Origin: Acidimicrobiales bacterium
GTDB lineage: Bacteria; Actinomycetota; Acidimicrobiia; Acidimicrobiales; RAAP-2
DNA length: 64,000 nt
Direction of reading: 5' to 3'
NCBI GenBank assembly: GCA_025351385.1
Contig: JANXWA010000020.1
Coordinates: forward strand, 1 to 64,000
The notes under the pieces are model-generated. The model searched no databases. It saw only the letters and a program-made list of their open reading frames with translations, and had not been told where the DNA came from. A program made the translations under genes and the position numbers. Position 1 is the stretch's first letter, and every line of letters begins with the position of its first letter. Of this stretch, positions 1 through 64,000 are shown one piece after another.

Positions 1-168
1 CTGGTCTTCGCCGCCAACGGCAGCTGCGTCAACACCACCATCGTCGACGGACGGATCCTCATGCGCGACCGCACCATGCTCACCGTCGACGAGCCGACGG
101 TGCTGCGCGAGGCCAACGCCGCCTTCCTGCGGACCCTCGAGCTGATCGCCCCGATCAGCGCAACCTGA
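1..168 (+). CDS. Amidohydrolase-family protein, C-terminal end only
   Basis: Only the last 55 codons are inside the window, ending with TGA at 166-168. The visible protein contains VDGRILMRDRTMLTVDE, the C-terminal strand pattern typical of cyclic amidohydrolases of the deaminase and chlorohydrolase group (S-adenosylhomocysteine or guanine deaminase-like), where a residual beta-sandwich domain closes the enzyme. The metal-binding residues lie upstream, outside the window, so the substrate cannot be named. The family call rests on this short stretch alone. Confidence 0.65.
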   Translation: MVFAANGSCVNTTIVDGRILMRDRTMLTVDEPTVLREANAAFLRTLELIAPISAT

Positions 169-194
169 CGGCGTCGCGACCCTTCGAACGACCG

Positions 195-224
195 TTGCGA
201 ATAGTTGACTATTCCGATTAGATT
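195..224 (+). promoter_or_regulatory. Promoter of the DUF4395 gene
   Basis: TTGCGA at 195-200 and TAGATT at 219-224 are separated by 18 bases. The -10 hexamer ends seven bases before ATG 232, so the transcript would begin at or next to that ATG. This argues for ATG 232 over the in-frame TTG at 205. Confidence 0.5.
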
Positions 225-231
225 TAGGGAA

Positions 232-735
232 ATGAAAAAGTTCTTCTCGTTCCCCAATCCGGTCAACGACGCCGCCGCCCGCACCGTCGCGATCGGCGTC
301 TTCACGATGTCGGTGGTCGCCCTGGCGACCAACACCGCGTGGCTCTTGATCCCGTTGACCTACGGCTTCCTCGCGCGCGTCGCGGCCGGCCCCACAATCT
401 CGCCGCTCGGCCAGTTCGCCGTTCGCGTCGCCGCTCCGCGCCTCACGTCGTGGCAGAAACCCGTGCCCGGCCCTCCCAAGCGCTTCGCCCAGACCCTCGG
501 CGCGGTCATGACGTCGGCCGCCACGATCGTCTGGCTCACCGCCGGATGGACCTACGCCCGCTGGATCCTGCTGCTGGTGATCGGCGGGTCGTCGCTGGAG
601 GGCTTCGTCGGCTACTGCATCGGCTGCACCATCTTCGGTTGGCTCATCCGCGCCGGACTGGTGCCCGAGGCGATATGCGCCGAGTGCGGTGACCTCACCG
701 CCCGGTACGCCGCGGCCGGATTCCCGCCCAAGTAA
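232..735 (+). CDS. DUF4395 family membrane protein
   Basis: The protein of 167 residues starts with the conserved FPNPVNDAAAR signature, followed by hydrophobic helices around residues 18-50 and 90-135 and the motif PVPGPPKRFAQ between them. The C-terminal part carries a CIGC pair near residue 130 and a CAEC pair near residue 150, so a redox or metal role is possible. This is the standard DUF4395 layout; no biochemical function is established for the family. ATG 232 is chosen because a -10 box sits seven bases upstream and no good ribosome site precedes it; TTG 205 would add nine residues that do not resemble the family start. Confidence 0.85.
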   Translation: MKKFFSFPNPVNDAAARTVAIGVFTMSVVALATNTAWLLIPLTYGFLARVAAGPTISPLGQFAVRVAAPRLTSWQKPVPGPPKRFAQTLGAVMTSAATIVWLTAGWTYARWILLLVIGGSSLEGFVGYCIGCTIFGWLIRAGLVPEAICAECGDLTARYAAAGFPPK

Positions 736-796
736 ATAATCCCTAACAGTTTTCACAACTCTCCAGGTTGCCTGGTGTATCCGTCCAACTCCTTCG

Positions 797-802
797 TAGG
801 CT
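797..802 (+). promoter_or_regulatory. -10 box of the S53 peptidase gene
   Basis: TAGGCT ends six bases before ATG 809, with no Shine-Dalgarno sequence between them. Confidence 0.55.
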
Positions 803-808
803 GAGCCC

Positions 809-3178
809 ATGGCGCGACCACCCCGTTCCCTCTGGCCCGCCCTCGCCCTCATCGTCGCGTTGGTCGGCGTCGGAGTTCCGTCTTCGGCCGTCGCCGTCGA
901 AGCGCGCGTCTCGGTCGCCGGTTCGTCACCGATTCCGGCCGCCGACACCGTCGTGCACCAATCGATCTCGACCACCTTCGACGTCACGTTGCGCGCGAGA
1001 GATGACACCGCTCTCACGACGTTCATCGCCGGTCTGTCGGACCCCGCATCGAGGAACTACCACCGGTACCTCACCACGTTGCAATTCGCCCGTCGCTTCG
1101 GCGCCACCCAGACGACCGTGGCCGCGGTGCGCGCCTACTTCGCCGGCTTCGGACTTCGAGTCGCCAGCATCAGCAAGGGACGCGTCGTACTGCACCTGAG
1201 CGGCTCGACCACCGACATCGCTCGCGCCTTCGCCACCGCGATCGCGACGGTCCGACGGCCCGACGGGATCGTGGCCGCGCAGTTCACCCGACCGGCCACC
1301 CTGCCCGCGGCGATCGCGCGGGTCGTCGCGGGCGTGGCCGGCCTCTCGACGGTGACGCCGCCCACACCGAACCTCGTGAAGCCTCGCGCGAGACCCGCGG
1401 TGACCACCCCGACGACGTGTCCTTCGGCCGGTAGCCAGAGCACCTCCACGCCGAACTCACTGGGCGGCTACACCGCGATCCAGCAGGCGCAGGTCTACGG
1501 GCTCGCCACCGCCTGGGCGAGCGGTCACAATGGCGCCGGTCAGACAATCGCCGCCTACGAGCTGAGCGCCTACGACCCGGCCGACCTCGCGATTTTCTTC
1601 AGCTGCTACGGCCTCAATCCGTCGGTCACCGCCCGATCGGTCGATGGCGGGCCGATCGGCGCCTACGACAACGAGCCGACCCTCGACGTCGAGGAGGCCG
1701 CCGTGCTCGCTCCGGGCGCCGCCATCCAGATCTATCAGGGTCCGAACACCTCCTCGGGCCCGACCGACGTGTACCAGGCGATCGCTGACGACAACTCCGC
1801 GACGATCGTCACGAGCTCGTGGGGGACGTGCGAATCCGACCCCAGTGGCGACGTCGCGGCCGAACAGCCGATCTTCCAGCAGATGGCGGCCCAGGGCCAG
1901 ACCGTCGTCTCGGCGGCCGGGGACAACGGGTCATCGGACTGTCACGGCATCACCAACAACAACCTCGCCGTGGACGACCCGTCCTCCCAGCCCTACGTCA
2001 CTGGCGTGGGAGGGCTCACCGTCTCGAACATCAACCCCCTGGCCCAGACCGTCTGGAACGACGGTCCGGGTTCGACCCAGGCCGGAGCGAGCGGCGGCGG
2101 GCGCTCGGCCCTCTGGTCACGTCCCTCGTGGCAGGTGGCACCCGGCATCAACCCCGGTGAGACCAAACGCCTCGTGCCCGACGTCTCGACGATGGGCGAC
2201 CCCAACACGGGTTTCATTGAGTACTTCACCGGCACGGCCTCGGGGGTCTGCCGCCACGGCTGCTCGGGGCTCGGCTGGGGGCCCATCGGCGGCACGTCGA
2301 TCGGTGCGCCGATCGTCTCGGCGCTCGTCGCCACCGCGGCCCAGACCTGCGGCGTCAGCCGCCTCGGCTTCATCAACCCCTCGCTCTACGCAATGGCGTC
2401 GACCGGCTACGTCGACGTGACGACGGGCGGCAACGACCTCTTCGGCGTCGGGAGCTACAGCGCCGGCCCGGGCTACGACATGGCGTCGGGACTGGGCAGC
2501 CCCAAGCCCGGGGCGTTCATGGCCGGACTGTGCCCGACGACCTTCGACGCCACCAAGAGCTCCTTCGCGACGTCCTCGACCACCGCGACGGTGAAGAGCC
2601 CCGGGGCAATCGTCACAGCGACGCTGCACGACTCCAACAACCTGGCGCTCGCGAACGCACTCGTCTCGGTCGGCGCCACCGCCTCGGGCAGCGGTGCGAA
2701 CGGCCAGGTCCTCATCGACGGGGACCTCTCGAGCGTCACGACGAACGGCAGCGCGGCGTACTCGGTGACGACCGACGGTACCGGCACAGCATCGTTCACC
2801 GTCTCGACCGACACCCCCGGGCCGGTGGTCGTCACCGTCAGCTACGCGTCCAAGGCCATCTACTCCACGACCATCATCTTCGCGTCAGCCGCCACGCCAA
2901 CGAAGCCCGGCCGGGCGGGCATCGCGAAACTGACGGCGATCGTCGGGGGCTTCGTGCTCCACGTGAAACGCCCACCGAGCAACGGGGGCAGCGCCGTCAC
3001 CTCGTATCAGTACTCACTCAACGGAGGATCGCGTTGGAGCTCGCTCGCTCGGAACACCATGGCGATCCGGGTCGTCAATCTGGTGAAGGGCCATCGGTAC
3101 CGGGTCATCGTGCGTGCGCTGAACGCCGTCGGTGCGGGCGCGTCGTCAGCCCCGACGTCGATTGTCACGCGAACGTAA
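809..3178 (+). CDS. Secreted S53 (sedolisin/kumamolisin) serine-carboxyl peptidase
   Basis: The 789-residue protein has a signal peptide (residues 1-30), a pro-kumamolisin activation domain (about 45-145) and an S53 catalytic domain (about 215-575). The catalytic set is visible: E289 and D293 in NEPTLDVEEA, the oxyanion Asp D372 in AAGDNG, and the nucleophile S497 in GGTSIGAP. The calcium-site region follows near 535-560. After the catalytic core come a bacterial Ig-like domain (about 590-690) and a fibronectin III-like domain (about 705-789). S53 enzymes mature by removing their own propeptide and work in acid, so this is probably an extracellular scavenging protease. The gene stands alone with its own promoter; a Thr-linker secreted protein follows. 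Confidence 0.95.
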   Translation: MARPPRSLWPALALIVALVGVGVPSSAVAVEARVSVAGSSPIPAADTVVHQSISTTFDVTLRARDDTALTTFIAGLSDPASRNYHRYLTTLQFARRFGATQTTVAAVRAYFAGFGLRVASISKGRVVLHLSGSTTDIARAFATAIATVRRPDGIVAAQFTRPATLPAAIARVVAGVAGLSTVTPPTPNLVKPRARPAVTTPTTCPSAGSQSTSTPNSLGGYTAIQQAQVYGLATAWASGHNGAGQTIAAYELSAYDPADLAIFFSCYGLNPSVTARSVDGGPIGAYDNEPTLDVEEAAVLAPGAAIQIYQGPNTSSGPTDVYQAIADDNSATIVTSSWGTCESDPSGDVAAEQPIFQQMAAQGQTVVSAAGDNGSSDCHGITNNNLAVDDPSSQPYVTGVGGLTVSNINPLAQTVWNDGPGSTQAGASGGGRSALWSRPSWQVAPGINPGETKRLVPDVSTMGDPNTGFIEYFTGTASGVCRHGCSGLGWGPIGGTSIGAPIVSALVATAAQTCGVSRLGFINPSLYAMASTGYVDVTTGGNDLFGVGSYSAGPGYDMASGLGSPKPGAFMAGLCPTTFDATKSSFATSSTTATVKSPGAIVTATLHDSNNLALANALVSVGATASGSGANGQVLIDGDLSSVTTNGSAAYSVTTDGTGTASFTVSTDTPGPVVVTVSYASKAIYSTTIIFASAATPTKPGRAGIAKLTAIVGGFVLHVKRPPSNGGSAVTSYQYSLNGGSRWSSLARNTMAIRVVNLVKGHRYRVIVRALNAVGAGASSAPTSIVTRT

Positions 3179-3284
3179 CAACCGTCGCCGACGGATCACG
3201 CGACCGAGCACCCCGGGACCCCACCCCTAGACTTCACTCTGGTGGAGGTCCACGAATCGGGTTCATCCCATTTTAAGGACACGA

Positions 3285-5531
3285 ATGAAGCTTCAACGCT
3301 CAGCGGTCGTCGCGATCGTGGTGCTGGCCAGCATCAGCCTCGTGAACACCTGGTCGCGTGGCGCCACGTCGTCGGTCCCCGTGGGCCTACCGATGTACCA
3401 GTTCGTCGACTCCGGTTCGGGACCACTACCGTGGAACGCGCTCTCCCTCGAATCCTCGATCAACCACACGACGATGCTCGGGGGGCCGCACACGGCCAAC
3501 AACGCCACCGAGGGGGTGGTCGCCTACCGCACCAACCGCGGTGACCTCGCCCTCCTCACGCAGGCCAACGGCGCCTCGCCCCAGTGGACGAACCTCTCGA
3601 GCGGCCAGCACCTCCCCGCGCCCGCCGCCGACCCCATCCCCTTCTTCGACCCGCTCGGCAACGTCGACCTGCTCTACGTGGACTCCGACGGTCACGTGAT
3701 CCTGCTCAGCCAGAACGACCCCGTCACCCCCCTCTGGCACAACCTGCGGCGCAATGCGGCCTGGCGGGCGTACGTGCCGACCGACCTCAGCGACCTGAGC
3801 GGCGTCGTCGCCTCGAACGGCCTCGCGAGCATCCTCGTGACCGGCCTCGCCGCGACCGTCGCCTATCGGACCGCCACCAACGGCATCGAAGTGCTGCAGC
3901 TGGGCTGGGGGACCGGCCACCCCGTCCCCTTCCTCACGAGCGCGCCCGGGTTCGTCGCGGGCACGAGCGGCACCTCCGCCAACCCCCCCACCACCACCAC
4001 GTCGTCGACCACGACGACGACGACGATCAAGCCCACCACGACGACGACCAAGCCTCCGGTGACGACCACGACGACGTCCGCCACCACCTCGTCAACCAGC
4101 ACCACTACGACCAAGCCCGTCACGACGACGACCAAACCGGTGCCCACGACGACCACGACGGTGCCGGCGACGACGGCCATCGCGAGTGACCCGATCGTCA
4201 TTCCCGGGGCCGTCGCGACCTTCGCCACGACCACCAACCACGGTGACCTCGTGGTCTACACCAACTCCGGCCCGAACCTCACCACGTGGTCGACGCTGGA
4301 CGTCACGACGCTGACCTTGAGTCCCAAGGTGTCCGGGACCATCGCCGTGGGCCTCTCGTCGACCGCGATCGACGTCGCGGCGCTCACGAGCAACGGCGCG
4401 ATCGAGCTCTTCTCGTCGCCCCTGTCGACGACCCTCGCCAACGCCCACGCCGCGGTCGTCTCGCCCCATGTGTGGAGTGCCATCAACGTGACCGTAGCCG
4501 CACCGGGCGCGCCGCCGTTGAGCGGCTCGATCTTCGTGAGCTTGACACCGACGCAGCTGACGATCGCCGGTCAGGCCGCGAACTGGGGCGACCTCTTCGC
4601 CATCACCAACACCGTCGGCACGCCGACCTGGGCCGCGACCGACGTCTCGGTCACCGCCGGCAGCGCCGCGCGAACGGTGGGTGGAATCGTCGCCGGCTTG
4701 CAGTTCGGATCGACGCTGACGCTCTACGCCGCCGGCGTTAGCTCGCCCCCACCCCAGGGCGTAGGGGTCTATGCGATCCCCTCGTCCAAGTGGGGCCAGG
4801 CAATCAGCGACGGCTGGCCGATCATCAGCGAGACCGGCGGCCTGGGCACACAGAGTTCGCCCTGGGTCGGCTTCACGTCGACGAAGAGCGTCGCCGCCTC
4901 GCCCGACTTCCTGATCGGCCAGAGCATCTACAACTCGCACAAGCGCGTCACCTGGCTCTCCTTCTGGACCGTCAGCGGCGCGATGGCGTCCGAGCCCCAA
5001 ACCACGACCACCTTCTACAACCACGGCTTCGCCGCGGGTGCGTGGGTGGCGACCCAGATCGACCAGTACCGCGGGCTGGGCGTCGGTCTGAAGCCGGACT
5101 GGGTGATCTTCGACCCCGAGGGCTACCCCGACAACCACTCCGGCATCGACGCCCCGGGAGGCTCGTCCAGCGCCACCATCGCGCGTTACGCCACGTACTG
5201 GAAGGCGATGCTCTCGGGTTGGGCCGCCGGCATCACGTCGGTCGACCCGTCGCTCAACGCCGGCGTCTACGCCTCGCAGTCCGAGTACCGTAACTACGGT
5301 CTCTCGACCGCGTCGATGCCCGTCTTCGTCGCCGTCGCCTTCGGCAACGGAGGGCCAATCCCGGTGGCCGGCGCCAGCGGCAGCAACATCCGCGGCTTCA
5401 TCTCCTTCTCGGCCACCTGCACGCCCAAGTCGGTCCTGAAGGCCCAGGAGACGACGCTGCTCAACCCCCCCTGGGCCGGTCAGTTCAACACGCTGCAGTT
5501 CAACGCCGGCGTGTACTGCCCACCGGCGTAG
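3285..5531 (+). CDS. Large secreted protein with Thr-rich linker and glycoside-hydrolase-like C-terminal domain
   Basis: The 748-residue protein has a signal peptide (MKLQRSAVVAIVVLASISL) and an N-terminal beta-rich region (about 35-230) of repeated VAYRTNRGDLALL-like strands suggesting propeller blades. A Thr/Pro linker follows (about 235-299), then further similar strands (300-510). The C-terminal part (about 520-748) has DWVIFDPEGYP and AGVYASQSEY, resembling the DUF1906/GH25-like barrel of lysozyme-type enzymes; a catalytic Asp/Glu is possible in DPEGYP. Start: AAGGA lies five bases before ATG 3285. A likely -10 box TAGACT is at 3228-3233. The exact activity, possibly cell-wall cleavage, is inference. 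Confidence 0.75.
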   Translation: MKLQRSAVVAIVVLASISLVNTWSRGATSSVPVGLPMYQFVDSGSGPLPWNALSLESSINHTTMLGGPHTANNATEGVVAYRTNRGDLALLTQANGASPQWTNLSSGQHLPAPAADPIPFFDPLGNVDLLYVDSDGHVILLSQNDPVTPLWHNLRRNAAWRAYVPTDLSDLSGVVASNGLASILVTGLAATVAYRTATNGIEVLQLGWGTGHPVPFLTSAPGFVAGTSGTSANPPTTTTSSTTTTTTIKPTTTTTKPPVTTTTTSATTSSTSTTTTKPVTTTTKPVPTTTTTVPATTAIASDPIVIPGAVATFATTTNHGDLVVYTNSGPNLTTWSTLDVTTLTLSPKVSGTIAVGLSSTAIDVAALTSNGAIELFSSPLSTTLANAHAAVVSPHVWSAINVTVAAPGAPPLSGSIFVSLTPTQLTIAGQAANWGDLFAITNTVGTPTWAATDVSVTAGSAARTVGGIVAGLQFGSTLTLYAAGVSSPPPQGVGVYAIPSSKWGQAISDGWPIISETGGLGTQSSPWVGFTSTKSVAASPDFLIGQSIYNSHKRVTWLSFWTVSGAMASEPQTTTTFYNHGFAAGAWVATQIDQYRGLGVGLKPDWVIFDPEGYPDNHSGIDAPGGSSSATIARYATYWKAMLSGWAAGITSVDPSLNAGVYASQSEYRNYGLSTASMPVFVAVAFGNGGPIPVAGASGSNIRGFISFSATCTPKSVLKAQETTLLNPPWAGQFNTLQFNAGVYCPPA
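3988..4182 (+). repeat. Low-complexity Thr/Pro codon repeat (protein linker)
   Basis: Runs of ACC and ACG codons broken by AAG CCC (Lys-Pro) encode a flexible Thr-rich linker of about 65 residues between the two halves of the secreted protein. Such linkers are often O-glycosylated in actinobacteria. The repeat may be prone to slippage. Confidence 0.85.
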
Positions 5532-5534
5532 CCG

Positions 5535-5540
5535 TAACCT
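5535..5540 (+). promoter_or_regulatory. -10 box of the coiled-coil gene
   Basis: TAACCT lies six bases before ATG 5547, overlapping the end of the previous gene by only a few bases. Confidence 0.55.
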
Positions 5541-5546
5541 GTCGCC

Positions 5547-5804
5547 ATGAGCGAAACCACCGACTCCGGCCATGACTGGTCCCAGGACCTGAAGAGCCGG
5601 GTGAAGCAGTTCACCCAACCGATCGTCGACTCCCTCGACTCGCGCCTGCGCGAACAGGTCGACAAGCGCGTGGACCAACGGGTCGACGAGCAGATGGATG
5701 AGAAGATCGACGCGGTCTTAAAGGACCGGCTGTCCGTCGTGGAGCGTGCGATCGCCGACCTCGACCGGGCCCTGCGCGAGCTCGAGGATCGCCTGAAGCC
5801 CTAG
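5547..5804 (+). CDS. Small coiled-coil protein, function unknown
   Basis: The 85-residue protein is highly charged, with heptad-like patterning (REQVDKRVDQRVDEQMDEKI) over residues 28-80, so it should form a long helical coiled coil. It has no cysteine and no membrane segment. It starts 15 bases after the previous stop but has its own -10 box, so it need not be co-transcribed. I do not recognise a family. Its stop overlaps by three bases the stop of the tiny membrane-protein gene on the other strand. Confidence 0.7.
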   Translation: MSETTDSGHDWSQDLKSRVKQFTQPIVDSLDSRLREQVDKRVDQRVDEQMDEKIDAVLKDRLSVVERAIADLDRALRELEDRLKP

Positions 5805-5926
5805 CCCGCCTCCGGGCCCGATTGGCCGGCACGGCGCTCGCGGTCGCGATGGATCGCCCAGCGCATCGTCAGCACGACCAGCACCAACGTGGCGAGGACG
5901 AAGAACGAGAAGACCGCGATGAACAC
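5801..5926 (-). CDS. 41-residue single-span membrane protein
   Basis: Reading from GTG 5926 gives MFIAVFSFFVLATLVLVVL followed by TMRWAIHRDRERRAGQSG and a short tail. This is one hydrophobic helix (residues 2-21) and then a basic segment, so an N-out, C-in small membrane protein is predicted by the positive-inside rule. An in-frame stop lies four codons upstream, so it cannot extend further. TAGCGT sits six bases before the GTG, the same arrangement as at many larger genes here. No ribosome-binding site is seen. Function is unknown; small proteins of this shape often bind a larger membrane partner. Confidence 0.6.
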   Translation of the reverse strand: MFIAVFSFFVLATLVLVVLTMRWAIHRDRERRAGQSGPEAG

Positions 5927-5932
5927 GCCGCC

Positions 5933-5938
5933 ACGCTA
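5933..5938 (-). promoter_or_regulatory. -10 box of the 41-residue membrane protein gene
   Basis: On the minus strand TAGCGT is followed by GGCGGC and the GTG start. Confidence 0.55.
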
Positions 5939-5971
5939 GGTCGTGTCACAGGGCAGCGCAAGAGTATCGCC

Positions 5972-6760
5972 ATGACCACGTTGCTCGACTCTCCGATGAA
6001 CGTGGTGGACGCGCTGCGCGGCGATCGGGCCACTCGACCTAGCGTCGACCGCTCCAGCGCCGCCGGGCTGCGAGCGTCGCTCGAGGACGGACTGTTCGAA
6101 GTGCTCGGCACCGCGCGTCCGACGTCACCGATCGTCGTGCGCTCGGCCTCCCTGCGTTTGAGCCCGCGAACAGCGGAACTCACGTCGTCGGCGCACGGTC
6201 GCCTCCGCGGCGTCCTCGTCAACCACGTCCTTCGCCTCTGGAGCGTCGGGACGACCATCGAGAACGCCTTCGACGACGCGCTGAGCGCGTGGCGCGCGAC
6301 CGACGACGAGTCGATCCGTCTGGTGGACACGATGGACATCGACGAGCGGGCGCGACTCGCCACCGACGTCGCGGCGCACGGCGTCACGCTGACGCGGTCC
6401 CTGGGTCCCATGCCCGGTCGGTGGATGCCGCGCAGCTCGGTGCGGGCCAACCAGTCCCTGGCCGGCGGACACGTCCTGCTGCGCGACGTCGTGGACCTCA
6501 TGATCGGGACCGATGACCGCGACGTCGCCTCGATCGTCCTCTTCGACCTCACCACCGCGCCGCTCGGTGAGGGTGTGGAGCGAGCAATGCGCTACCACGC
6601 GCTCGTCCAGACCCTGCGCACCTCGGCCGTGCCACTGCGCACGTCGGCGTTCTCGACTGCGACCGGCGAGCTGTGGGTCCGCGACGTCGACCACGAGATG
6701 TTGCGGCGCAGCGTCGGCGAGGTCCTCGCCTGCGTCGCCGACCAGTGGGGCCGGCGATGA
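5972..6760 (+). CDS. Hypothetical protein, first gene of a two-gene operon
   Basis: The 262-residue soluble protein is rich in Arg, Ala and Val and has no signal peptide or membrane segment. I recognise no family. Its last codons overlap the next gene by four bases (ATGA), so the two products are probably made together and may form one complex. ATG 5972 is chosen because AAGAGT, a poor -10 match, lies six bases upstream; the reading frame remains open upstream as far as 5822, but that part has no family-like or coding-like composition. Confidence 0.7.
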   Translation: MTTLLDSPMNVVDALRGDRATRPSVDRSSAAGLRASLEDGLFEVLGTARPTSPIVVRSASLRLSPRTAELTSSAHGRLRGVLVNHVLRLWSVGTTIENAFDDALSAWRATDDESIRLVDTMDIDERARLATDVAAHGVTLTRSLGPMPGRWMPRSSVRANQSLAGGHVLLRDVVDLMIGTDDRDVASIVLFDLTTAPLGEGVERAMRYHALVQTLRTSAVPLRTSAFSTATGELWVRDVDHEMLRRSVGEVLACVADQWGRR

Positions 6761-7560
6761 CGACCCTGGCGCACCGGCGACTTGCCTCGGGACAGATCGA
6801 CCGACTCGTCGCCGAGGCACCGGACCGGCCCGCCAGGCTCACCGACGACCACCGCAGGTCGCTGAGCGCACGCTTTCGCGCGGTGGCCACCCCCGGCCAC
6901 CGCCGTCTCGACGCGTGGAACGTCGAGCAGGCCGGACGGGCCGCCAACGGCTTCCACTGGTCGCCGGCGATCGCGCGACGGGCGCTGGGCAACGGCGCGC
7001 TTCGCCGCCCGTCCTCGCCGGGCACCTCGATCACCGACGCGGTGCGCGACGAGGTGGCCGAACAGCTACTGCGCGCCGCCGCGGGCTACGCCCGGAACGG
7101 CTCGATGGCGAGCTGGCTCGCCTCCTCGCCGGACCCGGTGGTCGGCCTCGTCACCGCCGAGGCCGTCAACTGGGCGACCCAGCTGAGCGAGATCACGGCC
7201 GACCTTCGCTCAACGTGGACCATGGCGCCGAGCGACGCCTACTACGACGTCGCGACGGCCCGAGTGACGCTGCGCGCGCGGCGCGATCTGGTCATCGCGC
7301 GCGACGGGGAGCGCGTCATCGTGCGGGTCCGCTCCGGAGCCCCGGGAAAGAGCGCCGGACCAGGGCTTCGAGCCGACCTGACCACCGAGACGCTGGCCCA
7401 TCCGGCGGGCATTGCGCCCGTTCGCTTCATTGGCCTGTGGCCCGAGGCCGGAGTCTGCCTGGCCGTCGACGGCTCGATGGACGACCTGCGGGCCGGGGCC
7501 CGTGACCTCGTGCGCACCGCCGTCGCGCAACGTCGACGGGGACTGCCGATCGCGGCCTAA
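6757..7560 (+). CDS. Hypothetical protein, possible degenerate PD-(D/E)XK nuclease-like fold
   Basis: The 267-residue protein is translationally coupled to the preceding gene through ATGA. Its C-terminal third (about 165-250) reads RRDLVIARDGERVIVRVRSG, then GPGLRADLTTETLAHP and RFIGLWPEAG. This spacing recalls the D..V...(D/E)xK core of RecB-type nucleases but with Arg in place of the usual Lys, so catalysis is doubtful. The resemblance is a weak inference and the protein may be something else. No metal-binding or membrane motif is visible. Confidence 0.65.
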   Translation: MTTLAHRRLASGQIDRLVAEAPDRPARLTDDHRRSLSARFRAVATPGHRRLDAWNVEQAGRAANGFHWSPAIARRALGNGALRRPSSPGTSITDAVRDEVAEQLLRAAAGYARNGSMASWLASSPDPVVGLVTAEAVNWATQLSEITADLRSTWTMAPSDAYYDVATARVTLRARRDLVIARDGERVIVRVRSGAPGKSAGPGLRADLTTETLAHPAGIAPVRFIGLWPEAGVCLAVDGSMDDLRAGARDLVRTAVAQRRRGLPIAA

Positions 7561-7584
7561 GTTCTAGAGAAGGGCCACGCCTAC

Positions 7585-7590
7585 TAGCGT
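7585..7590 (+). promoter_or_regulatory. -10 box of typA
   Basis: TAGCGT lies nine bases before ATG 7600, which predicts a leader of only two or three bases and explains the lack of a ribosome site. Confidence 0.45.
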
Positions 7591-7599
7591 GGTTGGGCC

Positions 7600-9417
7600 A
7601 TGACATTACGTTCTTCCCTTCGAAATATTGCGATAATTGCCCACGTCGACCACGGAAAGACCACTTTGGTCGACAAAATGCTGCGCCAGACCGGCTCGTT
7701 CACCGACCACGAGGCCCTGACCGACCGGGTCATGGACTCGGGCGACCTCGAGCGCGAGAAGGGCATCACGATCCTGGCCAAGAACACCGCGGTGAAGTGG
7801 AACGACCTCACCATCAACATCATCGACACACCTGGTCACGCCGACTTTGGCGGCGAGGTCGAGCGAGGTCTCGCCATGGTCGACGCAGTCGTCCTGCTCG
7901 TCGACGCCGCCGAGGGGCCCCTGCCCCAGACCCGATTCGTGCTGCGCAAGACCCTCGAGAAGCGTCTGCCGGTCGTGCTCGTGATCAACAAGGTCGACCG
8001 TCCCGACGCCCGCATCGCCGAGGTCGTCGAGGAGGTCGAGAACCTGTTCCTCGACCTCGACGCCGACGAGCACCAGATCTCCTTCCCCATCCTCTACGCC
8101 AGCGCCCGCCAAGGCTGGGCCTCCCTCGACCCGACCGACACGTCGGGTGATTTGACGCCGCTGTTCCAGACGATCGCCGACTACGTGCCGGCCCCCGAGT
8201 ACGAGGAGGGCCACGGCCTCCAGGCTCTCGTCTGCAACCTCGACGCCTCGCCGTACCTCGGTCGGCTGGCCCTCTGCCGGGTGATCAACGGCAACCTCGA
8301 GCGCGGCCAGCGCGTCGCCTGGTGCCGCATCGACGGCACCATCGAGCACGCCAAGATCACCGAGCTGTTCATCACCGAGGCGCTGGAGCGCATCCCGGCC
8401 CAGAGCGCCGGACCGGGCGACATCGTCGCCGTCGCCGGCTTCGACGACATCACGATCGGCGAGACCCTGGCCGACCCCGACAACCCCATCGCCCTCGAGC
8501 CCCTGCACGTCGACGAGCCGAGCCTCTCGATGACCATCGGCATCAACACCTCGCCGCTCGCCGGCACCGAGGGCAAGCTCCTCACCGCACGCATGGTGAA
8601 GGACCGCCTCGACAAGGAGTTGGTCGGCAACGTGGCGCTGCGCGTGCTCAATACCGAGCGACCTGACTCCTGGGAGGTGCAGGGCCGCGGCGAGCTGCAG
8701 CTCGCCGTGCTGATCGAGACGATGCGCCGTGAAGGCTTCGAGCTGACGGTCGGCAAACCCCAGGTCGTCACCAAGGTCGTCGACGGCAAGATCCACGAGC
8801 CGCTCGAGCACGTGACCATCGACGTCCACGAGGAGTACGTCGGCGCGGTCACGACACTGCTCGCGACCCGCAAGGGCACCATGACCGACATGGTCAACCA
8901 CGGCACCGGCTGGGTGCGACTCGAGTGGCGGATCCCCGCGCGTGGACTCGTCGGCATCCGCACGGAGTTCATGACCGAGACGCGTGGTGGGGGCATGATG
9001 CACTCCAACTTCGACGGCTACGCCCCCTGGTTCGGCGACATCCGCCTGCGCCAGAACGGCGTGCTGGTCGCGGACCGTCGCGGCGACACCACCGGCAACG
9101 CGCTGCTCGATCTCGAGCAGCGCGGCGTGCTGTTCGTGGGACCGGGCGTCGAGGTCTACGAGGGCATGATCGTCGGCGAGAACGCACGCTCCGAGGAGAT
9201 GAACGTCAACCCGACCAAGGAGAAGAAGCTCACCAACATGCGCGCGTCGGGCAGCGACAACACCGAGCGCATCGCGCCGCCGACCATCTTCTCGCTCGAG
9301 CAGGCACTCGAGTTCATCTCCGACGACGAGGCCGTCGAAGTGACGCCGAAGTCGGTGCGGCTGCGCAAGGTCGTGCTCGACCACGCCGGACGGGCCCGCC
9401 TCCACAAGAAGAAGTAG
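7600..9417 (+). CDS. typA: Translational GTPase TypA/BipA
   Basis: This is a full-length 605-residue ribosome-associated GTPase that helps 50S assembly and stress or cold adaptation. G1 is AHVDHGKT (residues 14-21), G3 is DTPGH (about 78) and G4 is NKVD (about 131). The elongation-factor domain II, a domain V-like EF-G fold (HVTIDVHEEYVG) and the BipA-specific C-terminal domain ending in HKKK follow. All nucleotide-binding motifs are intact. The gene is monocistronic, followed 24 bases later by tRNA-Ser. Confidence 0.98.
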   Translation: MTLRSSLRNIAIIAHVDHGKTTLVDKMLRQTGSFTDHEALTDRVMDSGDLEREKGITILAKNTAVKWNDLTINIIDTPGHADFGGEVERGLAMVDAVVLLVDAAEGPLPQTRFVLRKTLEKRLPVVLVINKVDRPDARIAEVVEEVENLFLDLDADEHQISFPILYASARQGWASLDPTDTSGDLTPLFQTIADYVPAPEYEEGHGLQALVCNLDASPYLGRLALCRVINGNLERGQRVAWCRIDGTIEHAKITELFITEALERIPAQSAGPGDIVAVAGFDDITIGETLADPDNPIALEPLHVDEPSLSMTIGINTSPLAGTEGKLLTARMVKDRLDKELVGNVALRVLNTERPDSWEVQGRGELQLAVLIETMRREGFELTVGKPQVVTKVVDGKIHEPLEHVTIDVHEEYVGAVTTLLATRKGTMTDMVNHGTGWVRLEWRIPARGLVGIRTEFMTETRGGGMMHSNFDGYAPWFGDIRLRQNGVLVADRRGDTTGNALLDLEQRGVLFVGPGVEVYEGMIVGENARSEEMNVNPTKEKKLTNMRASGSDNTERIAPPTIFSLEQALEFISDDEAVEVTPKSVRLRKVVLDHAGRARLHKKK

Positions 9418-9428
9418 TCGGACCCCAC

Positions 9429-9434
9429 TAGAAT
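9429..9434 (+). promoter_or_regulatory. -10 box of tRNA-Ser
   Basis: TAGAAT lies seven bases before the tRNA 5' end, so transcription would start at or next to the mature end. No clear -35 is seen. Confidence 0.5.
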
Positions 9435-9441
9435 CCCTCTC

Positions 9442-9526
9442 GGAGGGATGACAGAGCGGCCGAATGTACCGGTCTTGAAAACCGGCGTGGGCTTGCCCAC
9501 CGTGGGTTCAAATCCCACTCCCTCCG
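9442..9526 (+). tRNA. tRNA-Ser (anticodon UGA)
   Basis: The acceptor stem GGAGGGA (9442-9448) pairs with TCCCTCC (9519-9525), with discriminator G at 9526. The anticodon loop CTTGAAA (9474-9480) gives anticodon TGA, flanked by a five-pair stem. A long variable arm (GTGGGCTTGCCCAC region) and a T-arm with GTTCAAATC complete a class II tRNA of 85 bases. CCA is not encoded. The ABC permease gene on the other strand ends two bases downstream. Confidence 0.97.
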
Positions 9527-9527
9527 C

Positions 9528-10703
9528 TCAGGCGTCACGCTTCGCCATGCGCCACGCGCCCAACAACGTCCAGCCCACGAACCACGCGACGATGACGCAC
9601 ACCGCGACCGTCCTCGTCTCGGGCACGAGAAAGTCGGCGGTGCGTCCGAAGTTCGGGCCACCTCCGCCACCTCCGAAGAGGAGGGGCAGCCCGTAGGGCT
9701 CGAGATGGGACATCGCCAGGCCGACGACGCCGCGCTGGAGGTTGATGAGGTGCGGGATGTGGGCCCTCGAGAGGACCGGTGTCAGGATGACCTCGAGCAC
9801 GATCATGATGATCACGGCGACCGTTCGCTGGCCGATCAGCGAACCCAATCCGAGGCCGACGATGAGGCCGATGACCGCCTCGAGCTCGAGCCACAGGCCC
9901 GACCGCACCATCAGCGAGATCGAGGGCGACAGGAAGAACCGCTTGAAGTCCAGGTAGTCCAGGTGGGCGATCATTATGGCGTCAGTCCGAAGTTGGGCCG
10001 CCGTTGGAACGCCGCCGCCGTTGGGCGACGGCTGACCCGGGATGACGTAGCTTCCGCGACTCGGCGTGTAGCCACACCGGACGTGGACCTTGACCTCGGG
10101 ACCGTAGGGGAAGTCGCAGATCACCTGGTCGACGTGGTCACCGGCCCAGGCCTCGAAGGCCGGTTGGGAGAGTCCGGCCGGCACGCTCGCGCCGTTGTAG
10201 TTGATGGTCTTGGGCGCCGCCAGGACGCAGACCACGCAGACGACGGCGAACCCCGTGGCGACCATCGGCACGATGATCGCCAGACCGGCCGGGATCCGCG
10301 CGAAGTACAGGGCCAGTCGCGAACGACCGGTCACCACCAGGTGTCGGAACATCCCCTCGGTGAGGTCGATCGAGCCAGCCGTGCACCCGAGCGTCGCCGC
10401 CACGATGAAGCCGAACACGTACATGACGCCCGCCACCAGTTGCGTGAAGACGTCGTAGCCACCTGCGGGCCCGTAGGTCTTCGGAGCGAAGGCGTGCATG
10501 AGCAGCCGAATGGCCAGGAACACCGTGGGCAGTCCGATGTTGACGAGAATCAGCGCGATCATGAGGCCGCGGCGGTGGCGCAGCTCCATGATCCTCGTAG
10601 TGATCATCCGTCCGGTCGGGATCCACGATCCGCGCCGATCGGGCGCGCCCGCCACTGCGTCGCGGGACACCGTCGCGGTGGGGGTACTGGCGTTCGTCGT
10701 CAT
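9528..10703 (-). CDS. ABC transporter permease (ABC-2-like)
   Basis: The 391-residue protein has about six transmembrane helices: one near residues 48-70, several between 90 and 185, a long soluble loop (about 195-265, with Cys residues that could be disulfide-bonded outside the cell), and three more helices towards the C-terminus. There is no nucleotide-binding motif, so it pairs with the ATPase encoded just upstream, whose stop overlaps this ATG by four bases (ATGA). The substrate is unknown; neighbours give no hint. The start is set by that overlap. The gene ends two bases after tRNA-Ser on the opposite strand. Confidence 0.88.
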   Translation of the reverse strand: MTTNASTPTATVSRDAVAGAPDRRGSWIPTGRMITTRIMELRHRRGLMIALILVNIGLPTVFLAIRLLMHAFAPKTYGPAGGYDVFTQLVAGVMYVFGFIVAATLGCTAGSIDLTEGMFRHLVVTGRSRLALYFARIPAGLAIIVPMVATGFAVVCVVCVLAAPKTINYNGASVPAGLSQPAFEAWAGDHVDQVICDFPYGPEVKVHVRCGYTPSRGSYVIPGQPSPNGGGVPTAAQLRTDAIMIAHLDYLDFKRFFLSPSISLMVRSGLWLELEAVIGLIVGLGLGSLIGQRTVAVIIMIVLEVILTPVLSRAHIPHLINLQRGVVGLAMSHLEPYGLPLLFGGGGGGPNFGRTADFLVPETRTVAVCVIVAWFVGWTLLGAWRMAKRDA

Positions 10704-11677
10704 TCGTCGACCCCCAGTCGGCTCGTCACCTGCAGGAACCACGATTCGAGCGAGACCTGGACCTCCTGGAGCCGGTAGACCGGCACGTTGCCCTCGACGA
10801 GTACTCGATTGATCTCCGCGACGACGTCGCGGAGGGTGCCGGCCGGAAGGGCGATGGTCAGCCCCTGCTCGCCGACCTCCACGACAGGATCGATGGTCAG
10901 TCGCCCGAGTAGCTGGTCGGCGCGAGACGGCTCGGCGCAATCAATCTCGAGGGCGATCGACGCGCCCGCGAGGAGTTGCGAGATCGGACCTTGACGGATG
11001 ACCCGACCACGGTCGACGATGGCCACGGCGTCGCAGGTCCGCTCGACCTCGTCGAGGAGGTGCGACGAGAGGACGACGGTGCGGCCCTCGGCCACGAGCG
11101 ACTGGATCATGTCGCGCATCTCGTGCATGCCCGCGGGGTCGAGTCCGTTCATCGGCTCGTCGAGGATGAGCAGCTGCGGGTCGCCAATCAAGCAGGCCGC
11201 CACGCCAAGACGCTGGCGCATCCCCATGGAGTACTTCGACACCCGTTCGTTGGCTCGCTGGGCCATCCCGACACGCTCCAGAGCGGAGTCGATGCGACCG
11301 CGGGCCACGGGCTCGCGGGCCGCAGCGAGAATGAGCAGGTTCTGTCGACCGGTCAGGTGCCCGTGGAAGCGCGGCTCGTCGACGATCGCGCCGACTCTCG
11401 CGAGCGCCCGGTCGCGGTAGCGCGGCACCGGAAAGCCCAGCAGGGACATCGTGCCGGCGTCGGCCTGCGGCAGGCCCAGCAGGACTCGGATCAAGGTCGT
11501 CTTGCCGGCGCCATTCGGTCCCAGGTAGCCAAAGGCGCAGCCCCGGGGCACGAGCAGCTCGACGTCGTTGACCGCGACGTTTTCGCCGAAGCGCTTCGTC
11601 AGTCCGTGGGTCTCGACGGCCCACGGACTCTCCCTCGGGTCGAGCGCTGCATCGCTCGCCAAGGCCACCTCGCTCAT
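10700..11677 (-). CDS. ABC transporter ATP-binding protein
   Basis: This 325-residue ATPase has Walker A GPNGAGKT (near residue 55), the signature YSMGMRQRLG, Walker B LLILDEP and the switch His in LSSHLLDE. The C-terminal 90 residues match the regulatory tail of ABC-2 drug or bacitracin-type exporters. It forms an exporter with the next gene. ATG 11677 is preferred because it overlaps by four bases the stop of a short leader reading frame; GTG 11686 would add three residues. Confidence 0.93.
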   Translation of the reverse strand: MSEVALASDAALDPRESPWAVETHGLTKRFGENVAVNDVELLVPRGCAFGYLGPNGAGKTTLIRVLLGLPQADAGTMSLLGFPVPRYRDRALARVGAIVDEPRFHGHLTGRQNLLILAAAREPVARGRIDSALERVGMAQRANERVSKYSMGMRQRLGVAACLIGDPQLLILDEPMNGLDPAGMHEMRDMIQSLVAEGRTVVLSSHLLDEVERTCDAVAIVDRGRVIRQGPISQLLAGASIALEIDCAEPSRADQLLGRLTIDPVVEVGEQGLTIALPAGTLRDVVAEINRVLVEGNVPVYRLQEVQVSLESWFLQVTSRLGVDE

Positions 11678-11736
11678 CGTGGACACCGACCCGTCACCCA
11701 GGGTGACACCGCGACGCCCGCATCGTTTCTCGTCAT
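11674..11736 (-). CDS. Candidate 20-codon leader peptide upstream of the ABC exporter
   Basis: ATG 11736 opens a reading frame for MTRNDAGVAVSPWVTGRCPR that ends in TGA overlapping the ATG of the ATPase (ATGA). TAGCGT lies six bases before this ATG, in the same position as at leaderless genes in the window. Translation of the leader would therefore deliver ribosomes to the ATPase start. An inverted repeat lies within it, so it could also act as a regulatory leader. No homologue is known to me; the evidence is positional only. Confidence 0.4.
   Translation of the reverse strand: MTRNDAGVAVSPWVTGRCPR
11693..11707. promoter_or_regulatory. Inverted repeat GTCACCC-A-GGGTGAC
   Basis: A perfect 7+1+7 palindrome lies about 20 bases upstream of the ATPase start, inside the leader reading frame and downstream of the likely promoter. 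It may be a repressor operator or form a hairpin in the leader RNA. No regulator gene adjoins it. Confidence 0.5.
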
Positions 11737-11742
11737 GCTCGA

Positions 11743-11748
11743 ACGCTA
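11743..11748 (-). promoter_or_regulatory. -10 box of the ABC exporter operon
   Basis: TAGCGT on the minus strand ends six bases before the leader ATG 11736. No convincing -35 is visible. Confidence 0.45.
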
Positions 11749-11933
11749 CTGATGCCCAATCGCTCGACCCACCGTGAAACCCTCTGCCTCAGGGATGTCC
11801 CCTAGGGGAACGGTCCGACGAGTCGCGAAAATACAATGAGGTTTCCGGTGCCTCGGTCGTCCCCCACAAGAGTGCCGAAGTCACCGCGAAGATCTTCTCC
11901 CGATCCCGCCGACGGCGGTGCGAGACTGGTTCA

Positions 11934-13148
11934 ATGACGTCCACTCCGACACCACCGTCCGGTCCTCTCATCGTCTACGGCGCCAGCTGGTGCCCGGACT
12001 GTCGACGGGCGAAGCAGTTCCTCGCCTCGCACCGCGTCGCCTACGACTGGATCGACCTCGAGGAGCACCCCGAGAAGAGCGCCGAGGTCGAGGCTCGCAA
12101 CAGCGGCAAGCGAATCATCCCGACGATCGTCTTTCCCGACGGCGGCTTCCTCGCCGAGCCGTCCAACGACGAGCTCGCCGACCGGATCGGACTCTCGCGC
12201 GTCGCCTCGAGCCACGAGTACGACATCGTCATCATCGGCGGCGGGCCGACGGGGCTGACGACGTCGATTTACGGGGCGCGCGAGAATGCGCGAGTCCTGA
12301 TCGTCGAGAAGTCCGCGCCCGGCGGGCAGGCCGGCGTCACCGAGCGCTTCGACAACTACCCCGGCTTCCCCGACGGCGTCGGTGGCGCAGAGTTGGCCGA
12401 ACGCATGACCCAGCAGGCTGAGCGTTACGGCGTCGAGATCCTCCAGGCCGTCGGGGCGACGTCGATCCGGCGTGACGGGCCGATGATGCGCGTCGAGCTC
12501 TCGACGGGCGACTACGTGCAAGCTCCAGCCGTGCTGGTCGCGACCGGATCAACCTACCGGCGCACCGACGCGAAGGGCGAGGCCGACCTCATCGGCGCCG
12601 GCATCCACTTCTGCGCGACGTGCGACGGACCGTTCTACCGGGGGGCGACCGACCTGACGGTGGTCGGTGGGGGCAACAGCGGACTCGAGGAGGGGCTCTT
12701 CCTGACCCAGTTCGCCCAGCACGTGACGGTCGTCCAAGCCATGTCGAAGTTGACCGCGAACAAGTTGCTCCAGGAGAAGGTCCTCAACCACCCCAAGATG
12801 AGCGTCGAGTTGAACGCGTCGGTCACGTCGTTCAACGCGAACGACGCCGGGAAGCTGGAGTCGATCACCATCTCGACCAACGGCACCGAGACCGTTCACG
12901 AGACCGCAGGCGCTTTCATCTTCATCGGCCTCGATCCCAACACCGCCTTCCTCGACGGTTCGCTCGAAGTCGACGGACGGGGCTTCATCGTCACCGACAC
13001 GAACTTTCGCACCAATGTCGACGGCATCTTCGCCGCCGGTGACGTCCGCTCCGGTTCGACGAAGCAGATCGCGTCGGCCGTCGGCGAGGGAGCGGCCGTC
13101 GCGATCCAGGTGCGCTACTACCTCGACTCGCTCTCCCAGAGGGTCTGA
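11934..13148 (+). CDS. Glutaredoxin-thioredoxin reductase fusion
   Basis: The 404-residue protein joins an N-terminal glutaredoxin/mycoredoxin-like domain (residues 11-82, active site C20-P-D-C23) to a thioredoxin-reductase-type flavoprotein (95-404). The reductase part has FAD-binding GGGPTG (102-107), redox-active CATC (227-230), the NADP-site GGGNSG (near 243) and the FAD motif AAGDVRSG. It probably passes electrons from NADPH through FAD and CATC to its own attached glutaredoxin domain, or on to another thiol partner. ATG 11934 is preceded at six bases by GAGACT, a -10-like hexamer. Confidence 0.92.
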   Translation: MTSTPTPPSGPLIVYGASWCPDCRRAKQFLASHRVAYDWIDLEEHPEKSAEVEARNSGKRIIPTIVFPDGGFLAEPSNDELADRIGLSRVASSHEYDIVIIGGGPTGLTTSIYGARENARVLIVEKSAPGGQAGVTERFDNYPGFPDGVGGAELAERMTQQAERYGVEILQAVGATSIRRDGPMMRVELSTGDYVQAPAVLVATGSTYRRTDAKGEADLIGAGIHFCATCDGPFYRGATDLTVVGGGNSGLEEGLFLTQFAQHVTVVQAMSKLTANKLLQEKVLNHPKMSVELNASVTSFNANDAGKLESITISTNGTETVHETAGAFIFIGLDPNTAFLDGSLEVDGRGFIVTDTNFRTNVDGIFAAGDVRSGSTKQIASAVGEGAAVAIQVRYYLDSLSQRV

Positions 13149-13438
13149 ACTGCTCGGGGCCGTCACGAGGACTCGCCTCGGCGTTGGTTGGTCCCGTGTC
13201 CCGGGCGAAGACGTTGTCCGACCGCACACTAGTAAACTCGGTTACGGAGGTGATATAGACGGACCTCGTGCCGGGCATTCCAATAGAGCCAGTGCGAACG
13301 AGACATCCGTCTTGTGACATTGGACTGCAATCCGCCCGGCGTGACGAGAACTTCGAACAGTCTCCTTCACCTAGTTCCCACGACCGGCCCTGACGTTCCC
13401 GACCGATGTCCAACCGCTCCCGTGGTTGACCCCGCTTC
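13149..13438. other. Intergenic region with an orphan Shine-Dalgarno-like sequence
   Basis: No gene is supported in these 290 bases. GGAGGTGAT at 13246-13254 is a perfect match to a ribosome-binding site, but no ATG, GTG or TTG lies at a usable distance; the nearest GTG is 17 bases beyond GGAGG. It may be chance or a remnant. I see no riboswitch fold that I can name ahead of the cyclic-di-GMP gene. Confidence 0.5.
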
Positions 13439-15781
13439 ATGACGAGCACTGACGCGCGCGCCGAGCCAATCATCGCCAAGCCCGGCTTTTTCCGGTCACC
13501 GCCCTTCTCGCTCCTGGCGAGAGACAAGTGGCTCCAGTCACTCACTGGCGTCATCGTGGTCGCCTTTTGCGTCTCGACGGTCGTCGTACCACGACCTCAC
13601 GGCGTCAGCATCTTCTGGGACAACTGGGTCTACAACATCGCCTTTGCCGTGCCCATCATCCCGATGCTGCTTTGCGCGCGAAGGTCGCCGGAGTTGCGTG
13701 CGCCGTGGCGCTTCATGGCGGCGGCGGTCGCACTCAACTCCATCGGGACGCTCGTCTACACGTACCACGACCAGAACCTCCATCCGATCCCCTCGCCCGC
13801 GCTGAGCGACGTGTTCTACCTCGCGTGCTACGGCGCGTTCATCGTCGGCGTGGTGCTCTTGACCCAAATGAAGGTGGGGAGGACGCACGTCAGCATCCGC
13901 CTCGACGGGGTCATCGCCGGTCTCGCCATGGCGTCGTTGGCCGGATTGCTCTGGTTCGGACCGGTCCTCAAGGTCAGCGGCCGGCCGCTCCAGGTGGTCG
14001 TCGGCATGGCCTACCCTCTGTTCGACCTGGTGTTGATGGTGCTGCTCATCGCCGGACTGGCGCCCAACCGCTACCGACCGAACTGGTCGGTCGTGTTCCT
14101 CATGGCGGGCCTGATCTGCTGGATCGTCGGGGACGTCGTCTACCTCAATCAGCAGGCGGCCAACACCTACGTCGGCGGCACCTTCCTCGACTCGTCGTGG
14201 ATCTTCGGCGTCTGGCTGATGGGACTGGCCGCCTCGGCGAACGATCGCCGCCACTCGAGGTCCCGCGGATCGTCGGACTCGTCCTACGGCATCTCGCTCA
14301 TGCCGGTGGCGGCCGGACTGCTCTCCATCGGGGTGATTGCCGCCTGCGTGGGCATCCGCACCAACGCCCCGGTCGTCCTGTCGCTCGCCCTCGCCGCCCT
14401 CTGCCTCGTGATCGCGCGAATGTGGTTGACGCTCGGAGAGGAACGTGAGCTGATGACGGCCTCGGACCTCGACGCGCGCACCGACGCTCTCACGGGGCTC
14501 CCGAACCGTCGCTCGTTCTTCGAGCACTTCGACTCGCAGTACGGCACCCTCGAGGGTGGGCGGGCCGGAGTGATCTTGATCGACCTCGACGGCTTCAAAG
14601 TCGTGAACGACACCCTGGGCCACCTGGTCGGCGACGACCTCCTTCGGGTGGTCAGCAAGCGATTCGGCTCGAGACTGGCCGGCCGGGGGTTCCTCGCCCG
14701 ACTGGGCGGTGACGAGTTCGCCGTCGCTGCCGGCGTGATGTCCGAGGCCGAGCTCGTGGCGATCGCGGCCGAACTGACGGCCTCACTCACCAATCCCTGC
14801 GTGCTCGACGGGGTGACGGTGCACGTGGGCGCCAGTGCCGGCGTGGCGATCTCCGCGGTCGACCGCGCGTCGTCGACGGAGCTCTTGCGCAGCGCCGACG
14901 TCGCCATGTACGAGGCGAAGAGGGCGCATCTCGACTACGCGGTCTACCGCGCGGTGAACGACCCCAACAGCCGAGAGCACCTCGAGCTCGTGGGTGCCCT
15001 GAAGGAGGCGATCGAAGCGAACGAGCTGACGCTGCACTACCAGCCGCTGTTCGACATTCAGACCCTCGAAGTGAGAGGAGTCGAGGCCCTCGCCCGCTGG
15101 CAGCACCCCGAGCTCGGCCTGGTCGAGCCCGACATCTTCATCCCGATGGCCGAGGGAGCTGGGCTCATGCCGCAACTGACCCGGGTCGTCCTCGAACAGG
15201 CGGTCGACGAGGCGATCCGCCTCGACCGCTGCGGGCACCACCTCTACATGACTGTCAACATCTCGAGGTACGACCTCGTGGACCACGATCTCCCGTCGTT
15301 CATCGAAGCCCTTCTCGCGTCGCGTGACTTCCCCGCCGAACGACTCACGCTCGAGATCACCGAATCCACTCTCGGCAGCGATCCCTTCCACACCGCCAAG
15401 TGCGTGAACGACCTGCGCACGAAGGGCGTGCGAATGGCGATCGACGACTACGGCGTCGGCTACTCGTCCATGTCCCAGCTGCTCGAGCTCGAAATCGATG
15501 AACTGAAGGTCGACACTTCCTTCATCATTGGCCTGGCGTCGGATCTGCGAGCCCAGGCCATCGTGCGGTCGGCGATCGAACTGGCCCACGCACTGAGCCT
15601 CAGCCTCGTCGCCGAGGGCATCGAGGAGGTCGCCGTCCTGCGGTTGCTCCAAGAGTTCGGCGCCGACGTCGGCCAGGGGTTCTTCGTCGCCCAGCCACTT
15701 TCGCCCGACCAGCTGGACGTGTTCCTCGCACGAGCGCCGATGGAGCTCGGTACGGAGTCACCGATCGCCGTCACCGGCTGA
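13439..15781 (+). CDS. Membrane-anchored GGDEF-EAL cyclic-di-GMP protein
   Basis: The 780-residue protein has an N-terminal sensor block of about nine transmembrane helices (residues 35-330), then a GGDEF domain (about 340-505, intact GGDEF near 423) and an EAL domain (about 520-770). EAL motifs are present: VEALARWQHPE (EAL near 549), ESTL, DDYGVGYSS, KVDTSF and VAEGIE. Both the cyclase and the phosphodiesterase site look complete. No RxxD inhibitory site lies five residues before GGDEF, so product inhibition of the cyclase is unlikely. It probably sets cyclic-di-GMP in response to a membrane signal. No strong ribosome site precedes ATG 13439. Confidence 0.95.
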   Translation: MTSTDARAEPIIAKPGFFRSPPFSLLARDKWLQSLTGVIVVAFCVSTVVVPRPHGVSIFWDNWVYNIAFAVPIIPMLLCARRSPELRAPWRFMAAAVALNSIGTLVYTYHDQNLHPIPSPALSDVFYLACYGAFIVGVVLLTQMKVGRTHVSIRLDGVIAGLAMASLAGLLWFGPVLKVSGRPLQVVVGMAYPLFDLVLMVLLIAGLAPNRYRPNWSVVFLMAGLICWIVGDVVYLNQQAANTYVGGTFLDSSWIFGVWLMGLAASANDRRHSRSRGSSDSSYGISLMPVAAGLLSIGVIAACVGIRTNAPVVLSLALAALCLVIARMWLTLGEERELMTASDLDARTDALTGLPNRRSFFEHFDSQYGTLEGGRAGVILIDLDGFKVVNDTLGHLVGDDLLRVVSKRFGSRLAGRGFLARLGGDEFAVAAGVMSEAELVAIAAELTASLTNPCVLDGVTVHVGASAGVAISAVDRASSTELLRSADVAMYEAKRAHLDYAVYRAVNDPNSREHLELVGALKEAIEANELTLHYQPLFDIQTLEVRGVEALARWQHPELGLVEPDIFIPMAEGAGLMPQLTRVVLEQAVDEAIRLDRCGHHLYMTVNISRYDLVDHDLPSFIEALLASRDFPAERLTLEITESTLGSDPFHTAKCVNDLRTKGVRMAIDDYGVGYSSMSQLLELEIDELKVDTSFIIGLASDLRAQAIVRSAIELAHALSLSLVAEGIEEVAVLRLLQEFGADVGQGFFVAQPLSPDQLDVFLARAPMELGTESPIAVTG

Positions 15782-16022
15782 TCACACGGCGACCGATCGA
15801 CGGACCAACCGCTGTCGCGCGCCACCGTCGCGAGGTGGCGCCAACGCGCAAATAGGCGTGTTGCCTCTTGAACGACTTGAGGGGCGCGGTGCCCTGAAGG
15901 GCGTATTGAGGTTGATCATCGAACCGACCTCGGACTCGCGCGCGGACCGGGAGTCGGACCAGGCGCGGTCGGCCCCCACGGGGCACGTTGGCCGGAGACC
16001 GTGACTCAAACGACTGACTATC
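15782..16022. other. Intergenic region, nothing recognised
   Basis: Between the GGDEF-EAL stop and a decayed coding region I find no gene, strong hairpin or repeat. Confidence 0.5.
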
Positions 16023-16560
16023 TATCCGCTCGTTGTGGCCGTCGCGGTGGTCGTGCTCGCGGCCGCGTCACTCGCCGCTCTCGCGCTGGTGCGACATCGA
16101 GGGTTCGGATTAACGGCGACGAGCCCGACAACCTGGTCGCGGCGTACGCCCTGGGGAAGCACCACACCATCGACACCGCGAGCGCATTTCGGGCGGCCGC
16201 AGCGACCTCGGCTTCGGCCTCCACGGGGGTCTGTCGACGACTTTCGTACGGTTCGGCAAGGTATCCCCCTTCCACGCCATCGGACTTCCCGTCATCCTCG
16301 CCGTGCCGATTGCGGTGGTGGGCATGGCCCTCTCGGCCAACGTCACGTTCGCTGTGGTCGACCAGTCCAGCGCCGACACGCGCCTCTGGAGTCGCCTCAT
16401 CGCCCACGGTCCCGACTCGAGGCGCGCCAACGGCATGAACGTGAGCCGATTCGAAGGCGACCTCATCGCCGAGGAGTGGGCGATCTGGTCCGACTGGCGT
16501 ATCGACGGCGATGGGGGCCATCGCGATCACCGCAATCCGGCGGACCGCTCGCCGTACTAG
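16023..16560 (+). pseudogene. Decayed coding region with a SnoaL-like 3' end
   Basis: Coding-like sequence continues through three frames. A hydrophobic stretch YPLVVAVAVVVLAAASLAAL lies at 16023-16085. NGDEPDNLVAAYALGKHH is in a second frame near 16110-16170. A third frame runs 16180-16560 without any start codon before GTG 16303. The last part has strong G/C third positions and ends NVSRFEGDLIAEEWAIW plus a tail, which resembles the C-terminus of SnoaL-like polyketide cyclase or ester cyclase proteins. The best explanation is a gene broken by frameshifts, or two fused remnants. Sequencing error cannot be excluded. It converges on the hydrolase gene with a four-base overlap. Confidence 0.45.
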
Positions 16561-17681
16561 TGGAGTCCGCAGAGCGGAGCGGTCGTCAGGGGCGCGATGG
16601 ACGGTCCCCGTCCGGAGTGGTACGTTCGCGCGACGCCGGGCTGACCGTTCCCGAAGGCCACGATCCCCGAGACCGTGGACGTCGATCCGAAGGCGACCTG
16701 CAAGAAGCGCGTGGTGACGCCGGCGACGAACTTGAAGGCCGAGGCGTCCTCGCCGGTGAAGGGAGGCAGGTGGTGGGCCCTCATGAGCTCGAGGAACCAC
16801 TTGTCGCCCTGGTGGACGTCCCGGTAGAGGCGAAGGGAGCCGCTGGCGCGGTTGCACCGGTCGGCTGCGCTCTGCACGACGAGCAGGGCCGGACCGTTCA
16901 ACGTCGACCGGTACGACGAGACGCCGTCCTCCTGGGCGGACATCACGATCGCCGCGCGGAAGTCGAGGCCGGATCGAAGATCAGCGTATGAGTTCCCCTG
17001 GGGATCGGTACCCCGAGCCCCCGCGAGCATCCCCACGACCGTGCCTCCGTCGGAGTGACCGGCCAGGGCCAGGGCCGAGGCGAGGATCAGGCCATGGACG
17101 AGGGGACAGCGCGCAGTCGCGGCGGTGCTCGCCTCTAAGATCTGGCGCGTGACGAACGCGAGGTCCGCCGGTTCGTTCCAGAGGTCGTACTCAGTGTCGG
17201 CGTTGTTCTGGGCGCTCACCGCGTTGCGGTTCTCCTCGGGGAAGAATGGCGCCACCACCACGAAGCCGCTCTTCGCCCAGAAGTCCAGCAGCGCCGCGTA
17301 GGTGTCGGGCGTCACGTCGTAGCCGTGAGCGAAGACGATCGTCGGAAAGCCGCCAAGGACCTGGGCCGGCACTGCTCCCGGGCTCTCGACCGCGCCGGAC
17401 GCGGGCGCGGCCGTCGGGTAGCGGATCTCGGTGACGAGTACTCGGCGGTTCGCGAGCACCGACGGCGGGGACGTCGAATAGTTGACGGTCGATCGGGTGC
17501 GGTCGATGAAGGTGCAGCGCACGATGCCGACGGAGTAGCTCGGTGACGATGTCGCCACGGCCGGCGCTCGAATCGACGAAGCGGCGGGCAAAGCAGTCGC
17601 GAAGCCACCGATCAACAACGTCGCGGCGATCCACAGGATCGAACTGATCCTTGGACGTCGGGCGTTCGAGGTGCGTCGCAT
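16557..17681 (-). CDS. Secreted alpha/beta hydrolase
   Basis: The 374-residue protein has a signal sequence (residues 1-35, MRRTSNARRPRISSILWIAA then a hydrophobic core). It then shows the actinobacterial extracellular hydrolase pattern: RYPTAAP, the oxyanion region FAHGYD, and the nucleophile elbow GHSDGG. Later there is a probable acid/His region around RAHHLPPF. Such enzymes are lipase, esterase or cutinase-like, with substrate unknown. ATG 17681 has AGGAG four bases upstream; ATG 17705 would add eight residues and has no such site. Confidence 0.83.
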   Translation of the reverse strand: MRRTSNARRPRISSILWIAATLLIGGFATALPAASSIRAPAVATSSPSYSVGIVRCTFIDRTRSTVNYSTSPPSVLANRRVLVTEIRYPTAAPASGAVESPGAVPAQVLGGFPTIVFAHGYDVTPDTYAALLDFWAKSGFVVVAPFFPEENRNAVSAQNNADTEYDLWNEPADLAFVTRQILEASTAATARCPLVHGLILASALALAGHSDGGTVVGMLAGARGTDPQGNSYADLRSGLDFRAAIVMSAQEDGVSSYRSTLNGPALLVVQSAADRCNRASGSLRLYRDVHQGDKWFLELMRAHHLPPFTGEDASAFKFVAGVTTRFLQVAFGSTSTVSGIVAFGNGQPGVARTYHSGRGPSIAPLTTAPLCGLH

Positions 17682-18052
17682 CCGTCTCCTTGGGGTCGTC
17701 GCCATGACATCCGGTCGACTCGTCGACCGCAATGCCACCATCCCCACTGTACGAGCCGGCCGCAGTGTGAGGACCGGTGAACGAAGAGCACACGGCCTCC
17801 ACTGATCGCCGTGTTCCGCACCGGGCCGAGGGTGCAGACCCGTGGGGACCGAGGGCATCCCCCGGTCGGGTCCTCGAGAGCCCGCCACGCCTCGAACGCC
17901 GACTGCTTGAGCGTCCCTTCGAGCGGGAGCATACGCCAGCGAGCCGAATCAGAGTGGACTGACGGCGGCGATCCCACAAAGTAGGTTGCGGTGAGGAGTC
18001 TCCAATCGGGGGAAAGCCGATGTCGTCGATTGTGCAATGAGCAGGCCCGACG
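17682..18052. other. Intergenic region, no gene supported
   Basis: No reading frame here has a family match or a convincing start. TAGGTT at 17982-17987 could be a -10 box for the rightward small gene. A mini frame MSSIVQ (18020-18040) follows GGGGGAAAG, but its meaning is unclear. Confidence 0.4.
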
Positions 18053-18295
18053 ATGGCCGAAAGGGTGCAACGGGCCATCGTCGTCATCGCCGTCACGATC
18101 TCGGTGATCGTGCCCCTGGCGAACAGCGCTTCGGCCGGAGGTCTGGCCGCTCCACTGTTCCGACTGTGCGGGCGCGGTCGCCGACCCGATGTTCGCACGG
18201 TCAATCGTCAACTTCGTCGAATCGGCATGGGACGTCTGACGTCGAACAGGACCGCTATCGACGTGTGCGACCGACGGATCGTGTCCGTCCACTGA
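18053..18295 (+). CDS. Possible small secreted protein
   Basis: An 80-codon frame encodes a plausible signal peptide (RAIVVIAVTISVIVPLANSA, then SAGG) followed by an Arg-rich tail. I recognise no family, the ribosome site is weak (AGG seven bases upstream), and no -10 box fits. The call rests on the signal-like N-terminus alone, so it may be spurious. Confidence 0.35.
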   Translation: MAERVQRAIVVIAVTISVIVPLANSASAGGLAAPLFRLCGRGRRPDVRTVNRQLRRIGMGRLTSNRTAIDVCDRRIVSVH

Positions 18296-18307
18296 CGGCC
18301 ACGATCC

Positions 18308-18625
18308 TCAGTGTTGGACCCGAGACGAGGCGCCCCAATTGGAGGGCACCGCCGCAATCTGACCACGCGTGACCCGCTTGAACTTCTTGCTCCTCTTGCT
18401 GAGTACCATCGCCGTCAGCAATGTGATGATCAGTCCCGCCGAGATGAAGACGAAGCTCTCGAAGTACGCGAGCACGATGCGCATGCAGACCCGGTTGAGC
18501 GCCGACGACGAGGTCGTGGCGTAGGTCGCGTTGCACACGCCGTTCTGCGCGCGCTCCCGAACGAGCAGCCAGACGCCGAAGGCGATGGTCGCGATTCCGG
18601 GGAGAACAACGATCCTTCTCCGCAT
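18308..18625 (-). CDS. Small two-span membrane protein
   Basis: The 105-residue protein has two hydrophobic helices (about 5-23 and 48-73), two cysteines in the loop between them (NGVCNATY and NRVCMR), and a basic tail. The topology puts both ends inside and the Cys-containing loop outside, where a disulfide could form. No family is recognised. The start is secure because TAGGGT lies six bases before ATG 18625. Confidence 0.75.
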   Translation of the reverse strand: MRRRIVVLPGIATIAFGVWLLVRERAQNGVCNATYATTSSSALNRVCMRIVLAYFESFVFISAGLIITLLTAMVLSKRSKKFKRVTRGQIAAVPSNWGASSRVQH

Positions 18626-18631
18626 TCCACC

Positions 18632-18637
18632 ACCCTA
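18632..18637 (-). promoter_or_regulatory. -10 box of the two-span membrane protein gene
   Basis: TAGGGT is followed by GGTGGA and ATG 18625 on the minus strand. Confidence 0.6.
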
Positions 18638-18678
18638 CCGAGGGCATCAATCGAGAGCTGGCTCTTCGGGCGAGTGGC

Positions 18679-19590
18679 TCAGGGCCGGATGCGCGAACGC
18701 ACTCCCCTGATCCACTCGGCGGCCGACCGACGGGCCTCGACAACCTCCTCGCGCCGGTCCGACGCCTCATCACCGGTGACCGGATACGAACCGAGGAACT
18801 TCACACGCGTGAGGTGAGCCTGCAGGTCGACGAGACAGTCGGCGACCACGTCGTCGGCGACGTGACCCTCGAACTCGATGACGAAGCAATAGTCGCCGAG
18901 TCCGAGCTTGGTCGGGCGACTCTCGAGCTTGGTGAGGTTGATGTCGCGCGCGGCGAATCGGCCGAGGATGGCGTAGAGCGATCCCGGTCGGTCGGCGTCC
19001 TGGAAGCACACGATGGTCGTGCGGTCGTGACCGGTCGGCGCGGCGACCGAGTCCCGTCCGACGAGGACGAACCGGGTGACGTTGCCGGGGTGGTCCTCGA
19101 TGTCCGCCGCGAGCTCCACCAATCCGAACAGGCGTCCCGCCAGTGCCGAGGCGACGGCGGCGAGCGGCTCGCTCGACTCGGCGACCTCGCGCGCGGCCTG
19201 GGACGTCGACGTCGTCTGCTCCACCGTCACGCCGAGCCGGTGCAGGAAGCTCCGGCACTGGGCGAGGGCGTGCACGTAGCTGCGCACGGTCGTCACCTCG
19301 CCGATCGTGAGACCCGAACGGGCCAGCAGGTGCAGCCGGATCGGGATCACGATCTCGCGTTCGATCACCAGGTCGTGGTCGAAGACGAGGCCGTCGATGG
19401 TCGCCGAGACCGTACCCTCGATCGCGTTCTCGAGGGGCACGAGTCCCTGGTCCAGCGTGCCGTCGGCCACGGCGCCAAGAAGATCGGTCAATGAGTCGCA
19501 CGCCACCGCGTCGACGTTGTCGATGGTGACGACGGCCTCGTGGGAGAACGAGCCCTCCGGTCCGAGGTAGCCAACGCGCGCTAGTGCCAT
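18679..19590 (-). CDS. pheA: Prephenate dehydratase
   Basis: This 303-residue enzyme makes phenylpyruvate from prephenate in phenylalanine synthesis. It has the start GYLGPEGSFSHEA, the catalytic TRF motif (T172-F174 in NVTRFVLVGRD), and a C-terminal ACT domain with ESRPTKLG, the site for feedback by phenylalanine. There is no chorismate mutase domain, as usual for the actinobacterial monofunctional form. TATCAT six bases before ATG 19590 fixes the start; the open frame upstream is not coding-like. Confidence 0.96.
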   Translation of the reverse strand: MALARVGYLGPEGSFSHEAVVTIDNVDAVACDSLTDLLGAVADGTLDQGLVPLENAIEGTVSATIDGLVFDHDLVIEREIVIPIRLHLLARSGLTIGEVTTVRSYVHALAQCRSFLHRLGVTVEQTTSTSQAAREVAESSEPLAAVASALAGRLFGLVELAADIEDHPGNVTRFVLVGRDSVAAPTGHDRTTIVCFQDADRPGSLYAILGRFAARDINLTKLESRPTKLGLGDYCFVIEFEGHVADDVVADCLVDLQAHLTRVKFLGSYPVTGDEASDRREEVVEARRSAAEWIRGVRSRIRP

Positions 19591-19596
19591 CAAGGG

Positions 19597-19602
19597 ATGA
19601 TA
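19597..19602 (-). promoter_or_regulatory. -10 box of pheA
   Basis: TATCAT then CCCTTG then ATG on the minus strand. Confidence 0.6.
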
Positions 19603-19694
19603 CTTCCGTTCAATTGACCTCTTCTGATCGGACGATTCTGCGAAGAGGCGCAAGTGCGTACGATGGATAGGGACCAAATTCGAAAGGCCGTGCA

Positions 19695-21065
19695 ATGGGG
19701 CACCAGATGTTTGAGTACAACGCCGAGCTCGCGGACGAGGTCTTTGACTACTGCCGCGACCGCCTCTCGATGGATCCGGTGCCGCTGGACTTTGGCAGCC
19801 TCCACGCGATCGCACCCGGGAGCCTGGACGGCTTCATCCGCCCCGAGGGCCACGACCCCGACAAGATCCTCGAGTTCTTCAAGCACTCCCTGGCCCCGGC
19901 CGTCGTCTCGATCGACTCGCCGGGCTTCCTCGCCTTCATCCCCAACGCACCGACCAAGAGCTCCCTTTTGTTCGACATGGTCGTGGCGTGCTCGGGCCTC
20001 AACGGCACCAGCTGGCTCGAGTCGAGCGGCGTGGTGCTGGCGGAGAACCAGGCGCTCGAGTACCTCGCGGACCTCGCGGGAATGCCGGTCGGGTCCGGGG
20101 GCGCGTTCGTATCGGGTGGCTCGCTCGGCAACCTGTCCAGCCTCACCGTCGGACGCGACGTCGGTCTGTCCAAGCGACCCCATCTGGCGAGCCACGAGGT
20201 GCGCTTCGCCATATCGGCCGACGCCCACTCGAGCATCGGCAAGGCGCTGCACGTGCTCGGCATCCAGCCCCTCGAGGTCGAGACCGACGACCATCGCTTC
20301 ACCCGCGAGAGCCTCGAGCAGGCGCTGGCGAACGATCCCCGTCCGGATACCATCGTCGGCATCGTCGCCACCTCGGGCACCACCAACGCGGGGATCGTCG
20401 ACGACCTCGAGGGCCTCGGCAGCTTTGCGCGTGAGCACGACCTCTGGTTCCACGTCGACGGTGCGTACGGAGGGGCGGCGCTGTTCTCGCCAACCGAGCG
20501 CCATCTCCTGGCCGGACTGCGTCACGCCGACAGCTTCATCGTCGACCCGCACAAGTGGCTGTTCGCCCCGCTCGACTGCTGCGCACTCATCTACCGCGAC
20601 CCCACGGTCGCGCGCAAGGTGCTCGCCCAGCAGGCCAGCTACCTCGACATCCTGCACTCCGAGGACGACGCGCACTACGAGTGGAACCCCTCGGACTTCG
20701 CGATCCACCTCTCGCGCCGGGCCCGCGGGCTTCCGTTCTGGTACTCACTGGTCACCAACGGCACCACCGCGTACGAGACCGCGGTGCAGGCCGCCGTCGA
20801 CCTGGCCCACCGCACCGAGGAGCTGATCAACGGAATGGACCACGTCGAGATGGTGCGCCCCGCCAGCCTCTCGGTCGTCCTCTTCCGTCGCAAGGGCTGG
20901 TCGGCCGACCAGTACACCGCATGGAGCCATCAGCTGCTGCGCGATCAGATCGCCTTCGTCACCCCCACGAAGTGGGAAGGCGAGACCATCGGACGACTGG
21001 CCTTCCTACATCCCAACACCACCGAGGAGCTCGTCGTTCGGATCCTCGACACGATGCGCGACTAA
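19695..21065 (+). CDS. Group II PLP-dependent amino-acid decarboxylase
   Basis: The 456-residue enzyme has the hallmarks of the aromatic amino acid/glutamate/histidine decarboxylase family: H178 (ring stacking on PLP) in ADAHSSIGK, D255 in HVDGAYGG, and the Schiff-base Lys K287 in VDPHKW. The N-terminal PGFLAFIP segment matches the same family. The substrate cannot be read from the sequence; an aromatic L-amino acid is likeliest. AAAGG lies seven bases before ATG 19695. The gene converges with the agmatinase-family gene, overlapping by four bases. Confidence 0.9.
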   Translation: MGHQMFEYNAELADEVFDYCRDRLSMDPVPLDFGSLHAIAPGSLDGFIRPEGHDPDKILEFFKHSLAPAVVSIDSPGFLAFIPNAPTKSSLLFDMVVACSGLNGTSWLESSGVVLAENQALEYLADLAGMPVGSGGAFVSGGSLGNLSSLTVGRDVGLSKRPHLASHEVRFAISADAHSSIGKALHVLGIQPLEVETDDHRFTRESLEQALANDPRPDTIVGIVATSGTTNAGIVDDLEGLGSFAREHDLWFHVDGAYGGAALFSPTERHLLAGLRHADSFIVDPHKWLFAPLDCCALIYRDPTVARKVLAQQASYLDILHSEDDAHYEWNPSDFAIHLSRRARGLPFWYSLVTNGTTAYETAVQAAVDLAHRTEELINGMDHVEMVRPASLSVVLFRRKGWSADQYTAWSHQLLRDQIAFVTPTKWEGETIGRLAFLHPNTTEELVVRILDTMRD

Positions 21066-22072
21066 CGGTCGCGGAGCAACGGGTCCGACGGACTGCGCAC
21101 GGAATCGCCCCGAAGTCGCTTGCGTCGCCACGCGACGCCGCCGAGCGCCTCTAGGACGATCCGGTTCCCGAGGTAGGCCGTGATCTCGGCGTGATCGTAG
21201 GGGGGCGAGACCTCCACGACGTCGACCCCGCCGAGGGTCACCTCCATCGCGATGCGCCGCACCGCGTCGAGCAGTTGGCGGCTCGAAAGCCCACCCGGCT
21301 CGGGCGTCCCGGTCCCCGGGGCCGAGCCGGGATCGACGACGTCGACGTCGACCGAGAGGAACACCGCGTCGCAGTCGGTCATCGAGATGGCGATCGCCTC
21401 GGTGAGCACGTCGTCGAGTCCCCGTGCGACGATCTCGCCCATCTCGTACGAGCGCATGCCCTGCTCGGCCATCCAGGCGAGAGTCTCGGGCTCGGGCCAA
21501 TAGCCGCGCAGCCCGATCTGCAAGAACCGGTCCCCGCGACACGCCCCGGACTCGATGAGTCGGCGCATCGGAGTGCCGTGGCCGTAGAGCGAGCCCATCT
21601 GCGTGTTGCCGGTGTCGGCGTGGGCGTCGAAGTGTATGACCGACACCCGTCCCCAGCCCACGTGGTGGGCGACCCCGGTCACGTCGGGCAGCGCGATCGT
21701 GTGGTCGCCGCCCAGGATGATCGGCACCACCCCCGCCGCAGCCACCAGGGTGACCCGCTCTTCGAGGCGATTCAGCGACTTTTCGGTCTCCCCCGACGGC
21801 ATCTCGACGTCGCCGAGGTCGACGACCCCAAGGTCGACCAACGGGTCGACGCCTAGCGCGAGGCTGGGACGCATCCCGTCGTGGGGCAGGTAGTCGGAGG
21901 TACGGATCGCCTGGGGGCCGAATCGACAACCAGACCGGTGTGAAGTCCCGCCGTCGAACGGTGCGCCGATGATGGCGGCGCCGGCACTCGACCAGTCGCT
22001 TGCCCGGTCCGGATCGGCCGCGGGGACCCCCAGGAACGTGGCCTCGTGGCCGTAGAGGTTGCCTATGCGCAT
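21062..22072 (-). CDS. Agmatinase / ureohydrolase family enzyme
   Basis: The 336-residue enzyme has all manganese ligands of the arginase-agmatinase family: H124 in GGDHT, D149, H151 and D153 in DAHADTG, and D242 and D244 in VDVDVVDP. Length and the YGHGTPMRR loop favour agmatinase or another guanidino-hydrolase over arginase. If it is an agmatinase it makes putrescine, which the homospermidine synthase at 46-47 kb could use. AAGGAG lies four bases before ATG 22072. An alpha/beta hydrolase gene ends 28 bases upstream and may share the transcript. Confidence 0.9.
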   Translation of the reverse strand: MRIGNLYGHEATFLGVPAADPDRASDWSSAGAAIIGAPFDGGTSHRSGCRFGPQAIRTSDYLPHDGMRPSLALGVDPLVDLGVVDLGDVEMPSGETEKSLNRLEERVTLVAAAGVVPIILGGDHTIALPDVTGVAHHVGWGRVSVIHFDAHADTGNTQMGSLYGHGTPMRRLIESGACRGDRFLQIGLRGYWPEPETLAWMAEQGMRSYEMGEIVARGLDDVLTEAIAISMTDCDAVFLSVDVDVVDPGSAPGTGTPEPGGLSSRQLLDAVRRIAMEVTLGGVDVVEVSPPYDHAEITAYLGNRIVLEALGGVAWRRKRLRGDSVRSPSDPLLRDR

Positions 22073-22100
22073 CGTGCTCCTTCGTCGCTCGCTGTGTCGC

Positions 22101-22997
22101 TCACGGACGGGCTCCGCCGGACCCGGCGACGAGGTCCGCGAGCAGCTCATCGCTTCGATTGGTGATGATCGAGAGGTGGCCGTCGCCCGGGAAGTGATGA
22201 CTCGTCGCCGTCGGCAGGGCCGCCGCGAGCCATGCGCCGTGGGTGGGGGGCACCATGAGGTCGGCGTCGCCGTACCAGACCGACACCGGCGCGTCGATCG
22301 ACGTCGGGTCGAAACCCCAGTCGGTCATGAACGCCCGGTCGTCGTCGAAGAAGCCCCGCCAGCCGTCAGCGAAGCCGTGGCGCATGGCGTCGGCGAAGAT
22401 GCCCCTCGCCCCGTCATCCGCGAGAGCGGCCTTGTCGACGTCCGAGAGGAGACCGCCGAAGATCTCGATGATGTTGTCGGCCGTCGCCGTGGCGAACTGC
22501 GCGCCCACTTCGGCAATGTGCGCTTCGTACCTCGGGCCGCCCTCTTGGGCCAAGGCCATCTCCTCCAGGTTCTCCGGGCCCATCCCCTCGGTCCAATCGA
22601 TGTCCGCGTCGATGGGCACGACGCCGGCGAGCGACCAGGCGCCCGAACACCTCGGTGCGTCGAGGGCGGCGCAGGCGAGGGCGTGCGGCCCCCCGCCCGA
22701 CCAGCCGACGGCCACGTACGAGCCCAGTCCAAGGGCGTCGAGGACCGTGCGCACGTCGTCGACGACGGCCGCCACGTTTCGCCCCTCACGGCGCGACGAC
22801 CTCCCGTAGCCGGCGCGCGACATGGTCACCAGATGTAGAGCGCCGCTCGTCGCCAGGGGGGCCAGCCAACGGACCAGCGCCGACGACCCGGGCGTGCCGT
22901 GGTGGACGAATACGGTCGTCCCTGAGGCGCTGCCCAGCGTCGCGACCTCGATGACCCGGCCGTCAGGACCGTCGATCAACCGTTCTGCGTACTCCAT
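22101..22997 (-). CDS. Alpha/beta hydrolase
   Basis: This 298-residue cytoplasmic hydrolase has the oxyanion HHGTPGS, nucleophile elbow GWSGGG, acid residue in YGDADLMVP and catalytic His in GDGHLS. It resembles proline iminopeptidase-like or haloalkane dehalogenase-like hydrolases; the substrate is unknown. GGAGGG lies just before ATG 22997. It is the first gene of a likely two-gene operon with the agmatinase-family enzyme. Confidence 0.88.
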   Translation of the reverse strand: MEYAERLIDGPDGRVIEVATLGSASGTTVFVHHGTPGSSALVRWLAPLATSGALHLVTMSRAGYGRSSRREGRNVAAVVDDVRTVLDALGLGSYVAVGWSGGGPHALACAALDAPRCSGAWSLAGVVPIDADIDWTEGMGPENLEEMALAQEGGPRYEAHIAEVGAQFATATADNIIEIFGGLLSDVDKAALADDGARGIFADAMRHGFADGWRGFFDDDRAFMTDWGFDPTSIDAPVSVWYGDADLMVPPTHGAWLAAALPTATSHHFPGDGHLSIITNRSDELLADLVAGSGGARP

Positions 22998-23028
22998 GAC
23001 CCTCCGTTCCCGACGTCACCAACAACCC

Positions 23029-23034
23029 TACGCT
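23029..23034 (+). promoter_or_regulatory. -10 box of the SRPBCC gene
   Basis: TACGCT ends six bases before ATG 23041. Confidence 0.6.
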
Positions 23035-23040
23035 GGACGA

Positions 23041-23472
23041 ATGACGAAGACCCGATCGGTGTCGGCCACCCGCGTCATCGCAGCGCCGGCGTCACGGATC
23101 TTCGACCTCTTGGCCGATCCGCGCCAGCACGTGCTCCTCGACGGGTCCGGTACCGTGGGCCACGTCCGGCGGTCCCCCGACCGGCTCTTCCTCGGCGCCC
23201 GCTTCTCCATGAAGATGAAGATCGGCGCGACGTACACCACGTCGAACGTCGTCGTGGCGTTCGAGGAGGATCGGTGCATCGCGTGGCACCACATCGCCCA
23301 GTTCGTCTGGCGCTACGACCTCGTCGAGGTGGTAGGCGGCACCCAGGTGACCGAGTCGTTCAACTACGACAAGCCGTGGGCCTTCGCAATAATGGTGCTG
23401 GGCTATCCGGAGAGGAATCGTCTCTCCATGGTCGAGACCCTCGAACGGCTCGAGCGGGCCGTTACTTCTTGA
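23041..23472 (+). CDS. SRPBCC (START-like) domain protein
   Basis: The 143-residue protein starts VSATRVIAAPASRIFDLLAD, the typical first strand and helix of the polyketide cyclase/dehydrase SRPBCC fold. GARFSMKMK and the final helix SMVETLERLERAV complete a single lipid-binding-type domain. Ligand unknown. The last 11 bases overlap the end of the DUF3048 gene on the other strand. Confidence 0.85.
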   Translation: MTKTRSVSATRVIAAPASRIFDLLADPRQHVLLDGSGTVGHVRRSPDRLFLGARFSMKMKIGATYTTSNVVVAFEEDRCIAWHHIAQFVWRYDLVEVVGGTQVTESFNYDKPWAFAIMVLGYPERNRLSMVETLERLERAVTS

Positions 23473-24466
23473 CGGTGACGATCGCCCCGACGTTCAAGAG
23501 CTCGACCCAGGTCTGTCCCGGCGTCAGTGCGATGGGCTTGCCGTTGGCGGTCTGGAACGTGACGACGTCGGACTTCGCCGATCCCCGCGACCAGGTCCCT
23601 CGCACCATCGTGCCGTCGGTGAAGACCGTCGCGGTCCCGTGACCCTGGAGGTCGCCGTACGACGCCATCGTACCGATGCCGTTCACGTAGTTCACGTACA
23701 TCACGACCACGTTCTTCGGTGACTCGCGCACGTGGGTCCCGGTGATGTCGGCGGCACCGAAGAGAGTGCGGTCCCACGACAGCGTCGCGGTGTTCCAGGT
23801 CCACGTCACCGGGTAGATGCTCGGGAACGGCACGACGACGCTCGACACCTTCGGGCCCGTGGGCGCCGTCTTGGCGCTGCGGTAGGTGAACAAGGCCGGC
23901 GGAGGCACGGGCGTGCCGCCGAAGGCGAAGAGGCCCGAAGCCGCCGCGTAGAGGTTGTGCGGCGCATAGCGCGTGGGGTCACGGAACATCGCGGCGCCGG
24001 CGCTCGACTCGTCGACCAGCTTGACCGGCGCCGTCGAGATGCTCGCCACGGCGTACGCCGCACCTCCCGAGTAGGCGAAGATCCCCCCGAGCGGCCACAC
24101 GATCTGAGTGTCGGTGGGACGCACGGACCGCACCGGACCGACCTTGGCCGGCGCGTGCGAATTGAAGATCGCCGCCAGGCGAGTGATGCCGCCGTTCACG
24201 ATCTCCTCGTAGACGACGTCAGCCTGGTCGACGCCCCACTGGGGCAGGGCGTCGGGGGTGTTCTCGATCTTCACGATCAGGGCCGGTCGCTCGACCGAAA
24301 GGCCCGACACGTCGGTGAGCCCGGTCAGCGGGGCGGTTGGGTAGTGGGGCACGGGCTTGGTCGTCGTGGTCGACGTGGTCGTGGTCGACGTTTGCAACTG
24401 GCTCCAGGTGAGCGCGCCTGCGCCGACCAGGACGACGACAATGACGATGGGGAGGTATCTGCGCAT
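23462..24466 (-). CDS. DUF3048 (YerB-like) membrane-anchored protein
   Basis: The 334-residue protein has an N-terminal anchor (residues 4-22), a Thr-rich spacer (TTTTSTTTTKP), and a DUF3048 domain with the signatures PALIVKIENTPDALPQWG, ADVVYEEIVNGGITR and VGPVRSVRPTD. The domain is extracytoplasmic; YerB-type proteins have no firmly assigned role but are often linked to cell-wall function. No lipobox Cys is seen, so it is probably held by an uncleaved helix. TAAGTT six bases before ATG 24466 fixes the start. Confidence 0.93.
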   Translation of the reverse strand: MRRYLPIVIVVVLVGAGALTWSQLQTSTTTTSTTTTKPVPHYPTAPLTGLTDVSGLSVERPALIVKIENTPDALPQWGVDQADVVYEEIVNGGITRLAAIFNSHAPAKVGPVRSVRPTDTQIVWPLGGIFAYSGGAAYAVASISTAPVKLVDESSAGAAMFRDPTRYAPHNLYAAASGLFAFGGTPVPPPALFTYRSAKTAPTGPKVSSVVVPFPSIYPVTWTWNTATLSWDRTLFGAADITGTHVRESPKNVVVMYVNYVNGIGTMASYGDLQGHGTATVFTDGTMVRGTWSRGSAKSDVVTFQTANGKPIALTPGQTWVELLNVGAIVTVKK

Positions 24467-24472
24467 CCCTCA

Positions 24473-24478
24473 AACTTA
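24473..24478 (-). promoter_or_regulatory. -10 box of the DUF3048 gene
   Basis: TAAGTT then TGAGGG then ATG on the minus strand. Confidence 0.6.
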
Positions 24479-24490
24479 CTGAATACGCTC

Positions 24491-24967
24491 TTACGCCGCC
24501 GTCGGGTCGCTGACAAGTCGCTTGAAGATCACGGTATGGGGCAGGTTGGTCTCGAGGCTCTGGTACTGGGAGCCCTCCACGATCGACCAGCCGCTCGCCC
24601 GGTAGAAGCCGAGCGCCGAGTCACGGCCATTCGCCCAGATCTGCTCGGCCCCGAGCCGGCGAAGTTCGGCTTCGGCGAACGCGAGGACCCGACCGCCGTA
24701 GCCGAGCCCCTGCACGTCGAAGTCGGTCGCCATGTAGCGCAGCTGGTAGGTCGCGAGCCACGGGTTCATCGGAGGCGTCGAAGGATAGAACGAGGCGCTC
24801 ACGACCAGCCGGGAGCCCTCCAATCCACCGAAGTGCAGCGACGTCGGCTGTTCGTCGCGCGGGTCGACCACGGGCACCTCGGGGTTGTCTGCGCGCAGGA
24901 CCCGTCGACGCAGGTCGTGCAGCTTGCGCGAGTGGACGCGCTCCACTCGAAACGGGGTCTCAGTCAA
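24491..24967 (-). CDS. GNAT acetyltransferase
   Basis: The 158-residue protein reads VERVHSRKLHDLRRRVLR at its N-terminus and carries the acetyl-CoA pyrophosphate loop QGLGYGGRVL, followed by AEQIWANGRDSALGFYRASG, the usual last strands of the fold. Acceptor unknown. TTG 24967 overlaps the stop of the preceding GNAT gene by eight bases; the internal GTG seven codons later is an alternative start. It is the third gene of a PaiB-GNAT-GNAT operon. Confidence 0.85.
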   Translation of the reverse strand: MTETPFRVERVHSRKLHDLRRRVLRADNPEVPVVDPRDEQPTSLHFGGLEGSRLVVSASFYPSTPPMNPWLATYQLRYMATDFDVQGLGYGGRVLAFAEAELRRLGAEQIWANGRDSALGFYRASGWSIVEGSQYQSLETNLPHTVIFKRLVSDPTAA

Positions 24968-25454
24968 GTTCGAGGACCATCGTGAGCAGCGTGATCGACG
25001 GGTCGCGGTCCATCGTGAGCGTGTCGCCCGTCGGCACGAAACCCATCTTCTCGTAGAAGGCCCGGGCCCGCGCGACACTCGACGTGACGTGCAGGTAGAG
25101 CTGGGCGGCGCCCAGCGTGCGTGCCCACTCGCCCACCGCCTCGACGAGGCGAGCGGCGGTCTTCGTCCCGCGCTCGGAGGGCGTCACGTACAACCCGTAC
25201 AGCCAGCGAGTGCCGGGACGATGGTCGTTGGTGCCACCCGACACCATCCCGACGACGCGGTCGTCACGCTCGGCGAGGAAGTAGGTCCACTGGGCCGCCG
25301 CCGCGTGCCAGCGCTCGTCGGGCCAGGCGGCCGACTCCCCGTAGGTCGATCCGTAGGCCTCGGGCGTGTCGCTGAGGGATTCGAGCCGTATCGTGCGCAG
25401 CCCCCGCCAGTCCTCACTCGACGCGCGGCGAACGTCGGCCGGACTGTCAGTCAT
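24960..25454 (-). CDS. GNAT acetyltransferase
   Basis: The 164-residue protein has the complete GNAT fold: VVGMVSGG, LYGLYVTPSERGTKTAARLV (acetyl-CoA loop) and HVTSSVARARAFYEKMGF. Its ATG overlaps the end of the PaiB-like gene by eight bases, and its own end overlaps the next GNAT gene. In Bacillus the Pai pair couples a GNAT polyamine acetyltransferase with PaiB, so an acceptor amine is a reasonable guess. Confidence 0.9.
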   Translation of the reverse strand: MTDSPADVRRASSEDWRGLRTIRLESLSDTPEAYGSTYGESAAWPDERWHAAAAQWTYFLAERDDRVVGMVSGGTNDHRPGTRWLYGLYVTPSERGTKTAARLVEAVGEWARTLGAAQLYLHVTSSVARARAFYEKMGFVPTGDTLTMDRDPSITLLTMVLELD

Positions 25455-26064
25455 CGCCGGACATACGATCGGCGACGTTGCGCTCGGCCAATGTCCCGAC
25501 GCGGAAGTTCTCGCGCACGGTATCGTGGTCGACCGGCGGCCGATTCTGGGAGAGCTTGGACTTGCCCTGGATGGAGTCGACGTCGATCTCGATTCCCACG
25601 ATCGCCTTCAGCTGACGACCGACGTACTCGCGCGACGCGTCGTCCACACTCCAACGCGGGGAGCGTGGCGCCTCGAAGCCGTCGGTGAGGGCCCGCACCT
25701 GATCGTCGAGCCAGTCCGCGTCGTCGCGCACGTGGAGCCGTCCGCGCACCTCGGCGGCGACGTAGTTCCACGTCGGCACGACGTCGGGGCTCTCGAGGCG
25801 GCTCGGGTAGTTCGACGGCGACACGTACGCGCTGGCCGCAAGGAAGAGTCCGAGCACCTCCATACCGTCCTCGACGTCGCGCCACCACGGGTTCGCCCGG
25901 GCGACGTGTGAACGAATCGTGGCGCGGTCCCCGCTCACGATCACCGGGACGAAGACGCTCGCGAGGCCCTCCTTCGTCGAGATGACGAGCACCCCGGCAC
26001 CGGCGTCCGCCACGACCCGCCAGGCGTGGTCGTCGTCGATGGTGAACTTCGAGGGGACGTACAC
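25447..26064 (-). CDS. PaiB-family FMN-binding protein
   Basis: The 205-residue protein begins MYVPSKFTIDD and has NPWWRDVEDG, SPSNYPSR and PTWNYVAAEVRG, the conserved blocks of the FMN-binding negative transcriptional regulator family (PaiB split-barrel). It has no DNA-binding helix-turn-helix, so a flavin-dependent or sensing role is as likely as regulation. It leads a three-gene operon with two GNAT enzymes. AACAAT sits six bases before GTG 26064 and may be the -10 box. Confidence 0.9.
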   Translation of the reverse strand: MYVPSKFTIDDDHAWRVVADAGAGVLVISTKEGLASVFVPVIVSGDRATIRSHVARANPWWRDVEDGMEVLGLFLAASAYVSPSNYPSRLESPDVVPTWNYVAAEVRGRLHVRDDADWLDDQVRALTDGFEAPRSPRWSVDDASREYVGRQLKAIVGIEIDVDSIQGKSKLSQNRPPVDHDTVRENFRVGTLAERNVADRMSGDD

Positions 26065-26106
26065 GCCACCATTGTTCCACGAACGAGGGTCGAGGCCGCC
26101 GCGTTC

Positions 26107-26247
26107 TCAGGCGAGAAGGGCGTCCACCTTCACGAAGCTCTCCGCCCAGCCGCGCTCGCCGCCGACCCTCTCATTCGTCGCCTCGAACGAGCGTCCTTGG
26201 TCGGTCCGGGGCCTGTCCGCGATCACGAAGAACTCGATCGACCGGCC
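26107..26247 (-). pseudogene. Possible SRPBCC-like C-terminal remnant
   Basis: Downstream of the ClC gene one minus-strand frame reads NGRSIEFFVIADRPR and ends RGWAESFVKVDALLA before TGA. The ending resembles the last helix of AHSA1/SRPBCC proteins (GW..S..K.DALLA). There is no start codon ahead of it except an internal GTG, and the N-terminal half of the domain is missing. The call is tentative. Confidence 0.3.
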
Positions 26248-26291
26248 GTTCCGCCATCGTCCTCCCCTTCCGATTCGTCCGCGATAACGAC

Positions 26292-27698
26292 TCAGACCAT
26301 CGGCGGTTCCTCGTGGTCACCCGGACTGTCCCGTCGCGGTAGGCGCGCGGTGTAGATGGAGTAGCCGTCGATCTGACGCACGAGGAACGTGGCGATGGCG
26401 GTCGCGACCATCATCGGGATCATGATGGCGAAACCAGTGTGGGTCAGTTCCGCGACCAGCACGAGGCCCGCTAGCGGGGCCTGCATGGACGCACCGATCA
26501 TTGCAGCCGCTCCGACCAGGGCGAATGCGCCTATCGGCGTGCCCGGCCACAGCTTTATCCACGCCGCACCGAGGAAGGCGCCGAAGAGGGCACCGGTGGC
26601 GAGGAATGGCGTGAAGACACCGCCCGCCGCGCCGCTGCCGAGGGTCAGCGCCGTGACGAAGGGCTTCAGGGCGAAGAGGGCGAGGAGGAGTCCGATACCT
26701 CCCAGCCCGAGGAATGCCTGATGGGCCATGTCCTTGCCGTTGCCGAAGAGTTGGGGGTACGCGACGCCGATCACGCCGACGACGAGAAAGACGAGGGGCA
26801 TCACCCAGAGGATGTGCACTCCCCTCGCCCGATTGTGCGACACCCAGCCGATCAGTCGGACGTAGAAGACGGCCAGCAGCCCGACGATGACCCCCGCAAT
26901 GAGCGACCAGACCATCAGCGACGCACTGAACCGGTAGGCGGGGATGTCCGCGTACGTCGCCGCGCTCGGGAGGTAGAGCCAGGCGACCATCGTCGCGAGC
27001 AGTGACGTCACGAGCGCGGGCATCACCACCGGCAGCGCGAAGCTTCCGTAGAGAACCTCGGCCGTGAAGATCGCCCCACCGAGGGGCACGTTGTAGACAC
27101 AGGCCAGCCCGGCGCCACCGCCGCACGCGACGAGGAGGCGCTTCTGGGCCGGCGTCAAATTGAACCAGTGCGACAGGACGCTACCCGACGCACCGCCCAT
27201 CAGTTTCGGTGCCGCCTCGCGTCCGATCGACGCACCCAACCCGATGACGACCTCGGACACCACTGACGTTAAGAGACTGCGTCGCGGCGAGAGCTCACCG
27301 TCCCCGTTCCACAGCGCGTCATCGACGTCGGACCTCTCACGGGCGAGCAGCCGACGGATCAAGTACCACGACACGGCACCGATCACTCCAGCGATCAGCA
27401 AGGACACGACCCGACGGGGCCCCGAGGTGGCCACGACCGAGGCCTGGAAACTGCCCGACTCGTAATGGAAGGCCAGGTGCTCGGCCTGACGCAGGACCCA
27501 CATCAAGAGGTCACCGAAGAGGCCGGTCGCCACACCAGTCAACACGATTGCCACCCAAAATCGTGGTGTGAGGCGTGCCTCGCCGTCGTGAGTGACGTTG
27601 GGCTGCTCCATCGCGCCGCGACCGGAGGCGATCCTCCGCTTGATCAGCGGTGGGGGGACCCGTAGGCGTTCGCTCTCGCCGCGGCGCTTTCGCTCCAT
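26292..27698 (-). CDS. ClC-family chloride channel or antiporter
   Basis: The 468-residue membrane protein has ten or more helices. Selectivity motifs are GASIGREAAP (the GREGP region), GSGAAGGVFTPF (the GxFxP region), and MIGASMQAPLAG. It lacks a C-terminal CBS pair. Whether it exchanges chloride for protons or acts as a channel cannot be told here; proton-coupled export is common in acid-exposed bacteria. ATG 27698 is preceded by GAGAGG and a spaced promoter; MEQPN at 27614 is an alternative start. Confidence 0.93.
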   Translation of the reverse strand: MERKRRGESERLRVPPPLIKRRIASGRGAMEQPNVTHDGEARLTPRFWVAIVLTGVATGLFGDLLMWVLRQAEHLAFHYESGSFQASVVATSGPRRVVSLLIAGVIGAVSWYLIRRLLARERSDVDDALWNGDGELSPRRSLLTSVVSEVVIGLGASIGREAAPKLMGGASGSVLSHWFNLTPAQKRLLVACGGGAGLACVYNVPLGGAIFTAEVLYGSFALPVVMPALVTSLLATMVAWLYLPSAATYADIPAYRFSASLMVWSLIAGVIVGLLAVFYVRLIGWVSHNRARGVHILWVMPLVFLVVGVIGVAYPQLFGNGKDMAHQAFLGLGGIGLLLALFALKPFVTALTLGSGAAGGVFTPFLATGALFGAFLGAAWIKLWPGTPIGAFALVGAAAMIGASMQAPLAGLVLVAELTHTGFAIMIPMMVATAIATFLVRQIDGYSIYTARLPRRDSPGDHEEPPMV

Positions 27699-27725
27699 AC
27701 ACCTCTCACTGGTCTGGACGAGTCC

Positions 27726-27753
27726 ATGGTAGCCCTGGGGGATTCTCAACCAA
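27726..27753 (-). promoter_or_regulatory. Promoter of the ClC gene
   Basis: TTGGTT (27748-27753) and TACCAT (27726-27731) are 16 bases apart on the minus strand. They give a leader of about 20 bases that contains a ribosome site. Confidence 0.45.
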
Positions 27754-27786
27754 CGGGGTGGGGATTGCACCAATCGCGCTGGCGCC

Positions 27787-28716
27787 TCAGTTGTTGTGCA
27801 ACACCCACGGCGGCGGAGCGATCTCGACGCGCGGGAATGCCGACGCGACCGCACCGAAGCGTTCGTCGCCCGCCGCCCACGCCAACCACGCCTCGGCGAT
27901 CTCTTCTTGAGTTCGCGCGACGAAGTTCCACCACATGAACACCCGCTCATCGAAGGGAACGCCGCCGACGAGCACAGCGCGACTGGGACCTCGCGACGTC
28001 ATTCGACACTCGTCGCGCCCGGCGTCGAGGTAGGCCAGGTGGCCCGGGGTGACGGTGACGCCCTCGAGGAGCACCTCGCCCGAGACGACGACGAGTCCGT
28101 GCTCGTACGTGCGGTGAAGCGCGACGGTCGTGTCGCCTCCGTGAAGGGCCAGCTCGATCCCGACGAGGTCGCCGTCACGTCGCACCGGCGACGTCGCGGA
28201 CTCGAGCGTCCCGACGAAGACAGTCGCCGTGCAGTGGGGCAGATCGAGGCGAGGCAGTTCTGCGTGGTGCTCGAAGGCGGCCCCGCCGTTACGTTCCGAC
28301 GATGGTTGGGCCACCCACAACTGCACGCCGTGCAGCACACCACTGGTGAGCCCGGGGTTCTCCTCGGAGTGGGCGACGCCGAATCCGGCGGTCATGAGGT
28401 TCAACTGGCCGGGGCGGATGAGCTGCTCCGAACCGAGGCTGTCACGGTGGAGGAACTCGCCGCTGAAGAGCCAGGTCACCGTCTGCAGCCCCATATGCGG
28501 ATGGGGCGCCACATCGATCGACCGGTCGGGGCTCAGCGCCTCGGGCCCCATGTGGTCGACGAAGCACCAGGCGCCGACCATGCGCCGGCCCCTCGTCGGG
28601 AGGGCGCGGCGAACACTCAGCGCCCCGACGCTCGCCACCCGACTCTCGATCACCTCGACGTCACCCCGGGGGCTCGCGGGCCGATCCTCCGATGACTGGG
28701 GTCCGACACTATCCAC
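27787..28716 (-). CDS. Pirin family protein
   Basis: The 309-residue bicupin has the pirin signature FVDHMGPEAL, the metal-binding HPHMGLQT and AHSEEN (three His and one Glu), and a second cupin with the C-terminal pirin domain (VPFDERVFMWWNFVARTQEE). Bacterial pirins include quercetinases and redox-linked regulators; which applies is unknown. The start is GTG 28716, six bases after GAGAAT. Confidence 0.95.
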   Translation of the reverse strand: MDSVGPQSSEDRPASPRGDVEVIESRVASVGALSVRRALPTRGRRMVGAWCFVDHMGPEALSPDRSIDVAPHPHMGLQTVTWLFSGEFLHRDSLGSEQLIRPGQLNLMTAGFGVAHSEENPGLTSGVLHGVQLWVAQPSSERNGGAAFEHHAELPRLDLPHCTATVFVGTLESATSPVRRDGDLVGIELALHGGDTTVALHRTYEHGLVVVSGEVLLEGVTVTPGHLAYLDAGRDECRMTSRGPSRAVLVGGVPFDERVFMWWNFVARTQEEIAEAWLAWAAGDERFGAVASAFPRVEIAPPPWVLHNN

Positions 28717-28767
28717 GTTCGGATTCTCTCAGCCCCGCTGCCTCATTGCCAGTGGTTTGGTGCCGAA

Positions 28768-29235
28768 TCAGCCGTCGTAGGCGGCTTGGAGTACGGCGCA
28801 GTCGATCTTGTTCATCTGGAGCATCGCGTCGCGCACGCGCGTGGACCGACGGGGGTCGGGGTCGCTCATGAGTTCGCCGAGCAATCGCGGGATGATCTGC
28901 CACGATATCCCGAAGCGGTCCCTCAGCCACCCGCACTGGTCGGGCGTCCCGCCGTCGACGAGCGCCGACCAGTAGTGATCGACCTCCTCTTGACTTTCAC
29001 ACGACACGAAGAGCGAGATCGCGTGGCTGAACGTGTGAGCCGGCCCACCATTGAAGAGCATCAGGGTCAGATTCTCGAGTCGCAGCGTCCCCATGAAGAA
29101 CCCCGCGCCCGGTTGGTCGACGTCCTCGAACTTGGAGACGTCAACAACCTGGGAGTTGGCGAAGACGCCGGCGTAGAAGTGCAACGCCTCCTCTGCTCGG
29201 TCGTCGAACCAGAGGAAGGGAGTGATGACCGCCAT
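28768..29235 (-). CDS. VOC-fold protein, PhnB/3-demethylubiquinone methyltransferase-like
   Basis: The 155-residue protein starts MAVITPFLWFDDRAEEALHF and has SHAISLFVSCESQEEVD and CGWLRDRFGISWQIIP, which are the DGPF/PhnB-like VOC pattern. Members are often annotated as methyltransferases but bind small ligands or metals; activity unknown. TAGCAT six bases before ATG 29235 sets the start. Confidence 0.92.
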   Translation of the reverse strand: MAVITPFLWFDDRAEEALHFYAGVFANSQVVDVSKFEDVDQPGAGFFMGTLRLENLTLMLFNGGPAHTFSHAISLFVSCESQEEVDHYWSALVDGGTPDQCGWLRDRFGISWQIIPRLLGELMSDPDPRRSTRVRDAMLQMNKIDCAVLQAAYDG

Positions 29236-29241
29236 GGGCCA

Positions 29242-29247
29242 ATGCTA
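29242..29247 (-). promoter_or_regulatory. -10 box of the PhnB-like VOC gene
   Basis: TAGCAT then TGGCCC then ATG on the minus strand. Confidence 0.6.
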
Positions 29248-29349
29248 ACGAGCGGCCTCACAATCGTGCGGAGTCCGGGGTCGGCGACCGGACCACACGG
29301 GGGCGAGAGCGTGGGCCCGTCAGCCCGTTCGCGGGTCATCCTCCACTCA

Positions 29350-29355
29350 TATACT
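29350..29355 (+). promoter_or_regulatory. -10 box of the NfeD gene
   Basis: TATACT ends seven bases before ATG 29363; it is the closest match to TATAAT among the leaderless genes here. Confidence 0.65.
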
Positions 29356-29362
29356 GCGCCCT

Positions 29363-29806
29363 ATGGTGGCAATACTCTTCTGGGCCGTCATCGTGGCCTT
29401 CTGCTTCGCCGCGGAGGTGCACACCAACGCGCTCATCGCGGTGTTCATCGGCTTCGGCGCGGCGATTTCGTTCGTCCTGGCGTTGGGCGGGCTGCCCTTC
29501 CTCGTCCAGGCCTTCGCCTGGCTCGGGGTGTCCGCGGTCACTCTCGTGCTGTTGCGCCCGTTCGCGATGCGAAGGTTCCATCATCACGCCTTCGAGATCG
29601 ACATGTCGCTGCCCACGAATACTGCGATGACCGATATGCGCGGCTTCGTCGAGCTGCCCGTCGGCGACGCCAACCACCCCGGTCGGGTGAAGATCCAGGG
29701 CGAGTCCTGGAAGGCGGTCACGGACTGGCCGGCGCAGCTGCCCGACGGTACCGCCGTCGTCGTGCGCAAGGCCTACGGCACGACCCTCTGGGTCGAGCCG
29801 GTCTAA
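29363..29806 (+). CDS. NfeD-like membrane protein
   Basis: The 147-residue protein has three hydrophobic helices (about 2-20, 22-40, 46-65) and a C-terminal OB-fold (about 85-147: GFVELPVGDANHPGRVKIQG, ending TLWVEPV). This is the short NfeD1b type lacking the ClpP-like protease part. NfeD proteins work with SPFH/stomatin proteins in membrane microdomains. The stomatin gene is only 0.5 kb away but on the other strand, with a VOC gene between them. Confidence 0.88.
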   Translation: MVAILFWAVIVAFCFAAEVHTNALIAVFIGFGAAISFVLALGGLPFLVQAFAWLGVSAVTLVLLRPFAMRRFHHHAFEIDMSLPTNTAMTDMRGFVELPVGDANHPGRVKIQGESWKAVTDWPAQLPDGTAVVVRKAYGTTLWVEPV

Positions 29807-29852
29807 CTGCCCTCTCGAACCTCGGACCCGCGGTCGTGGTAGGAATCTCACC

Positions 29853-30257
29853 ATGGGACGGGTTATCCAGGTCACTTTCGACTCGACCTCGCCCCGTGAG
29901 TTCGGTAGATTCTGGCGAGCCGCGTTGAACTACATCGAACAGCCGCCGCCCGCGGGCTTCGACAGTTGGGACGACGCGCTCGACGCCATGGGCATAGACC
30001 GGAGCGACCCCGACCGCGCCTACGCCATCGTCGATCCCGACGGAGTCGGACCCCGGCTCTTCTTCCTGCGCGTGCCCGAGACCAAGTCCGCGAAGAACCG
30101 AGTGCACCTCGACATCAGCGTCGCAACGGAGGAACTCCTCGATCGGGCGGCCGACCTGGTCGCTCTCGGCGCCACCGTGGTCGCGCAATTCGACGAGCCC
30201 GAGGGTCGCTGGATCACGCTGCTCGACCCCGAGGGCAACGAGTTCTGCCTGCACTGA
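29853..30257 (+). CDS. VOC-fold (glyoxalase-like) protein
   Basis: The 134-residue protein runs MGRVIQVTFDSTSPREFGRF through AKNRVHLDISV to TLLDPEGNEFCLH, the Glyoxalase_6 pattern with ligand residues at H and E positions. Substrate unknown. TAGGAA lies seven bases before ATG 29853 and AGGA could also serve as a weak ribosome site. Confidence 0.9.
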   Translation: MGRVIQVTFDSTSPREFGRFWRAALNYIEQPPPAGFDSWDDALDAMGIDRSDPDRAYAIVDPDGVGPRLFFLRVPETKSAKNRVHLDISVATEELLDRAADLVALGATVVAQFDEPEGRWITLLDPEGNEFCLH

Positions 30258-30268
30258 CGGGACCCACC

Positions 30269-30281
30269 GTGGCGCCGCCAC
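30269..30281. terminator. Short palindrome between convergent genes
   Basis: GTGGCG-C-CGCCAC is a perfect inverted repeat between the ends of the VOC gene and the stomatin gene. It could act as a two-way terminator but has no U-tract. Confidence 0.35.
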
Positions 30282-30340
30282 CCACGCACGACGGCACGCG
30301 GACGACGACCCGCGTCGAAGCGCGTCGGTGGCCGCTCCGC

Positions 30341-31273
30341 TTAGGGCGTCATGCCCGGCACGTCGGCCATGACACTCTTGATCGCCTGCGCGGCACCCAA
30401 GAGGGCTGCGCTCTCGGCGGGGATGATGAGCTTCGTGTTCGCACTCTCGGCGAACTTTGCGAGGGTGTCGAGTTGCAAGATGGCGACCAGCGTCGGGTCG
30501 GGAGCCTGCTCCTTGATGGCCGCGTAGACCGACGCAATGGCCTGGGCCCGACCCTCGGCCTCGAGGATCATCGCCTGACGCAGACCCTGGGCCCGAAGGA
30601 TCTGGGACTGCTGGGCGCCTTCGGCCTCCTTGATCGCCGCCTGGCGCTGACCGTCGGCCACGTTGACGGCCGACTGCTGCTGGCCCTCGGACTCGAGGAT
30701 CCGCGCCCGCTTCTCCTGGTCGGCCTGCTTCTGGAGCGCCATGGCCTGGAGGATCTGCTCGGGCGGCGTGATCTCGAGCACTTCGACGCGATTGATGCGC
30801 ACGCCCCACTTGTCGGTCGCCTCCTCCATCTGGGTCTGGAGCAGGGTACCGATTCGCTCGCGCTGGGAGAAGGCTTCGTCCAGGGTGATGCTGCCAAAGA
30901 CGGCCCGGACCGAGGTCCGGGCAAGGTTGTCGACACTGACGAGATAGTCCGAATTGGTGAACAGGGCGAGACGGACATCGACGACCTGACTGAAGATGGT
31001 CGCGTTGACAATGACGGCGACGTTGTCGCGGGTGATGACCTGCTGGCGGTCGCCGGTGCGTGGCGTCTCGCGCACGTCGACGATCTTCATGACCTCGATG
31101 AAGGGGAAGATGAACGCGAGACCCGGGTTCTTCACGTCCTTGAACTCACCGAACTTCGTCACGACGCCCACGAACCCCTGCTGGACGATTCGAACCGACA
31201 TCACGATCACCAGGATGACGAACAGGACGACCACCGCGGCAATGATTCCTAGAATGAGTCCCACTGTTCGCAT
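30341..31273 (-). CDS. SPFH/stomatin-like membrane scaffold protein
   Basis: The 310-residue protein has an N-terminal membrane helix (residues 4-26) and a Band 7 domain (about 28-190, PGLAFIFPFIEVMKIVDVRE and VRAVFGSITLDEAFSQRERI). A long Ala/Glu/Gln coiled coil follows (190-250), then a hydrophobic tail. It matches the slipin/paraslipin type that partners NfeD. GGAGG lies very close before ATG 31273; GTG 31264 is a possible alternative. Confidence 0.95.
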   Translation of the reverse strand: MRTVGLILGIIAAVVVLFVILVIVMSVRIVQQGFVGVVTKFGEFKDVKNPGLAFIFPFIEVMKIVDVRETPRTGDRQQVITRDNVAVIVNATIFSQVVDVRLALFTNSDYLVSVDNLARTSVRAVFGSITLDEAFSQRERIGTLLQTQMEEATDKWGVRINRVEVLEITPPEQILQAMALQKQADQEKRARILESEGQQQSAVNVADGQRQAAIKEAEGAQQSQILRAQGLRQAMILEAEGRAQAIASVYAAIKEQAPDPTLVAILQLDTLAKFAESANTKLIIPAESAALLGAAQAIKSVMADVPGMTP

Positions 31274-31359
31274 CCCTCCACTAGGGGCTCGACGGCGACA
31301 AACGACGGCGTCAGGCCCGTTGAGCGGAGTGTACCCGACCCCCGAAAATTCGCTCCGGG

Positions 31360-33057
31360 TCAGCCGAAGGTGAAGACGAACACCTTCACGCCGGGGGTGA
31401 AGTGCAGCACCATCGTCCCAGTGGAGGACGTGGGGGCGCTGAAGAGCGTGTAGAGCGTCGGCACGCCGCCCACGTGCAGGACCGTCGGCGCGGTTCCGTT
31501 ACCGGCCGACACCCTGACGGTGCCTGAGCCTCCCATGACGAGATAGATGTGACGAGCCTGGTAGTTGAGCTCGAGGACGGCGTCGTGGCCGGAGGTCGCC
31601 TCCTCGCCGTGGACCGTCCAGACTCCCGACAGGCCGAACGAGGCCGACGGCAGGCTCGAGGGGAACTGGAACGTCGTTGCGACGTTCGGCACCGGAGTCA
31701 CTGCGGAGTCGAGGTACTGCCCCCTCGAGTAGCCAACGTAGGTCTCGGGGTTCACGGCCTCGGTTGGCGTGAGGTCGGCCACCGACGTCGGTGGCGGGAG
31801 CTTGATCCCCGGCTGCGCCGCCGTGAGCAGCGTACGGATGAGGTGCTCGGTCAAGGGATAGTTGCCCTCGCCGAACTCGACGTGGCGCACCACCCCCTTG
31901 GCGTCGACCAGGTACTCGGCCGGCCAGTAGTTGTTGGCGTACGCGTTCCACGTACCGTAGTTGTTGTCCACGGCGATGGGGTACTTGACGCCGAGCGTCG
32001 CGGCCGACGCCTTCACGTTGCCCACGATGTGCTCGAAGGCGAACTCCGGCGTGTGGACGCCGACCACGACGAGGCCGTCGGCGGCGTAGCGCCGGTACCA
32101 CGCCTCCACGTGGGGCAGCGTCCGTTGGCAGTTGATGCACGAGTAGGTCCAGAAGTCGACGAGCACGACCTTGCCGCGTAACTGGCCAATCGAGAGAGGT
32201 TGGTCACCGGGCGTGTTGAGCCAGGCCGTCACGGCATGGAAGTCGGGTGCCGCACCACACGACACCAGCGAGGCGTCGGCCGACGGGCACGAGGTGAGCG
32301 AACCCGTGGGCCCGCCCTTCAGATTGTTGAGCTGCTGGCGGACCGAGGACGAACCCTCGATGCTCTTCTGTAGCGCACTGGTGTAGCCCGGGACAGCCCG
32401 TTGCAGGAAGTCGAAACTGCTCGTCGTGATGCCGATCGCCATCACGATCAACACGACCCCTCCGACCCGGCGCAGTAGGGCGGCGTGCTGGCGCAAGGTC
32501 CGGACCCGACCGACCAGCCGCTCGCCCGCGAGGGCGACGAAGAGGAGTGGGACGGCGGCGCCGACGCCGAACATGACGGTGATGAGACCGGTCTCGAGGC
32601 TGATGTGGTGCGTATTGCCCAGCACGATGATCGTCGAGAGCACTGGTCCGGCGCACGGGAAGAACACGAGTCCGAGGGCGAGGCCGACGACGAAACCTCC
32701 CTGAGAGCTGGTGGGCTGCCAGCCGGTGATTCGAGCGAAGGGACGCTCCACCACGTGGCCGATCCAGGGCACGAGGTAACCGAGTCCGACCACGATGAGC
32801 AGGCCGACGCCGAGGTACTTCAAGGACGACTGCGGGAGGTGGAGCGACGAGATGATCACCGAGCCGGCCAGAATCAAGAGGCTGAAGCTAACGACGAGGC
32901 CGACGACGATGGCGATCGGCCGGCGCCAGTCGTGGGCGACTGAGGTCGAAGCCTCCGGCGACGCTGCGCCAGCCATGAAGACAACGGGCAGGACGGGCAG
33001 GATGCACGGCGAGATTCCGGCAATCAATCCCGCAGCGAACGCGATGATAATCAGCAT
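31360..33057 (-). CDS. dipZ: DipZ-like CcdA-thioredoxin fusion
   Basis: The 565-residue protein fuses a CcdA/DsbD-type membrane part (residues 1-250, six helices, redox Cys in GISPCILPVLP and FFPCAGPV) to a periplasmic-type TlpA/thioredoxin domain (about 285-420, CxxC as CINC near 305). A C-terminal beta-sandwich DipZ domain (about 445-565) follows. It carries reducing power across the membrane to outside thiols, serving cytochrome c or disulfide repair. GGAGG lies ten bases before ATG 33057. The GC-rich frame upstream is not coding-like. Confidence 0.94.
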   Translation of the reverse strand: MLIIIAFAAGLIAGISPCILPVLPVVFMAGAASPEASTSVAHDWRRPIAIVVGLVVSFSLLILAGSVIISSLHLPQSSLKYLGVGLLIVVGLGYLVPWIGHVVERPFARITGWQPTSSQGGFVVGLALGLVFFPCAGPVLSTIIVLGNTHHISLETGLITVMFGVGAAVPLLFVALAGERLVGRVRTLRQHAALLRRVGGVVLIVMAIGITTSSFDFLQRAVPGYTSALQKSIEGSSSVRQQLNNLKGGPTGSLTSCPSADASLVSCGAAPDFHAVTAWLNTPGDQPLSIGQLRGKVVLVDFWTYSCINCQRTLPHVEAWYRRYAADGLVVVGVHTPEFAFEHIVGNVKASAATLGVKYPIAVDNNYGTWNAYANNYWPAEYLVDAKGVVRHVEFGEGNYPLTEHLIRTLLTAAQPGIKLPPPTSVADLTPTEAVNPETYVGYSRGQYLDSAVTPVPNVATTFQFPSSLPSASFGLSGVWTVHGEEATSGHDAVLELNYQARHIYLVMGGSGTVRVSAGNGTAPTVLHVGGVPTLYTLFSAPTSSTGTMVLHFTPGVKVFVFTFG

Positions 33058-33235
33058 CAGTGAAGTGCCTCCAGGGCGAACTGGACCGAGGACGGAACAA
33101 GCGACTCGGTATCCGGACCCTATGGGTGGACCGGTCCCTTTGATCCACCTCCTCTCGCCGACGAGATGGGCGACGGTCCGCGGGTCGAGCGCCCAAGGAG
33201 CTCGCCGAGGCACCACGTCACGGGTACCATGGCCC

Positions 33236-33559
33236 ATGGCGCCCGACCTGCCCGTCATCTGCATCTTCCGGTCGACCCGGACCGACCACTCCGAGGAGGA
33301 GTACGCGATCTTGTCCCAGGAGATGGACGAGCTGGTGGTGGAGGTTCCCGGATACCAGCACCACTACAGCTTCCGCGACCCGGTGACGCGCGAGGGCGTG
33401 ACGGTGGCGTACTTCGACGACCTGGACGCGATCGCGCGGTGGCGATCCAATCCCCGACATCGCGAGGCCCAGGAGTTCGGACGCCTCGCCTTCTACGAGG
33501 AGTACTCCCTCGAGGTCGCCCAGGTTGTCCGCCAGTACCAGTGGGAGCGCACGACCTAG
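33236..33559 (+). CDS. Antibiotic biosynthesis monooxygenase (ABM)-fold protein
   Basis: The 107-residue protein matches the ABM dimeric ferredoxin-like fold: VICIFRSTRTDHSEEEY, PGYQHHYSFRDP, VTVAYFDDLDAIARWRSNP and HREAQEFGRLAFYEEY. Such proteins include haem-degrading and quinone-forming oxygenases and many of unknown role. TACCAT lies five bases before ATG 33236. Confidence 0.85.
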   Translation: MAPDLPVICIFRSTRTDHSEEEYAILSQEMDELVVEVPGYQHHYSFRDPVTREGVTVAYFDDLDAIARWRSNPRHREAQEFGRLAFYEEYSLEVAQVVRQYQWERTT

Positions 33560-33651
33560 GGCCCGCCGGGTGGGGATCACGAGACCGTGGCGCGCAACGA
33601 GCGGTGGCAATATCATCCCGGTCACCGAGAGGAGGCTGTCGGACGAGCCGG

Positions 33652-34020
33652 GTGAGCACGCACCTGAATTTCATGGGCAATACCGACGAGGCGTTCGACT
33701 TCTACCGATCGGTGTTCGGGATCGAATTCGTGTTCCCGTTCAACCGGATCGGTGACGTACCGGCCGACGAGAACACGCCGGCGCTCAGCGAGGCCGAGCG
33801 GAGGATGGTGCTGCACATCGAGCTGCCGATACTGGGAGGCCACGTACTGATGGCCACCGACATGATCGAGTCGATGGGCCACGAGCTGCACGTCGGCAAC
33901 AACGGCACGATCAACCTCGAGCCCGACACCCGCGCCGAGACCGATCGGCCCTACGAGGCGCTTTCGAGTGGCGGCAGCGAGGGATCGGGACCCCAGGACA
34001 TGTTCTGGGGCTCCTACTGA
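33652..34020 (+). CDS. VOC-fold protein with an early in-frame TGA
   Basis: The 122-residue product follows the PhnB/YjdN pattern (THLNFMGNTDEAFDFYRSVF, GGHVLMATDM, NLEPDTRAETDRPYEALSSG) but stops at MFWGSY. After the TGA (34018-34020) the same frame continues for 20 codons as SSCLDHFGVRWMFDFAEPSE to a second TGA at 34081-34083. Family members normally continue with this kind of sequence (Y-F/W-G-S, then D.FGV.WM). The TGA thus looks like a recent nonsense change, a sequencing error, or a readthrough codon. GTG 33652 is the only start in frame; GAGGAGG lies 16 bases upstream and TATCAT at 33611-33616 could be the -10 box. Confidence 0.75.
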   Translation: MSTHLNFMGNTDEAFDFYRSVFGIEFVFPFNRIGDVPADENTPALSEAERRMVLHIELPILGGHVLMATDMIESMGHELHVGNNGTINLEPDTRAETDRPYEALSSGGSEGSGPQDMFWGSY

Positions 34021-34096
34021 AGCTCGTGCCTCGACCACTTCGGCGTGCGGTGGATGTTCGACTTCGCCGAGCCGTCCGAGTGAAAAGGCTCGATTC

Positions 34097-34705
34097 CTAG
34101 ATCGTGAAGTCGTCGTCGGCGGCCACCTGCCGCTCGAGCTCTTCGACCCTCTCCATCAGGTTCACCACCTCGACCGGACCGGGCACGTGGCCCTGGGGGT
34201 GCAAGACCCGTCCCGGCACGCCGACGATGACGCTGCCCGGCGCCACGTCGTGCACGACGACTGCGTTGGCCCCGATGCGGCTGTCGTCGCCCAGCGTGAC
34301 GGGCCCGAGCACCTTGGCCCCGGCACCGAGCATGACGCGGTCGCCGACCGTCGGGTGGCGCTTTCCCCTGTCGAGAGTCAGGCCGCCGAGTGTGACGCCG
34401 TGGTACATGGTCACGTCGGTGCCAATGACCGCCGTCTCACCGACGACCACGCCGATGGCGTGATCGATGAACAGTCCCTGCCCGATGACGGCCGCCGGAT
34501 GGATGTCGACGCCCGTGACGACACGCACCGACGCCGAGATCACTCGCGCCGCCAACTTAAGGTCGGCCCGCCACAGCGCATGAGCGAGGCGATAGCCCCA
34601 CACGGCGTGCAGCCCGGGATAGGTGAGCACGACATCGAGGACGCTCCTCGCCGCCGGATCGCGCTCGAGGACCACCTCGACGTCACGTCGAAGCGTCGCC
34701 AGCAT
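34097..34705 (-). CDS. cysE: Serine O-acetyltransferase
   Basis: The 202-residue enzyme makes O-acetylserine from serine and acetyl-CoA. The left-handed beta-helix is clear: [61 protein letters not shown] and [20 protein letters not shown]. The catalytic His lie in IDH and YHGV. It starts two bases after the cysK stop, so both cysteine-pathway enzymes come from one transcript and can form the cysteine synthase complex; its C-terminus, DDDFTI, ends in Ile as complex-forming CysE tails do. Confidence 0.96.
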
Positions 34706-34707
34706 CG

Positions 34708-35637
34708 TCAGTCGCCGAGTCCCTCGAAGAGCGCGGTCGAGAGGTAGCGCTCCCCGAACGACGGGATGACCACGACGATGGTCTTGCCGGCGTTCGCAGG
34801 TCGGGCGGCGACCTGCAGGGCCGCCCACGTCGCGGCACCCGACGAGATGCCCACCAGCAGGCCTTCGCGGGTCGCCATGGCCTTCGCGGTGGCGAAGGCG
34901 TCCTCGTTCTGGACTTGGATGACCTCGTCGACGACCTTCATGTCCATGATCGCCGGAATGAATCCGGCGCCGATCCCCTGGATGGGGTGCGGGCCCTTCG
35001 CCCCGCCCGAAAGGACCGGGGACGCGGCCGGCTCGACGGCGATGATCTGCACGCTGGGCTTGCGCTCCTTCAGGACCTCACCGACGCCGGTGATCGTCCC
35101 GCCGGTTCCGACGCCCGCCACGAAGATGTCGATGCCGCCGTCGGTGTCGTTCCAGACCTCCTCGGCGGTCGTCGCGCGGTGGATGGCCGGGTTCGCTGGG
35201 TTCTCGAACTGCTGAGGCATGAAGTGGCCACCCTCCTCGGCGATTTCCCGGGCCTTGGCGATTGCTCCACCCATCCCTTCGGGACCGGGGGTCAGGACGA
35301 GCTCGGCGCCGAACCCTCGAAGGAGCATTCGTCGCTCCTTGCTCATGGTCTCGGGCATGGTGAAGATCGCCCGATAACCCCGTGCGGCGCAGACCATCGC
35401 CAGAGCGATCCCGGTGTTGCCGCTCGTCGGCTCGACGACCGTCATGCCGGGCTTCAGCAGACCTTGCGCTTCAGCGGCGTTGATCATCGAGACGGCAATG
35501 CGGTCCTTCACGCTGCCGCCGGGGTTGAAGAACTCGAGCTTGGCGAGGACCTGCGCCCCGCCGGCGGGCACGATGGTGCGCAGACGCACGAGCGGCGTCC
35601 CTCCCACCAGTTCGGTGATGTCATTGGCAATGCGCAT
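34708..35637 (-). CDS. cysK: Cysteine synthase A (O-acetylserine sulfhydrylase)
   Basis: The 309-residue PLP enzyme converts O-acetylserine and sulfide to cysteine. K44 in GGSVKDR carries the [13 protein letters not shown] is the substrate loop, GTGGT binds phosphate, and GISSGA closes the site. GGAG lies six bases before ATG 35637. An inverted repeat in the upstream region may control the cysK-cysE operon. Confidence 0.97.
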
Positions 35638-35661
35638 GGGGGTCTCCAGTTCGATGGCACT

Positions 35662-35682
35662 CCGGTACCTTCACCGTACCGG
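35662..35682. promoter_or_regulatory. Inverted repeat upstream of cysK-cysE
   Basis: CCGGTAC-N7-GTACCGG is perfect over both 7-base arms and lies 25 to 45 bases upstream of ATG 35637. It overlaps TACGGT (35673-35678), a possible -10 box. The position suits a repressor responding to cysteine or sulfide; no regulator gene adjoins it. Confidence 0.55.
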
Positions 35683-35732
35683 GCTTCATGCAGGGACCGA
35701 CCACCGTGGTCGAGGCCGGGACGCGCGAAGAC

Positions 35733-36347
35733 TCAGACCTTCGTCGCGTGCCCGAGCGTGAAGTAGCTCCAGGGCTTCGGACCCTTCGCGTAGCGCTGAC
35801 GCACCACCTCGACCGTGAAGCCGGCGTCGGCGACGAGGGTGAGGGGATCGCGGGTCAGCGAGCAGCCGTCGGCCAGCCGCCGCTCCCACGGATCGAGGCG
35901 ACGCTGCCAACGGGCGGTTGCGCCGTCGGGCGCAATCCCGTGCTCGAGGAAGTGGAAGCGGCCGCCCGGACGAAGGACGCGGTGGATCTCGCTGAGCGCG
36001 CGAAGTGGGTCCGGCACCGTGCAAAGGGTGAAGGTGCACAGCGCCGCGTCACAGGACTCGTCGTCCAGTCCGATCGAACCGCCGTCGAGGCCAACGTGGG
36101 TGACTCGCGCGTCGAAGTCGGGGTTCCGCCGCCGCGCGAGACGAAGGGCCGCCGCGGACGGCTCGACGGCGTAGACCCTGGTGACCGAGGTCGAGAGGTG
36201 CGCCAAGTTGAGGCCGGTGCCGAATCCGATCTCGACGAGCTGACCCTCCAGCCCGGCGGTCGTGCGCTGACGCCACCGGATCATGCCGCTCGACCCGCAC
36301 ATCCGGTCAATGAGTCGCGGGAGCACCTGCTCGGCGTAAAGGCCCAT
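35733..36347 (-). CDS. Class I SAM-dependent methyltransferase
   Basis: The 204-residue enzyme has motif I VEIGFGTGLN, acidic motif VYAVEPS, motif post-I ALCTFTLCTVPDP and HRVLRPGGRFHFLEHG. It is of the UbiE/COQ5-like group, often acting on lipids or quinones; substrate unknown. TAGCGT lies five bases before ATG 36347. Confidence 0.9.
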   Translation of the reverse strand: MGLYAEQVLPRLIDRMCGSSGMIRWRQRTTAGLEGQLVEIGFGTGLNLAHLSTSVTRVYAVEPSAAALRLARRRNPDFDARVTHVGLDGGSIGLDDESCDAALCTFTLCTVPDPLRALSEIHRVLRPGGRFHFLEHGIAPDGATARWQRRLDPWERRLADGCSLTRDPLTLVADAGFTVEVVRQRYAKGPKPWSYFTLGHATKV

Positions 36348-36435
36348 GCCCGACGCTACCCGCGGGCCTGACCGGACTGACGAGGCTCGGCCCAACGGCG
36401 TGTTTGGCCCGTCGGGCTCGTCGCCCCTCGTGCGA

Positions 36436-37041
36436 TCACGTCGCTGACTCCCAAAGAGACGCCACGACGTCGATTGGTCGCACGGGTCCATGGGCCGAGC
36501 GCCATTCGCCTTCGAGCACCGCGTAAACGACCTCGTCGGTCCATTCACCCTTGATGAACTCGTTCTCGACCAGGTGGGCCTCGCGGCGCATGCCCAGTCG
36601 CTCGAGCAGTCGGGCCGAGCGCCTGTTGCGTCCGTCGAGACGGGCGCTGACCCGATGGGCCCCCAGTACCGAGAAGGCGATCTCCACCACCAGGGAGGTC
36701 GCCTCGGTCGCGTAGCCGTGGCCCGACGAGGCCGGGTCGAAGACGTAGCCAACCTCGCAGTGGTGGTGGACCTCGCTGACGAATGCGACGCCGACCTCGC
36801 CAATGAGTTCGCCTTCACCTTGGACCTCGACGCCAAGGTTCTGCCAACCCCCCTCGACCGGCAGATCGACGCTGCACCGTCGAGCGAGGTGCTCACGGGC
36901 GGTCGACAGGTCCATCGGCTCCTCGTAGAGGTAACGGACCACCGCGGGGTCCGAGAAGATCGCATGGTGACGCGTCAGGTCGTCGGGGCTCATCGGGCGC
37001 ACCAGCAGGCGCTCGGTTCGAAGGGGGAAGGCCAACTGCAC
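36436..37041 (-). CDS. RimJ/RimL-type GNAT acetyltransferase
   Basis: The 201-residue protein starts PLRTERLLVRPMSPDD and has GEVGVAFVSEVHHHCEVGY, SGHGYATEATSLVVE (acetyl-CoA loop) and RNRRSARLLERLGMRREAHLVENE, the classic RimL family layout. Targets may be protein N-termini or antibiotics. GTG 37041 is preceded by GAGGAT at six bases, which can also serve as a ribosome site. Confidence 0.93.
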   Translation of the reverse strand: MQLAFPLRTERLLVRPMSPDDLTRHHAIFSDPAVVRYLYEEPMDLSTAREHLARRCSVDLPVEGGWQNLGVEVQGEGELIGEVGVAFVSEVHHHCEVGYVFDPASSGHGYATEATSLVVEIAFSVLGAHRVSARLDGRNRRSARLLERLGMRREAHLVENEFIKGEWTDEVVYAVLEGEWRSAHGPVRPIDVVASLWESAT

Positions 37042-37110
37042 CAGCTCATCCTCTCACCGGCGCCAACACCCATCGTGTCCGCCCGCATCCATCGACCTGA
37101 ATTCCGCGCG

Positions 37111-37812
37111 TCAGACCGACGTCGGTAGCACCAGGTTGGCCATTTCGTCCACGACGAAGTCGAAGTAGCGATTGGTGTTGCGCACCGACCCCTTGTAGTG
37201 GCCGAAGAGTTCGAAGCTGACGAATCCGAAGATCTGGGACCAGACGATGATCGCCCGCGCCCTCGTGACGTCGGGAACACCGGGCATGACCCTTTCGAAG
37301 CCCCGGCGTTCAAGCATGCCGTCGTGAATCGGCACGTCGACAACCGCGCGCACGCCTTTCTCGGCTCCACGCCAGGCGTCGGCGACGATGGTCGCGAGCA
37401 CGAGGGTCACCCGCGTCGCCGCGGCGATCGTGAGCTCCGGGGCGTCGTAGCCGGGAATCGGCGAACCGTAGATGAGGGCGTACTCGTGGGGATTCCTCTT
37501 GGCCCACCGACGGATCGATCCGGCGACCACGTGGAGCCGTCGACGGGGGTCCCCCTCCACGCAACGGGCCATCGCCCGCTCGGCCGACGCCCCGAGGTCG
37601 TTGTAGGCGTCGACGATGAGCGCCGTCAGCAGATCGTCGCGAGTGGGGAAGTACCGGTAGATCGCCGACGAGACCAGACCCATCTCGCGCGCCACCTCGC
37701 GCAACGAGAGCGCCGGCGCGCCGCTCTTCGCCATCAGACGTCGCGAGGTCGACTTGATGGTCTCGATCTGATGGACCCGGGCCTCGGCTCGGGATCGACG
37801 GACGTCACTCAT
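37111..37812 (-). CDS. TetR-family repressor
   Basis: The 233-residue protein has an N-terminal TetR helix-turn-helix (LSLREVAREMGLVSSAIYRY, about residues 36-55) and a C-terminal ligand domain containing YALIYGSPIPGY, as in the TetR_C_13-like group. It is divergently transcribed from a NAD-dependent epimerase/reductase gene, and the shared 123-base region holds two copies of a palindrome suited to a TetR dimer, so it probably represses itself and the neighbour. Confidence 0.94.
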   Translation of the reverse strand: MSDVRRSRAEARVHQIETIKSTSRRLMAKSGAPALSLREVAREMGLVSSAIYRYFPTRDDLLTALIVDAYNDLGASAERAMARCVEGDPRRRLHVVAGSIRRWAKRNPHEYALIYGSPIPGYDAPELTIAAATRVTLVLATIVADAWRGAEKGVRAVVDVPIHDGMLERRGFERVMPGVPDVTRARAIIVWSQIFGFVSFELFGHYKGSVRNTNRYFDFVVDEMANLVLPTSV

Positions 37813-37818
37813 GAGTCC

Positions 37819-37824
37819 ATTATC
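37819..37824 (-). promoter_or_regulatory. -10 box of the tetR-like gene
   Basis: GATAAT then GGACTC then ATG 37812 on the minus strand. Confidence 0.6.
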
Positions 37825-37854
37825 GCAGGTCAGCTCGGCCCGTGCACAAATTGG

Positions 37855-37867
37855 AGAGCAGTGCTCT
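37855..37867. promoter_or_regulatory. TetR operator copy 1
   Basis: AGAGCA-G-TGCTCT lies about 30 bases upstream of the -10 box of the repressor gene. It shares its core with copy 2 and starts 48 bases to its left. Confidence 0.75.
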
Positions 37868-37901
37868 TGCATATGCCTTCGATCTGTGCCACACTTATTC
37901 G

Positions 37902-37916
37902 GAGAGCAGTGCTCTC
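37902..37916. promoter_or_regulatory. TetR operator copy 2
   Basis: GAGAGCAGTGCTCTC is a perfect odd palindrome. It fills the space between TTATTC (37895-37900) and TAACTA (37917-37922), the likely -35 and -10 boxes of the rightward gene, so a bound repressor would block that promoter. Confidence 0.8.
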
Positions 37917-37935
37917 TAACTAGCGAGGAGTCCAC

Positions 37936-38859
37936 ATGAGTACCTACCTGATCATCGGCGCCGGCGCGATGGGAACGGCCGTCGCCGAGCAACTGGCCGA
38001 CCAGGGGCACCGGGTCCGGGTGATGACCCGAAGCGCCAGCGGTCCCCGCCATCCATCGATCGAACTGGTCGGTGCCGACGCGACCGACGTCGCCGCCGTC
38101 ACTGCCCAGGCCACGGGGACCGAGGCGATCTTCAACTGCGCGAACCCCGCGTACGACAAGTGGTCGACCGACTGGCCGCCGATCGCCCAAGCGATTCTGG
38201 CCGCCGCCGAGTCGACCGGGAGCGGCCTGGTGACACTCAGCAACCTCTACGCCTACGGCCAGCCCACCGGCCCGATGACGCCGCACGACCCCCTCAGCGC
38301 GCCTTACAAGAAGGCCCAGGTCCGCGCAACGATGTGGCGCGACGCAAAGCGCGCCCATGACGAGGGGCGGATTGCGGCGACCGAGGTTCGAGCCTCGGAC
38401 TTCATCGGCCCCCAAGCGCAGGGTTTCGTGAACCTGCGCGCCCTACCTCGGGTGCTGGCCGGGAAGGGCTGCCAGGTGCTCGGCAGCCCGGACGTGGCCC
38501 ACAGCTGGAACTACACCGTCGACGTCGCGCGCACGATGGTGACGTGCGCCCAACGCGAGGAGTCGTGGGGTCGGGCCTGGCATGCGCCGGCGAACCCCCC
38601 CCGAACCCAACGCGAGCTGCTCGACGACATCGCCGACGTTGCCGGCATGTCCCGGGTCAAGGTGACGTCGGTCCCGATGTTCGCACTGCGTGCGCTCGGC
38701 CTGTTCAATCCCCTGATTCGAGAGCTGCCCACGACGATGTACCAGTTCAACGCACCGTTCGTCATCGACGACTCCGAGACCCGCGCGACCTTCGGGCTCG
38801 AGCCGACGCCCTGGAACGACGTGCTGAAGACCACCATCGCGGCACGACGGGACAACTGA
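37936..38859 (+). CDS. NAD(P)-dependent epimerase/reductase family protein
   Basis: The 307-residue Rossmann-fold protein starts with the nucleotide-binding GAGAMG (residues 8-13) and has NLYAYG, where Tyr stands in the SDR-like active site, followed by a Lys in PYKKAQ. It resembles extended SDR or NmrA-like proteins acting on small metabolites. GAGGAG lies five bases before ATG 37936. Control by the divergent TetR suggests induction by a specific toxic or nutrient compound. Confidence 0.88.
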   Translation: MSTYLIIGAGAMGTAVAEQLADQGHRVRVMTRSASGPRHPSIELVGADATDVAAVTAQATGTEAIFNCANPAYDKWSTDWPPIAQAILAAAESTGSGLVTLSNLYAYGQPTGPMTPHDPLSAPYKKAQVRATMWRDAKRAHDEGRIAATEVRASDFIGPQAQGFVNLRALPRVLAGKGCQVLGSPDVAHSWNYTVDVARTMVTCAQREESWGRAWHAPANPPRTQRELLDDIADVAGMSRVKVTSVPMFALRALGLFNPLIRELPTTMYQFNAPFVIDDSETRATFGLEPTPWNDVLKTTIAARRDN

Positions 38860-39059
38860 ACGGCCCCTGCGCCTGATCGAGTGCGCTCGCGAGGACGCTC
38901 ACGGGTCGCTTCGCTGTTCAGGCACCTTCGACCTCACGGTCGCACCGTCAGTCGAGGACCCAACGTTGCGAGGCTCCGGCCGCCGGTAGGGCGTCGGATA
39001 CTCAGGCCGGTCGATATCCGGGCCCGGTGTTAGCCTCGGCCACGACGAAAGGGGCCGTC

Positions 39060-40541
39060 GTGACCCTGTCCGACGACTGGATCTGCAACGCATCGGCGAG
39101 TGATCTCACGTCCCAGCTCGACGCCGGTGCGACGACCTCGGAGCAGATCGTGGAAGCGCTGACCGATCGGATCGCACTGATCGACGCCCCGGGCACGGAC
39201 GTGGAGCTGCGCAGCATCATCGCCCTCGCCCCCGACGCCACGGTGGCGGCCCGACGGGTCGACGATGAGCGCTCGGCTGGCCTCGTGCGCAGCCGACTCC
39301 ACGGGATCCCCATCCTGGTGAAGGACAACATCGAGGCTCTCGGGCTGCCCGCAACGGCCGGGTCCACTGCACTGCTCGGGCGACCGGTGAGCCACGACTC
39401 CCCTCTCGTCGCGCGGTTGCGCGAGGCCGGTGTGGTCGTGCTGGGCGCGACGAACCTCTCACAATGGGCCAATCTCCGCTCACCCTTCTCGACCAGCGGC
39501 TGGTCGGCCGTCGGCGGCCTCACCGCCAACCCCTACCAACTGGACCGCAGCGCCGGCGGATCATCGTCGGGGTCCGGCGCTGCGCTCGCCGCGCGTCTAG
39601 CGCCCCTCGCCGTAGGCACTGAGACCGATGGCTCCATCACGTGCCCGGCGTCGCTCAACGGAGTCGTCGGGCTGAAGCCTGCGGTAGGCACGGTGTCGAG
39701 TCGGGGCGTCGTGCCCATCGCCGCCAGTCAGGACAGTCCCGGACCGATGGCACGCAACGTGGTCGACACGGCCGCACTCTTCGAAGTCCTTTCCGGCACC
39801 ATCGGCGTCGTCGACCGCGTGCTGCGTGGTACGGGCGGCGTTCGCGTGGCCGTGGCGACGAATCTGATGACCCACCACGCGGCGACCGACGAGATGTTCC
39901 GATCGGCCGTCGGTCGGGCCGCCGAGCGGGGCCTCTCTACATCGGACCGGACGGTGACGGAGGCTGACGCCAAGGTCGACGCCGACGAGCTCACGGTTCT
40001 GCTCTGCGAGATGAAGGACGACCTGACGTCGTACCTGACGACCCGGGGCGGTGTCGGACCCACGACGCTCGGCCAGGTCATCGAGTTCGAGGACCACCAC
40101 CGCGACGTCGAACTCCCGTTCTTCGGCCACGAGTACTTCGAGCAGTCACTCGCGAGCGGTGGACGGGCCGGGGACTCGTACCAAGAGGCTCGGGTCCGCA
40201 ACCTCGCCTGGGCGCTCGACGAATGTCTCGAGCCCGCGCTGAGCGACGCCGACTGCTACATCGCCCCTTGCTACAGCCCCGCGTGGAAGCACGATCTCCT
40301 CCTCGGTGGAAGTGGGAGTGGTCGCTGGTCGCAGGTGACCCGGGCACCGGCCATCGCCGGCTGGCCCATCGCCACAGTTCCCATGGGCCTCATCGAGGGC
40401 CTGCCGGTCGGCCTGTCGATCGTGGGCCGACCGGGCAGTGAGGCCACGCTGCTGTGCGTCGCCTTCGCATTCGAGCAGGCGCTGGGGCTGATTGAGTCTG
40501 GCGCTCTCACTCCTTCGTTCTCAATTCCGCGGCGGGGCTAG
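39060..40541 (+). CDS. Amidase-signature family enzyme
   Basis: The 493-residue amidase has the Ser-cisSer-Lys triad: Lys in ILVKDNIEA, GGSSSGSGAAL in place of the usual GGSSGGS, and the nucleophile Ser in DGSITCPAS. It could hydrolyse an amide or peptide-amide; it is not clearly GatA because no gatB or gatC adjoins. GTG 39060 with AAAGGGG five bases upstream is chosen; the open frame to 39027 adds 11 residues. Confidence 0.92.
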   Translation: MTLSDDWICNASASDLTSQLDAGATTSEQIVEALTDRIALIDAPGTDVELRSIIALAPDATVAARRVDDERSAGLVRSRLHGIPILVKDNIEALGLPATAGSTALLGRPVSHDSPLVARLREAGVVVLGATNLSQWANLRSPFSTSGWSAVGGLTANPYQLDRSAGGSSSGSGAALAARLAPLAVGTETDGSITCPASLNGVVGLKPAVGTVSSRGVVPIAASQDSPGPMARNVVDTAALFEVLSGTIGVVDRVLRGTGGVRVAVATNLMTHHAATDEMFRSAVGRAAERGLSTSDRTVTEADAKVDADELTVLLCEMKDDLTSYLTTRGGVGPTTLGQVIEFEDHHRDVELPFFGHEYFEQSLASGGRAGDSYQEARVRNLAWALDECLEPALSDADCYIAPCYSPAWKHDLLLGGSGSGRWSQVTRAPAIAGWPIATVPMGLIEGLPVGLSIVGRPGSEATLLCVAFAFEQALGLIESGALTPSFSIPRRG

Positions 40542-40660
40542 GCCGGCGAAGTCGTTGGCTCTTCGGGCCGGTCGCCACGCCGTGGATTGTTGCGTCGCGC
40601 GTCCTGGAACGCTGAGCTTCCGACGGCCGTAGTTTGGCCTAACGACGAAGGGGGACCGAC

Positions 40661-41251
40661 ATGTTCAGTGAGATACCCACGAGCGTGCTCGACCGAATGT
40701 CGGAGCTGGAACTTCGTGACGCCAAGGACCGGGCCGATGGCACGCCGCGCCTTGAACGTCTCCGCCAGGTCCCTCCCGAGACCGGTCGCTTCATCGCGTT
40801 GTGGGCCGCCGCCGCGCCCAAGGGATCGATCATCGAGGTCGGCACCTCGGCCGGCTATTCGACACTGTGGCTCGCGCTCGCGTGTCGGGCCACCGGTCGA
40901 ACGTTGACGACCTTCGAGATCCTCCCGGAGAAGGCGCGGCTCGCCCGTGAGACGTTCGAGAAAGCCGAGGTCCTCGACGTGGTGCAGTTCGTCGAATCCG
41001 ACTACTTCCTCCACGACGTGGAGATCGACCAGGTCGGCTTCTGCTTCTTGGACGCGGAGAAGGAGGTGTACGAGGCCTGCTACGAGGCGATCGTGCCCAA
41101 GCTGGTGCCGGGAGGGATCCTGATCGCCGACAACGCCATCAGCCACGTCGAGGACCTGTCGAAGATGATCGATCGGGCCCTCGCCGACTCGCGCGTCGAC
41201 GCGATGATCGTCCCGATCGGCACCGGCGAACTGGTCTGTCGCAAGCGCTGA
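40661..41251 (+). CDS. SAM-dependent O-methyltransferase
   Basis: The 196-residue enzyme has motif [15 protein letters not shown], acidic TFEILPEKA, and [16 protein letters not shown] with [10 protein letters not shown], the metal-dependent catechol O-methyltransferase-like pattern. Substrate unknown. AAGGGGG lies six bases before ATG 40661. Confidence 0.92.
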
Positions 41252-41280
41252 GCGGCCGGCGAGACGGCGATGGCGTTTGG

Positions 41281-41286
41281 TACGTT
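41281..41286 (+). promoter_or_regulatory. -10 box of the rightward VOC gene
   Basis: TACGTT ends six bases before ATG 41293. Confidence 0.6.
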
Positions 41287-41292
41287 AGCCCG

Positions 41293-41658
41293 ATGGACCC
41301 ACAACTCCTCGGACTGCGCACCGTCATCTACCCCTCGCCCGACCTCGAGGGCGCGAAGCGATGGTGGACCGACTTCCTCGGCTTCGCCCCCTACTTCGAC
41401 CAGCCCTTCTACGTCGGCTTCGACGTGGCGGGCTACGAGTTGGGCCTGGTGCCCGACGGCGACCTCTCGCGCGGGGCCACCGCGTACTGGGGAGTCGGTG
41501 ACGTGGCGGCGTGCGTCGAGCGTGCGACGGCTGGAGGTGCCGAGGTGCTCGAAGCGCCTCACGACGTCGGTGACGGGATCGTCGTCGGCGCAGTGCGCAA
41601 CCCCTCGGGAGGCGTCGTCGGCTTCATCTTCAACCCCCACTTCGCCGCGCGCGACTGA
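41293..41658 (+). CDS. VOC-fold protein
   Basis: The 121-residue protein reads LGLRTVIYPSPDLEGAKRWW, then GYELGLVPDG and RNPSGGVVGFIFNPHF, a standard glyoxalase/bleomycin-resistance fold. The usual metal-ligand His and Glu are only partly present. It converges on a second VOC gene 18 bases away. Confidence 0.9.
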   Translation: MDPQLLGLRTVIYPSPDLEGAKRWWTDFLGFAPYFDQPFYVGFDVAGYELGLVPDGDLSRGATAYWGVGDVAACVERATAGGAEVLEAPHDVGDGIVVGAVRNPSGGVVGFIFNPHFAARD

Positions 41659-41676
41659 GGCCGTCGTCGGTCCCCG

Positions 41677-42069
41677 CTAGACCGGCCCGATCAGGTCCCA
41701 CTTGTTGCCCGCGATGTCCTGGAAGATGGCGATCCTGCCGTAGGGCTCGTGGCGGGGCCCCTCGACGAAATGCACTCCGCGCTCGGTCATCGACGCGAAC
41801 GTCGCGTCGAAGTCCTCGACCCGCAAGAACAGCCCCACCCGTCCGGCGAACTGTCCGCCGACGGCCGCCCTCTGGTCGTCGCCGTTCGCTTCGGCGAGCA
41901 GGAGGCCCGAGACCGCGCCCGGAGGTCGAACCACGACCCATCGCTTCGCGCGGCCGTCGCCGCCGACCGAGGGACTGTCCTCTACGAGGTCGAAGCCGAG
42001 GTCGCCCACGAAAAAGGCAATGGCCTCGTCGTAGTCGCGGACGATGAGACTCACGAGGTCGATGTTCAT
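41677..42069 (-). CDS. VOC-fold protein
   Basis: The 130-residue protein starts MNIDLVSLIVRDYDEAIAFF and ends AIFQDIAGNKWDLIGPV, a typical glyoxalase-like paired fold. TAGGCT lies six bases before ATG 42069. Function unknown; at least five VOC genes occur between 28 and 42 kb. Confidence 0.92.
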   Translation of the reverse strand: MNIDLVSLIVRDYDEAIAFFVGDLGFDLVEDSPSVGGDGRAKRWVVVRPPGAVSGLLLAEANGDDQRAAVGGQFAGRVGLFLRVEDFDATFASMTERGVHFVEGPRHEPYGRIAIFQDIAGNKWDLIGPV

Positions 42070-42075
42070 CCGCGA

Positions 42076-42081
42076 AGCCTA
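42076..42081 (-). promoter_or_regulatory. -10 box of the leftward VOC gene
   Basis: TAGGCT then TCGCGG then ATG on the minus strand. Confidence 0.6.
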
Positions 42082-42128
42082 CCGATGCCTTTCGCTGGCG
42101 CCGTTGGGAACAGTCCCCGTCACATCAT

Positions 42129-42932
42129 TCATCGTCGCGCGAGCACTTCGCCGTGCACGACGATGAACACGCCGTCCTCGTGGTCGACCCAATCGAGGAA
42201 GGCACGACTGATGTCGGCGAGTTCGGCCTCCGTGGTCAGGCCGTACTCGAGGCCTTGGACGGCGAAGGAGCTCTTGAGCACCCGCTCCGCCCATAGACCG
42301 CCCCACCAGGCTCGCTCGTCGCGCCGCTGAAAGGTCCAATTGGACGACGACGCCTCGAAATCGGTGAACCCGGCCTCACGGACCCACGCCACGAGATGGC
42401 GTCCGGCGTCGGCCTCGGCGCGATTGGCCCGGGTGATCTGGTGATAGAGCTCCATCCACCGGCTCAGGCGGTCGTCGGCGGGGTACCACGCGAAGGCCCC
42501 GTAGTCGCCGTCGCGAACGGCGACCAACCCACCGTCGCGCACCACCCGGCGCATCTCGATGAGTGCGTCGACCGGACTGCTGAGGTGCTGGAGCACCTGA
42601 TGGGCGTGGACGACATCGAACGAGGCGTCCTCGAAACTGAGGTCGTAGACGTCGTCCACGACGAAACGCAGGTTGGGCACTGCCTCGTTCCCGTGACGTG
42701 CGAGCTCGACGACCTCCTCGGAGATGTCCATCCCGGTCACCACGCCCGGCGCGACGAGCCTCGCGAAGTCCGCGGTGATCGTCCCGGGGCCACAGCCGAC
42801 GTCGAGCAGTGCGTCACCGCTGCGCAATCGCTCGAGGAGGTAGCCGGCTGAGTTCTCGGCCGTACGCCACGTGTGGCTTCGCAGCACCGACTCGTGGTGG
42901 CCGTGCGAGTATCGGTCAGGGGCGCCGGGCAC
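42129..42932 (-). CDS. SAM-dependent methyltransferase
   Basis: The 267-residue enzyme has motif I LLDVGCGPGTITADFA, acidic TGMDISEE, VVHAHQVLQHLSSP and RRVVRDGGLVAVRDGDYG, the UbiE-like class. The extra C-terminal 90 residues (RWMELYHQITRANRAEADAG onward) are shared by many actinobacterial members. Substrate unknown. The start is GTG 42932. Confidence 0.93.
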   Translation of the reverse strand: MPGAPDRYSHGHHESVLRSHTWRTAENSAGYLLERLRSGDALLDVGCGPGTITADFARLVAPGVVTGMDISEEVVELARHGNEAVPNLRFVVDDVYDLSFEDASFDVVHAHQVLQHLSSPVDALIEMRRVVRDGGLVAVRDGDYGAFAWYPADDRLSRWMELYHQITRANRAEADAGRHLVAWVREAGFTDFEASSSNWTFQRRDERAWWGGLWAERVLKSSFAVQGLEYGLTTEAELADISRAFLDWVDHEDGVFIVVHGEVLARR

Positions 42933-42938
42933 TCACCG

Positions 42939-42944
42939 AACCTA
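42939..42944 (-). promoter_or_regulatory. -10 box of the methyltransferase gene
   Basis: TAGGTT then CGGTGA then GTG on the minus strand. Confidence 0.6.
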
Positions 42945-43018
42945 ACCGTTGGCTACGAGACACGTACCCGAGGGGAGCATCGAATCGTCGAACGCCCTCG
43001 CGTCAATCGAGACGTCCG

Positions 43019-43465
43019 TCAAAGGTCCCGCAACGAGGCCAGCTGGCCGGCGATCAGCGCCCTCTCCTCTTCGTCGACGATCCTCGCCACGAGTCGCGTG
43101 GCCTCGGCCTCCCATCGCGCGCCCTCGTCGAGGTCGCCCGCCCGGAAGTGGGCGCGGGCCAGCCCCTCGGCCGTCGAGGCGAAGAGCCAGTCGGGCGTGC
43201 CCTTGGCTCGAGCGGCGTCGAAGGCGCGCTCGGCGAACCATAGCGATAGGCCCGGGACACCGATCGCGCCCGCCGCTCGCGAGACCATCCAATCGCTGAT
43301 CGTCCACTGCTCGGACCCACCGGCGTGGAGCCAGTGATGGCGTGCCGCGAAGGCGCAGGTCAAGAGCTCGGCGTCCTCGTCGGTCGTGCGGGGCTCGGTC
43401 TCTAGCAACTCCCAGCAACGGTTGTACAGCCACACCGCCGTCGCGCGCTCGTCCGGGGATTCCAC
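43019..43465 (-). CDS. Hypothetical helical protein
   Basis: The 148-residue protein looks all-helical with Ala-rich amphipathic helices (FAERAFDAARAKGTPDWLFA and EGLARAHFRAGDLDEGARWE) like two TPR-type hairpins. I know no function. It is a real gene: TATTCT lies six bases before GTG 43465 and the composition is coding-like. Confidence 0.75.
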   Translation of the reverse strand: MESPDERATAVWLYNRCWELLETEPRTTDEDAELLTCAFAARHHWLHAGGSEQWTISDWMVSRAAGAIGVPGLSLWFAERAFDAARAKGTPDWLFASTAEGLARAHFRAGDLDEGARWEAEATRLVARIVDEEERALIAGQLASLRDL

Positions 43466-43471
43466 GCCACG

Positions 43472-43477
43472 AGAATA
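43472..43477 (-). promoter_or_regulatory. -10 box of the helical protein gene
   Basis: TATTCT then CGTGGC then GTG on the minus strand. Confidence 0.6.
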
Positions 43478-43528
43478 CTCAGGTGTCGTCGCCCACGGCG
43501 CACTCGGGACGCGGCACGCGACACTTGC

Positions 43529-44752
43529 TCACGAGTACCGGGCCTCTCCCCCGCGCGACTCGCCACCCAAGGCGACCGCCTGTGCGAGGTCGTCGAGGAG
43601 CCGGTCGACGACGCCCGCGTGCGCCGGTGAGAGCATGAGGTGCAGGCCGCGAGGCTCAGTGTTGCGATTGAGGTGCCAGCCCCGCGCGTCCATCTCGTCG
43701 CCGACCGCGTAGAGGTCGACCACGTCGGAACGTAGGGCGAGGACCGGCCCGATCGGCTCGCCGACGATCTCGAGGCCGGCGATCGCCTCGACCGCCGCGC
43801 GGACCTTGGCGACCACTTCCATGAGCTGGCCCATGATCTCGGTGTAGCCGTTGGCCCCGAGGTACGAGATGACCGCCCAGGAGCAGGCGATCGGCGACGC
43901 CGGTCGGGCCCCGGCGATCGCGCCCGATCCGTAGGTTCCCGAGCCCCACCGGTCGTAGAGGAAGACCTGGTGGGAGAACCAGTCGTCATCGCGGTGCAGC
44001 ACGACCGAGGCGCCCTTGGGCACGTAGCCGTACTTGTGCACGTCGGCCGAGATCGACGTGACCCCGGGCACGCGGAAGTCGAACGGCGGGACCTCGCGGC
44101 CCAAGCGCTCGAGGAACGGCAGCACGAAGCCGCCGATGCAGGCGTCGACGTGACAGCCGGCTCCCGCCTGGGCGGCGATCGCAGCCAGCTCCTCGACCGG
44201 GTCCATCACGCCGTGGGGATAACTGAAGGCCGAGGCGACGACGACGGCCGTGCGCTCCGAGACCGCCGCACGGGTCGCGTCGACGTCGGCGCGCCACTGG
44301 CCGTCGAGCGGGACCTGCACCAGGTCGAGGTCGAAGTAGTGGGCGGCCTTGGCGTAGGCGGGGTGGGCCGACCTCGGAGCGACGATCTGCGGGCGTTCAA
44401 TGCCGCGAGCCCGCGCCCGCTCGCGGTGCACCAGCATCGCCAGAAGGATCGACTCGGTGCCGCCCGAGGTCATCGTGCCGGCCTGGAAAGTGCCCGGCGG
44501 CCGGTGGAGCATCGAGGAGACCGACTCCACGACCTCGGTCTCGAGGGCGGCCAACTCGGGGAAGCGGAACGGGTTGAGCGCGTTGCCGAAGAGGTACTGG
44601 CGGTTGACGGCCGTGATCAACTCCTCGATGTCCGATCGCCCCGTCGGATAGGTGAGCCCGAAGAGCCGGCCGCCGTGGGTGGCGGGGTCCTTCGCCTGGC
44701 GCTCCATCAGACGGGCGAGGACGTCGTCGAAAGGCTGTCCACTGTCGTTCAT
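43529..44752 (-). CDS. PLP-dependent decarboxylase/sphingosine-1-phosphate lyase-like enzyme
   Basis: The 407-residue enzyme has the group II decarboxylase fold with GTMTSGGTESILLAM, HVDACIGGFVLPF and the Schiff-base Lys in SADVHKYGYVPKG, the latter typical of sphingosine-1-phosphate lyase-like proteins. Such bacterial enzymes may cleave phosphorylated amino alcohols. No partner gene adjoins. TAATGT six bases before ATG 44752 sets the start. Confidence 0.92.
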   Translation of the reverse strand: MNDSGQPFDDVLARLMERQAKDPATHGGRLFGLTYPTGRSDIEELITAVNRQYLFGNALNPFRFPELAALETEVVESVSSMLHRPPGTFQAGTMTSGGTESILLAMLVHRERARARGIERPQIVAPRSAHPAYAKAAHYFDLDLVQVPLDGQWRADVDATRAAVSERTAVVVASAFSYPHGVMDPVEELAAIAAQAGAGCHVDACIGGFVLPFLERLGREVPPFDFRVPGVTSISADVHKYGYVPKGASVVLHRDDDWFSHQVFLYDRWGSGTYGSGAIAGARPASPIACSWAVISYLGANGYTEIMGQLMEVVAKVRAAVEAIAGLEIVGEPIGPVLALRSDVVDLYAVGDEMDARGWHLNRNTEPRGLHLMLSPAHAGVVDRLLDDLAQAVALGGESRGGEARYS

Positions 44753-44758
44753 GGTCGA

Positions 44759-44764
44759 ACATTA
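44759..44764 (-). promoter_or_regulatory. -10 box of the PLP lyase gene
   Basis: TAATGT then TCGACC then ATG on the minus strand. Confidence 0.6.
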
Positions 44765-44798
44765 GACGCCTCGGTCCGAGCCGCCCGGACCCGTTCAC

Positions 44799-45854
44799 CT
44801 ACGTGAGGTCGTCCATCCAGAGCCAGTGCCCATGGGGATGGCACCATCCCCACGCCGCCGGCGACCCGCCGGGAACCGTGGCGAGAATCTGCGAACCACC
44901 CTTGCGCGGGGGCTGACCGTCGCCCGACGGAGAGGGCCAATCGACCACCCACGGGAACTCGATCGACGCCCACGCGACGTTCTCCGACGAGCAGAGCCGG
45001 ACCATCTCATCGAAGTAGGCAGCCTGGTCCGCCTTCGAGAAGTACGCCACGACCCACGTGTTCATCACGATCGTGAGGTGTTCGCGATCACCCATCGCCA
45101 GTGCCTCGTGGAGGCATTCCATGGCGTGACCCGCAAGGACCGTCGAGTCGGGCCACGACGACCGCGCGTCAATGACTGCGTCGAGCCGCCCGTGGCGCCG
45201 CTCCTCCTCGGGCCACAGACAGGCCTTCAGCCAGAGCCGGTCGTCGTCGACGGCGAGGTCCAGGGGCGAGAGGTCGATGCCGACGCGAGTGGCGACGTCC
45301 GGCAGAGCGAGCGAGCGGTTGACCCCGGCGAGGTCCTGGCAGACCAGGGTCAGGGGATTGTCGTCGTCGCGTGAACGGACCGGGAAATGGTCGAAGTGCA
45401 GGTTGATCCCCGCCGACGTCCCGACGTCGATCAGGTTGATCGTGCGGTCCCGCCCGTTCGCGATGCGCGCGATGACCGCCTGGAGTACGGCCGAACGGCC
45501 CGGCTCATTGGTCTGGGTGAACCGGTGCAGCTCGCCTCGCACCAGCGCGGGGTCGTCGTGCAGGGCGGCGATCACGGTGCGTGCGGCCCCTGGGACGTCG
45601 ACAATCTCACCGCGAACGGCTGCCTCGTAGTCCGGGGCGAGGACCGGGTGGCCCCTCAGGGCGGCGAGGTGCAGTGCGCCGAGGACGAGCATCGGGTTGC
45701 GCTGCTCGAGCGCGACGCCGGCCAGCAACTCAAGGGCCAGTTCGTCGCTCTCCAGTGCGCGCATCAACGCCGAGTAGAACGGGAGCCGCTCGTGGTCCTC
45801 GGGCGAGAAGGAGTAGTGGTAACGGAGCCGGGCATCGTCCAGGTCGAGGGGCAT
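44799..45854 (-). CDS. DUF2332 family protein
   Basis: The 351-residue protein follows the DUF2332 pattern (HPVLAPDYEAAVRGE, QTNEPGRSAVL, LIDVGTSAGINLHFD, PHGHWLWMDD). The GTSAGIN segment recalls a SAM-binding loop, but no methyl transfer is documented for the family to my knowledge. TAGCGT six bases before ATG 45854 sets the start. The PLP lyase and homospermidine synthase genes flank it. Confidence 0.9.
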   Translation of the reverse strand: MPLDLDDARLRYHYSFSPEDHERLPFYSALMRALESDELALELLAGVALEQRNPMLVLGALHLAALRGHPVLAPDYEAAVRGEIVDVPGAARTVIAALHDDPALVRGELHRFTQTNEPGRSAVLQAVIARIANGRDRTINLIDVGTSAGINLHFDHFPVRSRDDDNPLTLVCQDLAGVNRSLALPDVATRVGIDLSPLDLAVDDDRLWLKACLWPEEERRHGRLDAVIDARSSWPDSTVLAGHAMECLHEALAMGDREHLTIVMNTWVVAYFSKADQAAYFDEMVRLCSSENVAWASIEFPWVVDWPSPSGDGQPPRKGGSQILATVPGGSPAAWGWCHPHGHWLWMDDLT

Positions 45855-45860
45855 GAGTGA

Positions 45861-45866
45861 ACGCTA
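45861..45866 (-). promoter_or_regulatory. -10 box of the DUF2332 gene
   Basis: TAGCGT then TCACTC then ATG on the minus strand. Confidence 0.6.
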
Positions 45867-45905
45867 CCCAGCCTCGACGCGAACGTCGACGCTCGCCGAT
45901 GGCCT

Positions 45906-47360
45906 CTACGCCTGGAAGTTCGTGAACTGCCAGAGGTCGTCGTGGTCCAACGTGCGACCGGACCACTGGTCGAACCAGTCGGCCTTCGTCGACACGGGGT
46001 CCCAATCAATGGGCCCGGACCAGAGGGTTCCGACGTACGGGGTGGCCACGTCGATGACGTCACGCCACGGCAGCTCGTCGGGGACCCGCACTCCCTCGCG
46101 GGGCGAACGGATCAGCCAGTCCACGGCGCCGAGGATCGAGGCCGCCACCTGGACGGTGGTAGCGCTCTGATGGGGGGCGACGGCGCGAGCCTCCTCGATC
46201 GAGGTCAGCATGCCCGACCACCACGACTTGTACGGGTGGCCCATCAAGAGCACGCCCAGCTCATCGCGACCCGAGACGATCTCGTCGTTCATGATCCGCT
46301 GACTCTTCGGGTAGTCGTACTGCGCCCCCTCGAGCTCCACGAAACTGGCCCAGGCGGCGTCGCTCGGGCAGTAGGCGTAGTGGACCGTCGGCCGGTAGAC
46401 CGCCTCGTCCCCCTCCCAGACCGTCAGATGGTCGCAGATGGTGAAGGCCTCGCCGTGGCGGATCACCATGCCCACGATCGGACCCGACGGGACGCACGAG
46501 CGCACCAGGGTCTTGTGGGCCATCTGGGCGAGGCAGATCTGGTTGCGCGGACCCTCGCCCTCGTGGGTGAAGGCCAGCGCCGGGAGGGACCTCTCGTGGG
46601 TGCCCCAGCCCATCTCGGCCGGCGCGACGCCTTCCTCGTAGAAGCCGTCCACGCTCCACGTGTTGACGAACTCACCGGGCAGCTTCGGTCGGTCGGTGAC
46701 CTGGGTGTCGCGCTCGGCGATGTGGATGGTCTTCACGTCGAGCAGTTGCGCCAGCCGGTTGTACGCGCCGGAGGTCACGGCCTCGCCGATCGCCCCGTGG
46801 CGCTCGACGAGCAGGCCGTCACGCACGACCGCTTCGGCGATGTCGACCAACGCCCGCTTGGTGAAGTGGCTGACCAGGCCGGGGTTGGCCCCGTGCTCGA
46901 CGACCGCGGAAGGGCCGTCGTTGCGGCCCCACCGGGCGAGCTGACGACGCAGTGCCATGTGGCGGTGATAGAGGGTGCGCTCCTGGGGGGAGGTCGTCGC
47001 GGGGTCCAAATACGGCTCCCAGACCTCCACCGACGTGTTGAGGTAGCGCACGTCGTGATCGCGACACCAATCCAGCAGCTCGGTCATGTCGATGTTCCAC
47101 GCCAGGTCGATCAGGAGGTCGCCGTCGCCCAGATTCTCGGCGAGGACCGACTCGAGGTTCTCTCGCGTGATCTCGAACTGGAGGTAGGTGACACCACGGG
47201 CCACCGATGACGCGATGCGCTCGCTGTTCTGACGGCTCTCGATGACCTTCACTCTCGCGGGGTCGAATCCGAAGTGGTCGAGCAGGAGCGGCAAGAGGCA
47301 TTGGGTCACCGAACCACACCCGAGGATGACGACACGACCTGGCATCGAGAGTTCAGACAA
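45906..47360 (-). CDS. hss: Homospermidine synthase
   Basis: The 484-residue enzyme has the saccharopine-dehydrogenase-type Rossmann start VVILGCGSVTQCLLPLL and the homospermidine synthase blocks LLIDLAWNIDMTELLDWC, YLNTSVEVWEPY, VVEHGANPGLVSHFTKRAL and GWGTHERSLP. It joins two putrescines, or putrescine and spermidine, into homospermidine using NAD. AAGG lies six bases before TTG 47360; ATG 47345 is an alternative start. An AGAAC-N4-GTTCT repeat lies at 47404-47417 upstream. A putrescine source could be the agmatinase-family gene at 21-22 kb. Confidence 0.93.
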   Translation of the reverse strand: MSELSMPGRVVILGCGSVTQCLLPLLLDHFGFDPARVKVIESRQNSERIASSVARGVTYLQFEITRENLESVLAENLGDGDLLIDLAWNIDMTELLDWCRDHDVRYLNTSVEVWEPYLDPATTSPQERTLYHRHMALRRQLARWGRNDGPSAVVEHGANPGLVSHFTKRALVDIAEAVVRDGLLVERHGAIGEAVTSGAYNRLAQLLDVKTIHIAERDTQVTDRPKLPGEFVNTWSVDGFYEEGVAPAEMGWGTHERSLPALAFTHEGEGPRNQICLAQMAHKTLVRSCVPSGPIVGMVIRHGEAFTICDHLTVWEGDEAVYRPTVHYAYCPSDAAWASFVELEGAQYDYPKSQRIMNDEIVSGRDELGVLLMGHPYKSWWSGMLTSIEEARAVAPHQSATTVQVAASILGAVDWLIRSPREGVRVPDELPWRDVIDVATPYVGTLWSGPIDWDPVSTKADWFDQWSGRTLDHDDLWQFTNFQA

Positions 47361-47455
47361 TTAGGACCTTCTTTGATTGGGAGCGATTGGCGACTTGCCG
47401 TTTAGAACCTTAGTTCTGCGCGTCCGGTCCGAACCGTCGTCGGACCTCCGACTGA

Positions 47456-47887
47456 TCACTCGGACTGAAGGTCGATCTCCATCCAGCGTTGCGGCGCAAC
47501 CAGCGAGCGGAACCCGACCCTTGCGTACACCTCGTGCGCGTCGCTCGTGGCGAGCAGGATCCGGCGAACGCCGGCCGTTCGGCACCAATCGACCGCGACA
47601 TGCGCCATCCACGTTCCGATGCCCAGACCGCGCTGGGACTCGACGACGAAGACGTCACAGATCCACGCGACCGTGGCCTCGTCGGTGACAGTCCTCGCGA
47701 AGGCGATCTGTCCGCCGTCACGGTAGACGCCAAGGCACCGCGAGCGCTCGATCGACCGACGGACCGTGTCCAGGCTCCGACCGGCGGCCCAGTAGCTCTC
47801 GTCACTCAGCCAGTGGTGGATGAGATCCACGTCGAGAAGCGAGGGGTCGTCGCTGAGCAACAGACCGTCGCGTTCGAGTGAGATCAA
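47456..47887 (-). CDS. GNAT acetyltransferase
   Basis: The 143-residue protein has the fold blocks WLSDESYWAAGRSLDTVRRS, QIAFARTVTDEATVAWICDV, ESQRGLGIGTWM (acetyl-CoA loop) and LATSDAHEVYARVGF. Acceptor unknown. TTG 47887 is chosen because GGAGG lies six bases upstream; GTG 47941 would add 18 residues that overlap a palindrome and do not look like this family. Confidence 0.85.
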   Translation of the reverse strand: MISLERDGLLLSDDPSLLDVDLIHHWLSDESYWAAGRSLDTVRRSIERSRCLGVYRDGGQIAFARTVTDEATVAWICDVFVVESQRGLGIGTWMAHVAVDWCRTAGVRRILLATSDAHEVYARVGFRSLVAPQRWMEIDLQSE

Positions 47888-47927
47888 CGTCCACCTCCAC
47901 TTCCGCGCGCGTGGCCCGTAGAAGTTC

Positions 47928-47946
47928 GTAAAGTGAGCCACTTTAC
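47928..47946. promoter_or_regulatory. Inverted repeat upstream of the GNAT gene
   Basis: GTAAAGTGAGCCACTTTAC has perfect 8-base arms around AGC. It lies 40 to 60 bases upstream of the TTG start, a promoter-like position. The AT-rich arms differ from the surrounding DNA, so a protein-binding operator is likely. Confidence 0.6.
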
Positions 47947-48040
47947 CAAGACGAAGAACCGGCCCGATGGTCGATTCGCAGTGGATGCCTGCTCGACGCT
48001 GCGGCCGACTCGACTTACGTGCACGGATGCACTCGGAGGA

Positions 48041-48799
48041 CTACCCGAGGGCCGAGTGCTGCAGCCACAGGTCGGCGACCCGCCGATCACCTTCGACGCG
48101 GACCCCGAACTCGTCGGGGCCGCGGCGTCGATAGAGCGCGAGCAGCAACGCAACCGACGGACCCACGATCGCCGCGTCGACGTCGGCGGCGTAGCCATCG
48201 TCCACACGAACAACGTCGAAGCGATCGGGAAGCAGCGCCACCGTCCAACGGGCACCAGTGTCGAGGTCGCGCAGACCGAGCCTCTCCCCCTCGCCCCGCA
48301 GCTTCAGCACCCCCGGAGAGAAATAGCTGGCCGATGCGAGGTTGACAAGGAACTCGTCGATGGCGTCGACCGCGACCACCGGCTCCGCTTCGGGGTTGCC
48401 TCCGGCGGCGAGCTCGACGTCCATTCGATGCACCAAAGTCTCGTGCAGCTGTCGGCGCGACCAGAATCGCACGTGGTGATCGGCGCCCCAGGCCCACATC
48501 TCCTCATCGGGATCGGCGTGGCGAAGGGTGTCCACGAGCTGACGTCCCCCGCCACGAATCCACTCGGACGTCACCGGAACGGTCTCCGGGCCGAGCGACT
48601 CGAACGTCAGCCGCTCGGCGGCCCTTCGGCGAACTAGTTGGTCGGCCCACCGATGGATCGTGCCCAGATGCTCGGCCACGTCGACGACGCACCAACCGGG
48701 GCAGGACTCGACCACGGTCTCACCGGCGACCGCGTCAAGGACATCGGCGAATCGCCCGACCTCAGTCTCCAACGCGTCGCAGTGCTCGTGGTGGTTCAT
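48041..48799 (-). CDS. Maleylpyruvate isomerase-like (mycothiol-dependent, DinB fold) protein
   Basis: The 252-residue protein has the MDMPI N-terminal helical bundle (CPGWCVVDVAEHLGTIHRWA, about 40-60; metal ligands include H52) with LHETLVHRMDVELAAG, and the MDMPI C-terminal domain from about 150. Members use or bind mycothiol, the actinobacterial thiol, and often act as isomerases or transferases. GGAGG lies five bases before ATG 48799. Confidence 0.9.
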   Translation of the reverse strand: MNHHEHCDALETEVGRFADVLDAVAGETVVESCPGWCVVDVAEHLGTIHRWADQLVRRRAAERLTFESLGPETVPVTSEWIRGGGRQLVDTLRHADPDEEMWAWGADHHVRFWSRRQLHETLVHRMDVELAAGGNPEAEPVVAVDAIDEFLVNLASASYFSPGVLKLRGEGERLGLRDLDTGARWTVALLPDRFDVVRVDDGYAADVDAAIVGPSVALLLALYRRRGPDEFGVRVEGDRRVADLWLQHSALG

Positions 48800-48859
48800 C
48801 CGTACCTCCGAGCGGCGGGGCACCGGCCGGACCTCGGGGGCCTTCGATCGACCTTCACG

Positions 48860-49894
48860 TCAGCCCTGGGTGAAGGCCGCGATGTCCCGAGCAGTGTCGT
48901 GCGTCACGTCAGGGCAGAGGTTGGGGATCAGCTCGGTCGCGTGCATGGTGCCCATGATCTGACGGCAACGCGCGTTGACGCCGCTGGCCATCAGCAGCCG
49001 GTAGAACGCGACGCCCTCGTCGCGCAAAGGGTCGCATTCGTTCACGTTGATGACGACCGGTGGAAGGCCGCGAACGTCGTCCGCAGTCGCGAAGGAGGGC
49101 CACGCCAGGGGATCGCGGGCTTCGAAGGCCTCGATGCCGTAGGCGAGGGCCCCCTGGCTCTCGTGGACGTTGAGCCAGATTCCCTCGTTCTCGTACGTCG
49201 AGGGGTACTCCGGCCGGGGCCAGCTGCCCGCGATGTAGGGGCAGAGCGCGTAGAGCCCACTGATGAGTCCGACGTCGCCGTCGCGCAACAATTTCATGCC
49301 GAGCGCGAGCGTGAGGTTGCCGCCACCACTCTCGCCCGCGACGACGATCCGCGAGTCGTCCACCCGAAGTTCGGAGGCGTTGGCGTGGAGCCACTGCAGG
49401 CCCGACGCGCAGTCGTTCAAGCCGGCGGGGTACGGCTCCACCTCGGGCACCGACGACGCCACCAGTGCGTTTCGGAAGTCGACCATGGCGACCGCCACAC
49501 CCTTGTGAGCGAGGATCTTGCCCCACGCGCGGTAGTTGCCCCAGTAGCACGACAGTGTCGTCATGCCGCCGCCGTGGATGTAGTACACGCAGGGCAGCAC
49601 CTCGTCGTTGTCGGGTCGGATGATCTGGACGTTGATGGTGTTGCCGTCAGGCTGGGATGTCACGTGATGGGTCTTCACCCGCAGACCGGCCGACGAGACG
49701 ACCGACTCGACGTCGCACATCTCCATCGCTGCCTGGGAGAGCGCGTAACCGGCGAGTGCTGCCTCGCCACGGGCGTAGTCGAGGAGCCCCTCGCGACTCT
49801 CCGCCCGGGGGATCGGCAGTTCGTCGGCCAGCAGCGCCGAGATCGCCTTGATCCGTGGATCGATTCGCGGGTCGTTGTCGTAGTCGTAGCCCAT
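48860..49894 (-). CDS. HSL-family alpha/beta hydrolase (esterase)
   Basis: The 344-residue enzyme has the hormone-sensitive-lipase oxyanion motif HGGG (107-110), nucleophile S189 in GESGGG, Asp in NECDPLRDEG and His in GTMHATEL. It probably cleaves a short ester and is the last gene of a degradation cluster. GGAGG lies seven bases before ATG 49894; there is a 95-base gap from the dehydratase gene upstream. Confidence 0.92.
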   Translation of the reverse strand: MGYDYDNDPRIDPRIKAISALLADELPIPRAESREGLLDYARGEAALAGYALSQAAMEMCDVESVVSSAGLRVKTHHVTSQPDGNTINVQIIRPDNDEVLPCVYYIHGGGMTTLSCYWGNYRAWGKILAHKGVAVAMVDFRNALVASSVPEVEPYPAGLNDCASGLQWLHANASELRVDDSRIVVAGESGGGNLTLALGMKLLRDGDVGLISGLYALCPYIAGSWPRPEYPSTYENEGIWLNVHESQGALAYGIEAFEARDPLAWPSFATADDVRGLPPVVINVNECDPLRDEGVAFYRLLMASGVNARCRQIMGTMHATELIPNLCPDVTHDTARDIAAFTQG

Positions 49895-49989
49895 AGATAG
49901 TCCTCCCTCGTGTGCACAACTCCTGGCGACGGTAACACAGGTCACTGCACCTCCAACCGAAGGACGGTGCGGACGTTCGACTGCGCCGG

Positions 49990-50409
49990 TCAGTCGAGGC
50001 GAGCGCTCGCCGATCCGGTGAAGACCGCGACGTTGTGCTGGTTGCGGGTCGCCACGTCGAACTGCGCCACGACGACGCCGTCGTCCTCCTCGATGGCGCT
50101 GACCGTCGCTGAAGCGATCAGCGTGTCCCCGGGCCATACCTGTGCGGTGAACCGACCACCGAATTTCGTCAAGCGGCCATCCCCGACGTAGTCGGTGAGC
50201 ATCCGGCCCGTCAGGCCCATCGTCAGCATGCCGTGGGCGAAGACGCTCGGGTAGCCGGCGACCTGGGTGGCGAAGACCTCGTCAGTGTGGATCGGGTTGT
50301 AGTCCCCCGACGCCCCCGCGTACTGGACGATCTGCGTGCGAGTCAGGTTGTCGACGACGGTCGCCTCGTGGACGTCGCCCACTCGAAGCAACGCGGAATC
50401 GAGCGCCAT
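49990..50409 (-). CDS. MaoC-type hot-dog dehydratase
   Basis: The 139-residue protein has the hydratase 2 motif YAGASGDYNPIHTDEVFA with catalytic Asp and His, and HGMLTMGLTGRML. It starts one base after the stop of the companion hot-dog gene, so the two probably make a heterodimeric enoyl-CoA hydratase, as ChsH1/ChsH2-type pairs do. Confidence 0.93.
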   Translation of the reverse strand: MALDSALLRVGDVHEATVVDNLTRTQIVQYAGASGDYNPIHTDEVFATQVAGYPSVFAHGMLTMGLTGRMLTDYVGDGRLTKFGGRFTAQVWPGDTLIASATVSAIEEDDGVVVAQFDVATRNQHNVAVFTGSASARLD

Positions 50410-50410
50410 C

Positions 50411-50917
50411 TCAGTCCCTCACCGTCTGGTCCGTGCGCACCCCGACCGACCGCGCGGTGACGACAAGCTCGCCGTCCGCGGCACAGTATTCGGTGATCGA
50501 CTCGCCGAAGTGCAGGAGTCCACCGCGCCGCCCCTGTTTCTCCCACGTCCGACCGGAATGGACACTGACCGTGAGCACCTCGCCGGCGCGGATCGGGCGG
50601 TGGTACTCGTAGTGCTGCTCGGCGTGCAGGATCGTGCCGCCGTTGGCGCCGCCCGAGTCGCCGGCGGCGCCCTCGGAGTGGATCCGCCCCGACGGCGTCG
50701 CACCCGAGCCGAACCACACTTCGCCGGGCTTGGGTCGCAGGGGATAGTCCGGGTCGAACTGGGCGCTCGCCTGGACGAAGGTCGGTGGCGCGATGATGCC
50801 ACCGACCGCTTTCGCTTCGTCGCTCGACGGGTCGTAGTACACGGGGTTGTCGTCGCAGAGCGCTCGGGCGAAGGCCATGATGTGACCGGCCTCGATGGGG
50901 AATCGTTCGGCCGTCAC
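50411..50917 (-). CDS. FAS1-like MaoC-N dehydratase
   Basis: The 168-residue protein has the FAS1-like dehydratase fold (EAGHIMAFARALCDDNPVYY, IIAPPTFV and HAEQHYEYHRPIRAGE). The second hot-dog half comes from the next gene. GTG 50917 overlaps the stop of the acyl-CoA dehydrogenase gene by four bases (GTGA), which fixes the start and shows translational coupling. Confidence 0.9.
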   Translation of the reverse strand: MTAERFPIEAGHIMAFARALCDDNPVYYDPSSDEAKAVGGIIAPPTFVQASAQFDPDYPLRPKPGEVWFGSGATPSGRIHSEGAAGDSGGANGGTILHAEQHYEYHRPIRAGEVLTVSVHSGRTWEKQGRRGGLLHFGESITEYCAADGELVVTARSVGVRTDQTVRD

Positions 50918-52140
50918 TGCGTCACGCTCGGCTCTCGCGGTAGGCCGAGCGCGCGCTCGCCGATGATGTTGCGCTGGATCTGGCTCGTGCCTGAGTAGAT
51001 GGTCCCGGCCCGACTGGCGAAAAAGATGTCCTGCCAGTCGTCGGTCGCGTAGCCCTCGCCGGCGGGACGGATCATGGCGCCGGTCCCCACCACCTCGAGG
51101 GCGATCTCGCCGAAGGTCTTGTGGTACTCGCTCCAGAACAGCTTCGACACCGACGCCTCGGGGCCTGGCTGGCGGCCCTCGGCGAGCGACGCCAGCAGAC
51201 GAAGTCCGGCGTAACGCATCAACTGGATCTGCGTGAAGCACCAGGCGAGGCGCTGACGGATCAAGGGATCATTGACTCTGCCGTTCGCGCGAGCGACGTC
51301 GACGAGCTCCCAGAACTCCTGATCGAAGCCGAGGTACGCGGTCGTGGCGGCGCCGCCACGCTCGAAGCCGAGGGTGGTCATCGCGGGCGCCCATCCGTTG
51401 TCGAGCCCACCGATCACGTTGAACAGCGGGGCGCGCGCACCGTCGAGGAAGTCCTCACAGAACTCGGCCGCCCCCGACATCTGGCGCACCGGGCGCACCG
51501 TCACGCCGTTCTCCTCGGAGAAGGGCACCAGCACGTACGACAGGCCCCGGTGCTTGGGCGCGTTGGGGTCGGTGCGACAGAGCACGAAGATCATGTTCGC
51601 CAGTCGAGCACCCGACGTCCAGATCTTCTGGCCCGTGACGACCAGCTCGTCGCCGTCGACGACGCCGCGAGTCTCGACGGCGCCCAGGTCCGACCCGTGG
51701 TCGGGCTCGGAGTAGCCCTGACAGTAGACGTCGGCACCCGAGACGATCCGATTGAGGAAGTGAGCCTTCTGCTCGGGCGTACCGTGGACGATGATCGCGG
51801 GGCCGACGAGTGCCTCGCCCATGCCGCGTCGCACCGCCGGCACGCCCTGGCGCCGGAGCTCTTCGTTGAACAGGGCCGAGCGCACCGGGTCCCAACCGCG
51901 CCCGCCGTACTCCTCGGGCCACTGCGCGCAGACGAGCCTCTCGTCGACGAGCCGGCGCTCCCACTCCCGGTACGTCGGATCCTGCACGGCCTGGGCGATG
52001 CCAATGCCACGCCGACCGCCGGCGATCGGCTGCCAACCCCAGTTCGCGAGGTCCTTCAGCCCCGAGGGCGTGTTCGCCTCGATCCACTCGCGCATCTCGG
52101 CTCGGAAGGTCCCGTACTCCGGACCCAGGTCAATCTCCAT
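50914..52140 (-). CDS. Acyl-CoA dehydrogenase (FadE type)
   Basis: The 408-residue flavoenzyme has WPEEYGGRGWDPV, the FAD/substrate segment YSEPDHGSDLGAVETR, GQKIWTSGA, and the C-terminal ATDDWQDIFFASRAGTIYSG, with TSQIQRNIIGERALGLPR at the end, of actinobacterial steroid/lipid FadE proteins. It introduces the double bond hydrated by the two genes that follow. AAGGGGG lies five bases before ATG 52140; ATG 52158 is less likely. Confidence 0.94.
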   Translation of the reverse strand: MEIDLGPEYGTFRAEMREWIEANTPSGLKDLANWGWQPIAGGRRGIGIAQAVQDPTYREWERRLVDERLVCAQWPEEYGGRGWDPVRSALFNEELRRQGVPAVRRGMGEALVGPAIIVHGTPEQKAHFLNRIVSGADVYCQGYSEPDHGSDLGAVETRGVVDGDELVVTGQKIWTSGARLANMIFVLCRTDPNAPKHRGLSYVLVPFSEENGVTVRPVRQMSGAAEFCEDFLDGARAPLFNVIGGLDNGWAPAMTTLGFERGGAATTAYLGFDQEFWELVDVARANGRVNDPLIRQRLAWCFTQIQLMRYAGLRLLASLAEGRQPGPEASVSKLFWSEYHKTFGEIALEVVGTGAMIRPAGEGYATDDWQDIFFASRAGTIYSGTSQIQRNIIGERALGLPREPSVTQ

Positions 52141-52203
52141 GACCGCCCCCTTGCGCATCGCGCACCAGTATCGCGCGCATTGGTGCCGTCATCCACGCCC
52201 CGG

Positions 52204-53361
52204 TCATCGGCCCGCCGCCGCCTCGGTGCCGAGGATCAGCGTGCCCGCCGCCATGAACATTCCCCCGACCCCCTGAGCCAGACTGACCTCGACGCCGGGG
52301 ACCTGCGCTGCCGCCTCGCCGCGCAACTGTCGGACTGACTCTTGAATGAGGAACATCCCGTACATGCCGGTGTGGGTGTAGGAGAGACCGCCGCCGTTGG
52401 TGTTCATCGGCAGCATGCCGCCCGGTGAGGTGTTGCCGTCGGCGATGAAGTCACCGGCCTCACCACGACCGACGAACCCGAGGTCCTCGAGACCGAAGAT
52501 CGGCAGGTGAGCGAAGGCGTCGTAGATCATCAGGTGATCCACGTCGCCCGGTCGGAGCCCAGCCTCGGCGAAGGCGCTCCGGCTCGAGAAACGAAAGGCC
52601 TTGGACGTCGTGAAGTCCTCCATCATCGACACCAGCGGTGTCTCGGCCGCCTCCCCCGCGCCGAGCACGTAGACCGGGCGCTTGGGACCGGGCACCGCCT
52701 TGGCCCTTTCGGCCGACGTGACGACCAACGCGCCGCCCCCGTCGGTGACGAGGCAGCACTCCAGCAGATGCATCGGGTAGGCGATCATCGGCGACGCCAG
52801 CACGTCGTCGACCGTGAGTAGGTCGCGGTACATCGCTCGGGGAACGTTCACCGACCAGCGCCGCTGGGCGACCGGCACCGAGGCCAACTGCTCGTGGGTG
52901 AGGCCGAACTCCTTCATGTAGCGAAGTACCCCAATGGGGAACAGGGTCGGTGGCCCGGAGATGCCGTAGGGCGCCTCGAACTGACCCATCGGTGAGGCGG
53001 GATCCATGACCCGCGGTGGGGCTCCGACTCGCGAGCGGCCGGACTCGCCGTGGGTGATCAATACCACCTCACACTGCCCGGCCGCGATCGCGGCGGCGGC
53101 GTGGCGCACGTGCACGAGGAAAGAGCAGCCACCGACGGTCGTGGCGTCGACGTACGTCGGAGCGATGCCCAGATAGTGGGCGACGGCGATCGGGGAGATC
53201 CCGGCTGTCGCGACCCCGTCGACGTCGCCCATTCGCAGGCCGGCGTCGGCCACGGCCAATCGAGCCGACTCGACGTGCATCTCGAGAGCCGAGACGTCGG
53301 GGACGACACCGATCCGCTCGGTCTCGGCCGCGCCCACGATGACCGCCCGTCGGTCGCTCAC
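52204..53361 (-). CDS. SCP-x-type thiolase or Ltp2-like retro-aldolase
   Basis: The 385-residue thiolase-fold protein has C79 in TTVGGCSFLV at the usual nucleophile region and NTNGGGLSYTHTG near the C-terminus, but no second CxG cysteine. The Tyr-His part and the partnership with a DUF35 protein resemble Ltp2, which splits steroid side chains by retro-aldol cleavage, so a non-thiolase reaction is possible. GTG 53361 overlaps the DUF35 stop by four bases (GTGA). Confidence 0.85.
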   Translation of the reverse strand: MSDRRAVIVGAAETERIGVVPDVSALEMHVESARLAVADAGLRMGDVDGVATAGISPIAVAHYLGIAPTYVDATTVGGCSFLVHVRHAAAAIAAGQCEVVLITHGESGRSRVGAPPRVMDPASPMGQFEAPYGISGPPTLFPIGVLRYMKEFGLTHEQLASVPVAQRRWSVNVPRAMYRDLLTVDDVLASPMIAYPMHLLECCLVTDGGGALVVTSAERAKAVPGPKRPVYVLGAGEAAETPLVSMMEDFTTSKAFRFSSRSAFAEAGLRPGDVDHLMIYDAFAHLPIFGLEDLGFVGRGEAGDFIADGNTSPGGMLPMNTNGGGLSYTHTGMYGMFLIQESVRQLRGEAAAQVPGVEVSLAQGVGGMFMAAGTLILGTEAAAGR

Positions 53362-53792
53362 GGCGCATCCGTGGCCGGGCGGAAGACGGGAACCATCTGG
53401 TCGCCGCGGGGTTCAAAGTCGACCTCGAGCGCCATGTCGAGGTCGAGCTGCTCGGGGGTGTTGGCCACTCCGACGATGTTGGTCATCATCCGCGGACCCT
53501 CCTCGAGCTCCACCACGGCGATGGCGTAGGGAGTGCCACGCGCGAAGCCCGGAGCGGGACGGTGGCTGATCACGTAGGTATGGAGTCGTGCCCGACCGGA
53601 GGCTCTCGTCCAGGTGACGTCCGTGGAGGAGCAATGGGGACAGCCACCACGCGGATAGAAGTACGAGCGCCCGCAGGCGCCGCATCGTTGGATCCACAGC
53701 TCGCCGCGCGCCGTCCCCTGCCAGTAGCGCTCGGTGTCCGGCGTCGGGACCGGTACGGCCTTCGAGGCGCCAGCGCCGTCGGCGCCGTTCAC
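53358..53792 (-). CDS. DUF35 (Zn-ribbon plus OB-fold) partner protein
   Basis: The 144-residue protein has a rubredoxin-like zinc ribbon (CGACGRSYFYPRGGCPHC, about residues 37-54) and an OB-fold (about 65-135). DUF35 proteins bind thiolase-like partners and pass acyl-CoA substrates; here the partner is the next gene. GTG 53792 overlaps the SDR stop by four bases (GTGA). Confidence 0.9.
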   Translation of the reverse strand: MNGADGAGASKAVPVPTPDTERYWQGTARGELWIQRCGACGRSYFYPRGGCPHCSSTDVTWTRASGRARLHTYVISHRPAPGFARGTPYAIAVVELEEGPRMMTNIVGVANTPEQLDLDMALEVDFEPRGDQMVPVFRPATDAP

Positions 53793-54613
53793 GTCGCGAC
53801 CACGCCGGCGCCACTCGCCACGACGATGCCGAGCTCGTCCAAGAGGTCTTGGCTGTAGGCGATCAGTCCGGTGCGACTCTGTGGCGGGGCGCTGCACAGT
53901 GCGAGCGCCGCCTCGGCCATGACCTCGGGCCGCTCGACGACCTGGTCGGGGTCATCAGGTCGCACGAGCTGGTGGAACAGGGTGCCCGGTGTCGGCACCA
54001 CGAGATTGGGCGAGAGGGCGTTCACGGCCACATTGTCGTCGTAGGTCTCGGACGCCAGACCGGTGGAGAACCGCTCGACGGCTGCCTTGCACATCCCGTA
54101 GACCGTGGCACCGATGCGCCTCGGATCGGGCGGAATGTGTGGATGGAGCGCCGCACGCGACGAGATGTTGAGAATCCAGCCCTCGCCCTTGGCGACCATG
54201 CCGGGCAGGACCATCTGGGATAGGTGCATCGGCGCCGCGACCTGCACGTCGAACATGAGCGCCAGACGCTTGGCCGAGAACTCGGATACCGGTTGGAAGA
54301 AGGAGACCGCGGCGTTGTTCACGAGGATGTCCACCGCTCCCAACCTCAACAATGCCTCATCAACGAGTGCCGTACGCTCGCCGGCGTGCGAGAGGTCGGC
54401 GGCCAGCGCCACGGCGTCGCCACCGTTGGCTCGAATGCGCTCGACGGTCTCGTGAATCGTTCCGGGTAGCCGACTCGCCTCGGGATCGATGGTCCTCGCG
54501 GTCACGACCACCATCGCCCCTTCGGAGGCGAACCTCTCGGCAATCGCCGCGCCGATGCCCCGGCTGGCCCCGGTGACGATGGCCACCCGACCTCTCAACA
54601 TCTGTTCACCCAC
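53789..54613 (-). CDS. Short-chain dehydrogenase/reductase
   Basis: The 274-residue enzyme has GASRGIG (cofactor), NNAAVSF, a Ser in ILNISSRAAL, and YGMCKAA (catalytic Tyr and Lys). It oxidises or reduces an alcohol/ketone, probably a hydroxyacyl-CoA or steroid in this cluster. GTG 54613 leads the operon; GGGGGTG lies nearby and TAGTAAT-like sequence at 54634-54640 could be its -10 box. Confidence 0.92.
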   Translation of the reverse strand: MGEQMLRGRVAIVTGASRGIGAAIAERFASEGAMVVVTARTIDPEASRLPGTIHETVERIRANGGDAVALAADLSHAGERTALVDEALLRLGAVDILVNNAAVSFFQPVSEFSAKRLALMFDVQVAAPMHLSQMVLPGMVAKGEGWILNISSRAALHPHIPPDPRRIGATVYGMCKAAVERFSTGLASETYDDNVAVNALSPNLVVPTPGTLFHQLVRPDDPDQVVERPEVMAEAALALCSAPPQSRTGLIAYSQDLLDELGIVVASGAGVVAT

Positions 54614-54811
54614 GGTGCACCCCCGCCATGGACTAATTACTACACCAATTCAACCTGGTGCCCCCGACGTCGGCGAGATCGAGAGCGCACCGTGGCGAGG
54701 AGGTCGCGCTCGAATGTGGCCCCGACGACACCGGACTTGTCGTCTTGCGCCGCGAAGTCCGTGCGATCAGTTTCACGTCCGGAGTCCTTCGGACGTCTCC
54801 TCGACCGTCGA

Positions 54812-54817
54812 TAGCAT
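54812..54817 (+). promoter_or_regulatory. -10 box of the truncated membrane protein gene
   Basis: TAGCAT ends six bases before GTG 54824. Confidence 0.55.
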
Positions 54818-54823
54818 GACGCG

Positions 54824-55699
54824 GTGTCCAATGGCCGACGAGTCAAGAGCCTTCCCGACCTCCTCCACGTCATGGCCTGGACGGTCCTGCCCCTCTTCGC
54901 GGTGGCGATCATCGCGATCCGCTATAACCGCACGTGGTACTTCTACGACGAGTGGGGGCTGATCCGAAGGATCATCGACACCCACGAGAGTTTCGCCGGA
55001 CACGTCGAGCTCTACGTGGGCCATCTCTGGTTGACCAATCACCTCCTCTACGAGATCCAGGTCTTCTGGTTCGGGACCTCGAACCACCTCTTCATTTGGA
55101 CCATCTTCTGCGCCAGCATCGCGCTCCTGGTCTACGCCGTGGGTTTTTGCCTGTGGCGCCTCGGCGTGCCGTCGATCGTCGCACTGGCTGGCGGACTGGT
55201 CGTGGGCCTCTTCGGGCCGGGCGGTGGACTAGTCAGTTTCGAGATCGACGTCGGGACGATATTCGCGACGGCTCTGGTCTTCATCGCCGCGGCGATCGTG
55301 GCTCGCGAGGCCCCCGAGACGACTGCCGAGGTCGTAACGGTCTCACTAGTCTTGCTGCTCGCGGTCGTCTCGGACAGCAGCCTTACCCTCATCGGCCTTC
55401 TCCCGGTCGGCGCCCTCCTGATCGTCCGATGGGCGAGACGCCACGCGGCCGCGGCTCTGCTCCCGACGGTCCTCGTCGGCCTGTGGACTCTGACCCAGAC
55501 GCTGCCCCGCTACAGTGCGCCGACCATCGCCGGGCAGGTGGACTTCGGCTTCAAACTGCTCTTCGGCACGGCCGGAGGCCTCGTGTACGGCGGTCCCGTC
55601 GCCGGTGGGGTGATGCTCGCAATCGCGATCGCCTTGCCTTATCAACAACGACTTCTTGTATCTTCCCCACGCCTGGAAGATTTCGAAGCGCACCTGTAG
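54824..55699 (+). pseudogene. Polytopic membrane protein (glycosyltransferase-like), 3' end cut by an island
   Basis: The visible 291 codons encode about seven hydrophobic helices and a first-loop motif RYNRTWYFYDEWGLIRRIID, in which the acidic residues after helix 1 recall GT39/DUF2079-type lipid-linked sugar transferases. Such proteins usually have 450 or more residues. G+C falls abruptly near 55636, and the last 21 codons (PYQQRLLVSSPRLEDFEAHL) lie in foreign DNA. The original 3' half is absent. The gene still has its -10 box, so a truncated product might be made. Confidence 0.7.
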
Positions 55700-55916
55700 G
55701 CGCAAAGGTCCCACCTGAGCCACCTTCAGCGAGAGCAATTTTGACGTCGGCACTCCAAACTTCGCTGTTCCCACTGACCGCATAAGAATGAGCTGGCCGA
55801 AAATAGAGCATCGTTGCAACGATGGCGGCAACAATGAGAAATGACAGCACAACCCAACTTCGTCGGCGTCGAAGAATCGACTGACTCGCAACCGGGTGGT
55901 CAATCTTTCTATTCAT
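55551..55916 (-). pseudogene. Truncated signal-anchored protein at the island edge
   Basis: From ATG 55916 the frame encodes RRRRSWVVLSFLIVAAIVAT as a membrane anchor and then a soluble region up to about residue 94 (VVVDKA, near 55637). Beyond that the frame runs into the neighbouring chromosomal gene read backwards and stops at 55551. Its 3' end is therefore missing. TAGTGT lies six bases before the ATG. It meets the truncated glycosyltransferase-like gene tail to tail at the junction. No family recognised. Confidence 0.6.
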
Positions 55917-55922
55917 TGCGTG

Positions 55923-55928
55923 ACACTA
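55923..55928 (-). promoter_or_regulatory. -10 box of the truncated anchor protein gene
   Basis: TAGTGT then CACGCA then ATG on the minus strand. Confidence 0.5.
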
Positions 55929-55968
55929 ACGTTGCCCAAGCATGAATATGACTCAACTTCCGAGTGCG

Positions 55969-55990
55969 TACCTGAACAGACTGATCCACC
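55969..55990 (-). repeat. Cassette repeat copy D (weakest)
   Basis: On the minus strand GGTGGATCAGTCTGTTCAGG plus TA matches copy C (GGTAGACGAACGTGTTTAGG plus TA) at 16 of 22 bases. It lies about 30 bases after the stop of hicB copy 1. Confidence 0.4.
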
Positions 55991-56020
55991 GGCCGTTGCG
56001 AGAATCAACGATGTTTGCGT

Positions 56021-56236
56021 TTAGACGGCGATCTTCTTCGTCATCACAAATGGCATCGGCTCTGGAACATTTTCTCCATGCTCAATCATGACTTCAATGT
56101 GAGCGGCGATTGCCTCCCGCATGTTGGCCGTGACTTCCTCGATGGTTGCTCCAGTGGAAATGCAGCCGTCAAAGTCCAAGACATAGGCGGCGAAGTTACA
56201 TCCCGCGTCTTCGATCACAATCGTGTACTCATTCAC
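56021..56236 (-). CDS. hicB: HicB-family antitoxin, copy 1
   Basis: The 71-residue protein has the HicB partial RNase H fold: YTIVIEDAGCNFAAYVLDFD, GCISTGATIEEVTANMREAI. There is no DNA-binding tail, as in short HicB forms. GTG 56236 overlaps the hicA stop by four bases (GTGA). It neutralises the HicA mRNA interferase. Confidence 0.93.
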   Translation of the reverse strand: MNEYTIVIEDAGCNFAAYVLDFDGCISTGATIEEVTANMREAIAAHIEVMIEHGENVPEPMPFVMTKKIAV

Positions 56237-56430
56237 CGGAATCTCCTCTCCAAACTTGCCTGTCGCACAATGCTACCGAGGACCGACTTTGACACCTCAT
56301 CACCCAGCGCGCCAGGCACCGTGACGGTGCCTGGCCTGAGCGGGTGGTGGTAGTGACGATGGCTGCCTTTGTGGCGAACTTGGAACCAACCGTCTAGCTC
56401 CAGTTCCCGGATGATTGCACGCACCTTCAC
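56233..56430 (-). CDS. hicA: HicA-family toxin, copy 1
   Basis: The 65-residue dsRBD-like toxin begins MKVRAIIRELELDGWFQVRH and has the catalytic His in KGSHRHYHHP, then KSVLGSIVRQASL. GGGAGG lies close before GTG 56430; the next GTG, 56424, would be better spaced. The MKVR start matches the family. Toxin before antitoxin, as usual for hicAB. Confidence 0.93.
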   Translation of the reverse strand: MKVRAIIRELELDGWFQVRHKGSHRHYHHPLRPGTVTVPGALGDEVSKSVLGSIVRQASLERRFR

Positions 56431-56620
56431 GACCTCCCATCGGTCGCGGCACACTGACTCGTAGAAACCTGCGTTACTTCCAAGATACGCGGCGCCGTGT
56501 GGAACTGGACTGACGGCCAAATGATCATTCATCGACCTAAGCGAGTGTCGAGAGAGTTGTGAAGCGCGAGGAAGTATCGACACGACGGGTCCTTCGCCTA
56601 TTCGAGTCCCGGCTCACTTT

Positions 56621-56662
56621 CTACGAACAAACGACATTCGTATAGCGCGTTTTGGCAGAAAC
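56621..56662 (-). repeat. Cassette repeat copy A
   Basis: On the minus strand it starts GTTTCTGCCAAAACGCGC and contains TACGAA-N9-TTCGTA, a stem-forming inverted repeat. It directly follows the DUF4232 stop. In one frame it reads SAKTRYTNV, like copies B and C. Confidence 0.6.
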
Positions 56663-56666
56663 TCAA

Positions 56667-57272
56667 TTATCCACTTTCGGTGAAATCCCCAGTGTTCCCT
56701 GGAACAATCGGAGTCACATCAAGCTCACCGCAAAGCGGACCTGGGCTGGTTCGCAGATTCACTTGACTTCCTCTCCAAGCGAGAGTGAACGATCGGAACC
56801 AGGGGCATGCCTTGCCTCCACCCTCCCCACTCCAGCCGATGACAAATGAAGCTGAGCCTCCATGCGGCTTCAGCGATACGACAGGAAGCGTCAGACGTTG
56901 GTTGGCAACGCTGCCCGAGAGGCCCCCGCCGTAAACGTCGATCTGATCAGTCGCCATTACAGTCGATCCCGGCTTCGACCTCTTGGCAGCACCGTTCTGA
57001 TTCGAGAACGGTCCGATTCCAAGCTGCACTGTGATCGACGGGTATCCGAAGATCTTGCATTCGGTGTTGCTCGTGTTCTCAAAGACGAGGACCAGCCAAC
57101 TGTGGCCGAGTCCGCCGCTGCCCATCTGAGTGACCTTGAGCGACGAGACGTTGCATGGACGCACCGCTGAACGTCGAGCGCTCGTGTTGTTAACAACTAG
57201 CCAAGTCACAGTTAGGACGGACGCAATGAGAAAACATGCTCCAATGACTCCTAGTACGGATTTCCTGCCCAT
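56667..57272 (-). CDS. DUF4232 secreted or membrane-anchored protein
   Basis: The 201-residue protein has an N-terminal helix (residues 6-27) and a DUF4232 domain: LVLVFENTSNTECKIFGYPS, KPHGGSASFVIGW and a Cys-rich end (ACPWF, GPLCG) with probable disulfides. The domain is extracellular, of unknown role, and common in actinobacteria. TAGCGT lies eight bases before ATG 57272. Codon use is less GC-rich than in the chromosomal genes around the island. Confidence 0.88.
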   Translation of the reverse strand: MGRKSVLGVIGACFLIASVLTVTWLVVNNTSARRSAVRPCNVSSLKVTQMGSGGLGHSWLVLVFENTSNTECKIFGYPSITVQLGIGPFSNQNGAAKRSKPGSTVMATDQIDVYGGGLSGSVANQRLTLPVVSLKPHGGSASFVIGWSGEGGGKACPWFRSFTLAWRGSQVNLRTSPGPLCGELDVTPIVPGNTGDFTESG

Positions 57273-57317
57273 GTTGTCAGACGCTACAGAAGCCTCGCTC
57301 GATGCGCTTACAGGCTC

Positions 57318-57354
57318 AGCCGAAACACATTTGTCTACTGCACTTTGGTAAAAC
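57318..57354 (-). repeat. Cassette repeat copy B
   Basis: Minus-strand GTTTTACCAAAGTGCAGTAG, then ACAAATGTGTTTCGGCT. The second half matches the end of the GNAT gene at 58491-58513 closely, and in one frame encodes TNVFRLSL followed by a stop, as the GNAT gene does before its last codon. It follows hicB copy 2. Confidence 0.65.
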
Positions 57355-57389
57355 CTGACTCTGCCAAAATGGCCGCTCTCGAGGATCGT

Positions 57390-57605
57390 TTATGAAGCGA
57401 TCAGTACTTGGGCAGCAAGAGTGTGAGGTGTTGGGATCGGTTCACCCATCTCACGTAGCAATTGGATGTGCACCTCAAGGGCTTCAGTCATCAGGCGAGT
57501 AGTTTCCTCCACTGTCTGACCTGTAACGATGCACCCGGGAATATCGGGAGCGTAGGCGCCAAAGTTTGACCCGGCGTCTTCGATGATGATTGTGTATTGG
57601 GTCAT
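57390..57605 (-). CDS. hicB: HicB-family antitoxin, copy 2
   Basis: The 71-residue antitoxin (YTIIIEDAGSNFGAYAPDIP, GCIVTGQTVEETTRLMTEAL) is about half identical to copy 1, so the two modules are related but not a recent duplication. ATG 57605 overlaps the hicA stop by four bases (ATGA). Confidence 0.94.
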   Translation of the reverse strand: MTQYTIIIEDAGSNFGAYAPDIPGCIVTGQTVEETTRLMTEALEVHIQLLREMGEPIPTPHTLAAQVLIAS

Positions 57606-57799
57606 CGGCGCATCCTCTCCAAACTTGCTTGTTTCACGATGCTAGCGAGAGTCGCCTTGGGAACGTCTTCGCTAGGTCGACCAGCCACCGTAACCGCACC
57701 AGACTTCGTGGGGTGGTGAAACTGTCTGTGGCTCCCAGTTTGGCGAATCTGGACCCAGCCATCATCAGCCAACTCTTTGAGTAACTCCCGATACTTCAC
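57602..57799 (-). CDS. hicA: HicA-family toxin, copy 2
   Basis: The 65-residue toxin starts MKYRELLKELADDGWVQIRQ and has the catalytic His in TGSHRQFHHP. The bases before its GTG (CGACCGTTGTGAGGTC) resemble those before copy 1, showing common descent of the upstream region too. TTGACG at 57820-57825 could be a -35 box. Confidence 0.94.
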   Translation of the reverse strand: MKYRELLKELADDGWVQIRQTGSHRQFHHPTKSGAVTVAGRPSEDVPKATLASIVKQASLERMRR

Positions 57800-57840
57800 G
57801 ACCTCACAACGGTCGTACCAACGTCAATCTTCTAACGAAT

Positions 57841-57877
57841 ACCTAAACACGTTCGTCTACCGCGTCTTGGTGGAAAC
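57841..57877 (-). repeat. Cassette repeat copy C
   Basis: Minus-strand GTTTCCACCAAGACGCGG, then TAGACGAACGTGTTTAGGT. ACGAA-N12-TTCGT forms a short stem at its end. It lies 11 bases after the MazF-like stop. In one frame it reads STKTR-stop-TNVFRYSL. Confidence 0.6.
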
Positions 57878-57888
57878 GAAGAGGTCCG

Positions 57889-58206
57889 TCAGGCGAGACC
57901 TACGACGAGCGCAATTGCTTCGTCGATCGCCCACTCTTCTTCGATAGTCACGTGACCTGCAACATCGCCGAGACGTCGAGCATCAACCGCTGTCATCTGC
58001 TCGATGAGCACCTTGGTCTGCCCACTCTCGATGTTGATGACAGGTCGGAAATGTGTGGCGAGTGCGCTTTGAGAGGTAGGCGCAACAATCACCGTCGAGA
58101 GCGGACTCAAGGCGTTGGATTGCACGACGACGCCAAAACGTGGACCACGCTGTTCATGTCCGCTTGCGTCATTCGTACGGAAGCGAAAGATGTCACCCCT
58201 CAACAC
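57889..58206 (-). CDS. MazF/PemK-like endoribonuclease toxin
   Basis: The 105-residue protein starts VLRGDIFRFRTNDASGHEQR and has GPRFGVVVQSN, TVIVAPTS and KVLIEQMTAVDARRLGD, the MazF fold with the usual Arg in the first loop. It probably cleaves mRNA. GTG 58206 lies seven bases after GGAG and overlaps the antitoxin end by 14 bases. Confidence 0.88.
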   Translation of the reverse strand: MLRGDIFRFRTNDASGHEQRGPRFGVVVQSNALSPLSTVIVAPTSQSALATHFRPVINIESGQTKVLIEQMTAVDARRLGDVAGHVTIEEEWAIDEAIALVVGLA

Positions 58207-58444
58207 GAAGCGACTCCATGAATGCCGCAATCTCCAACATCTCCTTACGGTCCTGCTGGTCGCTGGCGACCATTTGCGCCTCGGCGTAGATGATCTCGCC
58301 ACGACGCAACTGGTCTGCAGCAACCTGCAGACCTTTGCGAATGGCTTCGGAACGTGAAAGTCCCGAAGCTTCCAAAAGATTCAGATTGTGCTGAGCCTCA
58401 GCATCAAGTCGAAAGGAAACTGCGTATTTCTGAGCATCGGTCAC
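58193..58444 (-). CDS. Ribbon-helix-helix antitoxin
   Basis: The 83-residue protein has an RHH start (KYAVSFRLDAEAQHNLNLLE, then GLSRSEAIRKGL) for DNA binding and a C-terminal region (EMLEIAAFMESLRVEG) likely to wrap the toxin. It should repress its own promoter, where a perfect inverted repeat lies. GTG 58444 follows TACAAT by six bases. Confidence 0.88.
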   Translation of the reverse strand: MTDAQKYAVSFRLDAEAQHNLNLLEASGLSRSEAIRKGLQVAADQLRRGEIIYAEAQMVASDQQDRKEMLEIAAFMESLRVEG

Positions 58445-58450
58445 CGACTT

Positions 58451-58456
58451 ATTGTA
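58451..58456 (-). promoter_or_regulatory. -10 box of the RHH-MazF operon
   Basis: TACAAT then AAGTCG then GTG on the minus strand. Confidence 0.65.
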
Positions 58457-58472
58457 TCACATAAGGTGATAC
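58454..58472. promoter_or_regulatory. Operator of the RHH-MazF module
   Basis: GTATCACATAAGGTGATAC has perfect 7-base arms and overlaps the -10 box, the expected place for autorepression by the RHH antitoxin. Confidence 0.75.
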
Positions 58473-58478
58473 TTTGAC

Positions 58479-58913
58479 TTAATCAAGACTTAGCCGAAAC
58501 ACGTTGGTCTCGCGGGCCTCGAATCCGAGCTTCACGTAGAGCGCATGAGCGGCAACGCGAGATGGCCTGCTGGTCAGGTCAATCGAACGAACACCGAACG
58601 CTCTTGCCTGGTCGATGGCGGCCAAGGTGAGCGCCTCTCCGGCGCCGCCGCCTCGGAATGATTCGTCAACGACGACGTCCTCGATCCACGCCCGAACCCC
58701 GGTGGGTATGGCGAAGACCACCAACGTCAGGGTGCCGACAACGCGATCGCCGTCCCGTGCCACGAAGAGCGTCGACGTCGGTGATCCGACGATCACCTCC
58801 ACCTGGCCAACAGTGAGCGGGGCCGCGGAACTCGACAACTGCGGGAGGAGCCGATTGAGCCCGGCTACGAGGACATCGGTCACGTGGGTCGCGATCTCGA
58901 CCGTCACAGTCAT
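58479..58913 (-). CDS. GNAT acetyltransferase bordering the island
   Basis: The 144-residue enzyme has AWIEDVVVDESFRGGGAGEA (acetyl-CoA loop) and SRVAAHALYVKLGFEARETN, so the fold is complete. Its ATG overlaps the NUDIX stop by four bases (ATGA). Its final codons, encoding TNVFRLSLD, resemble the repeats in the island, so its 3' end is the likely insertion site. High G+C marks it as chromosomal. Confidence 0.92.
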   Translation of the reverse strand: MTVTVEIATHVTDVLVAGLNRLLPQLSSSAAPLTVGQVEVIVGSPTSTLFVARDGDRVVGTLTLVVFAIPTGVRAWIEDVVVDESFRGGGAGEALTLAAIDQARAFGVRSIDLTSRPSRVAAHALYVKLGFEARETNVFRLSLD

Positions 58914-59596
58914 GCCTCACCTCGCCACACGGGTCGACGGAGGTCGTCGTAGAAGACGTCACGGCGCTCACCGTCGAAGGCGGCGAAGATCGGCTCCACC
59001 CAACGGTCGGCGCCAATCGTCGGCGTCGGGAGGTTGTCACGGGTGAACCATCCGGCGTCGGTGCACTCAAGGGGATGGATGTTCATCTCGCCCCCGATCG
59101 CCCGACAGAAGAACAGCAGCGAGTACAGCGGAATACGCGAGCTGCCGAGGCGCATACCGTCGAGGACGCCGATCAGCCGAATCGGCTCGACCTCGATGCC
59201 GGTCTCTTCAAGGACCTCCTTGACGACCACTTCGGGAGCCGAGTAGCCCACGTCGCACCAGCCAGTCGGGTAGAGCCAGACACCTGAGTCGGCCCGCTGG
59301 ATCAGGAGCAACTCACCCTTGTCGTTGGTGACGGCCGCGCCGACGGCGACCTTCGGCGTCTGGTAGCCGGGGACCCCTCGGCCGACGTCCTTCATCCACT
59401 CCGTGACGTAGCCGTCGGCGTCGGGCACGCCCTCGAGGCCCTCGTCGGCCGCAACCTTGATGTCGCCGGCGATCTTCAGGACCTCCTCGAAGCGCTCACG
59501 CTCGTACTGGCTCTGGGTGAAGCCGAGCCCGGTTCGCGCAACACCGGCCAGCGACTCGGCCCAGCGACGAAGTGTCTTCTCGGGAACCGGTTCCAC
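58910..59596 (-). CDS. NUDIX hydrolase
   Basis: The 228-residue protein has an N-terminal helical part (RRWAESLAGVARTGLGFTQS) and a NUDIX domain with the box GWCDVGYSAPEVVVKEVLEE, TGI, in which Lys replaces the usual Arg of REVxEE. The helical N-terminus matches ADP-ribose pyrophosphatase-like members. GTG 59596 is preferred: TAGCGT ends seven bases before it but only one base before ATG 59602, so a leaderless transcript would start beyond that ATG. Confidence 0.9.
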   Translation of the reverse strand: MEPVPEKTLRRWAESLAGVARTGLGFTQSQYERERFEEVLKIAGDIKVAADEGLEGVPDADGYVTEWMKDVGRGVPGYQTPKVAVGAAVTNDKGELLLIQRADSGVWLYPTGWCDVGYSAPEVVVKEVLEETGIEVEPIRLIGVLDGMRLGSSRIPLYSLLFFCRAIGGEMNIHPLECTDAGWFTRDNLPTPTIGADRWVEPIFAAFDGERRDVFYDDLRRPVWRGEA

Positions 59597-59603
59597 CGTC
59601 ATG

Positions 59604-59609
59604 ACGCTA
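59604..59609 (-). promoter_or_regulatory. -10 box of the NUDIX-GNAT operon
   Basis: TAGCGT is followed by seven bases and GTG 59596 on the minus strand. It revises the start of the gene. Confidence 0.55.
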
Positions 59610-59619
59610 CCAACGCCGG

Positions 59620-60306
59620 CTAGGCCGACGTCGCGTCGAGCACTTCATCGACGGTGCCCACGAGGCCCGTGTAGAAAGCGCCGAACTCGCCGTAGAGGGT
59701 GGAGGCCTCATCGAAGCGCATCGAGTAGACGCACTCCTTCAGGTCGTCGATGTGCACGCCGAAGAGCGTGACGCCCCACTCCCAGTCGTCGAGGCCCGTC
59801 GAGCCCGTCACCACCTGGAGGATTCGGCCCTTGAACTCCTTGCCCGCAGCGCCGTGCTGGCGCATGAGCCGCATCCGTTCGTCATAGGACAGCGCGTACC
59901 AGTTGTGCTCCTCACCGCGGCGCTTAGACATCGGATAGAAGCAGAAGGCCCTCATGCCGGCCGGCGGCAGCACGGGGTTCAGCCGGTCGTTGATCATCTT
60001 CTCGGGCATGCCCGCGGCGTACTCGCTCACCTCCGTCACCGAGACGTAGCTCTCGGCGACCTTGAAGCCAGCCGCTTGAACCTTGCTCTGGAACCGGCGC
60101 AGGTCCCACAGGTCCTCGCCGAGGACCATGAAGCACGTGTCGGCCTTGGCGCCCATGATCGCGGCGGTGACCACCTGCAGTCCGGCGTCGACCGCCTCGT
60201 CGACGGCCTTTCGGACCGCGCCGGCGTCGACGGTCCCGTCCGGGTGGCAGAACAGGTGGACGACGTTCAGTCCTCGTGCGGGTCCGAGCGGGGCGGGAGG
60301 GTTCAT
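59620..60306 (-). CDS. hemQ: Coproheme decarboxylase HemQ (chlorite dismutase fold)
   Basis: The 228-residue enzyme finishes haem synthesis by the coproporphyrin-dependent route of actinobacteria and firmicutes. It shows CFYPMSKRRGEEHNWYALSY with the catalytic Tyr in YPMSKRR, the haem ligand His in MRLMRQHGAAG, and GLDDWEWGVTLFG. There is no distal Arg of true chlorite dismutases visible. TAGCAT lies six bases before ATG 60306. Confidence 0.95.
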   Translation of the reverse strand: MNPPAPLGPARGLNVVHLFCHPDGTVDAGAVRKAVDEAVDAGLQVVTAAIMGAKADTCFMVLGEDLWDLRRFQSKVQAAGFKVAESYVSVTEVSEYAAGMPEKMINDRLNPVLPPAGMRAFCFYPMSKRRGEEHNWYALSYDERMRLMRQHGAAGKEFKGRILQVVTGSTGLDDWEWGVTLFGVHIDDLKECVYSMRFDEASTLYGEFGAFYTGLVGTVDEVLDATSA

Positions 60307-60312
60307 CCGCCA

Positions 60313-60318
60313 ATGCTA
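60313..60318 (-). promoter_or_regulatory. -10 box of hemQ
   Basis: TAGCAT then TGGCGG then ATG on the minus strand. Confidence 0.6.
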
Positions 60319-60337
60319 TGGCGTGGCGTCCAACGAA

Positions 60338-60367
60338 GAGCCGTGGGGCCCGAAGGCCCCACGGCTC
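60338..60367 (-). terminator. groEL terminator hairpin
   Basis: A perfect 13-base stem (GAGCCGTGGGGCC and its complement) closes a four-base loop that reads TTCG on the groEL strand, an extra-stable tetraloop. It begins 24 bases after the groEL stop. There is no U-tract, as is common in GC-rich actinobacteria. Confidence 0.85.
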
Positions 60368-60391
60368 ACGTGGATCTGCGAGTAGTCCGAC

Positions 60392-62087
<1,696 letters not shown>

Positions 62088-62093
62088 CGGAGG

Positions 62094-62369
62094 TCAGCCG
62101 CCGGCGACGGCCGGGACCAGCGAGACGGTCTGGCCCGGTTCGAGGACGGTGTCGAGTCCGTCCAGGTACCGGACGTCCTCGTCGGCCACGAAGACGTTGA
62201 CGAACCGACGCAGGGCTCCACGGTCGTCCAGCACTCGAAAGGCGATGCCCGGGTAGGCCGCATCGACGGCCGCGATTGCCTCGCGCACGGTCAAGGCCTC
62301 GACGGGGACCTCGCCCGCTCCCCCGACGAGCGAGCGCAACTGGCTGGGCAGGCGGACCGTGACGCTCAC
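62094..62369 (-). CDS. MoaD/ThiS-like sulfur-carrier protein
   Basis: The 91-residue beta-grasp protein has VTVRLPSQLRSLVGG, RFVNVFVADEDVRYLDGLDT and a C-terminal diglycine (VPAVAGG), the group that is thiocarboxylated in ubiquitin-like sulfur carriers. GTG 62369 overlaps the thrC stop by four bases (GTGA), so the two are coupled. A related carrier, CysO, serves cysteine synthesis in mycobacteria. A role with the threonine synthase-like enzyme is inference. Confidence 0.88.
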   Translation of the reverse strand: MSVTVRLPSQLRSLVGGAGEVPVEALTVREAIAAVDAAYPGIAFRVLDDRGALRRFVNVFVADEDVRYLDGLDTVLEPGQTVSLVPAVAGG

Positions 62370-63613
62370 GACGCCGCCACCAGTTGGTGGAATCGCAGGG
62401 CGTCCTCGGCCGCAGCCAACGACGGGGCGATGGTCGCGCTGACGGTGGCGGTGTCGACCACGGCGTCGAGGGTCTTCAGGCCGTGGCCCGAGATGATGGC
62501 CACAATGGACTTCGTGGGGTCGATCGTGCCTCGTTCGATCATCTGGCGCAGGCTCGCAATCGTGACGCCGCCCGCCGTCTCGGCGAAGATGCCCTCGGTC
62601 TCGGCGAGCAGGCGGATGCACTCGAGGATCTCGCTGTCGGGCACCGAGCCGCAGTCCCCACCGTGGAGACGCAACTCGTCGAGGACGTAGGGTCCGTCGG
62701 CCGGGTTGCCGATCGCGAGCGATCGCGCGATCGTGTTGGGGCGCTGGGGAGTGATGACGTCGGCGCCGTTGGCGAAGGCCGTCGCAATCGGCGAGCAGCC
62801 AGTCGCCTGGGCCCCGAACAGCACTGGTGCCGGCCCGTCGATCAGGCCGAGCTCGATGAACTCCTTGAAACCCTTGGCCACTTTCGTCAACTGGCTGCCC
62901 GAAGCGACCGGCACAACTACCTGGTCCGGGACGCGCCAGCCCAGCTGCTCGGCGATCTCGTAGGCCAGTGTTTTGGAGCCCTCGGCGTAGTAGGGCCGGA
63001 TGTTGACGTTGACGAACGCCCAGTCGCCGTGCTCGGCGACCAGCTCGATGCAGAGTCGGTTGACGTCGTCGTAGCTGCCCTCGACGCCGAGCACCGTGCC
63101 GCCGAAGATTGCGGTCATGGCAATCTTGGACCTCTCGAGGTCGGCGGGAATGATCGTGATGCTCGGCCACCCGATGAATGCGGCGTGAGCGGCAACCGAG
63201 GTGGCGAGGTTGCCCGTCGAGGCGCAGGCGGCGGTCGCGTAGCCCAGACGGCGAGCGCTGGAGAGCGCGACCGAGACCACGCGGTCCTTGAACGACCCGG
63301 TGGGGTTGCGCGTGTCGTCCTTCAGCCAGAGCTCTTTCACGCCGAGCACGTCGGCGAGGCGCGTGGCCCGTCGAAGCGGCGTCCAGCCGGCCCCGAGGTC
63401 GACCGGGGCCACGCCCGGGTCGGGCAGCAGTGCGCCGTAGCGCCAAATGGAGTTGGGGCCCTGGGCGATTGACTCGCGGGTGACCGCCTCCTTCGCACCG
63501 GCGAGGTCGTAGGAGACCTCGAGCGGACCGAAGCAGAACTCGCACGCATAGTGCGCATCACTCGGGTAGGTGGTACCGCACTCTCGACATATAAGACCTG
63601 TAGCGAAACTCAT
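62366..63613 (-). CDS. thrC: Threonine synthase
   Basis: The 415-residue PLP enzyme has an N-terminal zinc ribbon (C9, C12, C24, C27), the PLP Lys K109 in NPTGSFKDR, CASTGNLATSVAAHAA and SGSQLTKVAKGF. It converts phosphohomoserine to threonine. Coupling to a MoaD/ThiS-like gene is unusual for plain threonine synthesis. GGGAG lies very close before ATG 63613. A 7-base inverted repeat lies in the upstream region. Confidence 0.95.
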   Translation of the reverse strand: MSFATGLICRECGTTYPSDAHYACEFCFGPLEVSYDLAGAKEAVTRESIAQGPNSIWRYGALLPDPGVAPVDLGAGWTPLRRATRLADVLGVKELWLKDDTRNPTGSFKDRVVSVALSSARRLGYATAACASTGNLATSVAAHAAFIGWPSITIIPADLERSKIAMTAIFGGTVLGVEGSYDDVNRLCIELVAEHGDWAFVNVNIRPYYAEGSKTLAYEIAEQLGWRVPDQVVVPVASGSQLTKVAKGFKEFIELGLIDGPAPVLFGAQATGCSPIATAFANGADVITPQRPNTIARSLAIGNPADGPYVLDELRLHGGDCGSVPDSEILECIRLLAETEGIFAETAGGVTIASLRQMIERGTIDPTKSIVAIISGHGLKTLDAVVDTATVSATIAPSLAAAEDALRFHQLVAAS

Positions 63614-63647
63614 AACTCCCTTTTCATCGTTCGGCCTTTGGCACCTG

Positions 63648-63677
63648 GTGTGATGAGCGGGTGCTCGTGTATCACAC
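63648..63677. promoter_or_regulatory. Inverted repeat upstream of thrC
   Basis: GTGTGAT at 63648-63654 and ATCACAC at 63671-63677 form 7-base arms 16 bases apart, in the region between thrC and the divergent glycosyltransferase gene. It could be a dimer-binding site or a hairpin in a thrC leader. Confidence 0.35.
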
Positions 63678-63784
63678 TGGTTGTCGCGACTTCAACGGGG
63701 CCGTCCCTCAGTCGCTCTTGATGACCCTTCAATTCTGGTCGCTGGCTGGTCGCGTGTCAAGTGCGACCTCGTCCGAGGTGCCCC

Positions 63785-63790
63785 TATCCT
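63785..63790 (+). promoter_or_regulatory. -10 box of the GT2 gene
   Basis: TATCCT ends seven bases before GTG 63798. Confidence 0.5.
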
Positions 63791-63797
63791 CAATGGG

Positions 63798-64000
63798 GTG
63801 AGTAGTCCCGACGTCCCCTGGACCCTCAGTCGAGAAGATTTCAGCCTCGAGAAGGTCACCCGGCTGAAGGCCGCCACGACCGTGGCCGTCATCGTGCCGG
63901 CCAAGAACGAGTCGGCGACGGTCGGCACCGTCCTCGACGCCGTGCAGGTCCACCGCCACCTCGTCGACGAGCTGGTCGTGGTCAACGACGAGTCGGTCGA
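63798..64000 (+). CDS. GT2-family glycosyltransferase, N-terminal part (glucosyl-3-phosphoglycerate synthase-like)
   Basis: The first 67 codons are in the window. After a short head (VPWTLSREDFSLEKVTRLKA) comes the GT-A nucleotide-sugar motif TVAVIVPAKNESATVGTVLD and VDELVVVNDESVD, where the usual DxSxD is DESVD. This order resembles GpgS-type synthases that make glucosylglycerate or methylglucose-lipopolysaccharide precursors. The active site beyond this point is outside the window. Confidence 0.75.
   Translation, partial: MSSPDVPWTLSREDFSLEKVTRLKAATTVAVIVPAKNESATVGTVLDAVQVHRHLVDELVVVNDESV

Follow-up and report, generated by a model that had tools for sequence, protein, structure and literature searches.

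A conserved 41-codon gene with a putative leaderless promoter in Acidimicrobiales and its association with patatin genes in related families

In mycobacteria, leaderless small ORFs, including ones that are RTGA-coupled, are common and usually unannotated (PMC4633059). The small gene described here resembles these mycobacterial genes in its apparently leaderless RTG start, its product of fewer than 50 aa and in being missed by annotation, and the RTGA overlap with a downstream gene recurs in its related families (PMC4633059). It differs from the mycobacterial set in that the Acidimicrobiales gene is known by conservation alone and belongs to a defined family of single-helix proteins in which fusion to an enzyme occurs and, unlike the RTGA-coupled ORFs, the gene in the window (the whole stretch of 64,000 nucleotides that was analysed) stands alone and is convergent to its neighbour (PMC4633059). 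A second point of comparison is provided by the CydX-type small subunits (PMC4325964), which likewise measure about 40 aa and consist of one helix with a short polar tail. Their genes lie directly beside an enzyme gene, whereas the small gene does so only in related families; moreover, no sequence relation to CydX is shown, the would-be partner is a soluble-type patatin or thioesterase, and most of the window's genus lacks this patatin (PMC4325964). Finally, the enzyme found downstream of or fused to the small protein in related families belongs to PF01734 together with the RssA/YchK-type patatin-like phospholipases, but the small protein itself is not a patatin and corresponds to the N-terminal membrane helix fused in loci L218 and L219.

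The short minus-strand frame of 41 codons, which the initial annotation had called from the letters of the window, was found as claimed between the coiled-coil gene and a divergent gene, here termed div (Table 1). Its product has 41 aa: MFIAVFSFFVLATLVLVVLTMRWAIHRDRERRAGQSGPEAG. The interval given earlier ran on to position 5938; positions 5927-5938 are the -10 element TAGCGT and six spacer bases and lie outside the ORF. Read in frame, the upstream sequence is TAG CGT GGC GGC GTG, so that the TAG of the -10 element supplies the blocking stop that had been noted and leaves GTG 5926 as the sole possible RTG start. At the other end, the reported overlap with the coiled-coil stop is borne out by a shared CTAG. 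Of 58 relatives, 32 keep this overlap in the same register and 42 have an overlap of some kind.

Table 1 Features of the small-gene locus (positions in the window)
Feature	Position	Strand	Description
Small gene	5801..5926	minus	41 codons, GTG start, TAG stop; single-pass membrane protein (predicted), helix residues 2-35, basic C-terminal tail (R22..R32)
CTAG	5801..5804	both strands	Stop codons of small gene and convergent coiled-coil gene
Coiled-coil gene	5547..5804	plus	85 aa, convergent to small gene
-10 element TAGCGT	5933..5938	minus	Six bases 5' of GTG; contains upstream in-frame stop
TGTGACA/TGTCACA near-palindrome	5944..5950	unstranded	Centre of divergent promoter; candidate operator
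Probable -35 element TTGCGC	5956..5961	minus	17-bp spacer; conserved less than -10
div -10-like AAGAGT	5960-5965	plus	Six bases 5' of div ATG
div	5972..6760	plus	262 aa, Cas4/RecB-like PD-(D/E)XK fold, degenerate active site

The window contains 300 ORFs of 25-60 aa, of which the small ORF has the highest 19-residue hydropathy (2.94; next 1.93), and its product is predicted to form one helix (mean pLDDT 87.5). Across 65 homologues the net charge is 0 or -1 at the N-terminus, whereas that of the tail beyond the helix ranges from +2 to +6 and is mostly +4, an asymmetry which by the positive-inside rule points to a single-pass N-out/C-in topology with the tail in the cytosol. Hydropathy, predicted helix and charge pattern in the homologues therefore agree with the clean hydrophobic helix and basic tail described initially. 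The conserved positions cluster on one helix face (conservation moment, p=0.008 by shuffling), the pattern to be expected if the helix packs against a partner or against itself.

The peptide was matched in 36 of 37 genomes of the same genus (E values 1e-22 to 7e-5); in the one exception, G002, the coiled-coil gene is missing too, which would fit an assembly gap. While a contig search with the single div protein gave no match, a div alignment retrieved 73 loci, mostly from uncultured Acidimicrobiaceae and Acidimicrobiales MAGs, many of them from peat. The small gene is present and divergent to the same neighbour, div, at all 67 loci with enough upstream sequence; the six without it have at most 41 nt upstream. 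The comparison genomes are almost all MAGs, with mechanical gene calls in the relatives. Over 23 disjoint pairs the small gene has a pN/pS of 0.20, its differences fall on codon positions 80/27/227 (227 of 334 at position 3), and the frame contains no in-frame stop across 66 loci; judged by these substitution patterns, it is under purifying selection. The gene is single copy, and residues F2, F6, F9 and R22 of its product are invariant. Conservation of the reading frame in close relatives had been named initially as the point on which the gene would stand or fall; these relatives retain the frame, and with it the start, the promoter and the stop overlap. From the comparison of these genomes, we regard the 41-codon gene as genuine. 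A plus-strand frame does run open from TTG 5822 into div, and the pN/pS of one antisense frame is low as well (0.33), a value that probably reflects wobble positions mirrored from the small gene. That the ORF is nevertheless a chance one, and the conserved signal an N-terminal extension of div on the other strand, is scarcely credible, given that stops interrupt this extension in several relatives but the small frame in none of the 66 loci, and that the conserved features, namely hydrophobic pattern, start codon and promoter, are those of the minus strand.

According to the initial annotation, the gene is headed by the same TAGCGT-N6-GTG arrangement as larger genes. This exact form occurs in the window at the small gene alone, and what other genes share with it is the general TAnnnT-N6-RTG plan (for example at 797-811 and 5535-5549); the intermediate form TAGCST-N6-RTG was observed three times against 0.34 expected. 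Counted window-wide, TAnnnT-N6-RTG occurs 20 times (7.3 expected), so that leaderless genes look common in this genome. In the relatives, the T, A and T of the small-gene TAnnnT are invariant and their distance from the RTG is N6 in 62 of 66 loci, N7 in three and N8 in one; locus L153, where the frame is open far upstream and the start misplaced, is left out of the promoter counts. Because the -10 element lies six bases from the start and leaves no room for a leader, this arrangement implies a leaderless mRNA and hence a leaderless promoter for the small gene. The 45-bp region between the small gene and div (positions 5927-5971) would be a bidirectional leaderless promoter for both genes, an element absent from the initial annotation, and has a central TGTSACA box. 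A TGTGACA/TGTCACA-like box was found in 65 of 66 loci, 4-6 nt before the small-gene -10 element, and the start-to-start distance between small gene and div is 44-46 nt, again in 65 of 66. The combination box-TAnnnT-N6-RTG has a single site genome-wide, and this uniqueness together with the conserved spacing suggests that the box is a dedicated, putative operator.

A profile search for the small protein placed the family in seven Acidimicrobiales families (f1, f9, f31, f33, f39, f43 and f45; f and g denote family- and genus-level groups of the comparison set, L a locus and G a genome). Profile searches covering 296 class-level and 396 phylum-level genomes yielded no convincing member outside the order, where the matches were weak and for the most part truncated. 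This order-wide reach, like the coupling to patatin described below, goes beyond the initial annotation. Searches of Pfam, NCBIfam, PADLOC and PDB sequences returned no match above threshold for the small protein, the best Pfam match being VirB3 (15.8 bits against a cut-off of 23.9), and literature searches for the family or for a small patatin partner gave nothing relevant. The family is therefore so far without a name, although its type of gene is already known. Its size and hydrophobicity are toxin-like, and one relative has a sub-threshold PepG1 match (E 0.096). We nevertheless consider a type I toxin-antitoxin toxin very improbable: the gene is single copy, has been retained by vertical descent in essentially every species of the genus and is fused to an enzyme in relatives, and the window protein has no match in NCBIfam or PADLOC. 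A role in a defence system was also rejected, as the PADLOC matches were only to generic phospholipase and PD-(D/E)XK models and near-universal vertical retention argues against it.

The best Foldseek matches of div were the Cas4-family ACE1, AdnA and Dna2. Its homologues in f45 and f9 carry an ExK-type motif, EVK or DVK, together with four cysteines in a C-terminal pattern; div of the window's genus shows DxT at this motif and has lost the cysteines, which makes it a probable pseudo-nuclease. The second gene after div (6757-7560, plus strand) has no Pfam family and keeps its place next to div in several families. At the loci examined, the coiled-coil gene is confined to the window's genus and g27 of the same family, both of them lineages that lack the patatin, and it stands tail-to-tail with the small gene where, on the other strand, the patatin sits in other families. 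Further away, a protease-like gene (809-3178, plus strand) carries a pro-kumamolisin activation domain (PF09286) and weak fn3/Big_1 C-terminal domains.

The divergent arrangement with div at all 67 loci and also in f45 and f9, the constant 44-46 nt between the two starts, the common box in 65 of 66 loci, and the persistence of div as neighbour in the window's genus when the patatin went would fit a co-regulated unit in which the peptide partners div and places or inhibits this Cas4/RecB-like protein at the membrane. However, the divergent gene in f43 is RadA-like (by eye), div is not the neighbour in f31 and f33, no fusion of small gene and div was seen, and a common promoter region is no proof of physical partnership. 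We therefore hold such a partnership to be unlikely.

In f9, f39, f43, f45 and g156, another genus of f1 with the small gene and patatin pair, the same-strand gene directly downstream of the small gene is a patatin (PF01734). This patatin is RssA-like, with an NCBIfam PRK10279 match below cut-off. Of 12 small gene/patatin junctions, eight allow a 4-nt overlap (ATGA, GTGA or TTGA) and one more has TGATG. At two loci, L218 from an Acidimicrobiales MAG and L219 from genome G462, which belongs to another genus of the same family, helix and patatin form one in-frame protein. The small gene of f31 follows an acyl-CoA thioesterase II gene (TesB), with a TGATG-type overlap in some loci. Upstream of the patatins at four other loci, no ORF carrying the small-protein motif was found, and in f33 and part of f39 the neighbours of the small gene are unrelated to lipids (a phosphoribosyltransferase; an ion-channel-like ORF, by eye). 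The window's own genome has no patatin of any kind, only two of 23 genomes examined of its genus have any, and a search with the specific patatin found none in nine genomes of g1, g26 and g27. The simplest history is an ancestral pair of small gene and patatin that became fused in some lineages, with the window's lineage losing the patatin and keeping the helix. Since the peptide is conserved in the window's genus although the patatin has mostly been lost there, it would in that genus have another partner or act alone.

The latter possibility, that the peptide works by itself as a membrane regulator or stress peptide, with the patatin as a later passenger in some lineages, would account for the retention of the small gene without patatin in g1, g26 and g27, for its presence in f33 without adjacent div or patatin, and for a single-copy gene with its own promoter. 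It appears doubtful in view of the precise RTGA-type overlap and the two patatin fusions, which suggest a physical or stoichiometric relation. We favour, at a probability of about one half, that the small protein tethers a cytosolic acyl-ester hydrolase to the membrane or serves as its small subunit. In this model, the small gene would be transcribed from its own leaderless promoter to give a single-pass inner-membrane protein with its N-terminus outside and its basic C-tail in the cytosol. The client in several related families would be the RssA-like patatin, translationally coupled downstream or fused to the helix, and contact would be made through the conserved helix face (F2/V5/F9/A12/L16) and the RRDR tail. 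In the window's genus, we infer that the peptide holds another partner in place of the patatin. Gene coupling and fusion to the patatin speak for association, and physical tethering is a further step that we infer from them. Against the tether reading stands the fact that the proposed client is mostly absent in the window's genus, where the finding lies. An extended form of the tether reading seems unlikely to us, namely that a portable 30-residue helix recruits different cytosolic acyl-hydrolases (patatin, TesB) by lineage, outlives its original client and shares its control with a decayed Cas4-like protein through one bidirectional leaderless promoter of 45 bp that has its own operator.

Taken from sequence alone and strongly confirmed by the genomes of relatives, the find offers a testable function for an unnamed small protein, namely to tether lipid hydrolases to the membrane. 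It adds what appears to be a well-supported leaderless small-protein case in Acidimicrobiales, and the window's genus would represent a natural experiment in which the enzyme was lost and the tether kept under selection.
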